A DNA stretch of 64,000 nucleotides from the NCBI GenBank assembly GCA_021792255.1, contig JAJYUZ010000005.1, positions 1 through 64,000 on the forward strand, read 5' to 3'. The notes beneath the pieces were generated by a model that had not been told where the DNA came from, did no database searches, and saw nothing but the letters and a program-made list of their open reading frames with translations. A program made the position numbers and the translations under genes. Source of the stretch: Thermoplasmata archaeon. GTDB taxonomy: Archaea; Thermoplasmatota; Thermoplasmata; Thermoplasmatales; GCA-001856825. Position 1 is the stretch's first letter; each line of letters begins with the position of its first letter. Below, piece by piece: positions 1 through 64,000 of the stretch.

Positions 1-1018
1 TGCCCTTTCTGTGAAGCTCCCTGCTGACGAAAATCTGTCCCTCTGTGATGTAACCCGTCAGATCGGGGATGGGGTGGGTCATATCATCCGAGGGCATAGA
101 CAGAATCGGAAGCTGAGTAATTGAACCGTTTCTTCCCCTGATTTTCCCTGCCCTTTCGTATATCGTGGAAAGATCCGTGTACAAGTAACCAGGGTACCCT
201 CTCCTCCCTGGAACTTCCTCTCTTGCTGCAGATATTTCGCGCAGCGCTTCAGAATAGTTCGTCATATCACTGAGTATGACAAGGACGTGCATCTCCTTTT
301 GATATGCTAGATATTCGGCCGCTGTGAGTGCCACCCTCGGAAGGATGATCCTTTCCATTGAGGGGCTGGAAGCGAGGTTCAAAAATAGAACTGACCTCAT
401 TAGCGCACCAGTCTTTCTGAACTCGTCGATGAAGAAGTTAGCTTCTTCAGAAGTGATTCCCATGGCTCCGAAAATGATGGAGAAGCCCTCAGAAGAGCTC
501 AGCACCTTTGCCTGCCTTGCGATCTGCGCTGCGATCTTGTTGTGAGGAAGACCTGACCCTGAGAAGATTGGTAGTTTCTGTCCTCTTACGAGAGTGTTCA
601 TTCCATCGATAGTCGAGATACCTGTCTGTATGAACTCTGATGGTTCTTCTCTAGAATAAGGGTTGATTGCATTTCCAACTATCTCCACCCTTTCATTCGA
701 GATGATGGAACTCATTCCATCCAGTGGTTCTCCAAGTCCGTTGAACACTCTTCCTATCATTTCGTCCGAAACAGGAATCCTTGCGATGTCTCCCCTAAAG
801 CGGACGGACGTGTTGCCCGTATCCAGTCCGGTGGTCGGTCCAAATATCTGTACTACCGCAATTCCCTTTCTTGTATCAAGTACCTGGCCAGCCCTTACCT
901 CTCCATTTCCAAGAGTGATCTCAACCATTTCGTTGTAGCCTATGTTATCGACCTTTTCTACGAACAAAAGTGGTCCGGCTATTCTTGAAACGGTCTTATA
1001 TCTTATATCTGCACTCAT
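1..1018 (-). CDS. atpB: A-type ATP synthase subunit B (partial, N-terminal part)
   Basis: This is the non-catalytic, nucleotide-binding B subunit of the archaeal A1Ao ATP synthase, located in the cytoplasmic A1 head. Translating the minus strand from ATG 1018-1016 gives an unbroken frame to the window edge, so about 339 residues are present and the C-terminal quarter or so is missing. It begins [20 protein letters not shown]. Typical B-subunit stretches follow, such as [35 protein letters not shown] and [20 protein letters not shown]. As expected for B, the P-loop position is degenerate (SGSGLPHNK). The ATG overlaps the TGA stop of atpA (ATGA), which points to translational coupling. The family assignment is firm; only the truncation by the window is a limit. 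Confidence 0.97.
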
Positions 1019-4000
1019 TGTTTATCAGCCCTCTCCCTCGCTTCTGTTTCCATATCCTTGATCAGATCTCCATAATATTTGTCTATATCACTCTCTTTGA
1101 CTTCCTTGAATCTAGATAACTTCTCCTTGAAAGGAAGCGTATCTAGCTCTGACACCGTGACGCCCTTTGATACGGCGTATTTCTCGACTTCGTCCATGGC
1201 TAGTATGGATTTGAGCATCAGGTACTGTTTCTTCAGAGAACAGTATGTGTCGACCTCATCAAATGCACTCTGCTGCAGGAAATCTTCCCTGAGAGATTTA
1301 GCAATGTCAAGAACTTCCTTCTCATTCTCTGGAAGTGCATCATATCCAACCAGCTGTGCCACTTCCTGTAATTCTGCCTCTTTTTCTAGAATGGTCATGC
1401 TCTTTTGATACGAAGAGTACCAGTCCTCTGCAACGTTCTTGTCGAACCACTTGCTCAGTTCTTGAGAATACAACGAATAACTGTTTAACCAGTTTACAGA
1501 TGGAAAGTGTCTTCTCTGTGCAAGCGACGCGTCTAAGGCCCAGAAGACTCTTGTCACTCTCAGAGTGTTTTGGGATACTGGTTCAGATGTATCTCCTCCC
1601 GGTGGCGATACCGCTCCTATTACGGTAACAGATCCCCTTCTTTGATCGCTCGACACGACTCTGGCGTTGCCTGCTCTTTCGTAAAATTCAGCGATCCTTC
1701 TTCCGAGGTACGCAGGGTAACCTTCTTCTCCGGGCATTTCTTCAAGTCTCCCCGAAATTTCTCTAAGAGCCTCTGCCCACCTAGATGTACTGTCTGCCAT
1801 CAAGCCCACATCATAGCCCATATCCCTGAAATATTCTGCAAGGGTAATGCCTGTATATATGCTGGCCTCCCTTGCCGCTACTGGCATATTTGAAGTGTTT
1901 GCTATCAAGGTTGTCCTCTCCATCAAGGGCTTCCCTGTCTTTGGATCAGTCAGTCTGGGAAATTCGGTCAGCACTTCTGTGGCTTCGTTTCCTCTTTCTC
2001 CACAGGCTGTATATATTATAACGTCTGCATCTGACCATTTCGCAAGTTGATGCTGAACTACGGTGTTATGTAGTATTATCCCTCCGTACCCCCCGACAAA
2101 ATTCTGTCCGTAATCAGGAACAGATACGTCATACACTGTGACCGGTCCATTTTCTACCTCTATACTGGCAATCTCGTCACTGTAGACAAACTCTGATGAC
2201 TCTATTAGAGATTTATCGAAATCGTTTAACTGGGGCCCCTCCTCATCCTCTATGATTTGCGCGAAATTCGCAAATGTAGTCATGCTCATGTGCTCGCCGT
2301 TCCCTATATAATTATAGATCTCTATCCCGTTTTTGATGAGCTTGGAGTAAGAGGTATTCCTATACATTTCTCTTATGTATTCTGTCGATACAGGAGCAAT
2401 ATCAATCGAATTGAAACCGCGTACCTTTGAATCTATATATTTTCCAATTGAAGAAATCTTATTTGATTTACTCACAAAAACAGATGAAAGTACCTTGAGG
2501 TTAGAAATGCTCCTAATGAATATCCTATGATATGTTGTTCCATCGATCGTCCTAGTACCAGAAGTATGAATTATTCCCAGTCTTGTTAAGAGGTACGATA
2601 GCTGGTTCCTTAGTTTTGGACTGGCAGTCGAGAGTTCCACGTTTCCCTCGTAGAAGGACCCGTCTCCAATGAAATAGGCTTCAAGAAAGGCGTTCAGGGA
2701 CTCCTGGCTAGATGACAGAAGTAATTGAGGGATCTGTTTCGTGGAGGCTATCCTTCCGATATCAAGCAAGTCCAAGAGCTTGACCAAGACAGAACTGTGC
2801 ACTAGGACGTTTGGAGTTTTATCCCCCTGAAGCTCTAACCTTGAATTAAGGCCAAAGAGAAGTGAAACAAGCTCAGAAAATCTGTTAAGCAGGCGCTCAT
2901 CCGAATTTGTAAAAACTATAGTCTCTTCTCCTCTGATATAGCCCTCTGAAACATAGTAACCGATAAATTCAGCTAGCTCTTTGGTGATTTTAGATGGAAT
3001 TGTTACGGGTGAGCTTCTTCTGTCTCCAACTAGTTGTTTTGGAATAGGGGGTGCGAGTCCCATAGTCTCATATATTGTTTTCAGCCACTTCAGTTTCGGT
3101 GCGACAGATCTGGTACTTCTTGTTAGACTATAACGCGCATTTTTTGGGAGGTCGATTTTAATTTTTTGTGATATTGCTTCTTTCAATAGTTCCGAAGTAT
3201 CCTTCTTGATTTTCTCATCAAGCGCGCGGAGCTCAGGTAGATCATATAAATCGATCTTCGAGTCTTCATTTCTTACATTAATTTTCTTTGCTGATAATAT
3301 GTAATCTCCAATGATTAGATTACTAGCCATCGTCTCGCGTATTTTTCCTCTCTCATCAACCCTGAATAATTTATGGACTGGAGTCACTTTGACTATTCTT
3401 CCGGTTCGAGTCTTGATCTTGATCACGCTATCACTCTTCCCCTTGTACATCAAACTTGACTTACTGCTCGAAATCTTGTTATCATTGTAAGAAAATAGTT
3501 TTATAGGTTCTGGAACTTTGAGATATTCTCCATCTTTCTCTTTTACTTTCTTTGCTGTTTTTTCGTGTCTATTGTAGAGTTCCTCTATCTCAATTAGAGA
3601 TCCATCGCCCAAAAGCACTGGAGTATCGCCCGTAACACACTTTCCGGATCCAAATGGTCCCGGAACAGCAACGGTTCCTCCCTTTGCAACAGGGAAGAAT
3701 GAATCGATGACTCTTTGCCCAGTTACAAGAGGAATTTCCGGTGGTAACTTATTCTTCACTGGTCTCGGTTGTCGTACTGGCCATACCTGACCCAACGGAA
3801 TCTCTTTGACTCCGGATTTTGTCATAACGGTGCCAACTGTTTGTAATGGAGTAAACTCTCCATCTTCTATGCTCTCAATGGTCCCTTCAATTCCGAAGGG
3901 TACCATTATTCTGTGATCTATAAGTGATGTTTCCTTCACTACTCCAACTATGTCACCCGATGATACCTTGTCACCCTTCTTGACGGATGGGGTGAATTTC

Positions 4001-4344
4001 CATTTTTTCTTCATGTCTACCGGTGTAGGATAGATTCCCCTTTGGATGAAATCTCCACCCTGAGCCCTTATCACGTCCAGAGGTCTCTGGACTCCATCAT
4101 AGATAGATGAAAGTATCCCTGGGGCGAGTACGACCGATAGCGGATGGCCGGTAGATTCGACATCTTGTCCCGGCTTGATCCCGCTGGTATCCTCGTATAC
4201 CTGTATGGTGGCCTTGCTGCCTTCCATACCTATGATCTCTCCCAGGAGACCCAGCTCTCCCACTCTCACCACGTCATACATCCTTGCATTTTCTATCTCT
4301 TCAGCGATTACCACTGGTCCAGCAACTCTCAAAATCTTTCCCAT
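1015..4344 (-). CDS. atpA: A-type ATP synthase catalytic subunit A, interrupted by an in-frame intein
   Basis: This is the catalytic ATP-hydrolysing/synthesising A subunit of the A1Ao ATPase. The precursor has 1109 codons. Residues 1-235 are N-extein, 236-760 an intein, and 761-1109 C-extein. The spliced product would be 584 residues, the normal length for this family. The N-extein ends GPFGSGK and the C-extein begins [10 protein letters not shown], so the intein splits the Walker A P-loop between Lys and Thr. Without splicing the enzyme cannot bind ATP. The C-extein has [13 protein letters not shown] and the [20 protein letters not shown] region typical of the family. ATG 4344-4342 directly abuts the atpF stop codon, and the 3' end overlaps atpB by 4 bp. 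P-loop inteins at this position are known in A-ATPases of Thermoplasma and Pyrococcus relatives. Confidence 0.97.
2065..3639 (-). other. Intein (525 aa) with LAGLIDADG homing endonuclease in AtpA
   Basis: The element starts at Cys ([13 protein letters not shown], block A) and ends [11 protein letters not shown] (blocks F/G, terminal His-Asn), followed by Thr as +1 residue. These are the residues of a class 1 self-splicing intein. The block B-like segment is KVTPVHKLF (T-x-x-H). Two LAGLIDADG-type segments, [10 protein letters not shown] and [12 protein letters not shown], keep the acidic residues Glu and Asp, so the endonuclease may still be active. The reading frame is intact through the whole element. 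Function is inferred from the conserved motifs; activity is not shown. An unbroken endonuclease frame suggests recent spread or continued selection. Confidence 0.95.
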
Positions 4345-4680
4345 TCACATTCCTCCAAGATCCATATTTATTCCCAAGATTCTCCTAGCCAAATCAGAAA
4401 TTCCCTCCTCCTCTGCTCCTTGAGTAACGGGTACAAAGACCACTAGAGGAGAGACGCTCCCGTAGAGCAAATTTAAAAATTTCTTGTCCAAACCTCCTAA
4501 GAAACTGTTGGAGGCAAGAATCAAACCAAATTTACCTGAATAGTATAATTCCCTCAACTGATCGGGAAAGGTATTACTGTCGACGATAAAAGAGTCCTCT
4601 ATCCCGACGAGCTTGAATCCTATGGCCAGCTCCCTTTCGCCTATGAACGCAATTCTTCCAAACTTGCTTTGCTCAACCAA
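4345..4680 (-). CDS. atpF: A-type ATP synthase subunit F
   Basis: A 111-residue small central-stalk subunit, the archaeal counterpart of V-ATPase subunit F, which contacts D and regulates coupling in the A1 domain. The N-terminal part reads GRIAFIGERELAIGFKLVGIE, the family pattern for the beta1-alpha1 Rossmann-like half. The C-terminal tail is helical. The start codon is TTG (4680-4678), supported by a GGGGTGA Shine-Dalgarno-like sequence about 7 nt upstream that overlaps the end of atpC. The stop codon abuts the atpA ATG. Position between C and A matches the usual archaeal order K-E-C-F-A-B. Confidence 0.92.
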   Translation of the reverse strand: MVEQSKFGRIAFIGERELAIGFKLVGIEDSFIVDSNTFPDQLRELYYSGKFGLILASNSFLGGLDKKFLNLLYGSVSPLVVFVPVTQGAEEEGISDLARRILGINMDLGGM

Positions 4681-4687
4681 TCCTATT

Positions 4688-5749
4688 TCACCCCAGATTT
4701 ATCGTAGTCATTTTGATCGTCTCCTCTTCTATTCCATAGTACCTGCTGAACGCTAGATTCCTGAGATCCTTCCACTCCGCCTCTGCCCTCAGGAGAAATG
4801 CGATTATGTTGTTGAGTGAAAGAGCGCTCATCTCTAGGATGTTGATGAATTCCCAGTAAAGATTCCTGTTGAGCTCTCCCTCTATTCCCACCAAGGAACC
4901 TCTCCTCTTGTAGAAGTCGTATCCCTTTGACAGGTCGGCATAGACCTTCAGTTTGTTCACGAACTCTTCCACATCGGTACTCTTCGATAGATCGTCAATG
5001 AGTTGCTGAGGTAGGCTCCCTCCGTTGAGTATGTAGTTAGACGTGAGCTGTTCTGATCCGAACTCAACGAACTTCAGGAGCGTCATTATGTTCTTCAAGT
5101 CGATGGTCTTCCTAATGAACCTCAATATTGGTCCTTCAGATCCGGAATAGAACCTGAATTTGTCCTTCATCAGGTCGAAATAATAGAGGTCCAGTGAAAG
5201 GAGAAGGGTGGAGATGTTGTTGGTCTTCCTGTACTCGTCCATATATGCCAGCAGAGCCTTGCCATAGCCAAATTTAAGCGTATAGGCTATGATGTCTTCG
5301 ATGTTGTCCATCTGTATGAGGTTCCGGTAGTCGTTTGCATCTAGAAGACCCGCGAATACTCCCAGCTGGGTGTTCGTCTCAGAGACCAGGTTGAGAGAAG
5401 TCTGCTCTATCCTCAGGTTGAGGTTCTTTGAAACGAGAATGGTCTTGATGTTCTGTATGTCCCACTTCGTCACATAAGACACTATGAGATCCTTACCATT
5501 TTGAGGGGTTACAGCCAGTGCCCTCCTGTTGGTCCTTGCAAGGTGCAGATTGTTTGATGCCTCGATCAAATCCAATCCCTTGTAGTCTGAGGACATTGAG
5601 ATCTCCTCATTATAGCCACGAGAACTCGCATAGCTGATGAAATCTTCTGGGTTCGAGAGACGGAACATGTCCTCATAGTCCTTCCTTTGGAGAAATTGCG
5701 TTTTAGCGACTTTAAGGGTTCCGTAAGGAAGGCCGTAAGAGGTTTGCAT
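4688..5749 (-). CDS. atpC: A-type ATP synthase subunit C
   Basis: A 353-residue subunit C (V-ATPase d/AC39 family). It forms the funnel-shaped socket joining the central stalk to the membrane c-ring. The sequence is alpha-helical with no membrane segments, and its length fits the family (about 340-380). Recognition rests on operon position between E and F, on length, and on family-like stretches such as EFINILEMSALSLNNIIAFL near the C-terminus with the following EAEWKDLRNLAFSRYYGI. ATG 5749-5747 lies 4 bp downstream of the atpE stop, consistent with one polycistronic message. Sequence conservation in this subunit is low, so context carries much of the call. Confidence 0.9.
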   Translation of the reverse strand: MQTSYGLPYGTLKVAKTQFLQRKDYEDMFRLSNPEDFISYASSRGYNEEISMSSDYKGLDLIEASNNLHLARTNRRALAVTPQNGKDLIVSYVTKWDIQNIKTILVSKNLNLRIEQTSLNLVSETNTQLGVFAGLLDANDYRNLIQMDNIEDIIAYTLKFGYGKALLAYMDEYRKTNNISTLLLSLDLYYFDLMKDKFRFYSGSEGPILRFIRKTIDLKNIMTLLKFVEFGSEQLTSNYILNGGSLPQQLIDDLSKSTDVEEFVNKLKVYADLSKGYDFYKRRGSLVGIEGELNRNLYWEFINILEMSALSLNNIIAFLLRAEAEWKDLRNLAFSRYYGIEEETIKMTTINLG

Positions 5750-5753
5750 GAAA

Positions 5754-6323
5754 TCACCCGTTTATGTATTCTCTGACTATCTTCTTGATCTCATCGCTCT
5801 TTCTTCTTATGGCTTCTGCAAAAGTCAGGTCGATGCTCATTTTACCATCGGCCGAAGTGACTATCGCACCACCAAGAGGTCCAATAACATTAGGTGCGGT
5901 ATCTATCTTGAGTCCTATTCCCTTCATTCTCTTTGCATCTCCTTCGTCCAGATGCACAACTGCATCGTCTCCTAGGATTTTTTTTGCCCTCTCTATCACT
6001 CTGCTGAGGTACTTGAGATAATCGTCAGTTGCCCTGAGTTGAGAGACTCTGGACGCAAGCGCTTCCATATATTCGTTCTCAATATTCTCCCTGGTCTTTT
6101 CAGCAAAGAATCTGCCTTCTAGAGTCGCGGAAGAAGTTCTCTGTTTTCGTTCCGTATCGGCTTCTTCCTTTGCCTTTGATTCGTAATATTTCTGAATGGA
6201 AGACGTCTTTCCTTTTGCCTCTTCTAGAATTTGCTTTGCCTTTTCCCTGCTTCCGCTGAGTATCTCTTCCTCTTCCTTTTCCGTGTCCTTGATTATTCTG
6301 TCCAGTATCTCCTCCAGAGGCAT
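5754..6323 (-). CDS. atpE: A-type ATP synthase subunit E
   Basis: A 189-residue peripheral-stalk subunit E. The first about 100 residues form a charged, Ala/Glu/Lys-rich helix suited to a coiled coil (EEEILSGSREKAKQILEEAK). The C-terminal globular half contains GPLGGAIVTSADGKMSIDLT, matching the subunit E signature of glycine-rich loop plus 'D-x-T' strand, and ends in ...REYING. In the complex E pairs with a second stalk subunit (H/G), which is not encoded next to it here. Its stop lies 4 bp before atpC, and the gene starts 4 bp after the atpK stop. Confidence 0.94.
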   Translation of the reverse strand: MPLEEILDRIIKDTEKEEEEILSGSREKAKQILEEAKGKTSSIQKYYESKAKEEADTERKQRTSSATLEGRFFAEKTRENIENEYMEALASRVSQLRATDDYLKYLSRVIERAKKILGDDAVVHLDEGDAKRMKGIGLKIDTAPNVIGPLGGAIVTSADGKMSIDLTFAEAIRRKSDEIKKIVREYING

Positions 6324-6327
6324 AGAC

Positions 6328-6558
6328 TCACAGGATGTGCAGGAGCAAAATCAACCCTAGGACAAATCCGATTATCCAGAGCGTCTCCGGTATTACGAAG
6401 AAGAATAGCACTTGTCCGAATTTTTCCGGTTTTTCAGCTATGACTCCCATACCTGAAGCACCAATTCCGCTTTGAGCCATTCCGGTACCTATAAGACCAC
6501 CGGCCATGGCAATGGATGCGGCAATGGCAAATAGCGCATCAGTTGTAGTAACTACCAT
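6328..6558 (-). CDS. atpK: A-type ATP synthase proteolipid subunit K (c subunit)
   Basis: The small membrane proteolipid that forms the proton- or ion-translocating ring. Two hydrophobic helices are separated by a polar loop containing EKPEKFGQ. Helix 2 carries the conserved carboxylate in VIPETLWIIGF. Helix 1 is Ala/Gly-rich (AIAASIAMAGGLIGTGMAQ). The frame opens at GTG 6570 (80 aa), but ATG 6558 (76 aa) is preferred because an AT-rich box lies about 30 bp upstream of it. K is the first gene of the visible ATPase operon. The large membrane subunit I (a), often upstream of K in related archaea, is absent here and must lie elsewhere. Confidence 0.93.
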   Translation of the reverse strand: MVVTTTDALFAIAASIAMAGGLIGTGMAQSGIGASGMGVIAEKPEKFGQVLFFFVIPETLWIIGFVLGLILLLHIL

Positions 6559-6582
6559 TAGTATCAGCACTTCATGTTCGAG

Positions 6583-6594
6583 AGAATAAAAGTA
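6583..6594 (-). promoter_or_regulatory. Possible TATA box of the ATPase operon
   Basis: On the minus strand an AT-rich stretch reading ATACTTTTATTC lies about 30 bp before the ATG at 6558. That spacing suits an archaeal TATA element driving a leaderless or short-leader message. The match to a consensus TTTATA box is only partial. Confidence 0.35.
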
Positions 6595-6616
6595 TTTTGC
6601 AAATTAAATGGCAATG

Positions 6617-6642
6617 AAAAATCTGTGCACGCAAAATGCGTG
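6617..6642 (-). terminator. Possible terminator after the giant surface-protein gene
   Basis: A perfect 6-bp hairpin (CACGCA / TGCGTG, loop AAA) at 6628-6642 is followed on the minus strand by five T residues at 6621-6617. It sits between the stop codon of the surface protein and the atpK promoter, where a terminator would be expected. Confidence 0.35.
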
Positions 6643-6738
6643 GAAGCACGCGAAATTGAGAAAATTCCCGATCAATTGAAAGCAAACTCGTGCCAGATAA
6701 TCAATAGCCCTTCGAAAGAGCGAGTCGTGTGAATTTCT

Positions 6739-9700
6739 TCAGTTTTTGCTTCTCTTTCCATTTTTCCTCATCAACAGGACCGTTGCAGCAACAATCAGGA
6801 CGAGAACAATGACTATAGCAATAATGAGGTAGTACCACAGATTAAGACCAGCGGTCTGGGGAGAAGTAGTGAATGCAATATGCTGGATGACGTTCGAACC
6901 ACTCACCGTAATGTTCCCGCTGTGCGGGCTTGAGAAGTAGCCTGACATTTTCTCAATGGTATATGCAAAAGCTCCATTGGGTTCGTACACAATGACAGAA
7001 CTATTGGTTGACGTGCTGAGAATTCCGTCGAGGTAGACCCCCCACTGCATTCCCGCTTTGAGACCAGACTCTTGGAACTTGATGCTGTAGATGCTTGTCG
7101 TGGCCGAGGCAAAGGTCACCGTGTGATTTTGGCTCGACCCATTTACCGAAAGCGTCACAGAAGCAGGATAGGCAGCATAATTAGTCGACGAGAAAGACAC
7201 TGGATAGGAGCCGTTAGTTAGGTACAGCAATAGATATTGAGAGGTCGAAGAGTATACTGTCGAGCCGCTGGTCACCGACCACTGAGAGCCCGAAGGAAGT
7301 CCGTTTTCGGTGAAGTTGACGAGGTACGAATTGTTAAGGGTGAAGAACACATATGTCGTGACTGAGTGCCCTACGATGTCAGTGATTCCAGTCGACGGGT
7401 TGACCTTCATCGAGCTGTTGGATGAGGCTGTGAACGAGTACGTCCCGTTCGGAAGAGAGAATGTGACAGTCGAAGTTCCGGAACTCACGGTGCCATTCAG
7501 GTCAATCTGGAACGGCACTCCAGCTGGTAGACCATTTTCGACGAAGCTCGCGCTGTAGTATGTGACGGTCGCATAGTTAGACCTCTGGCTCATTCCGAAA
7601 GGATCTACCGCATACACCCAGAACTTGTAATCCCCGCCATTTTTGACCTGGAAGTTGTATGAGGTCGTGTTGTTGGAAAGAATGACGGAGAGGTAAATGT
7701 GTCCGTTTATGGAAGCGTTGAGCAAATAGCGCTGAATATGGTACTCAGATCCCCCAGGAACGGACCAGTTCAAAGATATCGTGCTCGCGTTGGAACCAGT
7801 TATCTGAAGTACGGGTGAGGGAGGTGGAACTATCGCATTGTAAGTCAGTACCAAGTCCATCAGAGGTCTACTCGTATTCCCATAATTGCTCATTGTATAG
7901 GACATAAGAGCGCTGTTGGTCTTTTCAATGTTGAAGTAAGTTATGTTCCGAATATTCACTGTGAAGTTGAACGTATCTCTGACATCTGGCTTCGGATTCC
8001 ATCCTGGCAGCTTGCCTAGGCAGTAGACCTGCAACTTGTCGAGGTATTGAGTCTGATCGAGTGTCGACACGCCAACGAAACTTGTCTCGTTTCCAGATAT
8101 CAGCGCGACTGAAGAAGTCGAAATCGGAAGTCTCAGATACAAAGTGTAGAGGAAGGCGGGAGCCGACAGGTTTGAGATGTTGTACCCTACGAATACGTCT
8201 CCATAGGAGGCGTTTGTGTACAACACGAACAGGATGTCGCTCGAATTGTCTGCAAGTCCTGCCTGCTTTATCGTATAGCCGGGGAACGTGGGAAGTTGAT
8301 AAACTGAAGGGGCTGGAGGAGGGCCGAACAGTAATGGCCTGTATCCCAGTATCTCGTAGCTGCCATTCACAAACTGTACGAGTAAATTCTGATATCCAGA
8401 GTTGGTGATCCTGAACGACACGATGTTGCTCGCATCGGGAATGGAAATGTTGAGCGTGGAGTAAGTCACGCCGCTCTCCACTAAGGGTAATGGACCCTGA
8501 GACATCTCATACTCCCTAAGGTACGGAGATGAGGTTGTATTCTTGCTCCACAGCAAGACCACGTAAATCGCACTTCCTATCTGAGCCAGAGAATAAGAGT
8601 TAGCAATTCCGGACGAAGTGATATTGAATGGCTTCGACCAGTTGAAAGTCGTAGTGTTGAAAACGGAGTACTGAAGCAGCGCAGTCGAGACCAAAAATGG
8701 GTTTGAGACGTTGGTATCGTTGTAAGGGACTGCGATCCAGAGAACCGCGAGACTCCCGTTCTGCAGGATCATCGCTTTGGGGTTAGTAATTATGAATCCA
8801 TTCTCTTTTGGATCGGGAAGATAGGTAACGTTCCTCGAGCTGGAATTGGAAAGCAGCAGTTGGATACCCAGACCGTGTCTTTCAGATACCGACACGTTGT
8901 CGTACGAATAGAGAATGTATGTGCTGTTGTTTGACGTGGATGATGCGAATCTGGCGTAGGGGTAGGCATCGTTGATTGCGGTTCCGTTCCACTGTCCGTC
9001 GACCCATCTGTAACTCTGATAGTTGGAAGTGTTGTAGTACCTAGGGGTGAGGGTGAAATTTGAAGCGTTCCCGCTTGTGGCATTCATTGTTATTCTAGAT
9101 ACGTGCGAAAGAGTGGTGGGGCCCCAGTTGAACAGATTGTACGCTCCAGATGTCCATATCGTCCCTGACCAAACGAGTGCATTCCAGTCAACAAAGAGCG
9201 AACCCTGCACGTCTCCTCCTATGGTGAAAGGAGAAGGTATGATGCTCATGTTGATGTTGAAAGTGAGAGTGCCACCTCCGGAGACTGAGGCTATTCCTAT
9301 TCCTGCGTTGAGAGCCGCGGAAACCGCGATGCTGACCTGAGAAGTGATACTGGTTATCATCACGTCCAGATTAGCGATGAACTGAGACGAAGAGGAATTT
9401 GTCGGCGCAAGAGCCAAGGTCAGCACGAATGTCGGAGCTATCGTGATCGTCACACTCAGACCTATGTTCACCGTTCCAACATCGGGGACGCTGAAACTGT
9501 ATCCCACAATCGGGATTGGAATTGAGACAGACCCGGAGACGCTTACAGTCATCGTGGAAGATATCCACGTGACATTTCCGTTGCTGGCCGAGAATTGGCC
9601 GGTCAGAGAGAGAGAAAATGTAATCGGCAGTCCTGGAATTGAGTTCGTGCTAATCCCGGCGATAGAAAGGCTGGGAGACGCTATGTGCGCATTCATGGAA

Positions 9701-11685
9701 ATGTTTCCGTCCGAACTTATCAGCAGTGAAGACTCAACGTTGGGGAAGAATCCGTACTGCCCCCCAATCATTGGAATGTTCACATTCTCTCCAAAGATAC
9801 TCAGGAATGGGAAGGTATCTTCCACACTTATTGTATAGGAATTGTTCCAGGCATAGTTCGTTTCTTCCAGCGTCTCGAAACCAATTGATATCATCGACTT
9901 GAGCCAAAAGGGCTCGTTTACCATGTTTACCGGAATGGTCCTGTTAAAAGTCGTGTTGCTGTAGTAAGCGACAATTTCTATGAAACTTCCAGTAAGGGAA
10001 CCCATGTCGATTGTCGCCTGAAAGGTTCCCTGTGAACAGTTCGTTTCGCTGAATGGATAGGACGATCCCCCGCTGATGGCGACTACACTGTACGGTCTTT
10101 CCGGGCCCATCCCGAGGTGCAATTCAATCAGGTCGTCGAGTGTGTAATTCTTGAGGAAAATGTCCGAGAAACTGAACTGTGACTGGATCTTGAAAGTGCT
10201 TGAAGCACTGAAATAGATCGTTTCATTTACGGCCCCGCCAGAGACGATCAAGGTACCAGAACCCGGTGAAGCTGCAAACCCTGTTGACGCAGAAATGAAG
10301 TTGAAACTACCATTGATTTCTAGGAACTCTATCGTGGAAGGTCCGGAAGTTTTTGTGTTCCCTTGAACCTCTACAGACCATCCCACCGGACTCCCACATG
10401 AAGTGGTTGCGGGCAATCCAACCGGGTTAAAATAGATCGGATAGACATTGCTCCCGATCACGGTAATAAAGTTGGCATTCTCATTGGCAAGATACACTTC
10501 CAGATCGTTCATACCCAGAGACATGCTAGCGGTCCCGGTCAAAACAAAAGGCCTTACCAAGAATTGGTTTTGAATCACCAGGTTGCTGTCTATCGTGGTT
10601 ACGGTGTTCGTGTTGGTGCTGCCAACATAAATCAGCTTGTTTGCAGGATCGTAAATCCCATCGGTTGGGTAAGAATCGTTAATGCCTGCGACTACTGCAT
10701 TTGAAGAGTTCAGCACGGTGATAATGTTTCCGGAAGCATTCAGCAATAGCAGGTCGTTGTTTGCCGGATCGAACAGGAATGGAGTTAGAGAAAACCCACT
10801 CCCAAGTATTCCAGGAATGGTGGCCACGACGGATTCCGAAGGGCCAATGGCCTGGACCGACCCTGTGGACGAAGATGCGACATAGATGAAACCATTAGCT
10901 GGATCATAAATCATAGCGACTGGCTCTGGCAAGACGCCTATGCTGGCCGACTGGCCGTAGATAGCCACCACTCCCATCTGTGCGTTAGAAATGTAAACGT
11001 TTCCATTGGAAGGATCGTAGGTCAGATTCTGAACGAAGTATTGGCGGTTTGCAAATATGTTTAAGGTGTACGCATGTTGGCTATCATAAGACCACGTACC
11101 TATCAACTGTGTCCCGCTTATTACCGCGATCTCCGGAAAGGCTATGGACCATATAAGGAACGAAGTGTAGGCCACCAGAACGTAACCGTTTTCGGGATCG
11201 TAAATCATCGAACTTGCGTACGAATTTATGCCAAGAAAAATTGATGAAATTACAGAAGTCCCAGATACGACCTCTATGTCAGTGGATTGAGGTCCCGAAA
11301 GGTAAACGTATCCATTTTCAGGATCATAAATCATGCTGACGATTCCCATTCCGACGGAAAGGTTCGCAATGACAGAGTTTGTCGAGTCATCAATTACGAA
11401 TAGCGTACCAAATTGAGAGAGCGCATACGTGTAGTTTAGAATAGGATCGTACAAAATTGAGATTGAAGGCACTGACGTCGATATGTTCCCCACGATTGCT
11501 GTGATGGAAGAATTGGAACCCGAAAAAGAATTTGAGAATTCAAAATTTCCTCTGGGGATCGATTGTATTCCTCCAGAATTTACAGAGGTCGCCGAGGCAT
11601 AATTTATGGTAGAGAAATTTATGGCTACCAGTACGACTACTAGAACAACCGCGACACCACCCCTGGATCTGCCACTTATCTCCAT
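6739..11685 (-). CDS. Giant secreted/membrane-anchored protein: YVTN-type beta-propeller, FN3-like domain and GLP-W repeats
   Basis: A 1648-residue extracytoplasmic protein. Residues 1-33 look like a signal peptide (hydrophobic VAVVLVVVLVAINFS, then an Ala/Ser-rich cleavage zone). Residues about 45-420 hold repeated blades with the motif 'IYDP-x-N-G-x-x-Y(V/I)', seven or more copies, typical of the YVTN/YncE-type beta-propeller. The middle part is Ser/Thr/Asn-rich beta sequence with many N-x-S/T sequons. About 1285-1372 resembles a fibronectin type III domain (SLNWSVPGG...YHIQRY). Three repeats of the 'F-x-E-x-G-L-P-x-G' kind follow (FVENGLPAG, FTENGLPSG, FQESGLKAG). A membrane helix at about 1605-1633 and a basic tail (RKNGKRSKN) anchor the C-terminus. 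Likely a surface adhesin or cell-envelope component; substrate unknown. ATG 11685-11683 is the likely start because the signal peptide follows directly. Confidence 0.9.
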   Translation of the reverse strand: MEISGRSRGGVAVVLVVVLVAINFSTINYASATSVNSGGIQSIPRGNFEFSNSFSGSNSSITAIVGNISTSVPSISILYDPILNYTYALSQFGTLFVIDDSTNSVIANLSVGMGIVSMIYDPENGYVYLSGPQSTDIEVVSGTSVISSIFLGINSYASSMIYDPENGYVLVAYTSFLIWSIAFPEIAVISGTQLIGTWSYDSQHAYTLNIFANRQYFVQNLTYDPSNGNVYISNAQMGVVAIYGQSASIGVLPEPVAMIYDPANGFIYVASSSTGSVQAIGPSESVVATIPGILGSGFSLTPFLFDPANNDLLLLNASGNIITVLNSSNAVVAGINDSYPTDGIYDPANKLIYVGSTNTNTVTTIDSNLVIQNQFLVRPFVLTGTASMSLGMNDLEVYLANENANFITVIGSNVYPIYFNPVGLPATTSCGSPVGWSVEVQGNTKTSGPSTIEFLEINGSFNFISASTGFAASPGSGTLIVSGGAVNETIYFSASSTFKIQSQFSFSDIFLKNYTLDDLIELHLGMGPERPYSVVAISGGSSYPFSETNCSQGTFQATIDMGSLTGSFIEIVAYYSNTTFNRTIPVNMVNEPFWLKSMISIGFETLEETNYAWNNSYTISVEDTFPFLSIFGENVNIPMIGGQYGFFPNVESSLLISSDGNISMNAHIASPSLSIAGISTNSIPGLPITFSLSLTGQFSASNGNVTWISSTMTVSVSGSVSIPIPIVGYSFSVPDVGTVNIGLSVTITIAPTFVLTLALAPTNSSSSQFIANLDVMITSITSQVSIAVSAALNAGIGIASVSGGGTLTFNINMSIIPSPFTIGGDVQGSLFVDWNALVWSGTIWTSGAYNLFNWGPTTLSHVSRITMNATSGNASNFTLTPRYYNTSNYQSYRWVDGQWNGTAINDAYPYARFASSTSNNSTYILYSYDNVSVSERHGLGIQLLLSNSSSRNVTYLPDPKENGFIITNPKAMILQNGSLAVLWIAVPYNDTNVSNPFLVSTALLQYSVFNTTTFNWSKPFNITSSGIANSYSLAQIGSAIYVVLLWSKNTTSSPYLREYEMSQGPLPLVESGVTYSTLNISIPDASNIVSFRITNSGYQNLLVQFVNGSYEILGYRPLLFGPPPAPSVYQLPTFPGYTIKQAGLADNSSDILFVLYTNASYGDVFVGYNISNLSAPAFLYTLYLRLPISTSSVALISGNETSFVGVSTLDQTQYLDKLQVYCLGKLPGWNPKPDVRDTFNFTVNIRNITYFNIEKTNSALMSYTMSNYGNTSRPLMDLVLTYNAIVPPPSPVLQITGSNASTISLNWSVPGGSEYHIQRYLLNASINGHIYLSVILSNNTTSYNFQVKNGGDYKFWVYAVDPFGMSQRSNYATVTYYSASFVENGLPAGVPFQIDLNGTVSSGTSTVTFSLPNGTYSFTASSNSSMKVNPSTGITDIVGHSVTTYVFFTLNNSYLVNFTENGLPSGSQWSVTSGSTVYSSTSQYLLLYLTNGSYPVSFSSTNYAAYPASVTLSVNGSSQNHTVTFASATTSIYSIKFQESGLKAGMQWGVYLDGILSTSTNSSVIVYEPNGAFAYTIEKMSGYFSSPHSGNITVSGSNVIQHIAFTTSPQTAGLNLWYYLIIAIVIVLVLIVAATVLLMRKNGKRSKN

Positions 11686-11795
11686 ATTTTACTGACCTAC
11701 CGGCTAGGACCAAATCATTCAGTGGCACTGCCGTCATTCCCCCATCTTAACATTTCAGACTCTATGACTTTAATATCTTGTGCCTTAGTCTATGC

Positions 11796-11805
11796 TATTT
11801 ATATA
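11796..11805 (-). promoter_or_regulatory. Candidate TATA box upstream of the giant surface protein
   Basis: On the minus strand the sequence reads TATATAAATA, an excellent archaeal TATA match, about 110 bp before the start codon at 11685. If used, the message would have a leader of roughly 85 nt. No other strong TATA box is visible closer to the gene. Confidence 0.4.
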
Positions 11806-11841
11806 CGATTTACCTTTATTTAAAATATTCGTTTTGGTTAA

Positions 11842-11872
11842 AAAAGTTAGACTCTGGGTGCTTCTCAGAGTC
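11842..11872 (-). terminator. Hairpin followed by a T-run (terminator-like)
   Basis: A 7-bp perfect inverted repeat (GACTCTG at 11850-11856, CAGAGTC at 11866-11872, 9-nt loop) is followed on the minus strand by TAACTTTTTT. It could end transcription arriving from the TnpB relic or antisense to the tRNA. Function is inferred only from structure. Confidence 0.3.
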
Positions 11873-11941
11873 ATTTAGACCTCTGATCGAACCAGACAGT
11901 CACGATAAATAGAAATATCCGTAGAAATTTTCTACCAGATT

Positions 11942-12012
11942 GCGAGTGTAGTGTAGCGGTAGCACAAAAGCTTCCCAAGCTTTTAACCCGGGTCCGAATC
12001 CCGGCACTCGCA
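11942..12012 (+). tRNA. tRNA-Gly(CCC)
   Basis: A full cloverleaf can be folded. The acceptor GCGAGTG pairs with CACTCGC (12005-12011). The anticodon stem AAAGC/GCTTT encloses the loop TTCCCAA with anticodon CCC. The T-stem CCGGG/CCCGG encloses TCCGAAT. The discriminator base is A at 12012 and no CCA is encoded. There is no intron. A TATA-like GATAAATAG lies about 35 bp upstream. A TnpB relic starts about 80 bp downstream. Confidence 0.96.
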
Positions 12013-12092
12013 TGGTCATAAAACGTCAGGTGGTTAAGGGTTCGCATAGATGAGAACTGGTCTGTATCCGTTTCACCTTTGTCAGTACGGAC

Positions 12093-12287
12093 TTTCCAAT
12101 CTTCCTTCATTTCAGTCAGGATTGCACTCATTTCGCTGTATGTCATTCCCTTTCCGGTTTTTGCATATTGTTCATTTCTCAGTGCGAGGAAATGATTCCA
12201 TACAAATCTGCATGCACCGAACTGTTCGGTGAGGAATCCCCTCTGACCTTCTTTTGGGTACATCCTGAATTTGTATGCTTTGAACAC
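12093..12287 (-). pseudogene. Relic of an IS200/IS605-family TnpB (N-terminal fragment)
   Basis: The first about 65 codons match the N-terminus of TnpB (OrfB, RuvC-like nuclease accessory protein): MFKAYKFRMYP, then QFGACRFVWNHFLALRNEQY and MTYSEMSAILTEMKEDW. After that the sequence loses any TnpB likeness, and the open frame runs into the tRNA-Gly gene on the opposite strand. The catalytic RuvC and zinc-finger parts (more than 300 residues) are missing. This is a dead remnant, with the junction lying just downstream of the tRNA. Confidence 0.85.
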
Positions 12288-12324
12288 AATTATATGATTG
12301 ATTGTTTTAATATAAATGCCGTGA

Positions 12325-12382
12325 TTGAGGGAAGTCCTTGTATCCCACTGCTGAAGCAGATGGGTTTTAATGCTTCCCTCAA
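12325..12382. repeat. Imperfect palindrome, probable IS200/IS605 left-end structure
   Basis: Outer arms TTGAGGGAAG (12325-12334) and CTTCCCTCAA (12373-12382) are perfect inverted repeats of 10 bp. Inside is a second hairpin, CCCACTGC-TGAA-GCAG-A-TGGG (12344-12364). It lies about 40 bp upstream of the TnpB start, where IS200/IS605 elements carry their left-end hairpin. The element call is inference; the folding is directly visible. Confidence 0.6.
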
Positions 12383-12394
12383 ACTCCTAACTTA

Positions 12395-12405
12395 TTCATA
12401 AATAC
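12395..12405 (+). promoter_or_regulatory. TATA box of the MFS transporter gene
   Basis: TTCATAAATAC lies about 27 bp upstream of the GTG start at 12427. This spacing places transcription start at or next to the start codon (leaderless mRNA). Confidence 0.5.
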
Positions 12406-12426
12406 AATGACGGAATATCCATTTTC

Positions 12427-13689
12427 GTGTTCAGTGATTCTCAAGAGAAGATAGATTCGTCCTTCAAATTTCTCCTCATATCAAGGTCGGCAAGAAGCAT
12501 AGCTTTGATTTTCGTTACGCTTGCCTTTTCACTATATCTAAGTGACTTGGGGTACAGTGTGGTGTTCATTGGGTTGATCTTCATTCCCATAATACTTTTC
12601 AACATGTTCTTCTCCCTTGCTCTGGGTATCCTGGGAGATAGATTCGGTTATAGCCTGTCTCTCATTGTCGGCGAAGTCTTGCCTCTCGCAGGTTTGGCTG
12701 GCCTTACAGTTTCTACCAACATATACGTTCTCGCAATATCCGCCATAGCGACAGGTATCACGGGCACCGCAGGTGGAATGAGAGGTGCCTTTTCCCCAGG
12801 CACGACTGCATTCGTTGCGAGCAACTGGCCTGACGAGACCAATAGGGTGACCCGAATTGCAAACATGAGCGTGGTCGCTTCGTTATCATCTATCGTCGGA
12901 AGTCTTTTCCTGGTATCGCACGGATATCTCACGCCTTACTTCGGTACCGCGGGCACATTCCGGTTCCTATTCGGAATTTCATTCTCAATACTCTTGGTTT
13001 CTCTAATCTCGCTTCTACTCCTAAAGGAGAGAAAGAGACCAAAGAAAACGAGCAGGGTCATGAAGAAAGAGAGCCTCTCGTATCTGCTCAGAATTCTCTG
13101 GCCGAATTTGATCAATGGTTCTGCTATCGGAATCTTTTCGCCACTTCTTCCGCTGTGGTTTGAGATGAGGTTCCACATTTCCGTTTCGTCGGTCGGAGCG
13201 GTATTCACTCTGGCTTATGCGGCAACGGCAATAGGTTCCTACATTTCTGGTAGGTATCTGAACTCGAAACGAATAAGGGCGATAACGGTATCGTCGGTCA
13301 CCAGGCTTTTCCAGGGACTGCTTCTCATCGCGATCGCATTCTCTCCCTTCGGACTGATAGCCTTCTCTTTCTACGCCATCAGAAGTGCGGTTGCGGGAAT
13401 GGGAATGCCCATGAGAACCGCCATCAATGTCAGGGGGATAGGGAACGAGGACTATGGAACTGCGTCAAGCATCCAGGGAGTAGCGACCAGAGGATCTCAG
13501 AGCACGTCAGGACTGTCAGGCTATCTCATGGACGCATATCTTCCCTCTCCGCTATTTCTGGGAGGTGCACTTCAGGTTGCAGGATCGTTGGTATATTATC
13601 GCGTGATTAGAAACTGGGAGAAGCAACACGATACTTCCACGAATCAAAAGATCGATTCCGGCTCGGATTTCCCTCCGAACGAAAAGTGA
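12427..13689 (+). CDS. Major facilitator superfamily transporter
   Basis: A 420-residue polytopic membrane protein with about 12 hydrophobic segments and a charged central loop (KERKRPKKTSRVMKKES). The loop between helices 2 and 3 has GDRFGY, the family's G-x-x-x-D-R-x-G-R/Y signature, and a related GRYLNSKR occurs in the second half. It is a secondary transporter, possibly a drug or metabolite exporter; the substrate cannot be read from sequence. GTG 12427 is taken as start because the TATA box is 27 bp upstream and no ATG precedes the first helix. It stands alone, with the peroxiredoxin gene having its own promoter downstream. Confidence 0.88.
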   Translation: MFSDSQEKIDSSFKFLLISRSARSIALIFVTLAFSLYLSDLGYSVVFIGLIFIPIILFNMFFSLALGILGDRFGYSLSLIVGEVLPLAGLAGLTVSTNIYVLAISAIATGITGTAGGMRGAFSPGTTAFVASNWPDETNRVTRIANMSVVASLSSIVGSLFLVSHGYLTPYFGTAGTFRFLFGISFSILLVSLISLLLLKERKRPKKTSRVMKKESLSYLLRILWPNLINGSAIGIFSPLLPLWFEMRFHISVSSVGAVFTLAYAATAIGSYISGRYLNSKRIRAITVSSVTRLFQGLLLIAIAFSPFGLIAFSFYAIRSAVAGMGMPMRTAINVRGIGNEDYGTASSIQGVATRGSQSTSGLSGYLMDAYLPSPLFLGGALQVAGSLVYYRVIRNWEKQHDTSTNQKIDSGSDFPPNEK

Positions 13690-13740
13690 AGCAGAATGAA
13701 GGGGCAACTCATTTCACGCTTCAACGAACAAAAAACTTTT

Positions 13741-13762
13741 AATTTTAAGCATACTTAAAATT
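13741..13762. promoter_or_regulatory. Perfect palindrome at the peroxiredoxin start (operator candidate)
   Basis: AATTTTAAG-CATA-CTTAAAATT is a perfect 9-bp inverted repeat ending 2 bp before the ATG at 13765. The left arm overlaps the likely TATA-like sequence (TTTTAATTTTAA). A protein bound here would block TBP access or transcription start, so a repressor or redox-responsive regulator site is the simplest reading. Confidence 0.55.
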
Positions 13763-13764
13763 CA

Positions 13765-14424
13765 ATGACAGAAACAACAAATGCAATTCCAACGATACCA
13801 AAGATCGGAGACAGAGCGCCAGACTTCCAAGCCAGCTCTTCCAAGGGACCGTTGTCACTGAAAGACTACAAGGGGAAATGGGTTGTACTGTTTTCCCACC
13901 CAGCGGACTTCACGCCAGTATGCACGACAGAATTCATCGAATTCGCAAAGAGGTACGAAGAGTTTGAGAAAAGAAATGCCCAACTTATAGGTCTGAGCAT
14001 AGATTCAGTCTATTCGCATATAGCCTGGCTACTTCAGATGGAAAAGATGTATGAAGTGGAAGTGAAGTTCCCCGTTATAGCGGATCTCAACATGAACGTT
14101 GCAAATCTTTACGGTCTGATACACGAGAGAGCGAGTGCAACCAGCACCGTAAGAGCTGTATTCTTCATAGACCCAGAAGGAGTAGTCAGAGCTCTGATAT
14201 ACTATCCCGCAAGCACGGGTAGAAACATAGACGAGATACTCAGGGTGCTAGATTCTCTCACATATGTCGATTCATTCATGATCGCAACGCCTGCCAACTG
14301 GAACGTGGGAGACGATGTAATTGTTCCCCAGCCAGCGACCCTTAATGCGGCAAAGGAGAGATTGAAGGACAAGAATCTCAACGTGAAGGACTGGTTCCTC
14401 GCAATAAAGAAGTCTCCGAAGTAG
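13765..14424 (+). CDS. Peroxiredoxin (archaeal Prx6-type, 1-Cys)
   Basis: A 219-residue thioredoxin-fold peroxidase that reduces hydrogen peroxide and organic peroxides in the cytoplasm. The peroxidatic site is PADFTPVCTTE, with Cys53. The family Arg lies further on in the TVRAVFFIDPEG strand, and a C-terminal arm (TPANWNVGDDVIVPQP) identifies the archaeal Prx6/TPx group. No other cysteine is present, so resolution must be by an external thiol or another mechanism, unlike the two- or three-Cys archaeal homologues. The gene is preceded by a palindrome overlapping its promoter. Good match in length and motifs; the physiological reductant is not visible. Confidence 0.96.
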   Translation: MTETTNAIPTIPKIGDRAPDFQASSSKGPLSLKDYKGKWVVLFSHPADFTPVCTTEFIEFAKRYEEFEKRNAQLIGLSIDSVYSHIAWLLQMEKMYEVEVKFPVIADLNMNVANLYGLIHERASATSTVRAVFFIDPEGVVRALIYYPASTGRNIDEILRVLDSLTYVDSFMIATPANWNVGDDVIVPQPATLNAAKERLKDKNLNVKDWFLAIKKSPK

Positions 14425-14515
14425 CTTTTTCTAATTCAATTTTTTTTAACCACTTATTTCCACGATCAAGAATTCGGAAAAGAAAATATTGGGAATTCGC
14501 ATCTTGTTTCGTCTG

Positions 14516-15049
14516 ATGTACATGACCGATAACAATTCACACATTAGAAGATGGCACGGCAGAAGACCATTCTCTATTGACGATGAAGCAATTGTTGACT
14601 TTCTAGGGATCACAAAAGGAATGAGTATTTTGGACGTCGGGGGAGCGGACGGATACTATTCCAAGAGGTTCGTAGCTAGAGGAGCGACTGTCACCATCAT
14701 AGATGCACACGATTATGATTTCAAGGAGTTGAATGGTGTTGGCATAAAGACCATCTTGCACGATTTTTGCAGCTTTGATGGAGGCAATTATGACCTCGTT
14801 TTCATGGCTCATGTCTATCACGATCTGGTCCATACGTGCAAGAAGAAGACTCTTGAAAACCTATCAAGAGTTTCATCGAAATACATCGCCAACCTAGATT
14901 TCACGAAGGACGACTTCGGATTCGGTCCTCCTGTCTCGGAAAGACTGACAAAAGAGGAAGTCGTTCAGGACATGAGGAGCATAGGGTTCGCACTTGAAAG
15001 GAGTATGGACCTGCCATTTCATTACCTACAAGTGTTCGTTCGAGATTGA
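14516..15049 (+). CDS. Small class I SAM-dependent methyltransferase
   Basis: The motif I glycine-rich loop is ILDVGGADGYYSKRF, followed by an acidic residue at the end of strand 2 (TIIDAHDYDF). The motif around DLVFMAHVYHDL is typical of Methyltransf_11/25-type enzymes. The frame opens with TTG at 14489, but ATG 14516 is favoured because AAAATATTG lies about 30 bp upstream of it; ATG 14522 is an alternative. That gives a 177-residue protein. The substrate is unknown. Neighbours (peroxiredoxin upstream, ATPase downstream) give no pathway clue. Confidence 0.8.
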   Translation: MYMTDNNSHIRRWHGRRPFSIDDEAIVDFLGITKGMSILDVGGADGYYSKRFVARGATVTIIDAHDYDFKELNGVGIKTILHDFCSFDGGNYDLVFMAHVYHDLVHTCKKKTLENLSRVSSKYIANLDFTKDDFGFGPPVSERLTKEEVVQDMRSIGFALERSMDLPFHYLQVFVRD

Positions 15050-15115
15050 CAATAAAAAATATGTCAAATAACACTGTTGGGATTCAGTCTTCCGGACTAA
15101 TTGTAGACTAAAATA

Positions 15116-15172
15116 TGCGTTGGAAACGCAAATTTTAGCGAAATTTGTGCGTTTTAAACGCAAATTTTTAAT
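15116..15172 (+). promoter_or_regulatory. Tandem palindromic operator candidates and TATA box of the DUF4143 ATPase gene
   Basis: Two related palindromes stand in tandem: TGCGTTGGAAACGCA (15116-15130) and TGCGTTTTAAACGCA (15148-15162). The second is extended by AAATTT on both sides (15141-15167). Their starts are 32 bp apart, about three helical turns. The AT box TTTTTAATA at 15164-15172 follows and lies about 27 bp before ATG 15196, so a bound regulator would touch the BRE/TATA region. Confidence 0.6.
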
Positions 15173-15195
15173 AACACATTGAACTATCATCAGGG

Positions 15196-16470
15196 ATGGA
15201 CATCGAGTTACTAAAGAGAATTATCAGTGATGAAGAATCTGAGATACAACAGAAATTTAAGAACGAGAACATAGTAGAAAGAGAATATCAAGCTGAAATT
15301 GAGAGATACTTAACCAGACCAAATGCAATAATCCTAAGCGGAGTAAGAAGAAGTGGAAAATCCACTTCAGCTGTTTTGATTACACGAGGGGAGAAGTCTG
15401 CGAGAATCGACTTCGACCATCCTTCCCTAGAAGGAATGAAATCGAGTGACCTGATAAAACTGAATGAAGCAATCATTGAGTTGAAAGGCAGTGTCAAGTT
15501 CATCATACTAGATGAAGTTCAAAATGTAGAAGGCTGGGAACTCTTTGTCTCCAGATTACGAGAAACAAATATCGTTATTGTAACAGGAAGCAACTCCGAA
15601 CTCATGTCGGAAGAATTAGCCAGTAGGTTAACGGGCAGATACGTGAGTTTCACAACTTTTCCTTTTTCTTTCAGAGAATATCTGAGCTATCTTAACTTCT
15701 CGCCTAACGTTTATGTGGCCAGTGATAGAACTAGGACTAGATCACACTTCGATAGTTATGTTAGAACGGGCGGTTTCCCTGAAGCCATAAGCTTTGGGGA
15801 AAGGTTCCTCGCACAGATATACTCGGACATACTGACGAAGGACATCGAGAGGAGATTCGGTATAAGAAATAGAGCCACTTTCAGGGAATTCTCCAGATAC
15901 ATTCTATCGAACGTTTCCAAGGAAATTAGCTTCAACAAACTGAAGAATGTCTTCGGTTTAAAGAGCGTTCATACGGTAAGCAATTATCTTAGCTTTCTGG
16001 AGAAGGCCTTTCTGGTATTTGTCATTAACAAGTATTCCGACAAACTAAAAGAACAAGTGAGGGGAAGGAAAAAGGTATATTCTATCGACACAGGGATGGC
16101 TATTGCCCTTGGTTTCAGGCCAACAGAAGATAGGGGTAGACTGCTTGAAAATATAGTGGCGCTGCAGTTGATTAGGAGAAAGCATTACTTCAACACTAGA
16201 CTGGAAATTTACTACTGGAAAGACTATGCTGGAAACGAAGTAGATTTTGTTCTGAGGGAGGGAAACTCCATAACACAGCTCATTCAAGTTTCCTACAATA
16301 TCGATGACCTAGACACGAAGAAAAGAGAAGTCGACTCCTTGCTCACCTGCTCGGACAATCTCAAATGCGAAAACCTTCTAGTATTAACGAACGACCATGA
16401 AGGTACTGAGAATTTTGAAGGGAAATCCATTAGATTCATTCCTATTTGGAAGTGGTTACTAGAAGATTAA
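15196..16470 (+). CDS. AAA-family ATPase with DUF4143 and C-terminal nuclease-like domain
   Basis: A 424-residue protein of the widespread archaeal/bacterial 'ATPase, AAA_14 plus DUF4143' family. Walker A is GVRRSGKST (about 49-57) and Walker B is IILDEVQNVEGWE (about 106-118). A sensor-like TGSNSEL and the family motif YVRTGGFPEAI follow. DUF4143 contains a winged-helix-like segment (KNVFGLKSVHTVSNYLSFLEKAFLV). Near residue 345 is YYWKDYAGNEVDFVL, a pattern of the PD-(D/E)XK-like end domain. The biological role of the family is not established; defence or DNA-related functions have been suggested. It is monocistronic with a heavily palindromic promoter. Confidence 0.9.
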   Translation: MDIELLKRIISDEESEIQQKFKNENIVEREYQAEIERYLTRPNAIILSGVRRSGKSTSAVLITRGEKSARIDFDHPSLEGMKSSDLIKLNEAIIELKGSVKFIILDEVQNVEGWELFVSRLRETNIVIVTGSNSELMSEELASRLTGRYVSFTTFPFSFREYLSYLNFSPNVYVASDRTRTRSHFDSYVRTGGFPEAISFGERFLAQIYSDILTKDIERRFGIRNRATFREFSRYILSNVSKEISFNKLKNVFGLKSVHTVSNYLSFLEKAFLVFVINKYSDKLKEQVRGRKKVYSIDTGMAIALGFRPTEDRGRLLENIVALQLIRRKHYFNTRLEIYYWKDYAGNEVDFVLREGNSITQLIQVSYNIDDLDTKKREVDSLLTCSDNLKCENLLVLTNDHEGTENFEGKSIRFIPIWKWLLED

Positions 16471-16532
16471 GACTAACAGAGCCCATCTCCATCAAGGTTA
16501 TATTGCAACAATCTTAAAAGATTAAATACTCG

Positions 16533-16543
16533 CTATAAATATT
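16533..16543 (+). promoter_or_regulatory. TATA box of the PRC-barrel gene
   Basis: CTATAAATATT lies about 20-24 bp ahead of ATG 16557. It is a close match to the archaeal TATA consensus. Confidence 0.55.
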
Positions 16544-16556
16544 AAATCGATAGAAT

Positions 16557-16811
16557 ATGGAGACTGACGTCACCAATCTTATTGGGCTTGAAATTTTCAG
16601 CGACAGGGGATACAGATTAGGTAGTGTAAACGACGTTACCGTCGATTTTGACACTCAAACAATTTATGGACTCTACGTCGAGAGAACCAACGACGGACTA
16701 GTAGAAGATGGTGTTTCAGTGCTCGTCCCTTACAGATGGGTAAGAGCAGTCGGAGACGTTATAATTCTCAAGAGATTCCCCACATTCGTCTCTGTCTCGG
16801 CCTCTGAATAA
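16557..16811 (+). CDS. PRC-barrel domain protein
   Basis: An 84-residue protein made of a single PRC-barrel. It has LIGLEIFSDRGYRLGSVNDV, the conserved 'G-x-x-V-x-D' turn, and the later strands VLVPYRWVRAVGDVIIL. Small PRC-barrel proteins are common in archaea and have been linked to RNA processing and to cell division (CdpB-type proteins). Which role this one has cannot be told. It converges with gltX on the opposite strand. Confidence 0.85.
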   Translation: METDVTNLIGLEIFSDRGYRLGSVNDVTVDFDTQTIYGLYVERTNDGLVEDGVSVLVPYRWVRAVGDVIILKRFPTFVSVSASE

Positions 16812-16868
16812 GAACTCTTTTCTCCTCGGAATCTCTCTATCTGGAATTTCCTTTTAGAGTGGTCCGGT

Positions 16869-18560
16869 TCATGGGTGTGTAAAATAGCCCTCTTTCTCGT
16901 TGAGCACGTTGACGTATCCATATCTCTCAAACTGGTGGACCGTACCTAGATAGTTTAGTGCATTCTTTTCGACTAGCCCCGTGTCTACCGTCCCATCTGG
17001 TTTAGCTACGACGAATGGAATCTCGTTCCCTGATAGCCAGTGAATTATCGGGACCTTCCCGAGTGGTTTGTTGGGGCTCCATTTTTGAACATCCTCGTTG
17101 ATGCTTGTACCAACATAATGGATCTCATCCGGTTCTATTTTGAAATATCCTAGGTCCTTCAGACGTACCAGTTCTCCATTGAACTTCTGGTAGTCCTGTG
17201 AGGAAATTATTATGGTCCCTTTTCCAACAGTGTAGTGTCTGTTCTTGTGTTCACCGGCCCTATTTGACTGGGGGAAGAGGGGTATATCGGCGGTTAGAGT
17301 TCCCTCGAAATCAAAGTCAAGGTATACCGGTTGATTCACGAAGAAGTGTCTCGGTGAGCGATTGTCAATGATCTTTCTGTTGAAGGAATAGAATATTTCC
17401 CAGGAGAACGTCGTGTCCACACTTCCTATGCCCGACTCTACGTAGTACTTTCTTATTGCAAGAGGGTCGAACCCCCTCTTCTTGAGCGCAAGTAGAGTTC
17501 CCAATTTTGGATCGTCCCATCCAGAAAATTCACCGCTCCTTATCCCCTTCTTTATCAATGAAGTCTTCAGGATCGAGTGTTCAATCGATACCTTGCCGTA
17601 GTGTAAGTAGTAGGGCACTTTCCAGTTCCTGTATCCGAAGATGTACTTCTGTTTCTCTGTGTTGGCTATGTGGTCCTTACCTCTGATGACGTGGGTCAAT
17701 CCAAGATAGTGATCGTCGATTGCTACAGAGAAATTCATCATCGGATAGGCCTTGTATTTGTCCCCCTCAAGGGGGTGAGGAATATCGATTATTCTGAATG
17801 CGATAAAGTCTCTTATTGCGGGATTTGGGTGATCGAGATCCGTCTTCACAACTGCGTATACTTCTCCTTTTTCGTACTCTCCCGAGACCATCTTCGACCA
17901 TCTCTCAAGATTTTCTTCTGGAGATTCATCCCTCTCTTTGATTGGCATTCCCTTCTGTTTCTTCGCCTTGAATTCTTCGGTCGGCGTAGTTGCAACGTAT
18001 GCCTTCCCCATCTCGATGAGCTTCTTCATCTCGTCATAGTATATGTCGAATCTCTTTGATTGAACGACCAGGTCAGTAAAATTGACCTCGAGCCACTTGA
18101 GGTCGTCCTGGATCATCTGATATGCCGCAGGTTCTATATTTGCAGGATTTGTGTCTTCTATCCTCAGGATCAACTTGCCACCGTATCTCCTGAAGTACTC
18201 GTCGTTGAGTATCGACATCCTTGCGTGACCAATGTGTAGGGGTCCAGATGGAGAAGGTGCAAGTCTCATGACCACTCCACTATTCTCAACGTTAGGTAGA
18301 TCTGGCAGTCTCTTTTCGTCCTCTTTGGCCGCAGTCACAAGAAGTTCTGGAAAGTCCCTCTGGATGATTGCATTCTTTTCTTCCTTTGAAAGTGAATTGA
18401 CTTCCTCTACGATTTCTTTGATCATCGGAATCAGGGATTTGAGATTCTTGCGCTCTTCCGGAAATAACCCTATCGTCTTTGAAACGACGGAATTCGGTTC
18501 CGCCTTTCCATCATGCTCCAGTGCGTTTAAAGACGCTATCGCCCTTATCTTCTCTCTCAC
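16869..18560 (-). CDS. gltX: Glutamyl-tRNA synthetase (archaeal type)
   Basis: It charges tRNA-Glu, and in archaea lacking a separate GlnRS also tRNA-Gln. The class I signature HIGH is in RLAPSPSGPLHIGHARMS. The GluRS/GlnRS stretch LRIEDTNP follows, then DLKWLEVNFTDLVVQSKRF. The C-terminal anticodon-binding part is of the archaeal beta-barrel type (PLFPQSNRAGEHKNR). The KMSKS loop is degenerate, near ILKTSLIKKGI. The open frame begins at ATG 18596, but GTG 18560 is a better start. It has GGAGG 9 nt upstream and gives 563 residues with only a 50-bp overlap with the GTPase gene. It is the last gene of the pheT-GTPase-gltX operon. Confidence 0.96.
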   Translation of the reverse strand: MREKIRAIASLNALEHDGKAEPNSVVSKTIGLFPEERKNLKSLIPMIKEIVEEVNSLSKEEKNAIIQRDFPELLVTAAKEDEKRLPDLPNVENSGVVMRLAPSPSGPLHIGHARMSILNDEYFRRYGGKLILRIEDTNPANIEPAAYQMIQDDLKWLEVNFTDLVVQSKRFDIYYDEMKKLIEMGKAYVATTPTEEFKAKKQKGMPIKERDESPEENLERWSKMVSGEYEKGEVYAVVKTDLDHPNPAIRDFIAFRIIDIPHPLEGDKYKAYPMMNFSVAIDDHYLGLTHVIRGKDHIANTEKQKYIFGYRNWKVPYYLHYGKVSIEHSILKTSLIKKGIRSGEFSGWDDPKLGTLLALKKRGFDPLAIRKYYVESGIGSVDTTFSWEIFYSFNRKIIDNRSPRHFFVNQPVYLDFDFEGTLTADIPLFPQSNRAGEHKNRHYTVGKGTIIISSQDYQKFNGELVRLKDLGYFKIEPDEIHYVGTSINEDVQKWSPNKPLGKVPIIHWLSGNEIPFVVAKPDGTVDTGLVEKNALNYLGTVHQFERYGYVNVLNEKEGYFTHP

Positions 18561-19500
18561 GGATGTTCGCCTCCATAATCTTCTTGAGTTCTTCAATTCC
18601 TTCCCCTGTTGAGCAAGAAATCTTCAGGTTGTTGCTGTCCGTCAATTCTAGGTCCAGCTTGTTCTCCACTATCAGTACGTTCTTCCCGAGCCCTTTCAGG
18701 GATTCACATAGCTCCTTTTGATCTTCCATCCTATAACCGCACTCTTCCGATGGATCCAGCATGCACACGATCAGATTTCCGATGTTTTCTATCGCAGCGA
18801 GAGCGACCTTCTCTATCGCGTTGTGGTTTTTCCTGTTGAGCAGTCCAGGGACGTCGAGAACTTCATATATGCTGGTTCCAATCCTCATCATTCCCACGTT
18901 TATTTCCTTGGTCGTGAAAGGGTAATCCGCAATTTCTGGGGCCAGATTGGTCAGTTTAGATATGAGCGAAGACTTTCCAACGTTGGGGAAGCCTGCGATT
19001 ACTATTATCTTCATTTCCCTGCTCACCTGTGGGACTTTCTTGAGAGCTTCCCTTGCCTCCCTTAGAAAAGAAAGAGATTCGTCCAAATCTTCAACGACCG
19101 AGGAGAACCTTCCGTAGAATGAAGATCTGAATCTGGAGATCGCCGCCATGCTCGGCGCCCTCTTCATACCTTTAATCGAGTTTGTCGCAAACTCGGTGAT
19201 CTTTCCCCTGGCCCAGTTAAGATTGTTCAGGGATCTTTCGTACTCCCTTCCATTGACCATTATGAACAGCAGATCTCTCTCGAACCTGTCTAGATCATCG
19301 AATTTGGGAAAACCGTCGTAGACCCGTCCGATCGCCTTCTTTGCGGTCGCTTCCATGACCTTAACTTTCTGGATCGAAACGGTCTTCAGTTTGGAGATAA
19401 AGTTGGGCATGTAAACGTTCTGGACTTTCTTTATGTCTTTGAAACTCCTTTCAATAATTTCCTTTGAATCTGGAACCGTTGGAAGCTTCTCGGGAATCAA
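18511..19500 (-). CDS. NOG1-family GTPase
   Basis: A 329-residue Obg-like GTPase related to Nog1, a 50S/60S ribosome assembly factor. The N-terminal about 165 residues form the helical Nog1 domain (DRFERDLLFIMVNG, LNNLNWARGKI). The G domain has G1 GFPNVGKSS, G3 DVPGLL, G4 ENKLD and a G5-like SCSTGEG. The start is TTG 19500-19498, which overlaps the pheT stop (TTGA) and has GAGG about 7 nt upstream. Length matches archaeal Nog1 proteins. Clustering with two tRNA synthetases fits a translation-related operon. Confidence 0.93.
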   Translation of the reverse strand: MIPEKLPTVPDSKEIIERSFKDIKKVQNVYMPNFISKLKTVSIQKVKVMEATAKKAIGRVYDGFPKFDDLDRFERDLLFIMVNGREYERSLNNLNWARGKITEFATNSIKGMKRAPSMAAISRFRSSFYGRFSSVVEDLDESLSFLREAREALKKVPQVSREMKIIVIAGFPNVGKSSLISKLTNLAPEIADYPFTTKEINVGMMRIGTSIYEVLDVPGLLNRKNHNAIEKVALAAIENIGNLIVCMLDPSEECGYRMEDQKELCESLKGLGKNVLIVENKLDLELTDSNNLKISCSTGEGIEELKKIMEANIREREDKGDSVFKRTGA

Positions 19501-21071
19501 GACAAAACCTCTTGAATATCCAGCTCTCCCATAACGACGGGCATCCTGATGCCAATGTCCTTCAGCAGCATCGGGTGAACCTCCCCGAAGAACCCGATCT
19601 TCTTTTCGTTGATCACGATTCCGGCGATCCTACCTGGAGCGTACATCGCCTCTTCGTCTCTCGTTATCTCATACTTCTCAATTCCGAGATCCTCAAGAAC
19701 GCTGACAAAGATCCCCTTGATCTCAGAAAATGAAGCTCCCTTATCTGCTATCCCGATGCCTACCACGTCCTTCTCCTTCCCCTTCACGAACACGCTTCCT
19801 ATCTCGAAAATTCTTTGCGGATACGGATTTCGGAAATTGTTCATGAAAGTTTGCACGAGAGAGGGCGACATCCTGGTCCTGATCGAATCCTGTTCCTGGC
19901 TCACGGGGTTGAGCAGGTCCGTCCTGTCGTCATTAAAGCCAAAGATGGAATTGTACCTGCCGTTGACCAGCACACTGCTCAGGGTTTCGTTCAGATTATA
20001 TCCCACCAACAGGTGTCTCAGCTTGCTCTCCAACGCTCTCAGTGAGTTTGCCCTTCCATAGCTAACGAATCCTTCCTTTCTTCTCTCAATTTTGTCATAA
20101 CCCAATCCTTTGAAAACGTCTTCCAGAACGTCCACATCTGCTATGATGTCCGTCCGATAGAGGGGAATTATTGTATTGCCATCCCTGAAACCGTACCCCA
20201 TTCTCTCCAGGGCTGAAGTCATCTCAGCTTCTGGCAGCTCATAGCCGAGCAACTTTTTCACGGCATTCGGAGTAATTCTCTTCTCATGATATTCGAGTTT
20301 GGGAGTGATGATGCCATTCATCTTCAACGTACTGATAGACCCATCCGGATAGGAGAGTGATGTCAGCAGAAGGATCATGGTCCTTTCGACCGCGTTCAGG
20401 TTAGTTCCCTCTACGTCTACCAAAATGTCTTCAGTCTCTTCAGTAGCGGTAGTAATGGAGGAATTGAGAATCGGAGGAAGGGAGATTATCCGGTCTTCCG
20501 AATCAATGATTGCAGGTATTTTTTCACCTGCAAGATGCCCATATTCCAGTGCCTTTGGATGTTGTTTCATGAAAGTATCTATTTGGACTTCTTCGCTCTC
20601 TTTAAGTGGAACGAATTTTTGATCTCTGGTCACTTCCTTGTAGGTAATTGGGAACTTTATCTTCTTCAGATCGTGGAGTCCGATCGATGAAAGTTTCCTG
20701 TGCCTACCTACCGTAAGGTCGATCTTCTCCTGGAAGTCGATGATCTCTGTGATGAGATTCTTGACTTTGCATCCCCTGACTATTCCCACTGTAAAATAGG
20801 GTCTGTACTTTGGTGGATATGATGCAACTTCGAGGTCTTCATTTCTAAAGACCTGAGGTACAAATTTTTCAACGCCAGCAAACGTCCTGATTGCCCTCGT
20901 TATTCCCTGTATCGAGTACAGGTCCGGTCTATCTGGGTTGAATTCCATGACGATGTCTCCCCCGTCTTCCCTAGCTTCTCCTCCGAGGAGCCATGGAACC
21001 TTCACCAGACTGTCATTTGGAAGACCAGAGAAATCACGTAATTTCTTTTCTTCAAATCTGACCAGTACCAT
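19497..21071 (-). CDS. pheT: Phenylalanyl-tRNA synthetase beta subunit
   Basis: A 524-residue beta subunit of heterotetrameric PheRS in the short archaeal/eukaryotic form (no N-terminal EMAP domain). Recognisable stretches are MEFNPDRPDLYSIQGITRAIR (B3/4-type start), the B5-like region HEKRITPNAVKKLLGYELP, and the catalytic-like core YNLNETLSSVLVNGRY...LLNPVSQEQDSIRTRMSPSL. The alpha subunit gene pheS is not adjacent and must lie elsewhere. ATG 21071-21069 sits about 24 bp downstream of GCTATAAATAC, so the operon is probably leaderless. It shares a divergent promoter region with the eS1 gene. Confidence 0.96.
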   Translation of the reverse strand: MVLVRFEEKKLRDFSGLPNDSLVKVPWLLGGEAREDGGDIVMEFNPDRPDLYSIQGITRAIRTFAGVEKFVPQVFRNEDLEVASYPPKYRPYFTVGIVRGCKVKNLITEIIDFQEKIDLTVGRHRKLSSIGLHDLKKIKFPITYKEVTRDQKFVPLKESEEVQIDTFMKQHPKALEYGHLAGEKIPAIIDSEDRIISLPPILNSSITTATEETEDILVDVEGTNLNAVERTMILLLTSLSYPDGSISTLKMNGIITPKLEYHEKRITPNAVKKLLGYELPEAEMTSALERMGYGFRDGNTIIPLYRTDIIADVDVLEDVFKGLGYDKIERRKEGFVSYGRANSLRALESKLRHLLVGYNLNETLSSVLVNGRYNSIFGFNDDRTDLLNPVSQEQDSIRTRMSPSLVQTFMNNFRNPYPQRIFEIGSVFVKGKEKDVVGIGIADKGASFSEIKGIFVSVLEDLGIEKYEITRDEEAMYAPGRIAGIVINEKKIGFFGEVHPMLLKDIGIRMPVVMGELDIQEVLS

Positions 21072-21089
21072 TCAAGATGGGATGTGGAA

Positions 21090-21100
21090 TCCGTATTTAT
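21090..21100 (-). promoter_or_regulatory. TATA box of the pheT-GTPase-gltX operon
   Basis: On the minus strand GCTATAAATAC is centred about 25 bp upstream of the pheT ATG. It is a near-consensus archaeal TATA element. Confidence 0.6.
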
Positions 21101-21217
21101 AGCTAAGGAGATGAGAATCACCAGCTCATTAAGGGGCACACCATTGTTGTTGACAATTGAACGAGTCAAAAAAGTATTTATTAACTCAAACGTTGCCGAT
21201 AGAAGAGATGGTAGTGA

Positions 21218-21895
21218 TTGAGTAAGGAGAAAGCAGGCAGGACAGCCACTAAGAAAGTGAAGGACAAGTGGAAAGCAAAGAGTTGGTACACGATACTGGC
21301 CAACGATTCGTTTGGAAAGAAAGAAATTGGCAGTTCGCCAGCTTCTTCGCCAGAAGAGATGGTGGGAAGGGTCTCGGAAGCTGCCCTTTCTGATATAACA
21401 GGAGATTACAAGCAGAGTCACGTCAAGCTCTACTTCAGGGTAACTAAGACTGAGGGAGACAAGGCGTTCACGGAATTCGAGGGGCACAAGATAGACCAGG
21501 ATTATATAAGAAGGATGATCCGGAGAAGGAAGACGAGGATCGACCTCACTGTGAATGGATTGACTTCCGATAACGTGAGCATCAAGATAAAGCCCATCAT
21601 AGTTGTCGATAGGAAGGTCATCAACAGTGTCGAGACTGGGATAAGGAACAAGGTTGCAGAATTCCTCAAAACCAAGGCAAGGGAGCAGCCCATCAGCCAG
21701 TTTGTAGTTTACATGTTTTCAACGCAGATATACAACGATCTTTACGATCAGATAAAAGTCATCTACCCGGCAAAGAAGATTGAGATCAGGGGTTCGGAGA
21801 TTTTCGAACCAACGAAAAAGATTGGGAAAGAAGTGAGAATAGAGAAAGAGCCGGTCGAAGAAGAGGAAGAAGGGTCTGAAGCCGGGGTGGCTTAG
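21218..21895 (+). CDS. Small-subunit ribosomal protein eS1 (S3Ae)
   Basis: A 225-residue component of the archaeal 30S subunit. It has the basic N-terminus (MSKEKAGRTATKKVKDKWKAK) and the family sequence WYTILANDSFGKKEIG. RVTKTEGDKAFTEFEGHKI and QPISQFVVYMFSTQIYNDLY follow. The Glu-rich tail (EKEPVEEEEEGSEAGVA) is usual. The start codon is TTG 21218-21220, since no ATG is available before the conserved part. A TATA-like AAGTATTTATTAA lies about 40 bp upstream. The last five codons, including the stop, lie inside the downstream tRNA-Met gene. Confidence 0.96.
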   Translation: MSKEKAGRTATKKVKDKWKAKSWYTILANDSFGKKEIGSSPASSPEEMVGRVSEAALSDITGDYKQSHVKLYFRVTKTEGDKAFTEFEGHKIDQDYIRRMIRRRKTRIDLTVNGLTSDNVSIKIKPIIVVDRKVINSVETGIRNKVAEFLKTKAREQPISQFVVYMFSTQIYNDLYDQIKVIYPAKKIEIRGSEIFEPTKKIGKEVRIEKEPVEEEEEGSEAGVA

Positions 21896-21970
21896 TCGGT
21901 AGAGCGTCGGACTCATAGGGATTAAAACTGGGAAATCCGAAGGCCCCGGGTTCGATTCCCGGCCCCGGCA
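21881..21970 (+). tRNA. Elongator tRNA-Met(CAT) with a 17-nt intron
   Basis: The acceptor GCCGGGG pairs with CCCCGGC (21963-21969), with discriminator A at 21970. The T-arm is CCGGG-TTCGATT-CCCGG. The anticodon stem TCGGA/TCCGA encloses CTCATA plus an inserted stretch. With the intron at 21918-21934, between positions 37 and 38, the mature loop is CTCATAA. The anticodon CAT is at 21914-21916. The GCCGGGG acceptor fits elongator rather than initiator tRNA. The 5' end overlaps the eS1 coding sequence by 15 bp. Confidence 0.94.
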
Positions 21971-22124
21971 TCTTCAAAAAATGAGTTTGATAGTTGGAAT
22001 CGATTCAATTCTGCTGAGCAGTATCTCGTTTGACCATTACCCATTTTCTGCGGTCTTTCCCAAAAAAGAAATCCATTCTCTCAGGTAGATTTGTGGTATC
22101 AAGATAGGCGAAGTCAAATCTCGA

Positions 22125-23588
22125 TTGGTTATTCACTGGTCCACAGTAGCAAAAGATCCTCTCACAAAGAAAGGTTTAAGCATCTGGCGACTTTTATCAG
22201 CGTTGAGTGAACGCGAATCTACGCCACCCAGCGAGGGAACTTCGGAATCTCCCCTTAAAATGGAGGAGAGAAAGGGGGCTATCGCCAGGAGGATCTTTTC
22301 TACAATCTCAATTCTCCTTGTTCTCCTAGGAACCCCTCTGACAATCACGATCGGGTACTTGTTTCATACCGATTTCTCCGAAGTCTTTAAAATTTGGACT
22401 TACGTCACCATGTCGACTCTCTTAATCCTCTCGGTTTTCTCAGTCTTTGAAATGCTGAAGGAAGAAGCTAAGAGATCAGAGGAAAGGAATCTTACTGCGC
22501 TGAAGCGCGATCTATTCTCTCTGTTTAGTTACAAGCACATCGTGATACCTCTTTTGGTCTTGTCAATTCTATCGGGATTGGGTTCAGTATCACACGTCTT
22601 TACTCCCATCTTTTCGCTTCAGCTGCTTTACACCGCCGTCGTGATCCTGATCTTTGAAACCATATTCCATTCTCTCTATCGATTTTGGCCGAGATTCTTG
22701 AAAGAAAACCTACGTCTAAGAAATGCAACACTTACACTTCTGGTCATTTTGGGCATATTCGTTTCCTTATTCGTAATTGGGATCGGTGCAGTGGAATTGA
22801 TCTCTCTCGTTTTCGGTGGGATACTTCTGGTTGGCGGAATTGGGTTGGCATTCGTAGTGGATACAGTCGCTTCCGATCTCTCTCGTTCCCGTCTGCCGAA
22901 AAGGAAAGCGACCTATGCTTCGTTCCTCGCATTCTTCTTATTGCTAGTCCTGTGGTTGCTGCTCTCATCAAATCTATTAAAGTACCTAGTCCTCCTTGCA
23001 AATGGATCCGGTGGAACTCTGGTCTCAAATTTGCTTGTTCACGATTTCCAATCTCTAACCTCTGGACTGAACATATCGCTGATTAGCGTCATAATGGCAC
23101 TTGGTGCAGGCGCGATCTATTTCGCTTATCTATTTTTCAAGAGGAGTTACGACAAAAGGCTAGAAAGGTTTGTCTTCCTGATGGTCTCATTGCCAGTCGC
23201 GGGTTTCATATTTCTGTACCTCGCGATCCTTGCAGACGGTGACTGGGTAGCAGCGACAACGTCCTCGGTCAGCGTGCTTTCCTCCTTCCTCCAAGTTATG
23301 CCATCGATTGTTCTGTTCGTAGTGGGGTACTCGCAGATCATCATTGAAGTCCCCAGAAAGTCCTCAAAAACGCTAATGCTTGAAGAAAATGAGTTCTTGG
23401 TCGCTCTGACCTGGCTGTTAGTTTTCTCAGCTATTTCTGAGTTTCTCAGCTGGCTCGTTTACGGCAAACCTGGATTATTCATCTTTGAGGTCGATATACT
23501 GCAGTGGTTTGGGATTCCGATAGGGATTGCCCTGATCTCTGTCAATCATCTCAGAAGCAGAAGAAACAGCAGAACATCTCCAGGTTGA
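22125..23588 (+). CDS. Multi-pass membrane protein of unknown function
   Basis: I do not recognise a family. The open frame is 487 codons from TTG 22125. ATG 22260 (MEERKGAIARR, 442 codons) is an attractive alternative, because the first about 45 residues are polar and the codons after it lead into the first membrane helix. About 12 hydrophobic segments are visible, in two groups separated by basic loops (SRSRLPKRKAT, KRSYDKRLERF). The C-terminus is cytoplasmic-like and basic (RSRRNSRTSPG). There is no obvious ATPase, transporter or enzyme motif. It stands between tRNA-Met and a surface-protein gene with its own promoter, so context does not help. Confidence 0.7.
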   Translation: MVIHWSTVAKDPLTKKGLSIWRLLSALSERESTPPSEGTSESPLKMEERKGAIARRIFSTISILLVLLGTPLTITIGYLFHTDFSEVFKIWTYVTMSTLLILSVFSVFEMLKEEAKRSEERNLTALKRDLFSLFSYKHIVIPLLVLSILSGLGSVSHVFTPIFSLQLLYTAVVILIFETIFHSLYRFWPRFLKENLRLRNATLTLLVILGIFVSLFVIGIGAVELISLVFGGILLVGGIGLAFVVDTVASDLSRSRLPKRKATYASFLAFFLLLVLWLLLSSNLLKYLVLLANGSGGTLVSNLLVHDFQSLTSGLNISLISVIMALGAGAIYFAYLFFKRSYDKRLERFVFLMVSLPVAGFIFLYLAILADGDWVAATTSSVSVLSSFLQVMPSIVLFVVGYSQIIIEVPRKSSKTLMLEENEFLVALTWLLVFSAISEFLSWLVYGKPGLFIFEVDILQWFGIPIGIALISVNHLRSRRNSRTSPG

Positions 23589-23755
23589 ATGCTCCGACTT
23601 AGAACTGACTGAATGCCAATATTCTGGGACTTTGTGTTCGGTATAGGAGAGAATGCCTGGTTGTCCAGCTAGAAGTTCATGGACTGAACTTTCACGTTGT
23701 GTCGGAAGGATAGAGATTCGGGGAGTTACTGTAAGCAGACATCTATGTGGATAGT

Positions 23756-23765
23756 CTTATATAAC
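23756..23765 (+). promoter_or_regulatory. TATA box of the 964-residue surface protein
   Basis: CTTATATAAC lies about 24 bp before ATG 23785, which is typical leaderless spacing. The preceding 160 bp holds no gene. Confidence 0.6.
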
Positions 23766-23784
23766 GGTTAAATAATTTAATCGA

Positions 23785-26679
23785 ATGAAAGAACAAAAAC
23801 CCGTCATTATTCTTTTCACCATACTAATCACTCTTTTCGTAGTATCGACGGCCTTTTCTGGCGCAAATGTTTTTTCGTCTAAAACGAGTCCCCCCTTCAG
23901 TAGTACGTACCCTCAAGCAGAGCAGTCATCAAACTCGATCCATCAGCAATTATCAAGTCCAGCGGGGAATTTTTCTACCGGATTAAGGATGTCCGAGAGA
24001 AATTTCGCTCGACAGCTAAACTTTCTAAAGCAACAAAGTCACAGCTCTGTTCTCGCTTCTGCATACGGTCCCAGCTATGCAGGGTATAACTATTCTATCA
24101 CCTTCAATGTGGTAAACCAAATACCTTCCGTTTCTTGGAGCCTCTACATCTATAATGACCTTGCTTCGGAAATTCCTGCGCTTCCCCTTTATGATACTCT
24201 CTACCATGTAAATGCCGGATTAATATACTCAAAATCGACCACCTCTTCTTCAATTACGGTCTCCCTGGCAGCCGGCACTTATTTCTATTATGCAGGTCCA
24301 TCCTCAACGCTTCTGGGGGTGTACGAAATAAATGTGACGGGCACCCAATCCACAACAGTGACCCTTCCAACCTTCTATACTGCGACATTCAACGAAAAAG
24401 GACTGGCCAGCGGATTGACCTGGGCCATTACCGCAAGTGCAAGTCAGCCAAATGGGAAAGCTGCGATCCTGTACCAGAGTTCATCATCCTCCTCCATCTC
24501 TGCTTATCTTCCCAACGGCCTATATTCGTTAGGATACAGCATAGGATCTGCGTTCATCGAAAGTTCGCCCTTCGCGATTTCAACGGGGGGCGTAACGGAG
24601 CAAATAACGATACCCTCTCTGACTCAAGTAACATTCCAGGAGTCTGGTTTACCATTGGGAACGAGCTGGGGGCTATTTGCATTTGGAATTTCCAGTGCCG
24701 CTTCCTCTGTGCTCTACATCAACCTATCCATGTCATCGTCAAGCATGGCTTTGCTACCTGAAGGAACGTACTACCTTACTTACAGCGCGTATGGGGTATC
24801 GCTAGGCTCAAGCAAAACTCTCTGCGTAGATGCAACTTCAAGCACGGTGAGCGTAAGATTCCCACCTATGTACCTGGTAAAGTTTACTGAAACGGGGCTT
24901 AGCAGCGGGTTCAGCTGGAATGTGGAAGTTGGCAACAATACACTCAGCGCGGAAAGCTCGACTTACACCTCAACAATCAATATGCATCTTCCGGAGGGAA
25001 GCTATTATTACGGGGCCGGAGAAGATGGTTCATATATAGTCTCTGGGTCCTTCAACGTGACCGGAAATGGGACTGCCGAAGGCATCACCTTCCCCACGGT
25101 TCACCAAGTTGTAATCAGAGAGAGCGGTCTTCACTCGGGATTCGAATGGTCGCTCTCGGTGATGAGTTCGTCTTTCAGCGCTTTCTCAAATCAAACGACC
25201 GCGTCGTCCTTCACCATTTATCTCCCAAATGGGCAATTTAACTATACTTACTCAGAGTCTCTGTCTTCCTTTTACCTCTTCGGTTTTACACTATCTGAGG
25301 ATGTTACATCGTCAGGTTATTCATTTAACGTTACCGGCTCATCCCTCGGCGTTTCCTTGGAATTTCCGATGTTGTCTACAGTAACTTTCTCTCAAGCAGG
25401 GCTTAAGACAAGCCGCACTTGGGGGATAGATGTGTTTAACGAAAACCTAACAGGCTTCAGCGAGTCTTATGCAAATCGCACACTCTCTTCCTATTCCATG
25501 GTTGCATACCTGTTCAACGGCACATTTACTTATTCAGCTGTTGTTGGAGGTGCATATTTCTCATCTAACTCAACGTTCAACGTGACGGGCACATCGATGA
25601 GCGAGAGCGTGCATTTCCCTCAGCTTTACACAGTAATTTTTGCCGTGGCGGGTCTTCCTACGTGCGCAACCACGACCATTGACGTCTATCCAGAAAATTC
25701 CTCTCTCCCTCTGGGCTACACTAACTCTACAGAGTCATCGAGCATTACCGCATACCTTCCTAACGGAACCTATGCGTATACAATTTATCTGTCAAACGGC
25801 GCAATGCTAAGTTCCACATTCACAGTCTCAGGCAAATCTGAAACGGTGACCGTCAGCCTGTCTGCAACCTACGCAGTCACTTTCTCCGAAACGGGATTAC
25901 CGACCGGGACTCTATGGTCCGTGGATCTTAACGGTAGCTATAACAGCTCTACCTCTTCATCCCTCGAATTTTTAGAATTTAACGGCACCTATGACTTCAG
26001 CGTTTATGCCAGCGGGTTCACTGCAAACGTGTCATCGGGAAATGTCAGCATAACGGGAGCACCTGAGTATGTATATGTGGCCTTCACTCAAACATCCAAT
26101 GTGACCTGGGGCATTACATTCAATGAAACTGGTTTGCCGGCGGGGTACGAATGGAACATCAGCATTCAGGAAATAACCGCCTTCGTCGATATCTTTAATG
26201 GTTCGACTCTGACTTCATTAAGCTTCACATTCGAAGAGCCAAACGGAACTTACGAATATAGCGTGAATGCTAGCGGATACATAGCATCTCCCGCAATGGG
26301 CAACGTGACAGTAAATGGTGCAAATGAATACGTATCGATACAGTTTAGCAAGATCATCTACTTCACAGGAACACTATCGCCTTCCAACGCATCCCTCTAC
26401 ATCGACGGTCAGCTGATACCGACGGTGGGAGGGGTTTTCAATGTCACCCTTACCGCAGGCCAAACATACGAAATAGAAGTGACTTCCCCTGGTTACAAGC
26501 CCTATTATGTGAACGAGAGTGTTTCGGCAACCACACATTTTTCTTCGCTTTCGGTAAAGCTCAGTAAAGTGGCGCCTCCAGCTCCCCTCTCCAGCACATA
26601 TGTTCCGATCATCGTTGTAGTCGTAATTGTGCTGATCGGAGCAGTAGCCGCGTTCGCCATGAGGGCAAGGAGAAGATGA
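23785..26679 (+). CDS. Surface protein with about eight GLP-W repeats, PEGA-like domain and C-terminal anchor
   Basis: A 964-residue extracytoplasmic protein. The signal segment is VIILFTILITLFVVSTAFSG. From about residue 200 there are repeats every 75-90 residues that begin with 'F-x-E-x-G-L-x-x-G-x-x-W'. They start near residues 201 (FNEKGLASGLTW), 283, 366, 442, 533, 617, 698 (FSETGLPTGTLW) and 777 (FNETGLPAGYEW). Each carries a 'Y-L-P-N-G-x-Y' turn and ends in a 'F-x-V-T-G' strand, suggesting a chain of beta-sandwich modules. Residues about 858-915 resemble a PEGA domain (LYIDGQLIPTVGG...SPGYKPYYVNES). A membrane helix near 938-958 and RARRR end the protein. Many N-x-S/T sequons make it a candidate glycoprotein. 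Role unknown: adhesin or envelope stalk. Confidence 0.9.
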   Translation: MKEQKPVIILFTILITLFVVSTAFSGANVFSSKTSPPFSSTYPQAEQSSNSIHQQLSSPAGNFSTGLRMSERNFARQLNFLKQQSHSSVLASAYGPSYAGYNYSITFNVVNQIPSVSWSLYIYNDLASEIPALPLYDTLYHVNAGLIYSKSTTSSSITVSLAAGTYFYYAGPSSTLLGVYEINVTGTQSTTVTLPTFYTATFNEKGLASGLTWAITASASQPNGKAAILYQSSSSSSISAYLPNGLYSLGYSIGSAFIESSPFAISTGGVTEQITIPSLTQVTFQESGLPLGTSWGLFAFGISSAASSVLYINLSMSSSSMALLPEGTYYLTYSAYGVSLGSSKTLCVDATSSTVSVRFPPMYLVKFTETGLSSGFSWNVEVGNNTLSAESSTYTSTINMHLPEGSYYYGAGEDGSYIVSGSFNVTGNGTAEGITFPTVHQVVIRESGLHSGFEWSLSVMSSSFSAFSNQTTASSFTIYLPNGQFNYTYSESLSSFYLFGFTLSEDVTSSGYSFNVTGSSLGVSLEFPMLSTVTFSQAGLKTSRTWGIDVFNENLTGFSESYANRTLSSYSMVAYLFNGTFTYSAVVGGAYFSSNSTFNVTGTSMSESVHFPQLYTVIFAVAGLPTCATTTIDVYPENSSLPLGYTNSTESSSITAYLPNGTYAYTIYLSNGAMLSSTFTVSGKSETVTVSLSATYAVTFSETGLPTGTLWSVDLNGSYNSSTSSSLEFLEFNGTYDFSVYASGFTANVSSGNVSITGAPEYVYVAFTQTSNVTWGITFNETGLPAGYEWNISIQEITAFVDIFNGSTLTSLSFTFEEPNGTYEYSVNASGYIASPAMGNVTVNGANEYVSIQFSKIIYFTGTLSPSNASLYIDGQLIPTVGGVFNVTLTAGQTYEIEVTSPGYKPYYVNESVSATTHFSSLSVKLSKVAPPAPLSSTYVPIIVVVVIVLIGAVAAFAMRARRR

Positions 26680-26807
26680 GCAAAGAGAGGGAAAACCTTA
26701 TTTTAATTTCATTAAATTTTTGTTTTGTCTGAAAGGTCTCATCGCAGGAAGTCTTCCTGACTTCTCGCGGGCAACCAGAGAAATCGAAAGCCTGATGGAA
26801 AAATAGC

Positions 26808-28091
26808 CTATTGCTTATCCTTCAGAGTCTTCAAAAGAGTCTCCTTCAGTCGAGGATTCCGAATTATTTCAGTCAGCACGTCCTTAAGGATCCTGTCCTT
26901 GAAGTTCGGATCGAAATCCTTCAAAAGTTCTTTGGCGCTACTATCAGTTACCGACGGCTCTATCGTAGCAGTCTTGATCTCGTTTCCCTTGTTTCCAGAC
27001 TCGATGGTCTCACTCTTATCCAGTGGAGCACCGCATCTGAAGCAGTAGTTGCCTATCGATGGATTTTCTGCCCCACATTTCATGCATATTTTAGGCACCG
27101 CCTGAATAGTCTTCGTCTTTTCACTTTTCTGTCTTTCAATTCCATAGACCTTCAGAACAGCATCGTCTACCTGTTCATCGCTCAAATTTACGTAAACCCT
27201 CGACATCCTGGAGCCATGAACCCACCCCATCGTCGCCTCTAGTGGGGCCTCCTTTAAGTCTTTGGCTAAAATGGTCGCTCTCGTGTGCCTGAATAGGTGA
27301 GGGTGGATTCTTCTCTTAATACCAGCTCTCTTGCTAACCTTATAGAACATCATGTTCACATCATTCCACTTTAAGGGTCCACCTCCCTTTATCTGAATGA
27401 AGAAAAAATCGTCTGGTATGCTTCTATTGAATTTGTCCTTGTACTGAAGTGTCAAAGGTACGCTCCTCCCTATAACTCTGACCTTCCTTACTCCTGTCTT
27501 TCCCTTAACAGTTAGTTTCATTCCATAATCATCGAACTCTAGATCCTTGACTCTTAACGTTAACAGTTCGCCTATTCTGCATCCAGAATCATAGAGCATC
27601 GATACAAGGGCCTTGTCTCTCTCGTTTCGACTTGCACCCAGAAGCTTGTCTAGCTCCTCCACCGTCACTATATCCTCTGGTTTCTTGTCCTTAGCAGGAT
27701 GCAAATTCAGTTTCAGTCCACTGACCGACTCTTCATACTTTCCCTCAGCGTGAATGCGATAGAATTTCTTCAAAGTCATGTAGATGCCGTTCATAGTACT
27801 ATCTGCGTAATTGCTGTCTTTCCTGGTCTTAGCAGCTTTGAGTTTTAATACCGCCAGTCTGATATCTTGCTTTGTTGGGTGCAGGAATGAATCTCCCATA
27901 ACACGAGCAATTAGCTTTAGCCTCGTGATGTAAAAGTACTGCATGTGATGGGACAAGTTGTCCATCGAAAGACTGTCAATAAAATCTAGAATGGATTTTT
28001 TAACAGCAGGGCTGAGAGATTCCTCCTGATTTAAACGGCTTTTACTCTGTTGTAGGAGTACCTCTATATTATAAACACTATCCCCCTCCAT
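26808..28091 (-). CDS. Tyrosine recombinase (integrase) with C-terminal zinc ribbon
   Basis: A 427-residue site-specific recombinase. The N-terminal SAM-like/core-binding domain spans about residues 20-120. The catalytic domain has Arg in DSGCRIGELLTLRV, a Lys in VKGKTGVRKVRV, the H-x-x-R box in HPHLFRHTRAT, and the final WVHGSRMSRVYVNL with His and the nucleophilic Tyr. Residues about 335-360 form a zinc ribbon with two CxxC pairs (CMKCGAENPSIGNYCFRCG), followed by a charged helical tail. It is longer than the archaeal XerA dimer resolvase (about 290 aa). No tRNA or phage genes adjoin it, so it may be a domesticated chromosomal recombinase. A TATA box is at 28113-28123. Confidence 0.92.
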   Translation of the reverse strand: MEGDSVYNIEVLLQQSKSRLNQEESLSPAVKKSILDFIDSLSMDNLSHHMQYFYITRLKLIARVMGDSFLHPTKQDIRLAVLKLKAAKTRKDSNYADSTMNGIYMTLKKFYRIHAEGKYEESVSGLKLNLHPAKDKKPEDIVTVEELDKLLGASRNERDKALVSMLYDSGCRIGELLTLRVKDLEFDDYGMKLTVKGKTGVRKVRVIGRSVPLTLQYKDKFNRSIPDDFFFIQIKGGGPLKWNDVNMMFYKVSKRAGIKRRIHPHLFRHTRATILAKDLKEAPLEATMGWVHGSRMSRVYVNLSDEQVDDAVLKVYGIERQKSEKTKTIQAVPKICMKCGAENPSIGNYCFRCGAPLDKSETIESGNKGNEIKTATIEPSVTDSSAKELLKDFDPNFKDRILKDVLTEIIRNPRLKETLLKTLKDKQ

Positions 28092-28112
28092 CTAGTAATA
28101 CGATAACAATTC

Positions 28113-28123
28113 ACTATAAATGT
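28113..28123 (-). promoter_or_regulatory. TATA box of the recombinase gene
   Basis: On the minus strand CATTTATAGTG is centred about 27 bp upstream of the ATG at 28091. The spacing fits a leaderless message. Confidence 0.5.
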
Positions 28124-28364
28124 GATTCCGCATGACAATCATGTACTGGATACTCCAATTCTGCTTAGGAGAATCTTAGGTTTTATAACTCTCTTCATTA
28201 AGAACAGACAACATTTCTGCCTTCCGTGAATCATTCCGTCAATCCCCTGGCGTTCTATTTCTTTATACAGTAAAAGTAAAGTCTGCGGCTCGCTCAGTCT
28301 ATCCCACTATCTAGCGAGATCAAATGAGGTAAACAGTTCTGTGACTCTAAATGGTCCAGTAATG

Positions 28365-28778
28365 TCACAGCGAAATCACTTCGAGACCGATATCCCTTAT
28401 TTCATTCCTCTTTTCTGCAAATTCCATATCGAGAGTCACAAAAGTATTGGCACGGATAACCATACTTGCAGACAAATGTAAAAGATCCAACGTGCGCATC
28501 CTTATCTTGTAAGCAATTTCTTCGGCATTCACGAAGACCGAATCCATGTCAACCTCGGGGACTGCTATGTTTAAGACTTGCAAATATTCCTCATAAGCTT
28601 GAATTTCGTTTTCGCTTAGTTTAGTTGTTCTTGAGAGAACTGATTTTAACTCCAGAACTGCGACTTTAGATGTGACCATATCTTTCATCTTGTCCAGTGC
28701 TTCAGATGCTTTGGAGTGATTTGAATCATTCTCATTCAAAATGGCCAGTATCAAGTTTGTATCAATATAATTGATCAT
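28365..28778 (-). CDS. vapC: PIN-domain ribonuclease toxin (VapC-like)
   Basis: A 137-residue PIN-domain protein from ATG 28778. The catalytic acidic residues are recognisable: Asp in INYIDTNLILA near the N-terminus, a Glu in SKVAVLELKSVL, Asp in RTLDLLHLSASM, and Asp in VTLDMEFAEK. The family cleaves RNA (tRNA, rRNA or mRNA) when released from its antitoxin. The start overlaps the antitoxin stop (ATGA), so the two are translationally coupled. The longer frame to 28844 runs inside the antitoxin gene and is not needed. Confidence 0.9.
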   Translation of the reverse strand: MINYIDTNLILAILNENDSNHSKASEALDKMKDMVTSKVAVLELKSVLSRTTKLSENEIQAYEEYLQVLNIAVPEVDMDSVFVNAEEIAYKIRMRTLDLLHLSASMVIRANTFVTLDMEFAEKRNEIRDIGLEVISL

Positions 28779-29026
28779 TCCCTCTCCTTGATCGAGATTG
28801 TAGAAAGGTCTTTCGGTAATTCGGGAAGCCCGTGTTTTAACCATTTCTTTACGACTTCTTTCCCCTTTTCCTTCCGCTCTACTACTTTTTTAGCGTTTGG
28901 AATGCCATCCCTCATAATGATTCTTACAGCATCTGCTTTGTTTCTTGCCAATTTGTAACGTAGCAGTTTCTCCACAAGGTCGGAAATTTCTTGTTCAACT
29001 CTTATGGTGATTACATCTGCTTTCAT
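28775..29026 (-). CDS. vapB: Ribbon-helix-helix antitoxin (VapB-like)
   Basis: An 83-residue protein. The N-terminal ITIRVEQEISDLVEKLLRYK matches the beta strand plus first helix of a ribbon-helix-helix DNA-binding domain, followed by NKADAVRIIMRDGI. The charged C-terminal half (KKVVERKEKGKEVVKKWL) is the expected toxin-neutralising tail. It overlaps the downstream PIN toxin by 4 bp. A TATA box (GCTATTTATATTG, minus strand, 29051-29062) lies about 30 bp upstream. Such antitoxins usually repress their own operon. Confidence 0.85.
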   Translation of the reverse strand: MKADVITIRVEQEISDLVEKLLRYKLARNKADAVRIIMRDGIPNAKKVVERKEKGKEVVKKWLKHGLPELPKDLSTISIKERE

Positions 29027-29137
29027 TTGATTTCTAATGTTTTCACAATATAAATAGCCATCTAAAACAAGGATCTCTGCATATCTCTCTAATTTCTCTG
29101 CATCTTTGGGTCTAGTTAAACTAACATAATCTTAATT

Positions 29138-29566
29138 TTATTTAGTTCCAATCTCTTTTAGTCCAATGCGCTCTATTTCTTTCAGATTATCGAAATCCCG
29201 GTCATCTGTTATAATTTTCTTAATGCGTCTTCCGATGGCAGAAGCAAGGTGTATGGCGTTCCTGGGTTTTATATTGTACTTTTCCCTCATAAGTTGGCTC
29301 CTTCTCATGACATCTTCGTCCATAATGATAAACCGAAGTCCTGGGTAGTTCATGAACTTCCGTCCTGTTTCAATGGCGTCCGTTCTGCCTAATAATTTCT
29401 CAACAACGTGGGATATCTCATCCCAAGTGAGTGTTGAAGTATATGCCTGTATATCCCCTTTTTCAATTGATAAGATTACCTCTCTGGAGAATTCAACCTC
29501 CGGCAGGTCTTGGTAAAGAACCGGATTAAGAAAAATATTGGAATCAACGTAGTAAATTCCTTTCAT
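29138..29566 (-). CDS. vapC: PIN-domain ribonuclease toxin (VapC-like), second pair
   Basis: A 142-residue PIN protein read from ATG 29566 (MKGIYYVDSNIF). The acidic core residues are Asp in YVDSNIF, Glu in LTWDEISHVV, and Asp in KIITDDRDFDNL. The helix KPRNAIHLASAIGRRIKK is typical of archaeal VapC. The upstream frame to 29620 lies inside the antitoxin gene. Overlap with the AbrB-type antitoxin is 23 bp, so the pair is one operon. It differs from the first pair in both toxin sequence and antitoxin type. Confidence 0.88.
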   Translation of the reverse strand: MKGIYYVDSNIFLNPVLYQDLPEVEFSREVILSIEKGDIQAYTSTLTWDEISHVVEKLLGRTDAIETGRKFMNYPGLRFIIMDEDVMRRSQLMREKYNIKPRNAIHLASAIGRRIKKIITDDRDFDNLKEIERIGLKEIGTK

Positions 29567-29798
29567 ATTCTTCATCCAGGATCTTCTTGATATCAACCTT
29601 CTGTTTGAGCTTTTTTGCATAAGTGGATGTGAAGAAATCCGTGTATGACACCGATAGCGGGGCTGACCGGCTAATCACAACTTCACTACCTCTTAGGTCT
29701 ACCAGCACTTCAGAGAACTCCTTAATTCCAAGTTTATCCCTAATATCTTTCGGTATCACGATTTGTCCCTTTGGTCCAATTTTCATTCGCTTTTCCAT
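29544..29798 (-). CDS. AbrB/SpoVT-type antitoxin
   Basis: An 84-residue protein with an N-terminal swapped-hairpin DNA-binding domain: MKIGPKGQIVIPKDIRDKLGIKE, the classic 'K-G-Q-(I/V)-x-I-P-x-x-I-R-x-x-L-G' signature. The C-terminal part (SYTDFFTSTYAKKLKQKVDIKKILDEEY) would wrap the PIN toxin. A perfect palindrome sits 4 bp upstream of the ATG with a TATA box next to it, suggesting autoregulation. Confidence 0.92.
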   Translation of the reverse strand: MEKRMKIGPKGQIVIPKDIRDKLGIKEFSEVLVDLRGSEVVISRSAPLSVSYTDFFTSTYAKKLKQKVDIKKILDEEYERNLLR

Positions 29799-29801
29799 TT
29801 T

Positions 29802-29830
29802 ATAGTTATATGTATAACTATTATTTATAC
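29802..29830 (-). promoter_or_regulatory. Palindromic operator and TATA box of the AbrB-PIN operon
   Basis: ATAGTTATA-TG-TATAACTAT (29802-29821) is a perfect 9-bp inverted repeat with a 2-bp centre, starting 4 bp before the antitoxin ATG. The adjoining GTATAAATAA (minus strand, 29821-29830) is centred about 27 bp from the start codon. Antitoxin binding between TATA box and start would repress transcription. Confidence 0.65.
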
Positions 29831-30292
29831 TACACTCTCTGGTATTCTAAGATGTTTCCTAGACCCAAAACAATTATCATGGTTTTTCTAAGTTTGAGCG
29901 ATGCGTTTTCGGTTTCGGGATAATCAAGTTGTTTACAATTTAGATTTGCCTACTCCAGGGTATTGCGGAGGTCAGCTCTAGGGTGATGATATCACTACCT
30001 TGCCACAGATTAATGATTAACATCCGTACCATAAGAAGACAAAAATCTACAGGACTACGAAGCAGAATTGAAAAGATAGAAACTTCAAAAGGGATGAAAA
30101 GTGCGATATTGCACTTTATTTTTGAACTGAGATATGTAACGAGGCTGTTCCCAAAACGTTTAAAAGGGAAATGTATGACAATTTTCAGTTTCAAAACAGA
30201 CATTAGCATTTGTAAAGTTTATTTCCCTGTTAAATATTTGGAATTTCCAGTCGTCTGAAAAATGTCATATTATGGAAGACAAATCCATGATG
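29831..30292. other. Gene-free stretch with one terminator-like hairpin
   Basis: No convincing coding sequence is seen. A hairpin AAAGTGC-GATATT-GCACTTT (30098-30117) followed by ATTTTTG could act as a plus-strand terminator. Two overlapping open frames of about 90 codons on opposite strands show no family features. The 3' part is AT-rich upstream sequence of the S-layer-like gene. Confidence 0.5.
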
Positions 30293-30328
30293 CTTAAATA
30301 GTATGGTTCTTCTCCTAAAGTTGGAGGT
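30293..30328 (+). promoter_or_regulatory. TATA box and strong Shine-Dalgarno of the S-layer-like gene
   Basis: GCTTAAATAG at 30293-30302 is a TATA-like box. GGAGGTT at 30323-30329 lies about 8 nt before ATG 30337 and is a full match to the 16S 3' end. Many other first genes here appear leaderless, so a dedicated leader with Shine-Dalgarno suggests high expression. Confidence 0.65.
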
Positions 30329-30336
30329 TTTTAATA

Positions 30337-33300
30337 ATGTATAAACCCAACAACAGAAAATTGCTTACGGTATTGATCAGTATAGCAATGGTATTCAGTG
30401 CTTTCGCAATATTAGCTCTAACAACAACGCCAGCAGCCGCTGTAACCCCAACACAATCATTTACTCTAACGCCTAACACTGCTCTTGCATCGTATAGCTC
30501 TAGTCTCTATGTCGCATCTAGCTCCGTGACTTTCCCATCTGGAGCGACCATTTACGCAGAATGGAGTACCACCGGGGCTTGGTCCGGATTACCGCCTCTC
30601 TGGGCTCATCTAGTATCGGGACAAACATCAATTGTGGGACTAGTTGCCCCCCCTTTCAATGAAGCAAGTGGCAGTGGGCCGTGGTACCTTCTGGTATCGT
30701 CAACCCAAGATGGTACTAGCGGAACTTTCGCTTCTGAAGCCATATCGGCGGTCTCTTCAGTCCCAAGTGTTACAACCACGCAGGCGAGCGGATATGTTGG
30801 CAGCACAGTCAACGTCACTGGCTCAAGTTTCCCAGACAATAGCCCTGTAAACGTATACTTCCTGCACAATCCATCGACAGCTACAAATTTCACAGCTGCA
30901 GTTCTTATGACGACAGCGACAGCAAATGCAACTGGAGTACTATCTACGAGTTTCACCGTGCCAACTACGGTATATGGAAATTATGGCGTAATCGTTCTTG
31001 ATACGAACGGAACAACAACCGTATATGGCTACGATTCTGCTCATTCGTGGTACGTACCTTACTCTGTCGAAGCATCAGTGACCGTTAGTTACAGCAGCGG
31101 CAGTTCTATCTACGCCGGACAAAGCTTCAGCGTATCTGGAACAGGATTTGCGGCAGCTGGTACAGTCGCTATAAGCGACAATGATGTCAACGCATCGGGT
31201 ACACTAAAAACAACGCCATCCACAATCACGGTAGGAAGTGACGGAACATTCACCGCGACCGTTTCAACATTGGGAGCCACATTTGCGGCACTATCCGCTT
31301 CAGCACTTGCAACAACTGTTTCCGCAACAGAAACTGGAGTTTCACCTACAGCTACGTCCACTCTTAATGTTACGGGTGGAAGTATAACGGTGTCTCCTGG
31401 AACAATTTCGCCAGGTGGATCCTTCACTTTGACGGGTGTCAATTTCTATCCTGGAGGAAGTATAGCAGCAGATTCAATCACGGTCACTTCAGCAACACTT
31501 ACTAACTCTGCAGTAACTGTCTCTTCTACGGGTACGTTCACCGTCAGTGTCTCTACCCTTAAGTTTACGGGAACCCTAACATCGAACAACAAACAAACGG
31601 TAACTGCGCCTGAAACTCTACCATCTCCAGTGACAATAGGCGGTAGTGGTGTTTACTCTGCAACTGGAAAGGTCAACATCGCGGGACCTCAGATAACAGT
31701 GACATATCCTTCTGGATATTCTCTGACCGCATCTGAGAATGTAACAGTATCTGGAACGAATTTCTTCCCGGGAGCAACCATAAGCGCTAATTCAATAACG
31801 TTTGCGGGAATAGCCGGAACTAACGCAGCATATGCTGTTACGTCCTCTGGCTCGTTCAGCATCCAGTTCACGGTTCCAACGGCTTCAGCACTATCCTCAA
31901 CAGCCCTAGGTGTGCACCACATTGCAGTCACTCAGACTATGCCAGGTGGACTAGCTTACACAAACACCACTTTGTACGTAAATGCAATATACAGTAAACC
32001 AACTGTGAACAATACTGGAATAGAGGTTGCATTATCATCTTCTGCATCAGCCTCAACATCAATCGCTCAACAGAACGTTGGAACGACAATCTACTACTAT
32101 CTCTTCGGATATCCTGCGGCCCAGACGGTCTCACTCTACATGGGCTCAGTGCAGGTAGTCTCCAGCATAGTGACGGACGCTAACGGAGCATTCTCCGGAA
32201 CGTTCGCAATTCCAGCACTACCCGGATCTGTAGCTGGAGTCGCATATGCCGTTCAGACACAATCTGCATTTGGACTGCAAGCACACACTTACTCCACTGT
32301 ATCTGTATCACCTGTGATAACCTTCAGCGCAACCGAGAGCTACTTCACAAACTATGGACTTCTCGCGAGTGGTGATTACTTCAACATTACGGGAACAGGC
32401 TTTGACTCTCTCGCAACGGTTACAATAACCGACGCTGCATCTGTCACGGGAACAGTCGCTTCTTCAGTGACGACCGATGTCTACGGTAGTTTCACTGCTG
32501 AAATGCAGGTTACAAGTACCAGCCTGACTTCAAACATCGTGGATGATGTCACTGCAGCAACCTCAGCAGGGGCAACATACACCATCACCGGCGCGTTCAC
32601 AGAATTGGGCACACCAACCTTGTCGCTGTCAGAATCCATCGCGACAACTGGCGACACAGTAACAGCAACTGTCGGAAATGCAATTGACACATCAATCGCA
32701 CCCGTTTCGTACTCGGTAACTGGTCCAATGGGCGCGACTCTTACAGGCTTGACCCATTCTTCCCCCAGCGGGACAATCAGTGTGACAGATTCCACTAACG
32801 GAACTGCAACCGAGACTCTGGCAGCAAACGTTACTGGTTTCCCAGGTGCGAGTGCAGTATTCCTGCTCTCTATACCAGGAAGCACTGGATACCTGCTGAA
32901 TTCAACAGGCGGTCATAGCGTCAGCGCAACTCTGGGCGGATCATTTACGGTATACGCAATCGGATTTGGATCGGGCAGCTACGTCAACCTCGGTGCAACG
33001 GGATCACTAGCACCTACGGGAGGTAGTTCTTCTTTGACCACACACGGAGGATTCATATTCTCTTCAGTAGGTATACCCCTTTCCTCTGCGGTTGGTACAT
33101 ACCTAATATACGGACAACAGGCTGCCACATCTGGAGGATCTCCCACTTACACCACAAGCCTAACGGGATCGCTGGTAGTTTCTTTCGCCGCAAATCTGAC
33201 ACTTGGCGCTTACAATGGCAACATCGGCAGTACAGTATCTGTAACTCCAAACGGGCTAGTCGCAGATCACTACTATAATCTCTACTTCGGAACAATGCTC

Positions 33301-34467
33301 CTGAGTTCTTCACCGTTCTTGGGATCTGCAGTACCTGGAACGTTCGTAGTTCCACTGGTTCCTGCTGGAACATATAACGTGTCTATAGTGCCTCTGGGAT
33401 CAACTACACCTGCAGCATCGGCCGTCTTCACAGTGACCGTCACGACAGAATTCAGCCTCAGCGTTGACGCCCCTACGGCCTTCCCCGGACAGATAGTGAC
33501 ATTCGCCTGGAAAGTTGCCAACACAGCTCCTAGCACAAGCGTCTTCTTGACTAGCGGGTACTATGGAGCAACGACTGTAACGGTCTATCTAAACGGAACG
33601 GCCTTTGAGACTATACCTGTTTCTCCAAACGTTGCGGTTACCTACACTTGGCTGAATGGTTCATTCCAGATGCCAAACGATAACGTCGGCACATACTGGA
33701 CATTGACGCTCTCATATATGCAGGTACAATACGGCTCTACGAAGACGGTTTCCGCTACGACTGGCACTGGTGCATACATCCAGCTCGTATCTGGAAATGG
33801 CGCACTGCTCACTGGAATAACATCGAACCAGACAGCAACACTCTTGGCAGACATCAACAGCACGTTAAAGACATCAATGAAAGTTCCGCTCTCCGAGCTA
33901 AATGCAACAGTAGTGGCACTTAACAGCACTTCAGCTAAAATAACAACAGCATTCGGTAATATGACAGCAACACTCAAAGCAATCAACGCTTCAGTCAACG
34001 CGATAGTGGCTGGACAGGTCATAGTCACGACAGACCTCGGAACAATAACGACCAGCTTGGCCTCTATGAACGCAACACTTGCGTCTGTAAGTGGAAATTT
34101 AGCTACGGTCGTCACTTCGGTTGGAACAATAACAACGTCTCTCAGCAACATCAACGCAACTGTAGCATCCAACGGACAGAAACTTGTGACCATCACCACG
34201 GACCTAGGAACGCTCTCAGGAACGATCACCAGCGTCTCTGGTAAAGTAGCTACAATCAGCACTCAGCTCGGAACAATGCAGACAAACGTGTCGCAGATAC
34301 AGGGATACACCAGCCAAATAAGCAACAATACAAAGACCATTGGTACCCTTGAGATATTCCTTGTCGTCATCATAGTGCTTGTACTGATAACACTGGTGCT
34401 TGCCTTAATGGCAATAAGCGGAGTGAACAAGGTATCCAAAAAGGTCAATGAAGAGAAGAAGCAGTAA
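30337..34467 (+). CDS. Probable S-layer protein with coiled-coil stalk and membrane anchor
   Basis: A 1376-residue secreted protein. The signal peptide covers about residues 1-36 (LLTVLISIAMVFSAFAILAL, then PAAA-V). Residues about 145-1160 are Thr/Ser/Ala/Val-rich beta sequence in repeated Ig/IPT-like modules that use 'G-(S/T)-x-F-x-V-S-G-x-G/N-F' turns, such as YAGQSFSVSGTGFAAAG and SASENVTVSGTNFFPGA-like segments. There are many N-x-S/T sequons. Residues about 1168-1335 form heptad-like repeats (LNATVVALNST, TITTSLASMNATLASVSGNL), a predicted coiled-coil stalk. Residues about 1337-1362 are a membrane helix, followed by a basic/charged tail (KKVNEEKKQ). The architecture of outer beta modules, stalk and anchor is that of an archaeal S-layer protein with its anchor in one chain. 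The call is inferred from architecture and strong expression signals, not from a sequence match. Confidence 0.8.
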   Translation: MYKPNNRKLLTVLISIAMVFSAFAILALTTTPAAAVTPTQSFTLTPNTALASYSSSLYVASSSVTFPSGATIYAEWSTTGAWSGLPPLWAHLVSGQTSIVGLVAPPFNEASGSGPWYLLVSSTQDGTSGTFASEAISAVSSVPSVTTTQASGYVGSTVNVTGSSFPDNSPVNVYFLHNPSTATNFTAAVLMTTATANATGVLSTSFTVPTTVYGNYGVIVLDTNGTTTVYGYDSAHSWYVPYSVEASVTVSYSSGSSIYAGQSFSVSGTGFAAAGTVAISDNDVNASGTLKTTPSTITVGSDGTFTATVSTLGATFAALSASALATTVSATETGVSPTATSTLNVTGGSITVSPGTISPGGSFTLTGVNFYPGGSIAADSITVTSATLTNSAVTVSSTGTFTVSVSTLKFTGTLTSNNKQTVTAPETLPSPVTIGGSGVYSATGKVNIAGPQITVTYPSGYSLTASENVTVSGTNFFPGATISANSITFAGIAGTNAAYAVTSSGSFSIQFTVPTASALSSTALGVHHIAVTQTMPGGLAYTNTTLYVNAIYSKPTVNNTGIEVALSSSASASTSIAQQNVGTTIYYYLFGYPAAQTVSLYMGSVQVVSSIVTDANGAFSGTFAIPALPGSVAGVAYAVQTQSAFGLQAHTYSTVSVSPVITFSATESYFTNYGLLASGDYFNITGTGFDSLATVTITDAASVTGTVASSVTTDVYGSFTAEMQVTSTSLTSNIVDDVTAATSAGATYTITGAFTELGTPTLSLSESIATTGDTVTATVGNAIDTSIAPVSYSVTGPMGATLTGLTHSSPSGTISVTDSTNGTATETLAANVTGFPGASAVFLLSIPGSTGYLLNSTGGHSVSATLGGSFTVYAIGFGSGSYVNLGATGSLAPTGGSSSLTTHGGFIFSSVGIPLSSAVGTYLIYGQQAATSGGSPTYTTSLTGSLVVSFAANLTLGAYNGNIGSTVSVTPNGLVADHYYNLYFGTMLLSSSPFLGSAVPGTFVVPLVPAGTYNVSIVPLGSTTPAASAVFTVTVTTEFSLSVDAPTAFPGQIVTFAWKVANTAPSTSVFLTSGYYGATTVTVYLNGTAFETIPVSPNVAVTYTWLNGSFQMPNDNVGTYWTLTLSYMQVQYGSTKTVSATTGTGAYIQLVSGNGALLTGITSNQTATLLADINSTLKTSMKVPLSELNATVVALNSTSAKITTAFGNMTATLKAINASVNAIVAGQVIVTTDLGTITTSLASMNATLASVSGNLATVVTSVGTITTSLSNINATVASNGQKLVTITTDLGTLSGTITSVSGKVATISTQLGTMQTNVSQIQGYTSQISNNTKTIGTLEIFLVVIIVLVLITLVLALMAISGVNKVSKKVNEEKKQ

Positions 34468-34477
34468 ACTCAACTGA

Positions 34478-34500
34478 TTTTTTCCTTTTTTATTTTTTAT
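34478..34500 (+). terminator. T-rich terminator of the S-layer-like gene
   Basis: Three T-runs (ATTTTTTCC, TTTTTTTA, TTTTTTATT-like) start 11 bp after the stop codon. Archaeal RNA polymerase terminates at such oligo-T stretches. Confidence 0.6.
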
Positions 34501-34631
34501 TCCATTTTTATTGGCTAAATTCATTCTTGGATTGTAAGTTGCGGACATCATCGCGCAAGTTGCTAAATGCATTTCAGTCACAGCTTGGGAACGTGTGAAA
34601 AGTATTATTATTCAAAAAGGAATCGAAGTTT

Positions 34632-35735
34632 GTGCGAAAGATACTGTTACTTCTGATCGTTATACTGACTCTCATCTCTCCTGCTATCCCATTAACCAAC
34701 GGAACATCTCCCCAGAACTACTCGGTCACATTCAGCGAAACGGGGCTTCCCCAGAACTTGAGCTGGTACGTCCTTGTGAACGGGGTGGGAACAACTGCGG
34801 ACAGTCCAAACATAACGTTCTCCGAGCCAAATGGAACTTATCCGTATTTGGTCGGAGATTCTCATGGCTTTCCCGTGACACCACAGCAGGGTAACTTTGT
34901 GGTCAATGGCACAGGTATCCATATCAGCGTTCAATTCGCAGTTCCGTATTACAACGTCACATTCGAAGAGACAGGTCTTCCGAGAGGGTTCAATTGGCAG
35001 ATAGATTTTGCGGGAAAGACCGTACAGATGAACAACAGCAGTTACGAATTCAGAGAGTACAACGGCTCTCATCCCTTCACCATTGCCTCAGGCAACAGTA
35101 AGTACAGGCCGGTACCTTCATCAGGCGTAATAGTCGTTTCCGGTTCTAATCTCACGGAATCGATCGTATTCAAGAAGGTCGAATACACCGTCACCTTTGA
35201 GGAGCAGGGGCTCGCAACGGGGACTACCTGGAATGTGAACGTTTCCGGACAGAACAAGAGCTCCAACGGAACTGTCATAGATTTCAATCTGACGAACGGG
35301 TCATATCGTTATTCCGTCTCTATGATTCAAGGGTACAGCCTTAGTGGTGGCCTTCGCAACTTTACGATTAACGGGACGAATCTGACCTTTAATATTTCAT
35401 TCTCTCCTCCTCTGCCTTACACCTTCATAGTCACCGGTCTGGGAACGGGGGCAACCTGGTATCTTGAAATAGGTGGCTCCAAATACACTTCGAACGGGTC
35501 GTTTATCACCGTGTACCTCTTTCCAGCCAATTACAGCTACAGGGTTGTGCTTCCTTACGGTTATTCTGCAAGCAATACCGTCGGTACGATAGGCAGTTCC
35601 AATGACGTGGTTTTCATAAGTGCGACAAACGTTCTCATGGAATACGTTGTTGTCATTGCTCTGGTGGTAGTCATTGACCTGATCCTGGCATTCTTTCTGT
35701 TAAGACGGAGATCAAGGAAGATCCAGAAACAGTGA
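34632..35735 (+). CDS. Surface protein with four GLP-W repeats and C-terminal anchor
   Basis: A 367-residue secreted protein with a signal peptide (MRKILLLLIVILTLISPAIP) starting at GTG 34632. It has four modules of about 77-80 residues, opening near residue 30 (FSETGLPQNLSW), 113 (FEETGLPRGFNW), 190 (FEEQGLATGTTW) and 262 (FIVTGLGTGATW). A membrane helix follows at about 335-357 (VVVIALVVVIDLILAFFLL), then RRRSRKIQKQ. Sequons of the N-G-S/T and N-x-S/T type are frequent. It is a short version of the 964-residue protein upstream and lies directly after the S-layer-like gene, so it is probably another envelope component. Function unknown. Confidence 0.88.
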   Translation: MRKILLLLIVILTLISPAIPLTNGTSPQNYSVTFSETGLPQNLSWYVLVNGVGTTADSPNITFSEPNGTYPYLVGDSHGFPVTPQQGNFVVNGTGIHISVQFAVPYYNVTFEETGLPRGFNWQIDFAGKTVQMNNSSYEFREYNGSHPFTIASGNSKYRPVPSSGVIVVSGSNLTESIVFKKVEYTVTFEEQGLATGTTWNVNVSGQNKSSNGTVIDFNLTNGSYRYSVSMIQGYSLSGGLRNFTINGTNLTFNISFSPPLPYTFIVTGLGTGATWYLEIGGSKYTSNGSFITVYLFPANYSYRVVLPYGYSASNTVGTIGSSNDVVFISATNVLMEYVVVIALVVVIDLILAFFLLRRRSRKIQKQ

Positions 35736-35824
35736 GCAGATGTCTTCGGAATCTGCAGACAGAAGGGGTGAAACCAATATTATTAAGGAGGGGGTGTACG
35801 ATTGATTTTTAGGAGGTCTAAAAG

Positions 35825-35929
35825 TTGAACATTTTACTTACATTATTAGGAACGGTCTTCCTGTTTAGAGGACAAGACCAAGCTGATCAGAACCAACTCA
35901 GCTCTCAGGGCACGGATCTATCAAAATGA
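35825..35929 (+). CDS. Candidate 34-residue small protein with strong ribosome binding site
   Basis: TTG 35825 opens 34 codons ending in TGA. It is preceded by TAGGAGGT with about 7 nt spacing, one of the strongest Shine-Dalgarno matches in the window. An AATATTATTAAG element lies about 45 bp further up. The predicted peptide has a hydrophobic start (NILLTLLGTVFLF) and a polar Gln/Asp/Ser-rich end (RGQDQADQNQLSS). It could be a small membrane peptide or a short exported protein. It may instead be a chance frame; evidence is the ribosome binding site and the amphipathic make-up only. Confidence 0.4.
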   Translation: MNILLTLLGTVFLFRGQDQADQNQLSSQGTDLSK

Positions 35930-35986
35930 TAATCAGGAGAACATGAGCACAGTATTCAATTCAACCCAATTCTGTCACAGATTTAT

Positions 35987-37900
35987 TCAACCCTGAATGT
36001 TCACCAGCTTGATCTCAAGTGAAACCACACTTATTCCTACCGTCAGGGGCTGTCCGTTTGTAGTCAATTCAAGCGCTGGTCGATACTCTACGAAGTACGA
36101 AGGAAACTGCTGATAAACGGTATAGTCCACATAGTTGCCGCTTACCTGAAGATCAGAGATACGAGTGGGAGAAGAGGAAATGACAGTACCATTCCCCACC
36201 GAAGTTGTCTCGTATATATCAGCGGATGTCAGCACAGATTTGGATCCATTTACCATTAACACGTAAGTCATCTGGTATTCTCCAGGGGGGAGATAGTCGG
36301 AGTTTCCGCTGAAAACCGTTTGATTATAGCTTGTTCCCGGAGCCAAGTTAGTATTAATGGAATAGTTCATGATAAGCGGCACGAAAAGAATTGGGCTGGA
36401 GTGATAGTGAAGCTTGAATATGGTCACGCTGGATATTGACTCATAGATGCCGTAAGACGAGTTGTTCAGGAAATGCTGGGCCCAGAACGGGCTGAATCCC
36501 ACGTAATCGGGAAGGGGTACCGTGGCAACGGGTAGTGAACTGACGACGGCATAATCCACCGTTTGATTGTCGTACGTACCGGGCATATAGAAGTACAACC
36601 GGTTGGTGAGCTGAGGGAAAGCCTTCTGGGCAAAGACGGAAGCATTCTGAGGTATATCGGAGAATGCGACGCTCAGGTATTTGTCTTCCTGAGAAACATT
36701 CAGCTCGGAATGAAGGGTACCGTTCTGGATGTTTGTGACGCTAAAAGGTGAATACAGCAGGAAAGAGAGAAACATGGCTACGATCAGCACTATCATCAGT
36801 TTTCTAAGATCGTTCTTCTGCCATTTTAACCTCGATATATTGTAGGATAGTCCCAGAAAAAGGAAGGCAGAGAACAAGAACGTATAGTGGCTAAGGATAT
36901 CGTAGTACGGTGGAAAGTTGCCGTAGAAGATGACAAGGAAGAACGGCAGGATAAACAGGGAATAAGGGCTCAGCAGGGGAATGAAGAGGAAGCCGGACAA
37001 GACGCCATAGAGATAGTTGAGTTTCAGGCCCACGTTACCGGTGAAGCTACCGATAACCGAACCTAGGAGAGTTTCTGTTGCAGCGCTAGGCTGAACCGAT
37101 CCGGTCCTATGTAGATAAAACGAAAAGAGATAGGAAAGCGGGTATGTAACTGTTACCAAAACCACTATGATCATTAATCCGGCAAACAAAACCAGCAGGC
37201 TGTTTCTGTAGGAACGTACAATTTTATCCAGTGTTCCGTCCCTCTTTCTGGTAATTCTCGCAAGGAATCTGTACGAATAACCTTCATTCCTATAGTCCTC
37301 TATCAAAAAGAAGATGGCCACGATAAACGGCGAGACAAATGATGTGAGTGCCCCTAAGAGGCCAATTACGACGGATGTCAAATAGTTCCTTCTTCTGAAG
37401 AAGTAGTAACTCATCAGAACAAAAGTGGGCAGCAGGATCTCGAACTCTGGGCCATTCGTGATCATGCCATAATTGGAAGGAAACAAGAGATAGACGAGCT
37501 GAAGAGTGAATGCCCATGACAGAGATTCGGTCTCTTCTCTAACGATCTTGAACAGAAAATACGATCCTATCGAGATCCACAGAGCTTCAAACACTACAAA
37601 TGAGACCGGTGAATTGTAAATGAACACCAAAGGGGCCAGCAGTGTGTATATCAGGTCTCCATTGGAATTTGGATTTATGGTCTGACCTGGCAAACCCGCT
37701 AAAACGTGAGTTTGAAAAAATGTATAGAGTAAGTGGTAGTTGTAGCCCAGATCTACAACATAGAAATTGTACCCGTTGTAGAAGTTAACGAAGAACCAGG
37801 CAAATAGGATTGAAAATACGATTGTAACAATCGCGGATATCAAATCAAACGCATCTAACTTTCTGGGGAATTTGTTCCTCGAAAGGATGCAAGTACTCAT
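35987..37900 (-). CDS. DUF2079-type polytopic membrane protein
   Basis: A 637-residue protein. Residues about 20-395 form some ten membrane helices. The early motif VDLGYNYHLLYTFFQTHVLAG matches the DUF2079 'D-x-G-x-x-x-x-x-x' region. The C-terminal about 230 residues lie outside the membrane and form a beta-rich domain (YLPPGEYQMTYVLMVNGS). DUF2079 proteins resemble GT-C glycosyltransferases in topology, with an acidic residue in the first outside loop, and occur in envelope-glycan regions. Their enzymatic role is not established. A paralogue-like gene with the same layout lies at 56885-58990. It precedes the flippase gene on the same strand but has a 339-bp gap. Confidence 0.82.
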   Translation of the reverse strand: MSTCILSRNKFPRKLDAFDLISAIVTIVFSILFAWFFVNFYNGYNFYVVDLGYNYHLLYTFFQTHVLAGLPGQTINPNSNGDLIYTLLAPLVFIYNSPVSFVVFEALWISIGSYFLFKIVREETESLSWAFTLQLVYLLFPSNYGMITNGPEFEILLPTFVLMSYYFFRRRNYLTSVVIGLLGALTSFVSPFIVAIFFLIEDYRNEGYSYRFLARITRKRDGTLDKIVRSYRNSLLVLFAGLMIIVVLVTVTYPLSYLFSFYLHRTGSVQPSAATETLLGSVIGSFTGNVGLKLNYLYGVLSGFLFIPLLSPYSLFILPFFLVIFYGNFPPYYDILSHYTFLFSAFLFLGLSYNISRLKWQKNDLRKLMIVLIVAMFLSFLLYSPFSVTNIQNGTLHSELNVSQEDKYLSVAFSDIPQNASVFAQKAFPQLTNRLYFYMPGTYDNQTVDYAVVSSLPVATVPLPDYVGFSPFWAQHFLNNSSYGIYESISSVTIFKLHYHSSPILFVPLIMNYSINTNLAPGTSYNQTVFSGNSDYLPPGEYQMTYVLMVNGSKSVLTSADIYETTSVGNGTVISSSPTRISDLQVSGNYVDYTVYQQFPSYFVEYRPALELTTNGQPLTVGISVVSLEIKLVNIQG

Positions 37901-38239
37901 ATTAGTTCCACTTAACTACTTGACCTTAATTAGTTTTCTCAGGAAATAGAACAAATTGGGAAAAGTTGACAAAATCTTGAATTTGAAAACGTTTTCACTT
38001 TAGCCTTGAAATCGGTGTCTGAAAAATTTATGATACTAGCAATAAGATAACAATTTATCTATGGTCTTTAATGACCGCTTTGATTCTTCCGTAGATAGAA
38101 TGAAGCACAATTCGCTGTATATTTCATCAAAGTAATCTCATTTCCCTCTATTCTATCGAATCTGTTTGAGCATAGCGCCCAAATTTTGAACAAAAAGTAA
38201 GATTCAAAGAACAAAGAAAGGATGACTTCAAGAGTACTT
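37901..38239. other. Gene-free stretch
   Basis: An AT-rich 339-bp gap between the DUF2079 gene and the flippase gene, both on the minus strand. I see no open frame of note, no clear hairpin and no repeat. It must contain the DUF2079 promoter (ACTAATTAAGG on the minus strand near 37930 is the best candidate) and the flippase terminator. Confidence 0.5.
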
Positions 38240-39763
38240 TCAGAGAAATAGTACTGATATTATTTTCTTGATTTTCCAAAGCCAGCCGGGAACAAGAAGC
38301 ATTATGAAATCAAGATCAACTTTATTAAAGGTCTTCAAAACTTTAATCATCCCCAGATAGATGGCAAATCCCAGCAATATGAGAAAGAAGAGCCTGAGGG
38401 GTGAGTAGTGAATAGCCGCCTGCAAGAGGAATATTACGATGAACATCACCGTTGCGGAAAGGTATATCTTCGCTACCTTCCTCCCCTCGATTTTAAGTGT
38501 GTTGAACTTTTTTGCGTAATGGTACATGATCACAAACGATACCGCGCTTATGGAAGAGTACCCTATTGCAGCGCCTATCATCTGATACCTTGGTATCAGC
38601 AGTATGGAAAGTATGAAGTTGGATAGGAGGGCGAATGACGAAGTGAGCAGGAATATCCTCGTCTTCCTTATTCCCTGAAGGGAGACAGCAAGGATGTTGC
38701 CAGAAACGAAAACTGAACTGGATACAAGGACGATTATCACAGGTATTGACGCAGGAAGATATGCCCCGTTGGAGAGAAAGAGGATTATTGAAGAGGATAG
38801 GGATGCAACTAACATTGCTATCGGTACGTATGTGCTGCTCATCAGCTCGATCCCTTTTGATACATAATTTTTGAAATCCTCCCCTCTCTCCTGACCGTAC
38901 ATTTCAGAAAGTTTAGGTAGGAGTATGGTTAGGAACGGCCCAACTATAAAGCCTATTGCAGAGCTTATCAGGAGTGCAAAATTATATATGCCCAGGAGGG
39001 AGAGGTTCAGGAGGTATGAGACAACGAACCTGTCCACATAGCCTGCTCCATATCCAATGAGGGATGCGAGGAATATCGGGAAGGCGTAGCTGAAAATCCT
39101 ATCGCTCGCTGGATGTTCAGCATTCACAACTGCACCCTGCACCTTCCTGAAGATGAGAATCGCATAAGCCAGAGCTGAGAGTCCGTATCCCGAAGCCCAT
39201 CCTACAACGATAAAAATCGGATCGTCGAAGATGAACAGAAGAATGACTGGCAGGGAGTAGCTTATAAGTACTCCTACGATGCTCCAAATCGCCTGAGACC
39301 TGAAATTCTGTAGACCCAAGAGTATTCCACTGAGCGCCGTCCCCATGATCATGAAGAAAAGGTCTATGCCTAGGAATCTTACCAGTGCCACATATTTTAC
39401 GGAGTGGAAGAAGAGCATCGCGAATACGGGTGATGAAAAATAGAGAAACACAAGGGAAGCAGATGATAAACCCAGACCTATAACGACGAATTTCTTTATC
39501 AAATTTCTGATTATCCCGAACTCCCCCTTACCAAGATGGTAAGATATGAAGTGTTGCAGTCCGTAACTAATGCCAACTGAGAATGTTATGTTCAGAAGGG
39601 ATGCTATTGCAAGCAGGAGGGCGACTATGCCGACCAGCTCTGAGGTATAGAAGTGGATTATGTATATATAGAAGATGAATCCAGCGAAAACGGAGGAGAC
39701 GGAGTTTGCATACTGGAAAAAAACACCACTTCCAATATGCTCCCTGATCTCCAGCTCTTCCAT
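38240..39763 (-). CDS. Polysaccharide/oligosaccharide flippase (Wzx-like, MOP superfamily)
   Basis: A 507-residue membrane protein with 12-14 hydrophobic helices and short charged loops, the size and topology of RfbX/Wzx-type exporters. The N-terminal helix pair begins GSGVFFQYANSVSSVFAGFIFYI. The central AYAFPIFLASLIGYGAGYVDRFVVSYLL resembles the family's 'P-x-x-x-x-x-x-x-x-x-x-x-D-x' helix 7, where the Asp and Arg are typical. It would move lipid-linked oligosaccharides to the outer membrane face, as proposed for AglR-type proteins. An AT-rich TAATATATTG box lies about 29 bp upstream of ATG 39763. Confidence 0.9.
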   Translation of the reverse strand: MEELEIREHIGSGVFFQYANSVSSVFAGFIFYIYIIHFYTSELVGIVALLLAIASLLNITFSVGISYGLQHFISYHLGKGEFGIIRNLIKKFVVIGLGLSSASLVFLYFSSPVFAMLFFHSVKYVALVRFLGIDLFFMIMGTALSGILLGLQNFRSQAIWSIVGVLISYSLPVILLFIFDDPIFIVVGWASGYGLSALAYAILIFRKVQGAVVNAEHPASDRIFSYAFPIFLASLIGYGAGYVDRFVVSYLLNLSLLGIYNFALLISSAIGFIVGPFLTILLPKLSEMYGQERGEDFKNYVSKGIELMSSTYVPIAMLVASLSSSIILFLSNGAYLPASIPVIIVLVSSSVFVSGNILAVSLQGIRKTRIFLLTSSFALLSNFILSILLIPRYQMIGAAIGYSSISAVSFVIMYHYAKKFNTLKIEGRKVAKIYLSATVMFIVIFLLQAAIHYSPLRLFFLILLGFAIYLGMIKVLKTFNKVDLDFIMLLVPGWLWKIKKIISVLFL

Positions 39764-40078
39764 TTACTACCCTATGAAGTATCAATATATTACAATTATC
39801 TTGAGAATTTGCGCATCATTAACGTTTTTTTGGTCAAGGGCACCAGGCAATCTATGTGCGATTGTCAAAGGGGAGGGAATTCATCCCAATTGGACTGGAG
39901 AGTCTTTCGTTCAGGAAGAGGGTTGGTCGCGACTCTCTGTTCCCCGAGCCAGGAGAGACGTGTTGCGGATGCTGGCAGTTCTGGGGTGTGCCCTTTAGGT
40001 TTGGTAATCTGAAAGGAATGCTGGATGTAAAGAGAGTCCAGGCAGGTCAGCTGAGAGAAACAATGAAGACTGCTGTCC
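39764..40078. other. Intergenic stretch with a GC-richer, structured island
   Basis: Positions about 39865-40010 are clearly richer in G+C than the flanks and contain paired segments, for example GAGAGTC with GACTCTC around 39900-39940 and GGGA/TCCC around 39872-39888. One frame on the plus strand reads RRVADAGSSGV, faintly like a TnpB C-terminal tail. It could be a degraded insertion-sequence end or a structured RNA. No RNA family was recognised. Confidence 0.35.
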
Positions 40079-41398
40079 CTACTGCACTTGCTTACCAGGT
40101 TTAGTTGCCGAACTGTCTCGGATGAATATTTTCCCTGTGATGTACTTCGGAGCCCTTGCTTCGCCTTTTGCTTCCCCAACATCCGCGCTCAGATAGACCT
40201 CCTTCGATTCCAAAGGTATTGGGGTTGGAAGTTCCAGGCCTTCCAGGATGTACGAGTAGATATACCTCATGGGTTCAATCCCGTCTATCTTCCCTTCGTT
40301 AAGATTCTGAAAGAGCATCTTGAGCTTCAGCGTGTTGCGGACATTTTCCATGCTGAGAGAATCCCTGGTTCTTCTGATATTTGAGACCTTATCCTCCAGA
40401 TCTTCCTTTATTCCAATGAGGCCTTCAACATCCCGTCTCAACTCATCTCTCCTTTCATTCAGGTCATCTATCTCAGCTCCAAACGTTCTAATCTTTAAGC
40501 GCGCCGCTTCTTCTGATGCTGCCTCGGCATCACGAATGAGCTTATCTCTGTTAGCGGCGAACGACATGAAGGAGGAGACGAAAGATTCTAGAGAGGGATA
40601 GGGTTTTAGGTTCCCCACAGTTCTCCCTATATCTTTTTTATTGATCCAGAAGGATCGGAGAAAATCCAACTCCTCGCCCCTCTCTATCACTACTCTTGGA
40701 TCCAATCCGCTTTCTATCAGATTAATCACAGTCATCAGGAACCCCTCTGTCTCTCCCTCACTTCCTTCAAATGAAGAAGCTATGTCTGCAATTTTCCTGG
40801 CAAGGCTGTATCTCCTTCCGATCTTTTCTCTCGCGTACTCCAGGAAGGAAACCTCGTCCTTCATTTTTTTCAATTCACTGTTCAGACCGTCAATCTCCTG
40901 TTTCCTCCTTCCTATTTCAATTAGGAGGCTTTCTGCATCGCTCTCGAGCGATTTCTTTTTCTTAAACAGGGATTCCACATGCTTCTCAACTTCCCTGGCA
41001 GAAAACCCCTCTTCCTTCTCCTTTTGCACTATGAATTTGCTCGCACCTAGGATTGAGGGGAAATCTGCCATGTTTTCCTTGTACAATTTAGCAGTGTCGA
41101 GGAGTATGATGTTGTCCAGCCCCAAATTCTTGGTCTCCTTGTGAAGAACGGTCGTTGGGCTCAACTCTTCAACGCCTATCCCTTCTCGCTTCATGAACTT
41201 GAACCCCTCCCTGATTAATTCAAGGTCGGAAACGATGTCTCCTGGAATATAGTCTGCCTTTCCGCTAGCAATCTCATCAAGCACCTTCCCAACGGTCGGA
41301 TGCGATATGCTCAGTTGCTTCCCGATGTCTCTGTTCGATAAACCCTGAAGGTGCAGGTCCAATACCCTCACTTTCTTCTGCTCGTCTATTTCATTCAT
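40079..41398 (-). CDS. Helix-turn-helix protein with long coiled coils
   Basis: A 439-residue cytoplasmic protein. Residues 1-45 are a resolvase/sigma-like helix-turn-helix (VRVLDLHLQGLSNRDIGKQL, then SHPTVGKVLDEI). Two long charged helical regions follow, about 135-205 (KKKKSLESDAESLLIEIGRR) and about 290-365 (NERRDELRRDVEGLIGIKED). A globular stretch lies between them. The C-terminal about 80 residues have mixed structure. The architecture suggests a DNA-binding, rod-shaped protein (chromosome organisation or regulation). I do not recognise a characterised family. A TATA-like GTTTAAAAAGG is centred about 27 bp upstream of the ATG. It sits between the flippase gene and a regulator. Confidence 0.75.
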   Translation of the reverse strand: MNEIDEQKKVRVLDLHLQGLSNRDIGKQLSISHPTVGKVLDEIASGKADYIPGDIVSDLELIREGFKFMKREGIGVEELSPTTVLHKETKNLGLDNIILLDTAKLYKENMADFPSILGASKFIVQKEKEEGFSAREVEKHVESLFKKKKSLESDAESLLIEIGRRKQEIDGLNSELKKMKDEVSFLEYAREKIGRRYSLARKIADIASSFEGSEGETEGFLMTVINLIESGLDPRVVIERGEELDFLRSFWINKKDIGRTVGNLKPYPSLESFVSSFMSFAANRDKLIRDAEAASEEAARLKIRTFGAEIDDLNERRDELRRDVEGLIGIKEDLEDKVSNIRRTRDSLSMENVRNTLKLKMLFQNLNEGKIDGIEPMRYIYSYILEGLELPTPIPLESKEVYLSADVGEAKGEARAPKYITGKIFIRDSSATKPGKQVQ

Positions 41399-42022
41399 AT
41401 CTTACTAATGAGAAGCCCTTTTTAAACCTTTGGAAATAAGTGTACTTTTTTTAGCATAATGATTAGTGTATCCACCCTGTCTATGTCTGGTTGCTGACCG
41501 ATTTATGCGTAGCCTAAACTTAGGTCTTTGGAAGCCTCTGGAGAATGGGCGCATATTAGCGTTTAACTCCTAAAAAAGGGAAATAACAAGGTAAAACATT
41601 TAAGTGCTTATAAACAGGTTGAAAAACAGCCTGAGAAGATGATGGGTTAAGTGCGCATCATGAATCAGTTACAAGAGAATAGAGGAAAATTGAAATGGAA
41701 AACATGAGTAGCACTTTAGATGGAAAGTGAGGAAGACGCATACAAGAATTCCATAACTGAGATAATTCAAGCCTGCTATAGCTTGTCCAGATCTTCACTA
41801 CTGCAGGATGCTAAACATGAGAGATTCATGCGTCCATTCCGTAGCACCGTAAGACAAGCAGCTACAATGAGCAATCATTGCAGATTCCACAGGTCATGCG
41901 CCACAAGTGCATCAATACGTGATTGATGGCGATATTCGCTGGAGCCTCAGTTCCAGAATCTCAGGGTTGATTTCCTCCAAAAAGCTAGCTTGATGTCAGT
42001 GAAATTCAAGGCAGCAAGAAAA
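41399..42022. other. Gene-free stretch of about 620 bp
   Basis: It holds the promoter of the coiled-coil gene at its left end. A 68-codon frame at 41720-41926 has no recognisable domain and unconvincing codon use. The remainder shows neither repeats nor strong hairpins. Its length and mixed composition suggest decayed sequence. Confidence 0.45.
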
Positions 42023-42556
42023 TTAAGGAATCTTTTTCAGATACCTGAAATACATCATCTGCACTTCAGGCAAAGTCCAGCTGTACCGCGCATGAATACA
42101 GGCAAAGCTCTGGTCTTTTTCGCACCAGAGTCTCTGGATACCTTTGTCATCATTCTTCATGAGGATTGTTATCCTTTCATTTGACCTGAGGTCTTCGAGT
42201 ATGATGTGATCGTCGTATGCCCTTACGCTGAAGATCTGAGGCATCATTTCGAAAATATCTATTATATTAGATTCGCCTGAAAGTTGAGTCTGAGGGAGCT
42301 CAGTCCCGTTTAACAAGTCTTCGACCCTTCTCAGCTGAATCGCAGCAATCCTTCCCCTGTTCGTCAAGGAGATGAAGTATGTCCTCCTCACAATGACCTC
42401 CTGCCTCATCGTAATCAATCCGAGACTGACAAGGGACTCAAGGTTCCTCTCCAGTGAGTAGGAATTCGGAACTACATCCAGAAGAAATGACTTCGTTACT
42501 TCTGAACCTGCGTCGTAAAGCTTCAAGAGTATTGCACGCCCCTTATCAGATATCAC
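42023..42556 (-). CDS. Winged-helix transcriptional regulator
   Basis: A 177-residue protein (183 if TTG 42574 is used). The N-terminal about 80 residues form a winged helix-turn-helix of the archaeal MarR/ArsR-like type: KGRAILLKLYDAGSEVTKSFL, then SLERNLESLVSLGLITMRQE, then a wing ending YFISLTNRGRIAA. The C-terminal about 90 residues (IFSVRAYDDHIILEDLRSNERITILM) are an unassigned ligand- or dimerisation-like domain. GTG 42556 is preferred because TTTTATATAC is centred about 26 bp upstream. It is divergent from the 143-residue gene and probably regulates the shared promoter. Confidence 0.8.
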   Translation of the reverse strand: MISDKGRAILLKLYDAGSEVTKSFLLDVVPNSYSLERNLESLVSLGLITMRQEVIVRRTYFISLTNRGRIAAIQLRRVEDLLNGTELPQTQLSGESNIIDIFEMMPQIFSVRAYDDHIILEDLRSNERITILMKNDDKGIQRLWCEKDQSFACIHARYSWTLPEVQMMYFRYLKKIP

Positions 42557-42576
42557 ATTCCAAAATTTAGCCAAAG

Positions 42577-42653
42577 TATATAAAACCCATGATAAGAGAT
42601 ATTATTACGAAAGATATTTATATAATTATATCAGATAGTGTATGTGATATAAT
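42577..42653. promoter_or_regulatory. Divergent promoter with inverted-repeat operator candidate
   Basis: TATA boxes point both ways: TTTTATATAC (minus strand, about 42578-42587) and ATTTATATAA (plus strand, about 42616-42625). ATTATATCA (42625-42633) and TGATATAAT (42645-42653) form a perfect 9-bp inverted repeat with an 11-bp spacer ending directly before ATG 42654. The winged-helix protein next door is the natural candidate to bind it. Confidence 0.6.
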
Positions 42654-43085
42654 ATGATAAACTCAAACAGTAATTCCGAAAAAAATGACATGCAAAAGAC
42701 AACAGAGGAGGAATATATCAGAATGGCAAACGAAAGGATTGGGATGGTCTTGAAAATCGTGTGCAGGAATTCATCTGATCCGAGCGCAAAGGAGTGGGAG
42801 ATATCGAGAATGATCGCTGAGAAAATGATAGATCCTTTCTACTATTGGCAGCATGAAGGACCAAATGAACTGGAATCTGAAAACGGAAAGAAGAATGAAG
42901 TCCTAATCAGTGAGATTGCAGAAAAGTACGACCTTGATCTTTCTGAGATTAAAAGCAGCCCCAGCAGGATAAAGATCAGGAAGTATATTGAGAATGGGTT
43001 TGAAGAGCTAAAGGTTAAAACGAAGGAAATGGGATATGCCTATGACAGGGAAAGCAGATCGTTCGTGAAGTGGATAAGAAAGTAG
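42654..43085 (+). CDS. Uncharacterised 143-residue protein
   Basis: I do not recognise this protein. It is acidic/basic mixed and mainly helical, with no signal peptide or membrane segment. The middle part EWEISRMIAEKMIDPFYYWQ and the later LISEIAEKYDLDLSEI and SRIKIRKYIENGFEELKVKT look like small helical bundles. The EIAEKYDLDLSEI stretch could be helix-turn-helix-like. It is divergently transcribed from a winged-helix regulator with an operator-like repeat at its start, so it may be the regulator's target. ATG 42654 is the only reasonable start. Confidence 0.7.
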   Translation: MINSNSNSEKNDMQKTTEEEYIRMANERIGMVLKIVCRNSSDPSAKEWEISRMIAEKMIDPFYYWQHEGPNELESENGKKNEVLISEIAEKYDLDLSEIKSSPSRIKIRKYIENGFEELKVKTKEMGYAYDRESRSFVKWIRK

Positions 43086-43647
43086 ATTAGCACTGGTGTT
43101 CCTCAGTACGCCTTCTAAAAGGCGGTAGGACAGTAAACACAACCATAGGGGAACACATTGAAGGGTTGTTATTTCAGGAACTGCCGGCCGGTTCCCAAAG
43201 ATCGGCATGGTGAGGAAGTGGAAGAGGAAACGGAAATTTTTGTTCATGGTCATAAGGACGGAAGAGTTGGAGTGATGTTTTTCTGAAATCATGAGAATGA
43301 TCATGGGTACTCTCAGGTAAAGAAGTGGCAAAGGTGGTACATTACCTTAGTCATGGGTCGTGCGGAAAATTTGTGCATTTTTCCAATTTTACCGTGAATT
43401 TACCGTTTATTTTACCATCACTCTACCGCATCTTTACCGACTATTTTCACTCCATTTCACTACTAGGAGCTCATAGGAAGAACTGTTATAGTCTCGTATG
43501 CGTCAGGAGATGGACTGCGACCCGTCCTTGTTCTGGATAAAACATAACCTGCTATAGTCGCTATTAAATTTCTTCCAATCATCGAGGGTTTCGGAATCCT
43601 CAGTAGAACCTCAAAAAATTAAAATACGGTAAAAATAATCTAAATCG
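43086..43647. other. Long intergenic region ahead of the CDP-sugar genes
   Basis: It contains a hairpin CGCCTT-CTAA-AAGGCG (43109-43124), possibly ending the upstream gene, and a phased TTTACCG array (43388-43439, listed separately). A lone CGGTAAA at 43627-43633 lies just before the rfbF start. Open frames in the rest have no recognisable content and several look like decayed sequence. Confidence 0.5.
43388..43439 (+). repeat. Phased array of five TTTACCG-like heptamers
   Basis: Units start at 43388 (TTTACCG), 43399 (TTTACCG), 43411 (TTTACCA), 43422 (TCTACCG) and 43433 (TTTACCG). Spacing is 11, 12, 11 and 11 bp, about one helical turn, so all units face the same side of the DNA. Degenerate T-rich units may continue on both sides (TTTTCCA near 43378; TTTCACT at 43445 and 43455). 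The array lies about 210 bp upstream of rfbF. Confidence 0.8.
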
Positions 43648-44424
43648 ATGAAGGTAGTCATATTAGCAGGGGGAAGAGGTACAAGGTTATCCGAGGAAAC
43701 AACGGTGAGACCAAAACCTATGGTAGAGATTGGAGAGCAACCGATTATGTGGCATATTATGAAAATTTATTCCCATTATGGTTTTAATGATTTTGTAATC
43801 TGTTTGGGATACAAAGGCAATGTCATAAAGGAATATTTTTACAACTACTTTATCCATGAATCTGACATTGAACTAAACTTGGCAACGAGGGACTTTAAAA
43901 CGTTGAAGAATCCTCCCGAACAATGGAAAGTCACCCTCGTGAACACAGGGCTCGATACCATGACAGGGGGGAGGATCAAGAGAATAAAAGACCATATTGG
44001 AGATGAAACATTCATGATGACATACGGAGACGGCCTTTCAGATCTGAACATTGGTTCTCTTGTCGATTATCACAAGGCCCATAGCAAATATGCGACCGTT
44101 ACGGCGGTCAAGCCACCAGGAAGGTTCGGTGCGATTTCATTACAGGAAAATGGTCTGGTATCTCAATTCACAGAGAAGCCAAGGGGAGATGGGTCGTTTA
44201 TAAACGGAGGTTTTTTTGTTCTCGAGCCTGCAATTTTCGACTATATTGAAGGCGATGGCACAATCTGGGAACAAGAGCCTCTCAGAAAGCTGTCGCGGGA
44301 CAATCAACTTATGGCTTTCAGGCACGATGGTTTCTGGAAAGCTATGGATACAATGAGAGATAAGATTGAACTAAAAAATCTTTGGAACAGCGGAAATGCA
44401 CCATGGAAGGTGTGGAAGAGTTGA
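43648..44424 (+). CDS. rfbF: Glucose-1-phosphate cytidylyltransferase
   Basis: It makes CDP-glucose from CTP and glucose-1-phosphate, the entry step to CDP-deoxy sugars. It has 258 residues, the normal length. The nucleotide-binding start is VILAGGRGTRLSEETTVRPKPMVEIG-like (key residues G-G-x-G-T-R-L and K-P-M). The metal/product region is MMTYGDGLSDLN. The sequence KPPGRFGAI and FINGGFFVLEP are typical of the RfbF subgroup rather than RfbA or GalU. It starts the cluster rfbF, 3,5-epimerase-like, dehydrogenase/epimerase, half-epimerase and rfbG. Base composition is more AT-rich than the housekeeping genes. Confidence 0.96.
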   Translation: MKVVILAGGRGTRLSEETTVRPKPMVEIGEQPIMWHIMKIYSHYGFNDFVICLGYKGNVIKEYFYNYFIHESDIELNLATRDFKTLKNPPEQWKVTLVNTGLDTMTGGRIKRIKDHIGDETFMMTYGDGLSDLNIGSLVDYHKAHSKYATVTAVKPPGRFGAISLQENGLVSQFTEKPRGDGSFINGGFFVLEPAIFDYIEGDGTIWEQEPLRKLSRDNQLMAFRHDGFWKAMDTMRDKIELKNLWNSGNAPWKVWKS

Positions 44425-44460
44425 TTAAAACCATGAACTTTAGGTATGGAGGAATTGACC

Positions 44461-44910
44461 ATGATTGATGGAACCAAAATTACCGAACTGCGGATTATAC
44501 CTGACGAGAGAGGGGCAGTATTAAGAATGCTTAGAAAAGATGATCCTGTCTTTTCCAAGTTCGGAGAAATCTATTTTTCGAAGGTTTATCCGGGCGTGGT
44601 TAAAGGATGGCATCTTCACAAGAAGATGACCTTAAACTACGCAGTTCCAGTCGGAATGGTCAAGTTGGTTCTATATGATAACAGGGAAAACTCCTCTACA
44701 AAGGGGGAGATAATGGAGCTTTTTATAGGGGAGACCAATTATCAGCTGGTAACTATACCTCCAAACGTCTGGAACGGTATTAAGGGAATAGGTACGGTGC
44801 CCGCTTTAATAGCCAACTGTGCAACAGAACCACACGACCCAAATGAAATAGTAAGGATGGACCCAGAGGACAACTTCATTCCCTACAACTGGAACTTAAG
44901 GTGGGGGTAG
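44461..44910 (+). CDS. dTDP-4-dehydrorhamnose 3,5-epimerase-like cupin
   Basis: A 149-residue protein from ATG 44461 (154 from ATG 44446). It belongs to the RfbC-like cupin family: ELRIIPDERGAVLRML at the start, GVVKGWHLHKKMTLNYAVPVG with the metal/catalytic His region, VKLVLYD, and FIGETNYQLVTIPPNVWNGIKG at the end of the barrel. It is shorter than classical RmlC (about 180). In this cluster it probably acts on CDP-4-keto-6-deoxyglucose rather than a dTDP sugar; the exact reaction is an inference. Confidence 0.85.
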   Translation: MIDGTKITELRIIPDERGAVLRMLRKDDPVFSKFGEIYFSKVYPGVVKGWHLHKKMTLNYAVPVGMVKLVLYDNRENSSTKGEIMELFIGETNYQLVTIPPNVWNGIKGIGTVPALIANCATEPHDPNEIVRMDPEDNFIPYNWNLRWG

Positions 44911-44915
44911 AGAAA

Positions 44916-45857
44916 TTGAAAGTTCTCGTTACTGGGGCAAATGGCTTTATTGGTTCTCACGTGCTGGAAGCCTTAATAAAGGAAAATGGTTGGGAAATAG
45001 CCATTACTCTAAGACCTGAGTCTGATATCTCTAGAATAAGGAATATGTTGGAAGAATCAAATAGAATCAAGGCATATGTCTTGGGTGAACAAAGCTTAGA
45101 CAGCATCATTTCGAGTTTTAAACCTGACCTTGTTGTTAACTTTGCAGTTTACTACGAAAAGAAGGACCTTTATTCTAATATAGATCAAATGGTTGAAACA
45201 AACATATCATTTTCCTCTAAGATTTTAGATTCCATGTCAAGAAATGGAGGAAGGTTTTTTGTGAACACAGGGACTTACACAGAATTCCTAATGGATAAGC
45301 AAATCTTAGCTACAGAATCTAACGTTCACCCTGCCAATCTCTACTCCGCAACCAAGGCAGCATTCGAAAACATCTTAAAATATTACACCGAGAATTATAA
45401 TATAACTGCAGTCACATTGAACCTTTCAACTACTTACGGACCGAAAGATAAACCCAATAATCTAATTCCATATTTGGTGAATTGTTCTTTGGAAAATAGA
45501 GATGCAAATGTCTCAGCGGGGGAACAAATTTTGGATTTCGTTTATGTAAAGGATGTTGCAGAAGCATATGTAAAAGCTATGAGATACTTATTGGGCACCC
45601 ATAAAAATTACGACGTGTTTAGCATAGGAAGTGGCTCTCCTCACAATCTTAAGGAAATCGCTGAAATTATTAGCGGATTCGGTGGCAATCTCAGGATCAA
45701 CTGGGGGGCAATACCTTACAGCCTTCAAGAGACGTTCTTCTTCAAGTCTGATATAACCCACGCAAGGAATGTTCTCAGGTGGTGGCCAAAATATACACTG
45801 AGTGAAGGCCTCCGTGAAACCTTTGAATACTTTAAGGGTGTAAAGTCCCATGAATGA
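44916..45857 (+). CDS. NAD(P)-dependent sugar epimerase/reductase (extended SDR)
   Basis: An extended short-chain dehydrogenase of about 314 residues. It has a Rossmann motif VLVTGANGFIGSHVLEAL and the active-site YSATKAAFE (Y-x-x-x-K) with an upstream Thr/Ser in NTGTYTEF. The frame opens at GTG 44901, but TTG 44916 puts the Rossmann strand directly after the start and shortens the overlap: GTG 44901 overlaps the previous gene by 10 bp, TTG does not. It most likely reduces or epimerises CDP-4-keto-6-deoxyhexose, as in abequose/paratose/tyvelose-type pathways. Which sugar results cannot be read from sequence. No RfbH dehydratase is present, so a 3,6-dideoxy sugar is unlikely. Confidence 0.85.
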   Translation: MKVLVTGANGFIGSHVLEALIKENGWEIAITLRPESDISRIRNMLEESNRIKAYVLGEQSLDSIISSFKPDLVVNFAVYYEKKDLYSNIDQMVETNISFSSKILDSMSRNGGRFFVNTGTYTEFLMDKQILATESNVHPANLYSATKAAFENILKYYTENYNITAVTLNLSTTYGPKDKPNNLIPYLVNCSLENRDANVSAGEQILDFVYVKDVAEAYVKAMRYLLGTHKNYDVFSIGSGSPHNLKEIAEIISGFGGNLRINWGAIPYSLQETFFFKSDITHARNVLRWWPKYTLSEGLRETFEYFKGVKSHE

Positions 45858-46143
45858 AGACATCTATCCAGAAATAAGCATACTTGGAGCAAGGCTCTCC
45901 GGACTTTCTCTCTATATTCCCGAAGGTTTCGCTCATGGATTCTTAACCCAAGGAGAAAGTAATATCGTCCTTTGCCTTGTTGATAAACGCTATAGCCCTC
46001 AACACGAAGGTGGCATTAGGTACGATTCATTTGGTTTTCATTGGCAGATATGTACGCATAAAACACTATCAAAGAGGGATCTCTCGTTCATCAAGTTCAG
46101 CAACTTTCGCACGCCATTCGGAGGTAATATAAATGAAAGGTAA
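45850..46143 (+). CDS. C-terminal half of a 3,5-epimerase (RfbC-like), stand-alone
   Basis: A 97-residue protein matching only the second half of dTDP-4-dehydrorhamnose 3,5-epimerase: LSLYIPEGFAHGFLTQGES, then VDKRYSPQHEGGIRYDSFGFHW and LSKRDLSF near the end. The N-terminal half of the cupin, with the catalytic His and Lys residues, is absent. The start ATG 45850 overlaps the preceding stop and the end overlaps rfbG by 11 bp, so it is translated as part of the operon. It may be a decayed remnant, or a small cupin that works with the other epimerase-like protein. Confidence 0.75.
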   Translation: MNEDIYPEISILGARLSGLSLYIPEGFAHGFLTQGESNIVLCLVDKRYSPQHEGGIRYDSFGFHWQICTHKTLSKRDLSFIKFSNFRTPFGGNINER

Positions 46144-47215
46144 TTTATCAAAAGATCATTTAGAGTTTTTTGGAAAGAAGAAAATTCTAATAACCGGTCA
46201 TACTGGTTTCATTGGTTCCTGGCTTACAAAATGGCTCTCGATGCTGGGTTCCCAAGTTTTAGGGTACTCTTTAGATCCTTCAACACATCCAAATATGTTC
46301 TCTAATCTAAATTTTGGAAGTAATTTAATCGATGTTCGAAATGATATCCTCAACAAAGAGTCTTTGAAAAAGGCTGTAAGTGACTTTGAACCAGAGATAG
46401 TATTTCATTTAGCGGCACAACCTATAGTGTTAGAATCATATAACAATCCAGAATATACCTATCAAACAAACGTTATTGGGACAGTTAACCTTCTAGATAT
46501 TTTACGAAAAAATCAATCCGTGAAGGTTATAGTGGTAATTACAAGTGACAAAGTTTACGAAAATGTGGAATGGATTTATCCGTATCGTGAGACCGACCCA
46601 TTAGGTGGGAAGGACCCTTACAGTGCGAGTAAATCTTGTCAAGATATCGTAGTAAGTTCGTTTAGGGAAAGCTTTTTTGCCGGTCGCGATGTAAGTGTAT
46701 CTTCCATAAGGGCTGGTAATGTTATTGGGGGTGGTGATTGGGGGGAATTTAGGCTGGTACCTGATATTGTAAGGGGAATTACTCAAAAGAAGATTATCGA
46801 TTTAAGAAATCCTTACTCAACTAGACCATGGCAACACGTTCTTGATCTAGCATTTGGAATGATGAAATTAGCCGAGATGAGTTGGTTGAACACCGAATAT
46901 GCAGGGATCTGGAATTTTGGGCCTACTGGCGCAGACAATTTAACGGTGAAAGAACTTGCCGGCAGATTAATTAATTTTTGGGGAGCCGGCGAGTATAAAA
47001 TCTCAAAAAGTGGAAAATTTTACGAGGCATCTTATTTGAAACTTGATATAAGCAAGGCTAGGCATATGCTAAACTGGTACCCGCTAGTTGATATTGATCG
47101 GTCGGTGGTAAAGACTGTTGAATGGTATAAGAAATATTACCACGGTCGTAATGAAATTAATAAATTTACAGAAAAACAGATCAATGAGTATTCCGAGAAT
47201 AGAAATGCGAAGTGA
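46133..47215 (+). CDS. rfbG: CDP-glucose 4,6-dehydratase
   Basis: It converts CDP-glucose to CDP-4-keto-6-deoxyglucose with bound NAD+. It has 360 residues, typical length. The Rossmann motif is ILITGHTGFIGSWLTKWL. The catalytic segments are VITSDKVYEN and PYSASKSCQD (Y-x-x-x-K). The sequence RAGNVIGGGDWGEFRLVPDI and RPWQHVLDLAFGMM are hallmarks of RfbG/DdhB. It completes the rfbF product pathway. The start overlaps the half-epimerase gene and a glycosyltransferase follows with overlap. Confidence 0.96.
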   Translation: MKGNLSKDHLEFFGKKKILITGHTGFIGSWLTKWLSMLGSQVLGYSLDPSTHPNMFSNLNFGSNLIDVRNDILNKESLKKAVSDFEPEIVFHLAAQPIVLESYNNPEYTYQTNVIGTVNLLDILRKNQSVKVIVVITSDKVYENVEWIYPYRETDPLGGKDPYSASKSCQDIVVSSFRESFFAGRDVSVSSIRAGNVIGGGDWGEFRLVPDIVRGITQKKIIDLRNPYSTRPWQHVLDLAFGMMKLAEMSWLNTEYAGIWNFGPTGADNLTVKELAGRLINFWGAGEYKISKSGKFYEASYLKLDISKARHMLNWYPLVDIDRSVVKTVEWYKKYYHGRNEINKFTEKQINEYSENRNAK

Positions 47216-48191
47216 AGCGATAACGGGTAATAGATTAATATGCGAGTTAAAAGAAGAGCCCATAAATCTATTTTTCAGTCTCGCTGATTATAGGAACAGT
47301 TATTTCACAAGCAACGACCAGAACAAGATAATGGAGTTCTATGAAGGGGTTCAAGATTCAGAGGAACTAATTGAATGGATGAGAGAAAGACCAAAAGGTG
47401 TATCATATGTTCATGAGGTCGAAGGCGACAAGGAGATTGTTGTCGTCATAACAACGGCCGACTTTGATGGCAAGTACGCGAAAGAATGCAGAGATAATAT
47501 ATTTAAAGGCCTCCATTTGATATTTGTAGAAAGTGGAGGAAGAGGTGACTTTTATTTCAACATTGCGCACAACATCAACGTCGGAATTAAGAAAGCGATG
47601 GAATACAATCCAAGATGGGTTGTGTTTTCTAATGACGATATGGTAAAACAGGATGAAATTTCAGTACTTCAAGAGGCGCTGAAGAATTACGATCCTTCTA
47701 AGACAGGAATAGCGTATTTTTATCCCAGCACAAGTTACCACTCTAGGGAAATGAATATATCCACCATTAGGAAAACAAGATCAATTGTGAATCCACTGCT
47801 GCTCTATTCCCGCCGGAAGGCATTTGATATTCTAAAGAAATTTAACACTAAATTCGTTCTATCTGGGGGTTCTATCCGGGACTTACTCTTTTATAAGAGA
47901 GTACTCACGTTCAGGAATACAATTGCCATTGCTGTTTATTCAGCGGAAATGATAAAAGAATTTATCTCTAGATACGGTTGTTTTTTTGACGAAACATACA
48001 TAAATTCTGGCGAAGATGGTGATCTCGCATTAAGAGTTCAAAAGGCAGGATGGGAAAAAGGGGAGGTCAATTTTAGGATACGTCCCCTCATAGGTGGAAC
48101 CTTTGGCAATTCAGACAGCAGGTACCTGAGGGATCAAGCCGGCAACATCTATTTTTCAAAGAAGCGAGAGGAAGAGGAACATGACTTTTAA
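47205..48191 (+). CDS. Glycosyltransferase, GT-A-like (paralogue of the gene at 55933)
   Basis: About 328 residues from ATG 47205; ATG 47184 or 47118 are possible starts but lie deeper in rfbG. A metal-binding acidic motif is VVFSNDDMVK, and a distal acidic motif is NSGEDGDLALRVQKAGW, the pattern of GT2-like enzymes (D-x-D then E-D). SLADYRNSYFTSNDQN and IEWMRERPKG are shared nearly word for word with the protein encoded at 55933-56913. A membrane segment is not evident, so the enzyme is probably cytoplasmic or peripheral. The donor may be the CDP-sugar made by the preceding genes. Confidence 0.8.
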   Translation: MRSEAITGNRLICELKEEPINLFFSLADYRNSYFTSNDQNKIMEFYEGVQDSEELIEWMRERPKGVSYVHEVEGDKEIVVVITTADFDGKYAKECRDNIFKGLHLIFVESGGRGDFYFNIAHNINVGIKKAMEYNPRWVVFSNDDMVKQDEISVLQEALKNYDPSKTGIAYFYPSTSYHSREMNISTIRKTRSIVNPLLLYSRRKAFDILKKFNTKFVLSGGSIRDLLFYKRVLTFRNTIAIAVYSAEMIKEFISRYGCFFDETYINSGEDGDLALRVQKAGWEKGEVNFRIRPLIGGTFGNSDSRYLRDQAGNIYFSKKREEEEHDF

Positions 48192-48248
48192 GTCACGGTC
48201 GTACTCCAACGCAACTAGATTCCTTGGAAAAGTCATTTACAGTGGAGC

Positions 48249-48278
48249 TATACCGATTGTTTTACCGCGTCTTTACCG
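48249..48278 (+). repeat. Three TTTACCG-like heptamers, phased
   Basis: Units start at 48249 (TATACCG), 48261 (TTTACCG) and 48272 (TTTACCG), spaced 12 and 11 bp. It is the same motif and phasing as at 43388-43439. It lies between a glycosyltransferase gene and an insertion sequence, possibly in what was the upstream region of the UDP-sugar operon before the insertion. Confidence 0.7.
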
Positions 48279-48414
48279 GCAATAATTTATCGCTCTTTCC
48301 TTTTATAGGGTGATGGGATTAGATTTTATGAATTCAAATGGGTTGAGAAGTGAACTATAGTTAAGGACATTTGTAATTGATTATTATTAAATATTATATC
48401 CGTATACAGATACC

Positions 48415-48903
48415 ATGGTGGAAATGGGTATTGATGAGCTCAAGCTCAATTACAGGAATGAGAAGGATGCGGATGTGCGAGAACGCATCCTCATGATCAT
48501 ATGGCTGAAGTCAGGCATATCCAGCTACAAGATTGGTGAAAGACTGTTCTGTCCCCAGTCCAAGGTCATCTACTGGAAGAAGAGGTATGCAGAACATGGA
48601 ATGGATGGTCTAAGAACAGTCCAGAAATCTGGAAGGCCTACACAAATGGATGAAGTCACAGAACAGCATATAAAGGAAGAGCTATCCTCAAAGGAATACT
48701 GGAAATCCACCCAAGTCTCTTCCATAATCAGGGAGAAGGGCAGAATGATCTACACTCAGAGGCATGTGCGCCGTTTAATGCAGAAGTGGGGTTATTCCCT
48801 AGTAACTCCAAGGAAGAAGCACAAGAAGGCAGCCTCCGATGAAGAGGTTGAAAACTTTAAAAAAAATCCGCAGAGATACTGGGTTCTCTCAGGAAGGGAA
48901 TGA
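48415..48903 (+). CDS. IS630-family transposase, N-terminal ORF A (HTH)
   Basis: A 162-residue protein with two helix-turn-helix segments. The first is around VRERILMIIWLKSGISSYKIGERLFC and the second around STQVSSIIREKGRMIYTQRHVRRLMQK, separated by the linker DGLRTVQKSGRPTQ. This is the DNA-end-binding half. The stop overlaps the ATG of ORF B by 4 bp (ATGA). The DDE domain is therefore made by coupling or by frameshifting near the A-rich stretch at 48859-48865. Confidence 0.9.
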   Translation: MVEMGIDELKLNYRNEKDADVRERILMIIWLKSGISSYKIGERLFCPQSKVIYWKKRYAEHGMDGLRTVQKSGRPTQMDEVTEQHIKEELSSKEYWKSTQVSSIIREKGRMIYTQRHVRRLMQKWGYSLVTPRKKHKKAASDEEVENFKKNPQRYWVLSGRE

Positions 48904-49403
48904 CTGCGGTGTGCATGGATGAGTCCATATTCGTATACGACTCAATAGTAAGAAGGGTGTGGGCAAGGAAGGGAAGCAAGCCAAGAATCATGACAACGGG
49001 TTCTCACAAGAAGGTGCTTCTATCCGGTGCAGTTGCATTAGACGGATCGACTCTATTCCGTTCCTATGAGGGCATGGCATCAAGGGAATTCATCTCCTAT
49101 CTCAGTGCACTGAAGAGGAAGTATGGAAAGTACGTACTGTTCTACGATGGTGCACCCTGGCACAGATCTGAGAAAGTGAAAAGATTCCTCAAGAAGAACA
49201 GGAGGAGGATAAAGCCTGTGATGTTTCCAGCATGTTCTCCCGAGCTTAATCCTGTGGAGGAGTGCTGGAACATAGGAAAGAACACCCTCCTTGGGTCTAC
49301 GGTGCCGGACAGCTTCGAAAAATTGAGGAGAGAGGTATCGGAATATTACAGGACAAAGAAGTTCCATCTAAATATAATCAACTACATATGTCCATATCTA
49401 TAA
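48900..49403 (+). CDS. IS630-family transposase, C-terminal ORF B (DDE)
   Basis: A 167-residue catalytic half. The three acidic residues of the DDE triad are visible in TAVCMDESIF, VLFYDGAPWHRSEKV and CSPELNPVEECWN. Other family hallmarks are the 'D-G-A-P-W-H' and 'P-E-L-N-P-V-E' boxes. The TAA stop lies inside the candidate right inverted repeat. Together with ORF A it gives about 329 residues, normal for IS630. Confidence 0.92.
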   Translation: MTAVCMDESIFVYDSIVRRVWARKGSKPRIMTTGSHKKVLLSGAVALDGSTLFRSYEGMASREFISYLSALKRKYGKYVLFYDGAPWHRSEKVKRFLKKNRRRIKPVMFPACSPELNPVEECWNIGKNTLLGSTVPDSFEKLRREVSEYYRTKKFHLNIINYICPYL

Positions 49404-49407
49404 TATT

Positions 49408-49711
49408 CCTCCTTGTATCAGACGTAGCCGATCTTACTGAGGTCTTGGGTTCATTTCTTGCGGTTATCCAATCAGGCGCTGAACTTCAAACAGTTACCTT
49501 CCCTTGTAAGTTTGTATTTCTCAATGGTCGCATTGAATGAAACGTTATCGGTTGTCTTTCCGCTATCGGGTATCCGTTGCTTAGTCTGCGCCGTATATCA
49601 TTCTTCCATTCTAGAAATTTTTCCGGTTTCGAACGGTTCCTTATATCTTTCTACTCGTTATCAGTTGTCATTTTATAGAAAATTTATAAAGTTATTGTTA
49701 ATCCTCTGGCT
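49408..49711. other. Gap with a 17-bp direct repeat and the uxs promoter
   Basis: CGTTATCGGTTGTCTTT (49543-49559) recurs as CGTTATCAGTTGTCATT (49656-49672), 2 mismatches, 113 bp apart. AATTTATAAAG at about 49679-49689 is a TATA box about 27 bp before ATG 49712. No gene is seen. Confidence 0.5.
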
Positions 49712-50641
49712 ATGGCAGGGGCACTTGTTTCGGGTGGAAATGGTTTCTTGGGATCACATTTGGTTGAAAAACTACTTAAAGAGTGTCTTGAAATTACAGT
49801 TGTGGATGACCTATCTACTATGGAGGAAATGAATTTGCCAAAAGACGTTCGATTTGTGAAAAAGAAAATTGAGAATTTCAAAACTGAAGAAAAATTCGAC
49901 TATGTGATTCATATGGCCGCAAGACCTTCGCCTGAAGACTACATCCAGAATCCGATTGATACTTTGATGTCTAATTCAAAGGGTACTAAGGTGATGCTGG
50001 ACATAGCGCGATTGTCTAACGCAGTTTTTCTGTATACTTCTTCTTCAGAAGTGTATGGGGAAGCTTCCACAATCCCCACGCCTGAGAGCTACTTCGGATA
50101 CGTTAACAGCATCGGTCCGAGGAGCTGTTATGATGAAGGGAAAAGGTATTCCGAATCTCTAATTATGGCTTATTACAGACAGTTCAATCTAGACGTAAGA
50201 ATAGAGAGACCGTTCAACGTGTATGGACCCAGGATTAGGGCTGACGGATTTTATGGCAGGGTCATACCAAGGTTCGTTACATCGGCATTAAATGATAAAG
50301 ACTTAATAATCTACGGGGATGGTCAACAGACTCGCTCCTTCCTATACGTTAACGATTGGGTCGATGCCACTTGGACCTTTCTGACAGAAAGGAATCTTTC
50401 CGGCCAATTTATTAACGTAGGATCAAGGGATGAGATTACAATTAACGATCTCGCTGAGAAAATTGTGAACATCACCTCCTCTCAATCGAAAATTGTCAGG
50501 GTAGAAGGTAGACAAGATGATCCCAGAAGGCGTGCAGCAGATATTACCAAAGCTGGGGAATTATTAAAATGGAAGTCAATGACGAGCCTAGATGAGGGGC
50601 TTCGCCAGACCATAAGTTGGTTCAAGGGGAGAGAGATATGA
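49712..50641 (+). CDS. uxs: UDP-glucuronate decarboxylase (UDP-xylose synthase)
   Basis: An extended SDR of 309 residues. It has the Rossmann motif VSGGNGFLGSHLVEKL, FLYTSSSEVYGEA, and the segment NSIGPRSCYDEGKRYSESL, almost diagnostic for UDP-glucuronate decarboxylases (Y-D-E-G-K-R with catalytic Tyr/Lys). RIERPFNVYGPRIRADGFYG and GDGQQTRSFLYVNDWVDA follow. It converts UDP-glucuronate to UDP-xylose. The next two genes make its substrate from glucose-1-phosphate, strongly supporting the assignment. Its stop overlaps the ugd ATG. The alternative activity, UDP-glucose 4-epimerase, is less likely. Confidence 0.93.
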   Translation: MAGALVSGGNGFLGSHLVEKLLKECLEITVVDDLSTMEEMNLPKDVRFVKKKIENFKTEEKFDYVIHMAARPSPEDYIQNPIDTLMSNSKGTKVMLDIARLSNAVFLYTSSSEVYGEASTIPTPESYFGYVNSIGPRSCYDEGKRYSESLIMAYYRQFNLDVRIERPFNVYGPRIRADGFYGRVIPRFVTSALNDKDLIIYGDGQQTRSFLYVNDWVDATWTFLTERNLSGQFINVGSRDEITINDLAEKIVNITSSQSKIVRVEGRQDDPRRRAADITKAGELLKWKSMTSLDEGLRQTISWFKGREI

Positions 50642-51861
50642 AGATTTCTGTGGTAGGACTAGGATTTGTTGGCCTAGTTACCTCAGTGGTACTCTCTAGG
50701 GCTGGTAATAACGTTATTTGCATAGATACCGATGAATCAAAGATAAATAGACTGAACAAAGGGGAGCTATACATATACGAACCGAAGCTAGATTCCTTGT
50801 TTACAGATCAAAAAAGTAAGATGAGATTTGAAACTGATTACTCTGACGTAAAGGGGAGCGACTTGACTTTCGTTTGCGTTCCGACACCAACAGTGAACGG
50901 CCGGAGCGACCTATCGTTTGTTCGAGATGCTGTAACAAGAACAGGCAAAGTGGATAGAGAAACAATAATTGTTATAAAAAGCACAGTTCTTCCAGGAACA
51001 GCTAAATCTCTTTCCTCTGCCATTAGCAATAGGATAATTTCCAATCCTGAATTTCTTAGAGAGGGTTCAGCCGTAGATGATACACTACATCCTGACAGGA
51101 TAGTGATCGGAGGAAGGGATAATGCGGCTTTGGACAAGGTTGAGGGGGCTTGGAGATTCTGCGGATCACCCATAGTCAGAACGACAAATGAGAATGCAGA
51201 GCTTATAAAGTATGCATCTAACTCATTTCTTGCTGCGAAGATTTCTTTTATAAACGAAATATCTGACCTCTGCGAGAGAATTCCAGGTACGGATGTAGAA
51301 ATTATTGCAAAAGGAATGGGGTTGGACCACAGGATAGGAAGAGAATTCCTCAGGGCAGGGCTAGGGTTCGGCGGTTCCTGCTTTCCAAAAGATACCCGAG
51401 CGATAGCAGAATATGCGAATAAAATAGGGACTAGACTGTCCATAGTCGAATCCGCAATTGACGTCAATGAAAGAAGGGTCGAAAGGGGAGTTAAAATCAT
51501 AGAGAATACAATGGGCAGTCTTAACGGTAAGAGGATATGCCTGCTTGGTTTGAGCTTCAAAGAAAACACAAACGACCTGAGGGAGTCGAGGGCGTTGGAC
51601 TTAGCAAGGGCGCTTAGAGAAAGAGGTGCACTAGTCTATGCATATGATCCGGTCATAAAAGACATTGAAGGCATTGGAACACTGAGAAGTGCTGAGGAAT
51701 GTGATGGCATGGATTGCGTTGTTGTTTCTTCGGAATGGAAAGAGTTTGAAGACCTACCGCTGTTCAAACGAGCTAACAATGTGATAGATCTTAAGAGGAT
51801 TGTGAATACTGCGACTAATCCAAGTGTCAAGTCAATAGGGGTTGGATATGCAAAGAATTAG
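50638..51861 (+). CDS. ugd: UDP-glucose 6-dehydrogenase
   Basis: It oxidises UDP-glucose to UDP-glucuronate using two NAD+. From ATG 50638 there are 407 residues, normal length. The NAD-binding motif is VVGLGFVGLVTSVVLSRAG. The middle has VCVPTPTVNGRSDLS and KSTVLPGTAKS. The nucleophile Cys is in GLGFGGSCFPKDTRA, and the C-terminal UDP-binding part begins LLGLSFKENTNDLRES. The ATGA overlap with uxs and the overlap with galU mark one operon. The product feeds uxs. Confidence 0.97.
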   Translation: MKISVVGLGFVGLVTSVVLSRAGNNVICIDTDESKINRLNKGELYIYEPKLDSLFTDQKSKMRFETDYSDVKGSDLTFVCVPTPTVNGRSDLSFVRDAVTRTGKVDRETIIVIKSTVLPGTAKSLSSAISNRIISNPEFLREGSAVDDTLHPDRIVIGGRDNAALDKVEGAWRFCGSPIVRTTNENAELIKYASNSFLAAKISFINEISDLCERIPGTDVEIIAKGMGLDHRIGREFLRAGLGFGGSCFPKDTRAIAEYANKIGTRLSIVESAIDVNERRVERGVKIIENTMGSLNGKRICLLGLSFKENTNDLRESRALDLARALRERGALVYAYDPVIKDIEGIGTLRSAEECDGMDCVVVSSEWKEFEDLPLFKRANNVIDLKRIVNTATNPSVKSIGVGYAKN

Positions 51862-52651
51862 AAAGGCTGTGATCCCTGCAGCAGGTTACGGAAAGAGGTT
51901 CTATCCGCTCACCAGAGCTCAGCCCAAGGAGATGCTTCCAGTTCTCGACAAGCCGGTCATTCACTACGTCGTAGAGGAGGCAGTGTCGTCGGGACTAGAT
52001 GAAATACTGATCATAGTTGGAGCAGGAAAGGACGCAATAATAAATTACTTTGACAAGAACAAAATGGACGACGAGCTTGACAATTACGGTTTCAAAGGAA
52101 TGCCCGATATTTACTTCGTAAGACAGAAAGAGCAGAAGGGACTGGGTGACGCGATAAGGTATGCAAAAAATTTCACAGGCGACGATGACTTTGTAGTTCT
52201 TCTAGGCGATACAATTTACAAATCAGAAACAGAAAGGACGGTAACTTCGCAGTTGATAAATCTGTACGAAAAGACGGGTTCCCCTTCGATTATCGTTGAA
52301 AGGGTAAAAGCGGAAAAAATAAGAGATTACGGTATTGTTGACGGTGAAAAAGTCTCGGATGATGTCTTCAGGGTTAGATCTATTGTAGAAAAACCCGATC
52401 CATCCGACTCGCCCAGCGACTTAGGAGTCACGGGTATATACATTCTAGGTCCATACATTTATGAATGTCTGGAGAACATACCTCTAGGAAGGAACGGAGA
52501 ATACCAGCTAAGCGATGCATACAATCTGCTCGTAAAGAAAATGGATGTGTTCGCACTGATCATGAAAGGCAAGAGATACGATATAGGAACGAAGGAACTG
52601 TGGATAAAGACTTTTATAGAGTTCGCAAGCAAGCACGGCGGATACGGATGA
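51848..52651 (+). CDS. galU: UTP-glucose-1-phosphate uridylyltransferase
   Basis: It makes UDP-glucose from UTP and glucose-1-phosphate. It has 267 residues from ATG 51848. The signature start is VIPAAGYGKRFYPLTRAQPKEMLP. Further matches are FVRQKEQKGLGDAIRYA, FVVLLGDTIYK with the metal-binding Asp, RSIVEKPDPSDSPSDLG, and the sugar-binding end GKRYDIGTKELWIKT. An upstream TTG (51842) is possible. It is the third gene of the UDP-sugar operon uxs-ugd-galU. Confidence 0.97.
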   Translation: MQRIRKAVIPAAGYGKRFYPLTRAQPKEMLPVLDKPVIHYVVEEAVSSGLDEILIIVGAGKDAIINYFDKNKMDDELDNYGFKGMPDIYFVRQKEQKGLGDAIRYAKNFTGDDDFVVLLGDTIYKSETERTVTSQLINLYEKTGSPSIIVERVKAEKIRDYGIVDGEKVSDDVFRVRSIVEKPDPSDSPSDLGVTGIYILGPYIYECLENIPLGRNGEYQLSDAYNLLVKKMDVFALIMKGKRYDIGTKELWIKTFIEFASKHGGYG

Positions 52652-52782
52652 AGTTAATGTCAAATGTGCTTGTTACAGCGGGAGCAGGGTTCATCGGGAG
52701 TTCCAGTGTTGACATGCTCGTGGAAGAAGGGTGTTACGCTAGTCTGATAGACAACTTTGAAAGATGCGTTCATAGGGAGTAA
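52648..52782 (+). pseudogene. Truncated NAD-dependent sugar epimerase (first 44 codons only)
   Basis: ATG 52648 overlaps the galU stop. The frame reads MKLMSNVLVTAGAGFIGSS, the Rossmann strand and glycine motif of a GalE-like SDR, then LVEEGCYASLIDNFERC and a stop. Everything after the first beta-alpha-beta unit is gone. The remnant implies that the operon once continued with a fourth, epimerase gene, deleted by a rearrangement that brought in the next glycosyltransferase block. Confidence 0.8.
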
Positions 52783-52951
52783 GAAGTCAGTTCCTCGTGC
52801 TTAATAGTGATTTTTTCCCAAACATAGTCTCAGTAACATGAGTGCCATATAAGTTAAAATATCTGGCCAACTAGAGAAAGTATTCACATATCTGTTGATA
52901 TTCATTTGGCTTCGTGCCAAATATTATTAAGATGAGTTCTTATAGAACAAT

Positions 52952-54106
52952 ATGACGCTCAAAGTAGCATTCATTATGTTCAGCAATCTAAGTGTAGGTA
53001 GAGGTACAGAGAATATTGTGATGCAGTACTGCAAATTTTCTCCCTCCGACGTGGACATCACGATATTTCAGACAGATTTTCCGAGAGGCGAGGTTCAAGA
53101 AAAAGATTTTGACTTTGGATTATCCAAGCCCAAAATAGTCACGTTAAGAGGATTCGATCAGAGGTCAATTTTTCCTTCGAGGTCAATAGTGGTATTGGCC
53201 CTAACTCTTTATGTAAGATATCCCTTTCTTTTTTTAGCTTTAAGATTTATAAAAGAATATCGAGAAATGAGAAAGCAACTCAAGGATTTTGATGTCGTTT
53301 ATGTGTTCGGAAACTATTGGTCTTCGCTAGTTCCAAGAGGGCCTATAGTTGTCGGCTCGCCTCAAGGTTGGGAGCCGGAAAGAATCGGGGTTCTCAAGGC
53401 GCTAAACACATCAATTATTGGTAATGGACTCATATGGAGAAGAATTGATTATTTTCATTTGTTTCCTAGAAATAGCTGGTTTCTTGAAAGATATAACAAA
53501 AAAGGATTTGTCTTAGGCAATGGAAGCAGGTTATTATCCAGTTCGTCCGAAACCATTAAAGAAAACAATAAATTGGAATTTTGCTTTTTAGGCGCTCTTG
53601 AGGAATGTAAAGGCACTCTCACAGCTGTTAAGGCGTTTGAACTCCTAAGAGAGAGGGTAAGAGACAGGGAATTGGAGCTTCACTTAGTTGGGAGTGGTCC
53701 TCTCTTAAACGAGATCGAGGAAGGACAAGGGATGGTAAAGCACGGATTTATAGGCAACAAGAAAGAATTGCAGTCAATATTGAGTTCTTCAGATTGTTTC
53801 ATTTATCCAACCACCTGTGATACATTTGCTTTAGTTGTTATCGAGGCTTTGTCCGCAGGCACATATGCGATTGTATCAGACAGACTGCGGGGGGTTTATG
53901 ATAAATTTGAATATATGGGGGTACTGGAATACTGTCCGCCAACAGCTCATGCACTGGCTGATCAAATGCAGAATTTTTTAGCTAAAAGTGTGCCAAAGAA
54001 AAATTTTGACATCGCACGCCAGTTGATTCTAAGAGAGTATTCGTGGGAATCTATCACGGAAAAACTATTTGCAGAATTTAGGAAGTTAGTCAAAGAAAAT
54101 TCTTGA
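52952..54106 (+). CDS. Glycosyltransferase family 4-like
   Basis: A 384-residue GT-B fold glycosyltransferase. The N-terminal domain begins LKVAFIMFSNLSVGRGTENIV (G-G-T-E-like acceptor loop). The C-terminal nucleotide-sugar domain contains FCFLGALEECKGTLTAVKAF, LHLVGSGPLLNEIEE and the retaining E-x(7)-E motif in SSSDCFIYPTTCDTFALVVIEALSAG. This builds part of the surface glycan in the cytoplasm. CAAATATTATTAAG about 28 bp before ATG 52952 is a likely TATA region. The gene is AT-rich relative to the UDP-sugar operon. Confidence 0.9.
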   Translation: MTLKVAFIMFSNLSVGRGTENIVMQYCKFSPSDVDITIFQTDFPRGEVQEKDFDFGLSKPKIVTLRGFDQRSIFPSRSIVVLALTLYVRYPFLFLALRFIKEYREMRKQLKDFDVVYVFGNYWSSLVPRGPIVVGSPQGWEPERIGVLKALNTSIIGNGLIWRRIDYFHLFPRNSWFLERYNKKGFVLGNGSRLLSSSSETIKENNKLEFCFLGALEECKGTLTAVKAFELLRERVRDRELELHLVGSGPLLNEIEEGQGMVKHGFIGNKKELQSILSSSDCFIYPTTCDTFALVVIEALSAGTYAIVSDRLRGVYDKFEYMGVLEYCPPTAHALADQMQNFLAKSVPKKNFDIARQLILREYSWESITEKLFAEFRKLVKENS

Positions 54107-54988
54107 CCTTCTTCTAACTTGGAAAGTCTATGTTCTACATTTTTCTCATCCTTTTAACCAGACGCATTTAACCAATACTGGTGATAACCTGCGCGATGGC
54201 GAGACTGCAATAAGTCTGAACATGACTTTCGATCTTTGATGTTCTGAAGTCTAGGACTATTCGTGCCTTTAATTGTGTATTGCTGCAATGGGTTGTTGTG
54301 GGGAATCTCAACTCCCCGTCGACAGAGGATGACAGTAATGATGCCGGTATGCTATTCTAGTGGGTCTTCCTTTGTCTCGAATCTGTGTTGAGCAACTATG
54401 ACATTATAGAGAAGTATCTCTCTGCAATTTCAATTGTCTTTTCATAGTTACTGTTTACAAGATAAAGGAATACCTTTCGCTTTCCCCTGTTCTTCTTTAG
54501 GAATGAGTGGAATATTAAAATAAAAGGGAGGTGAAATGGCAGAAACCACTCCTTAATTTATTTCGCCGTTTGTCTCAAACTGCTATAAACACTACATAAG
54601 ATATATAGACTGCGAGGAAAGGTGGTAAAGTTGCGGTAAACTATCTTAATTTTTAGCGCTGCCGGATAATAAAATTTTTAACCAGCTTATATACTCAAGT
54701 TGCTCAGAATAATAAATAAGAGCATACGTAGAAGGTCTGACCGATAAGAGATTTTACAAGTCAGTCATAAAAACAAGGAAAAGAGGTTAGGTGACGGGAC
54801 TTGTTTCTTTATAAATTCTTGTCTGAAATTAGGAGAAATATTACCCTTTCATGTATAAAATCTGCGGAATCATTTATTAGGAATAATTGTAATAAAAAGA
54901 AGGGAACATAACGGGTTTAACTTCTAATGTAACCGACATAAATTGCAGTCGATCTTAACTGACACACACATTGGCAGCCGTGCCTTAG
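54107..54988. other. Long gene-free stretch with decayed coding sequence
   Basis: It is 880 bp without an intact gene. On the minus strand around 54399-54515 an open stretch reads NSNYEKTIEIAERYFSIM before a stop, looking like a gene fragment of unknown family. A hairpin GGGGA/TCCCC is visible near 54300-54317. Two phased CGGTAAA-type heptamers lie at 54623-54640 (listed separately). The rest is AT-rich with no signal recognised. Confidence 0.45.
54623..54640 (-). repeat. Two TTTACCG-like heptamers (reverse orientation)
   Basis: TGGTAAA at 54623-54629 and CGGTAAA at 54634-54640, spaced 11 bp. They are the reverse complement of the motif at 43388-43439 and 48249-48278. It is the third occurrence in an intergenic region of the glycan locus. 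Confidence 0.5.
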
Positions 54989-55861
54989 TTGCAAGAGAAG
55001 ATAATTATATCAGGTAAGCGATACCTTTTACTAGGAACTCGTATGACCGTAGGGGCATATACTTTTGCAACAAGAGACTGGAAGGACCTTGAGTACCCAT
55101 TGGACCTTTATATCAAGTGGAACCATCTGCATTTTGATGAAGTAGCAATTTATACTTACGGAAATATAGACATACAATCAGACATACCGTCAAACGTTAA
55201 AATAATCCAAGGCATTGACCCTCAAAGCAAAGGACTCGATTTCTACCGTTTCGGCTTACACAATGCGATGCGAGAACTTTCCACGGACTGGAAGGTTTAC
55301 CTTGCACTAGATGAGTTCATAGAGAGAAGAATAGATACAAGCAATCTTAACCGTCATCTGGCTTATCCCCTGCGTAGAATAGACCTTTATGGTAATGTTC
55401 AGACAGCTATAGAAGGGGCATTTGTTAGATATCAATACTGTATTCATAACGGCAATAGGCGGTTGTTGGGGGACGGTGGTTCTATGATGCCACCGTATTC
55501 CGGAAGAATCCATATGGATGGGGTTGCTGCCTTTGTAAAACAGCTTATTACTAGGAGGCCAACATACAGGGATGAACCTATATTTACGACAAATTCCTTC
55601 CCAGGAACATTATACCATACCAATTCTCTCAGATCGCCAGAAAGAATGAGCAAGAAATGGCTACTTCAATTCACACGGGAAATCGATGGCGGAATTAGGA
55701 GAGACGATTTCAATAATGGACTTAAAAAAGTGCTGCTTAAGCCATTTAGATACGAGGACTATAAACTATACTGGCCTAGGGCGAAGTTGATTCGCGTGGA
55801 ACCACCAAGCATTATTCTTGAAAATAGGGAGCGGTTCGTAAACGTCAACTTGTCCGCCTGA
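54989..55861 (+). CDS. Probable glycosyltransferase (GT-A-like)
   Basis: A 290-residue soluble protein. It carries an acidic motif in STDWKVYLALDEFIERR (D-x-x-x-E after a hydrophobic strand), with the preceding strand/loop VAIYTYGNIDIQSD. The layout resembles GT2/GT92-like enzymes of the 'LALDxDEF' kind, where the first acidic residue binds the metal-sugar complex. The frame opens with TTG 54989; ATG 55043 (MTVGAYTFATRDW) is an alternative. It stands in front of the GT paralogue at 55933, in an AT-rich block. The assignment is moderate. Confidence 0.6.
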   Translation: MQEKIIISGKRYLLLGTRMTVGAYTFATRDWKDLEYPLDLYIKWNHLHFDEVAIYTYGNIDIQSDIPSNVKIIQGIDPQSKGLDFYRFGLHNAMRELSTDWKVYLALDEFIERRIDTSNLNRHLAYPLRRIDLYGNVQTAIEGAFVRYQYCIHNGNRRLLGDGGSMMPPYSGRIHMDGVAAFVKQLITRRPTYRDEPIFTTNSFPGTLYHTNSLRSPERMSKKWLLQFTREIDGGIRRDDFNNGLKKVLLKPFRYEDYKLYWPRAKLIRVEPPSIILENRERFVNVNLSA

Positions 55862-55932
55862 AGTACTCTAAAAAGATGAATAGAAATGGCAAATGAGATA
55901 TATTTGTTGAAGTTTCACCTAATAGACGCTTT

Positions 55933-56913
55933 ATGTACGGTCTTTGTTGCCCCTTAGAACAGAATGGAAAAGGTTTGTTCTTGAGCCCTACTGATTATCG
56001 TAACAATTACTTCATAAGTAACAATATAGAAAGGATTTTAGAGTTTTACGAAGGGTTTGGAAACAGGGAAGAACTAATTGAATGGATGAGGGAAAGACCC
56101 AAGGGTCTACCTTACGTATACGAGGAGGAAGGAGATAGAGAAATTATTGCAGTAATACCTACTGCCGATTTCAATGGGAAACTTGCTCTGACTTGCAGGG
56201 AAGAAGTCTTCAAAGGTGTTCATATTATATTCGTTGAAAGTGGAGTTGGTAATAATTACTTCAATTATGCGCATAACTGTAACGTTGGGATCATGAAAAC
56301 TATAGAATACAATCCAAAATGGGTCGTGGTTTCAAATGATGATATGGTGAAAAAAGAAGAAATTTCAGTCCTCAGAGAGGCTCTGAGGAGCATTGATCCA
56401 TCGAAGGTCGGAATTGTTTACTTCTATCCGAACACAGATTATCATTCAAAGGAAATAAGTGTATCTACGGTCAGGAAGATCAGGTCGGCCGTGAATCCCC
56501 TTTTGCCCTACTCAAGAAGGAAAGCGTTTAATATCCTGAAGAAATTTAAAGTTAAATTCTTCTTGTCTGGGGATTCATTCAAGGACTTTATCTTTTTTAT
56601 AAGAAAATTCAAATTTAAGAACACAATCTCCATTAAGGTCTATTCAGCAGAAATGATTAAAAAATTTATTTCGCGGCTCGGCTACTTTTACGATGAAATG
56701 TATGTAAATTGCGGTGAAGAGGGTGATCTTGCATTAAGAATACAAAGGTCTGGATGGGGAGGGGAAGTAGCAAATTTTAAGATATGGCCGCTCATAGGAT
56801 CATCATTTGGCAATTCAGACAGCAGATACTTGAGAGATCAGGTTGGAAACATCTATTTTTCGAAGAAGTTGGAGGACGAGGGGTATGCCCTACAGGTACT
56901 CGTCACACCATAA
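55933..56913 (+). CDS. Glycosyltransferase, GT-A-like (paralogue of the gene at 47205)
   Basis: A 326-residue enzyme with acidic motif VVVSNDDMVKK and distal motif NCGEEGDLALRIQRSGW. It is strongly similar along its length to the protein at 47205-48191, for example IEWMRERPKG, LPYSRRKAFNILKKF and FGNSDSRYLRDQ. A duplication within the locus is the simplest explanation. The two may transfer different sugars to the same type of acceptor. Its 3' end overlaps the DUF2079 gene by 29 bp. Confidence 0.8.
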   Translation: MYGLCCPLEQNGKGLFLSPTDYRNNYFISNNIERILEFYEGFGNREELIEWMRERPKGLPYVYEEEGDREIIAVIPTADFNGKLALTCREEVFKGVHIIFVESGVGNNYFNYAHNCNVGIMKTIEYNPKWVVVSNDDMVKKEEISVLREALRSIDPSKVGIVYFYPNTDYHSKEISVSTVRKIRSAVNPLLPYSRRKAFNILKKFKVKFFLSGDSFKDFIFFIRKFKFKNTISIKVYSAEMIKKFISRLGYFYDEMYVNCGEEGDLALRIQRSGWGGEVANFKIWPLIGSSFGNSDSRYLRDQVGNIYFSKKLEDEGYALQVLVTP

Positions 56914-58990
56914 AGTACCCGGATTCATTGGGCAAATCATCAACAGAAGGACCATACCGATAATTTTGCTGGTTGCGGGTATTGTGCTTTACAACTATTT
57001 CTGGGATATTATGGCTGGAGCACGTATACTTGCTTTTAACAACTCTATATCTCCAGCAACAGTGTGGGATATGGGCGCATTCTACGGAAGAATCTGGGTA
57101 TCCATTCACAGCGAGACCGTGTTGAATTTTGCGTTTGATGTGATACCATCACCGATCACCCTGCTGATGTCGCCATTGTCCCTGATTAAGGACCCGTTCT
57201 TTTTTGTGTATCTTCAGACAGCGTGGATATCAATAACATCAATTCCCATTTTCTTGATTTCCATCAAGAAGCTAAATTCTTCAATTTTGTCCTTGACGCT
57301 TTCTGTTTCATTTCTCTTATTCTTCGGTATTGCGGGGCTCAACTGGTATGATATCCATTTTCAGACCCTATTCCTTCCTTTTTTTACTGGGGGAGTCTGC
57401 CTATTCTACTATGGAAAGTACAAAACATCAGCCTTATTCATGGTTCTGGCCGGCTCAGTTCATGCTTTATTTATGGTCTTCCCTGTTATCTTCTATCTCA
57501 CCTATCTAATTGAACTATTCCTTAAACGAAGGTCATTTATCAGGGTGCGTTTTTCAATTATTGCACCGCTTGTAATCTCCCTTATTTTTTTAATTTCAAC
57601 TGTATATCTAGATTACCATCTAGGGGGGGGCATAGGATTACTTTCAGGTGTCCATTACGCCCAGAACAGCGGTGGCATTTTCCAGCGTCTAGAGAACGAA
57701 TATATAGATGATAAGGTATTCACGTTTCTCCTGTACTTGTCTCCGTTTATGATGCTTCCTCTATTGTCAAAGCGCTGGTTGTTTCCGATGCTTTTTTATT
57801 TTTATGAACTATTATTTGCAAACTCAGGAGTCTTTTTCTTCCCACTTGGGTTGAGAGTCACGGAATCGTCGATGCTTATCCCGTTCCTCTTCCTTGGGAC
57901 TATTGATGTACTTGAGCAGATGTCCGGCAGATTGCCAAATGAAAAAGCAAAGAATAACGAGAATGTCAGTGCCGCCAACGAGGCAAGGGCGAATTTTAAT
58001 CAAACAAAGGCAGATGCCAGTCACTCCAAGAAAATTGTTGTCACAATCTTGATCCTCACAGTGTTATTGACTGCAGTCTATCAACCGTACGGCGCTCTTA
58101 ACAAGTACTCTGAAGCAGATTTAGGGCTGAGTTCTGTTCTGAATAACAATGCCACACTTTTTGATGTATTCAATGCAATTGTAAGCTTAATACCTCAAAA
58201 TGACCCATTCGTACTGTACCAGAACAACATGCCGGAGGTGGTATTTAGAGACCCATCAACTCTTACGACAGAGTTGTTCGGATATTCTAATAATTTCACA
58301 TATCCATTCGGTACGGCTTATACTAAGCCAATCTGGTCCCAGCGGGTTGATTACGTTATTGCCGATCCCTACCACCCTTACTTTCTGGGTGGAGGAAGCG
58401 GAAATTTTTCTTTGACAATGTATGACACATTGCAGCATTTCATTTCTCAGGGTGGGTACGGGGTAGAGGCAGAATATGACGGTTTGATTCTTCTGAAGAG
58501 GGGTTTCACAGGCACTCCTCTGATCTATGGCCCAGAGGACAGGGTTTTTTCTGCAATAGAGCCGGGTACGCCAGATCCTAATGACAGTGCAATAATCAGC
58601 TCGTTCTACAGCAACGGTGTGGTATATGCGAACGATGCGACCTCCGGTCAGACTGTATGGTATGGGCCTTATACTTTCCTGCAACCGGGTAACTATCTTC
58701 TAAGATTAGAGGTAAGCGCATCCAACATAAGCTATGAAAATTATTTCCAGCTAAGATTTTCATATTTCAACGATACAAACGGAGTGCAAGAAGTTGGTCC
58801 CTTGGACGTAAACCTTTTCAACATTACAGGAAATGATTTTTCTGCTTCCAACAAATTTATTAACATCACTCTAAGGATCACTGCTATGAATTTTATGGAG
58901 TTTGTCGAATTTGCCGGGCAGGATTTTCACTGGAACGGAAACTTTGAGATCAAACAAATAACATTGGTACAGGTGGGTCCGTTATCTTAA
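56885..58990 (+). CDS. DUF2079-type polytopic membrane protein (second copy)
   Basis: A 701-residue protein from ATG 56885; a longer frame from 56843 lies inside the upstream gene. The first helix IPIILLVAGIVLYNYF is followed by SISPATVWDMGAFYGRIWVSIHS, corresponding to the DUF2079 motif with an acidic residue in an outside loop. About ten helices run to near residue 400, with a polar Asn/Lys/Ala-rich loop (KAKNNENVSAANEARANF). The about 280-residue C-terminal part lies outside the membrane and is beta-rich (TFLQPGNYLLRLEVSAS). It shares layout with the protein at 35987-37900. A GT-C-like sugar-transfer role is plausible but unproven. Confidence 0.82.
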   Translation: MPYRYSSHHKVPGFIGQIINRRTIPIILLVAGIVLYNYFWDIMAGARILAFNNSISPATVWDMGAFYGRIWVSIHSETVLNFAFDVIPSPITLLMSPLSLIKDPFFFVYLQTAWISITSIPIFLISIKKLNSSILSLTLSVSFLLFFGIAGLNWYDIHFQTLFLPFFTGGVCLFYYGKYKTSALFMVLAGSVHALFMVFPVIFYLTYLIELFLKRRSFIRVRFSIIAPLVISLIFLISTVYLDYHLGGGIGLLSGVHYAQNSGGIFQRLENEYIDDKVFTFLLYLSPFMMLPLLSKRWLFPMLFYFYELLFANSGVFFFPLGLRVTESSMLIPFLFLGTIDVLEQMSGRLPNEKAKNNENVSAANEARANFNQTKADASHSKKIVVTILILTVLLTAVYQPYGALNKYSEADLGLSSVLNNNATLFDVFNAIVSLIPQNDPFVLYQNNMPEVVFRDPSTLTTELFGYSNNFTYPFGTAYTKPIWSQRVDYVIADPYHPYFLGGGSGNFSLTMYDTLQHFISQGGYGVEAEYDGLILLKRGFTGTPLIYGPEDRVFSAIEPGTPDPNDSAIISSFYSNGVVYANDATSGQTVWYGPYTFLQPGNYLLRLEVSASNISYENYFQLRFSYFNDTNGVQEVGPLDVNLFNITGNDFSASNKFINITLRITAMNFMEFVEFAGQDFHWNGNFEIKQITLVQVGPLS

Positions 58991-59026
58991 ATTGTCAGTA
59001 TTATTTCAAGGCAATATAAGGAGGGA

Positions 59027-59680
59027 TTAGCGAATTAGCTCGGTAGAAACATCGGATATTTCCCTGATGACCTTTGCAGGGTTCCCATATGCCAGGCTAT
59101 TTTTTTCTATGTCTCTAGTGACTACAGATCCAGCCCCTATGAGAACATTATCCCCTATATTCACGTCTTCTATGATAGTTGTGCCAGAACCTATCCAGCA
59201 GCCCTTTCCTACTTTTACCCCCCCTGCCATGTTTACGCCGGTCGAAATTGTGGAATAATCTCCAATATTCATATCATGTCCAACGGTGGCGTTCATGTCT
59301 ATTAGAACAAATTTTCCGACTTCAACATTTGTCATAATGCCTACCCCAGCCTGTATAACGCTTCCATAACCGATCGATACGTAATCTTCCACGTTTGCAG
59401 AAGGGTGAACAAGAGACTGAAATTTAAATCCCAAAGATATAGATCTCTCTATTGCGTTTCTTCTGTTCGGTCTACCGAGGCCATTCAGAAGAACAACATT
59501 TCGCCTATCTACACTAAGAATATCAGATTCAGTGATGCACGGCAACCCATTTATTATTTTTCCTTTTTCTTTGTCCAGACCTATGAACCCTCTCACACCT
59601 AAGTCAGGAATCGCCTTCTTTGCTATTGACAAAATCTGTCTCGCTTGTCCGCCCGCACCGACAATGTAATATTCCACCAC
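59027..59680 (-). CDS. Sugar O/N-acetyltransferase, NeuD/PglD/PerB family
   Basis: About 217 residues. The N-terminal Rossmann-like start is EYYIVGAGGQARQILSIA. The C-terminal left-handed beta-helix is made of hexapeptide repeats (IGYGSVIQAGVGIMTNVEVG, IGSGTTIIEDVNIGDNVLIG). The catalytic His is in NATVGHDMNIGD. The frame starts at GTG 59695, but GTG 59680 is favoured because CTATAAATTAA lies about 29 bp upstream. Next to gmd and the perA-like aminotransferase it is likely the GDP-perosamine N-acetyltransferase, though transcribed in the opposite direction. Confidence 0.88.
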   Translation of the reverse strand: MVEYYIVGAGGQARQILSIAKKAIPDLGVRGFIGLDKEKGKIINGLPCITESDILSVDRRNVVLLNGLGRPNRRNAIERSISLGFKFQSLVHPSANVEDYVSIGYGSVIQAGVGIMTNVEVGKFVLIDMNATVGHDMNIGDYSTISTGVNMAGGVKVGKGCWIGSGTTIIEDVNIGDNVLIGAGSVVTRDIEKNSLAYGNPAKVIREISDVSTELIR

Positions 59681-59804
59681 TTGTATATGATTCACGGCAT
59701 TAATTTATAGTTTTCATCAACTCTCGCATAACACAGATTGTGATTCATTTCATCACGCTATCATTTCAGAAAAGGTTGAAATAGCCGAAATATCTCTTAA
59801 TTGA

Positions 59805-60860
59805 ATGGAAAAGAGAGTATTGGTTACAGGAATCACAGGGCAGGATGGTGCTTTGCTGGCAAAGATGCTATTGCAACGCGGTTTCGATGTATTTGGGACG
59901 TACAGGCGGATCAGTTCCCCAAACTTTTGGAGACTTTCATATTTAGGGATAGTGGATAAAATACATCTGGTGCCGTGTGATATTCTCGACCCTACGTCGG
60001 TATTCAGGGTAATAAAATCCATACAGCCGGAATATATATTCAACTTGGCCGCCCAGAGCCAGGTCTTGGCCAGTTTCGATTCTCCCATTATAACTAGCCA
60101 GATTACGGGGATATCCGTTGTGAACTTTTTAGAGGGAATTTTGAGGCTGGATAAGTCAATTAAATTCTATAACGCAGCGACAAGTGAGTTGTTTGGAAAC
60201 AACGGAGTATCGGGAAGCTTCGATGAGGAATCACCCATGAAGCCTTCAAGTCCTTACGCAGTTTCCAAGCTGTACGCATACTGGATGGTTAAGGTTTACA
60301 GGGAATCGTACGGTCTCTTCGCAGTTAATGGAATACTGTTCAATCACGAGTCAGAAATAAGGGGATTGGAATTTGTTACAAGAAAGATATCAAATGAGGT
60401 AGCAAAGATCAAACTGGGACTTTCAACTAAGATAAGACTCGGCAATATAGAAAGTTACAGAGACTGGGGGTACGCACCCGATTATGTGGATGCAATGTAC
60501 ATGATGATGGAATCAGAAGAGGCGGATGATTTTGTTGTCGCTACAAATGAAACACATCAGGTAAAGGAATTCTTGAAAATAGCATTTGAGTACGTAGATT
60601 TAGACTACAAAGATCATCTGGAGATTTCTCCTAAGTTCATGAGGCCGACGGATGTTAACTATTTAAGAGGAAGTCACGATAAGATTACCCGGAAGCTTGG
60701 TTGGAAGCCTAACACCACATTTTCAGAGCTAGTAAGAATTATGGTTAAAGCGGACACAGAAAGGTGGAGGAATCTCAAGGCGGGGCACATTGTTCCAACA
60801 GATGCCCTTTTTTATGACGAAAGCAAGTTTGATATTTATAGCCCAGAGGGTAAAATATGA
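59805..60860 (+). CDS. gmd: GDP-mannose 4,6-dehydratase
   Basis: It converts GDP-mannose to GDP-4-keto-6-deoxymannose. It has 351 residues. The NADP motif is VTGITGQDGALLAKMLLQRG. Diagnostic segments are NLAAQSQVLASFDSP, ATSELFGN, SPYAVSKLYAYWMV (catalytic Tyr/Lys) and the loop ILFNHESEIRGLEFVTRKI; most family members have P-R-R-G where this protein has E-I-R-G. RLGNIESYRDWGYAPDYVDAM follows. The stop overlaps the aminotransferase ATG (ATGA), so the two are coupled. Confidence 0.96.
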   Translation: MEKRVLVTGITGQDGALLAKMLLQRGFDVFGTYRRISSPNFWRLSYLGIVDKIHLVPCDILDPTSVFRVIKSIQPEYIFNLAAQSQVLASFDSPIITSQITGISVVNFLEGILRLDKSIKFYNAATSELFGNNGVSGSFDEESPMKPSSPYAVSKLYAYWMVKVYRESYGLFAVNGILFNHESEIRGLEFVTRKISNEVAKIKLGLSTKIRLGNIESYRDWGYAPDYVDAMYMMMESEEADDFVVATNETHQVKEFLKIAFEYVDLDYKDHLEISPKFMRPTDVNYLRGSHDKITRKLGWKPNTTFSELVRIMVKADTERWRNLKAGHIVPTDALFYDESKFDIYSPEGKI

Positions 60861-61945
60861 TTCCAATATACAAGCCTTTGATCGAGGATGAGGAAGTTAA
60901 CGCAGTCTCAAAAGTGGTTAGATCAGGGTGGGTAAGTTCTAAAGGCAAAGAACTGAAAGTTTTTGAGGACCATTTTTCTAAATACATAGGAAGAAAAGCA
61001 GGTGTGTCTACTTCCAGCGGAACAACAGCATTGCATTTAGCGCTGGCAGCACTTGGCATAAGAAAAGGGGATGAAGTAGTAGCTCCCGACTTTACCTTTG
61101 TATCTCCTGTGAATGCTGTCATTTATCAAAATGCTGAACCTGTCCTAGTGGATGCCGAATATGAGACCTTCGGTGCCGACCCAGATAAAATAAAAGAAGC
61201 GATTTCCAAAAGGACTAAGGCGGTAGTAGTTGCTCACATGTATGGAAACGCTGCAAGAATTGATGAGATTAAGGAGATAACGGAGGATAAAGGAGTATAT
61301 TTAATAGAGGATTGCGCAGAATCCATAGGAGCGAAGTACAACGGGAAAATGGTTGGATCGAGAGGCATCATTAGTTGTTTCTCTTTTTACGGCAACAAGA
61401 TCATAACAACGGGAGAGGGGGGGATGTGCCTTACTGACGACTATGAGATCGGAGAGAAGTTGTCCACACTGCGAGATCATGGGATGAAACCGGAGAAAAG
61501 ATACTGGCACGATGAAGTTGGATTTAACTATAGGATGACCAACATGCAGGCAGCGCTAGGGTTAGCCCAGCTAAAAAAAATAGACCAAATTATTGCAAGA
61601 AAGAGAAAAATTGCTGCGCAATACCAAGAACTCTTATCCAACAGACTTGAAGTCCAGTCAGATCCTCCAAATCAGGAATCCGTATTCTGGCTTTATTCTG
61701 TTCTTTCAAAGAGCGGAACGGTTCGAGAGAGAATTTTAAGGGAATTGGAAAAGAATGATATAGAGTCTAGAAGATTTTTCCATCCAGTTCATACGATGCC
61801 GCCTTACAGGAATTTTCGTTTTATCAGTCAGAAAAGAAAGGTGAGCAATGATATTTCGAGAAGGGGATTTAACCTTCCAAGCTATCCGGGAATTTCACAA
61901 GAAGAACTAACGCTAGTAAGTGAAACGGTAAACAGAATTGTATGA
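60857..61945 (+). CDS. perA: DegT/DnrJ/EryC1 aminotransferase, probable GDP-perosamine synthase
   Basis: A 362-residue PLP enzyme. It has SGTTALHLALAALGI (phosphate-binding), VLVDAEYETFGADP, HMYGNAARIDEI, LIEDCAESIGAKYNGKMVGS, and the Schiff-base Lys in FSFYGNKIITTGEGGM. Coupling with gmd and the neighbouring NeuD-type acetyltransferase points to conversion of GDP-4-keto-6-deoxymannose to GDP-perosamine. Other DegT family substrates cannot be ruled out by sequence alone. Confidence 0.9.
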   Translation: MIPIYKPLIEDEEVNAVSKVVRSGWVSSKGKELKVFEDHFSKYIGRKAGVSTSSGTTALHLALAALGIRKGDEVVAPDFTFVSPVNAVIYQNAEPVLVDAEYETFGADPDKIKEAISKRTKAVVVAHMYGNAARIDEIKEITEDKGVYLIEDCAESIGAKYNGKMVGSRGIISCFSFYGNKIITTGEGGMCLTDDYEIGEKLSTLRDHGMKPEKRYWHDEVGFNYRMTNMQAALGLAQLKKIDQIIARKRKIAAQYQELLSNRLEVQSDPPNQESVFWLYSVLSKSGTVRERILRELEKNDIESRRFFHPVHTMPPYRNFRFISQKRKVSNDISRRGFNLPSYPGISQEELTLVSETVNRIV

Positions 61946-61966
61946 ATCTGTCTTTGAGAGTGCCCT

Positions 61967-63127
61967 ATGGGAAAGGTTGACCAAATAGACTTCTTGTTCG
62001 TGATCGCCCGTCCGCAGATAAATGACGGTGGATACGTTATAAAGCACGCCTTATATCTGGCAGAAGAGGTCAGAAAAAAAGGTTATTCGGTAGCATTCTT
62101 AATCCTCCCCCAGGCCGATATGGAAATTGCTTTGATTAGAAAAAAGAAGAGAACTATGCCGTTAAGGCTTTTTTTAGCGAATTTGCTTTACGATTCATTG
62201 TTTTTTTTTAAATTCAGCAACTACTTGTTTCAAATTTTTAATCTAAAATTTAACCGATATGCATATAATTTAGATATTCCCGATGAAATAAAAATATTTT
62301 ATTCTAGTACACGCTGCATTTCATTATCTAAACGAGTTGTATGTAATGACTGGTTTTCAGCGCATTATCTCTCCAAACAAACTAAAGTTCAAAATGGATA
62401 CTTCATAGTCTACCATTCACACGAAAACGAGTATGTGGGACTCTCTGACATAGTAATCACCACCTACGACCGATGGCCCAATATCATAGTCACAAACGAA
62501 GTTATGAGAAGAAAACTTAATTTGAGTAAGGAAGCCGTGATGACGGTTGCAATTGATAATGGCAAGATCTTAAAAGAGAATGATAAGGAAAAAAAGGCCA
62601 ATACGGTATTAATTTCTATCAGAAAGGGTCCCATTAAGGGAGCCGAGTATGCTATAGAAGCCATTAACACACTCCTACGAGAGAGAGAGGATATAACTGT
62701 TTACACATTTGGTGATTTGAATCTAGAACAGTTATCAAATCCTAAGTGGATCAACCTAGGTTACGTAACTAACGATGATCTGAAAAATCTATTTAGCATA
62801 AGCGAAATATTCGTATCGCCATCTATAGAAGATGGAGTTCCAGGCACAGCAGCTGAAGCTATGGCTAACGGCTGCGCTGTAGTCTGTACAGATGTAAGTG
62901 GCGCCAGGGAACTGATAGATGATGGACATAATGGACTCATCGTACCTATAAGGGACCCTGTCTCAATTGTTAAGAATGTCAACTTTCTGTTAACGCACAG
63001 AGATGTAATGAAAAAACTTCAAAATAATGCCAGAGACTCTTTAAAAAAATTTTCAAGGGAGAATATGGCTGAATCATTTCTATCGGTCGTACACTATTAT
63101 GAGCAATCCGGAGTGCCAAAGAAATAG
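61967..63127 (+). CDS. Glycosyltransferase family 4-like
   Basis: A 386-residue GT-B enzyme. The N-terminal domain starts DFLFVIARPQINDGGYVIKHAL. The C-terminal domain has VLISIRKGPIKGAEYAIEAI, INLGYVTNDDLKNLFSISEIF, and the E-x(7)-E-type region in SPSIEDGVPGTAAEAMANGCAVV with TDVSGARELI. It lies 21 bp after the aminotransferase and probably uses the GDP-sugar made there. The coding sequence is very AT-rich (poly-T and poly-A runs), unlike gmd/perA, which suggests separate ancestry. Confidence 0.92.
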   Translation: MGKVDQIDFLFVIARPQINDGGYVIKHALYLAEEVRKKGYSVAFLILPQADMEIALIRKKKRTMPLRLFLANLLYDSLFFFKFSNYLFQIFNLKFNRYAYNLDIPDEIKIFYSSTRCISLSKRVVCNDWFSAHYLSKQTKVQNGYFIVYHSHENEYVGLSDIVITTYDRWPNIIVTNEVMRRKLNLSKEAVMTVAIDNGKILKENDKEKKANTVLISIRKGPIKGAEYAIEAINTLLREREDITVYTFGDLNLEQLSNPKWINLGYVTNDDLKNLFSISEIFVSPSIEDGVPGTAAEAMANGCAVVCTDVSGARELIDDGHNGLIVPIRDPVSIVKNVNFLLTHRDVMKKLQNNARDSLKKFSRENMAESFLSVVHYYEQSGVPKK

Positions 63128-63416
63128 CGGAAGAGATACGGGCGGCTGAATAAAGGATTGCAACAGAAAGCAACGGGGAAGGCATTGGAAATTTCAGTTA
63201 AACTAGCCACCTTTCGATCGAAATGATAATAGTAAAAGTAGAGAAAGGGAGTGGATAACATAAAATGCAATTACTACAGTTCACCCTCCACTTTAATGAC
63301 TCGTTTTACACTTCATTCTGCCAAGCATTCTGATGTGTTAAGAATGCGATAGCAGGTCAATCAGAAGTTAAGACGAGAGAAAGCAAAGTTTATTAGATTT
63401 CGAGGCTTGTATATTA

Positions 63417-64000
63417 GTGAATCCAGTAGCAAAGCTTTTTTTTTGGAATGAAACTGCATACAAATTGTACAAGCGTAGTAAACTTCTTCCTTGGCTTAAT
63501 GCTCGATATGTCGAATGGAAATTTTTGAAAGATTTGACATCGGCTAGGTCCAGCATTTCAATTGATGACCCTATGGAGTATATGGGATTTAAAATGGTTA
63601 TCGACCCATCACAAAGGCATGACCTTTATTTTCTCATTCTAAAGGACAAGAATCTTGTTTACGAAGAAGAAGTTGTACAATTCTTAAGGAAGAGCTCAGA
63701 GAAAAATATAATATTCGTAGACATAGGAGCTAACAATGGTTTTTTTTCGTTACTGGTGGCATCTTTATCACAAGGGAATATTGTGTATTCATTCGAGCCT
63801 AGCCCATCTGCATATGCGAGGCTTACTAATAACATAGGGTTGAATAGTTTCAAGAATATCCAGCCATACAATCTCGCCCTAGGGTCCAAAGAAGATGATG
63901 GATATATGAATATTTCTAATCTTGAAGATGGCCTAAACTCACTAAAAGTAATACCCAATTCCAACTCGATGGTTCCAGTACATATTACGACTCTGGACAA
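63417..64000 (+). CDS. FkbM-family methyltransferase (partial, runs off the window)
   Basis: GTG 63417 opens a frame of 194 codons to the window end. The SAM-binding motif I is IFVDIGANNGFFSLLVASL, followed by VYSFEPSPSAYARLTNNIG with the acidic residue of motif post-I, and later IQPYNLALGSKED. These are the hallmark order of the FkbM family. In glycan loci this family often O-methylates sugars. An AAGTTTATTAG box lies about 26 bp upstream, so the message is probably leaderless. The C-terminal part lies beyond the edge. Confidence 0.88.
   Translation, partial: MNPVAKLFFWNETAYKLYKRSKLLPWLNARYVEWKFLKDLTSARSSISIDDPMEYMGFKMVIDPSQRHDLYFLILKDKNLVYEEEVVQFLRKSSEKNIIFVDIGANNGFFSLLVASLSQGNIVYSFEPSPSAYARLTNNIGLNSFKNIQPYNLALGSKEDDGYMNISNLEDGLNSLKVIPNSNSMVPVHITTLD

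Follow-up and report, generated by a model that had tools for sequence, protein, structure and literature searches.

The window, the 64,000-nucleotide stretch of archaeal DNA analysed here, carries a row of short, phased direct repeats (array 1) in the gap 43086-43647, upstream of a cluster of surface-glycan genes. What is this array for, and which protein, if any, reads it? An earlier note had offered three readings: replication iterons, cooperative regulator sites or intrinsically bent DNA. Array 1 and the features around it are collected in Table 1. They include the gene for a large protein with an N-terminal HTH and a long coiled coil (HTH-CC) and the gene for a small conserved protein (P143).

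Table 1. Positions of the repeats and neighbouring genes in the window
Feature	Position	Strand	Description
HTH-CC gene, 439 aa	40079-41398	-	predicted three-helix HTH at residues 6-44; long helices at 134-208 and 284-367; proposed array binder
183-aa protein	42023-42574	-	weakly winged-helix-like; outside the conserved module
P143	42654-43085	+	small conserved protein; adjoins arrays at four loci of family f1
Array 1	43388-43439	+	TTTACCG 43388, TTTACCG 43399, TTTACCA 43411, TCTACCG 43422, TTTACCG 43433; steps of 11, 12, 11, 11 bp
Single inverted TTTACCG	43627-43633	-	CGGTAAAA on the + strand; about 15 bp 5' of the rfbF start codon
rfbF-like nucleotidyltransferase	43648-44424	+	first gene 3' of array 1
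Remainder of first glycan run	44446-48191	+	dTDP-sugar isomerase-type and NAD-dependent epimerase/dehydratase genes, one gene without assignment
Array 2	48236-48278	+	TTTACAG, TATACCG, TTTACCG, TTTACCG; steps of 13, 12, 11 bp
IS630-type transposase	48415-49403	+	broken into two frames; array 2 lies 5' of it, the next glycan gene (49712) 3'
Second glycan run	49712-54106	+	3' of array 2; epimerase, UDP-glucose/GDP-mannose dehydrogenase, nucleotidyltransferase, GT4 glycosyltransferase
Array 3	54623-54640	-	weak, two units: TTTACCGCAACTTTACCA; within the 882-bp gap 54107-54988

Re-reading of the sequence returned the five heptamers and their spacing exactly as the note had described them. The spacers (TGAA, TTTAT, TCAC and CATC) are all different, so array 1 is not the product of a recent tandem duplication. 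The suggested extension to eight or nine units found no support when one mismatch at most was allowed; the flanking T-rich words TTTCCAA, TTTTCAC and TTTCACT match only loosely. All units had also been said to face one side of the helix. The phasing of about one turn stands, and the single face holds approximately: the four steps cover 45 bp, or about 4.3 turns at 10.5 bp per turn, which gives a drift of about 100 degrees. Therefore a slowly winding filament fits array 1 as well as a flat face does.

Such an array is not expected by chance. When the 64-kb window was simulated with a first-order Markov model and any heptamer repeated 10-12 bp apart with at most one mismatch was counted, arrays of at least five units appeared in none of 1200 simulations and arrays of at least four units in 9 of 1200. 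With the unit fixed as TTTACCG, array 1 scored 29 and array 2 scored 22, and all of 30 shuffled 64-kb sequences stayed below 12.

Paired units are confined to one part of the genome. Each of the three TTTACCG arrays of the window lies in a large intergenic gap of the glycan cluster; that of array 2 follows the glycan gene ending at 48191, and the array is upstream of the IS630-type insertion now present in the same gap. Between 43 and 59 kb, the window has seven exact TTTACCG sites, none of them inside a gene. The genome-wide search that the note had proposed returned four matches to paired units (TTTACCGN4TTTACCG, at most one mismatch) in the 1.59-Mb genome, all on the same contig (C9) and in this glycan cluster, and the reversed control pattern returned none. 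A looser pattern gave 6 matches versus 3 for its control. It covers a TTTACC pair on the minus strand of the same contig (L018:14611-14627, that is G000:C9:78611-78627), immediately 5' of a TATA-like stretch at a 1175-aa S-layer-like gene, which may be a chance match. TTTACCG pairs elsewhere in the order were judged by eye to resemble, for the most part, chance matches within genes. Among the matches listed in a three-unit TTTACCG scan of all genomes, many were exact tandem repeats of 11 or 12 bp in which every spacer is the same; array 1, with its four different spacers, is not of this kind.

The 575-bp intergenic region, used as a DNA query, matched nothing in 16 relatives, because both the motif and its flanks change. 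A motif-blind scan of the glycan clusters of relatives detected phased GTTCAAA arrays in three genomes (G006, G001 and G011, the last from another genus). These arrays are orthologous and lie between P143 and the HTH-CC gene. In the alignment of the trio, 91% of the array columns were invariant versus 68% and 78% in the two flanks, as were 34 of the 35 word positions, and the G006 array is longer than its orthologues by exactly one 11-bp unit. Where the orthologues align, no stretch is better conserved than the array.

Further arrays use other words. In G075, from another family, nine TGTCTAA-like words 11 bp apart lie 492-580 bp upstream of an HTH-CC gene. This module is not at a glycan locus and adjoins an IS4-like transposase and a DUF3644 gene. 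In G086 and G106, five RTACGG words 11-12 bp apart lie 443-496 bp upstream of HTH-CC genes, the one in G106 seen in part as it runs off the contig end. G007, which belongs to the same genus as the window genome, has a short TTTACCG array upstream of its glycan cluster, and the 8 bases CGGTAAAA stand just 5' of rfbF both there (L041:14732) and in the window genome, while the remaining G007 region has diverged; despite this array and this site, no HTH-CC of the 439-aa type was detectable in G007. G011 also contains two four-unit phased blocks, one of ATTCTCC and one of CTCCCCA words, separated by about 136 bp (L227:10122-10302), which adjoin a truncated HTH-CC remnant and have TGTGGAAA words nearby. 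Conservation of the array in relatives, on which the earlier note had made its reading depend, is thus found in the architecture, mostly with another motif. The period and the place of the array are conserved and the letters of the word are not, and for this reason a search with a single motif would have failed.

The note had connected array 1 with the divergent pair 42023-42574/42654-43085. The pair is indeed nearby, but the better-correlated partner of the array is the HTH-CC gene, about 2 kb away with two genes between. A phased array was found 5' of each of the seven large HTH-CC genes whose start could be read (those of the window genome G000, G006, G001, G011:C15, G075, G086 and G106), usually 440-600 bp from the start codon. 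In the copies on G009:C16 and on G011:C31 and C77, a contig end truncates the 5' flank. The seven are not independent and fall into four motif classes (TTTACCG, GTTCAAA, TGTCTAA and RTACGG). Each array scored above all of its 60-150 shuffles, and none of 283 control 5' flanks (1 kb, same DNA) reached the lowest array score (maximum 11.4 versus 13.1-26.0). The signal was confined to periods 10-12. No array was present in the flanks of 12 small paralogs of 330 aa, or at an interrupted HTH-CC homologue in G031. For the window gene the flank scanned was 2.2 kb, versus 1 kb elsewhere. The modules of G075, G086 and G106, from a different family, were retrieved by searching the order for homologues of the HTH-CC HTH region, and their flanks were scanned only after the hypothesis had been set. 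The hexamer score was written after the G086 array had been spotted by eye, so it is the shuffle and control-flank counts that carry weight; an earlier, stricter heptamer scan found the G075 array and missed those of G086 and G106. The 183-aa protein of the divergent pair had no homologue in the regions of relatives examined.

HTH-CC proteins form a real homologous family (BLASTP E = 8e-06 for the window copy versus that of G006, a single comparison). The Pfam family HTH_23 scored above its cut-off in the G086 copy and just below it in the window copy. In the structural model, which is of low confidence (mean pLDDT 50), three short helices at the N terminus are followed by two of 75-84 residues. 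In the region of the recognition helix, G006 and G001 share RSIGIVNAVISDW and G011 has the near-identical RSIGIVNALISDW; all three use the word GTTCAAA. This region reads SHPTVGKVLDEI in the window (TTTACCG), SKDTANGIINDW in G075 (TGTCTAA) and AKSTVQDTVNRW in G086 (RTACGG). The same helix thus occurs with the same word and a different helix with a different word, which is consistent with word recognition by HTH-CC. It is not proof, since any protein diverging along with the module would show the same pattern.

Among the three readings of the earlier note, cooperative regulator sites are the best supported. We consider that the arrays are probably the cognate, cooperative binding words of HTH-CC, through which it would control its own module and probably the neighbouring glycan genes. 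Each word would be read by one HTH; a repeat of about one turn would align neighbouring HTHs, and the coiled coils could join them into a single cooperative nucleoprotein block. As 11 bp slightly exceeds a B-DNA turn, the row of HTHs would wind slowly about the DNA, as RdfS or BldC filaments do. Between lineages the recognition helix and the word would change together, while the period and the 5' place stay. Because TTTACCG words also stand in the other large gaps of the glycan cluster and before rfbF, the most likely role of HTH-CC is transcriptional control of the glycan cluster as well as of its own module. The arrays, their period, their link with HTH-CC, the change of motif and the conservation of the array beyond that of its flanks are shown; binding by HTH-CC, its cooperativity and the regulatory outcome are inferred. 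If HTH-CC regulates its own gene directly, a distance of 450-600 bp between operator and gene is long.

The module, an HTH-CC gene with phased words upstream and usually at a surface-sugar cluster, is previously unlabelled in archaea. Taken as a whole, it could well represent an undescribed archaeal system, a broader proposal to which we give slightly less than even weight: a family of HTH-CC proteins in which every member has its own word, repeated in a phased array that is reserved for it and stands at a nearly constant distance 5' of its gene. Specificity and array would switch together between lineages, and the system would control, mark or physically organise variable surface-glycan loci. 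An orphan repeat is hereby joined to an orphan protein family. There are at least four natural protein/word pairs, so HTH specificity should be directly testable in archaea, and the module offers a handle on how archaea control or maintain variable surface-sugar loci.

The array may instead be a centromere-like site at which HTH-CC would act alone to segregate or anchor DNA, in the manner of pSK1 Par or KfrA; the module would then be a relic of an integrated element or still serve one. This is unlikely, though it is the main rival. pSK1 Par and RocS are, like HTH-CC, single proteins with an HTH and a coiled coil, and pSK1 Par acts at DNA repeats. The parC site of plasmid R1 likewise has 11-bp direct repeats, in blocks of five; its protein ParR is a ribbon-helix-helix protein that works with the actin-like ParM, and neither kind of protein was seen here. 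A single-protein HTH/coiled-coil partition system is cited for pSK1, and pSK1 Par and RocS carry DUF536 and a membrane-binding helix (PMC11500499); DUF536 was absent among the family matches here. KfrA of plasmid RA3, a bacterial protein with an HTH and a long alpha-helical tail, has an operator of five 9-bp repeats whose number matters for repression (PMC7783346). Like KfrA, HTH-CC has its HTH at the N terminus and a long coiled coil behind it, with helices predicted at low confidence, and the clustered short direct repeats near the gene repeat the KfrA arrangement (PMC7783346). The differences are also clear. KfrA is a bacterial plasmid protein, and its repeats occur in both orientations and overlap the kfrA promoter, whereas the HTH-CC arrays are phased by one turn, keep a single orientation, lie 440-600 bp or more upstream and use lineage-specific words; the KfrA family was not among the Pfam or NCBIfam matches of these proteins.

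The position of the array clear of the likely HTH-CC promoter fits a partition site, and the G086 module also adjoins a CopG-like coiled-coil gene. The distance from the HTH-CC start and the resemblance to KfrA and pSK1 Par lend a partition or DNA-organising role some probability. Against it, the window has the same words in several gaps of the glycan cluster and also at the promoter of rfbF. Reading of the open frames around the modules revealed no actin- or tubulin-like partition NTPase, and searches of viral and plasmid collections, which probably hold few relevant archaeal elements, detected no relative of HTH-CC or P143.

It is less probable still that P143 is the binder. In this reading a small winged-helix-like protein would build head-to-tail filaments along repeats spaced by one turn. 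RdfS and BldC form such filaments, BldC with one DNA turn between subunits; both bind direct-repeat DNA at about one subunit per turn with a variable number of repeats (PMC5859096, PMC11963761). They are small wHTH proteins without a coiled coil, and the BldC repeats are 9 bp. The model of P143 shows low-confidence helices and a C-terminal hairpin. Its gene lies 135-300 bp from four arrays, and distantly related P143-like genes stand directly beside the tyrosine integrases of other elements. However, the arrays of G075, G086 and G106 have no P143 match (for G075, at the thresholds used), several P143 copies have no array, and in G001 the P143 gene is frameshifted with the array retained.

P143 occurs in several copies in G011 (C3, C15, C31, C59 and C77), often at contig ends and beside HTH-CC or S-layer-like genes; on C59 the similarity to the other copies ends just short of the expected array position. 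At L282:512-1890 and L274:467-1492 (another family), P143-like genes stand directly upstream of element-type tyrosine integrases, a hint that relatives of P143 may act as accessory or directionality factors.

One of the readings first proposed, replication iterons, here taken as those of an integrated plasmid-like element, is very unlikely, even if phased repeats of this size are typical of iterons. No initiator or other replication gene was recognised near the array in the open frames read (36-64 kb of the window), neither HTH-CC nor P143 matched a replication initiator family, and TTTACCG forms three array sites within 12 kb. A Rokubacteria contig does carry a TTTACCG array (L053:3848-3901), whose units are 11, 12, 11 and 12 bp apart and whose spacers differ, between a tyrosine recombinase and a HUH-Rep-like frame. 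It looks like element iterons, with the shared word by coincidence or not. It is hardly credible that the array works without a protein of its own, as intrinsically bent DNA or as a structural RNA element. The GTTCAAA arrays do show strong curvature in a wedge model, but curvature is not a common property, with array 1 at about the 90th percentile and array 2 near the median, folding z-scores of 0.0 to 1.5 were no better than those of shuffles, and the words are conserved beyond A/T phasing.

The glycan and S-layer-like genes of the contig resemble the heptose/fucose/rhamnose S-layer cluster of Iplasma from acid mine drainage (PMC3750248), so the source is probably an Iplasma-like member of the Thermoplasmatales. 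Fragments of sugar-nucleotide genes at 45850-46143 (C-terminal part of a dTDP-sugar epimerase) and 52652-52782 (start of an epimerase) suggest that the glycan cluster was reshuffled recently. Rfam searches returned tRNAs and nothing else. One of them, at 21881-21970 of the window, was called a 90-nt tRNA-SeC with anticodon TCA by ARAGORN and a generic tRNA by Rfam; selenocysteine use would be unusual for this archaeon.
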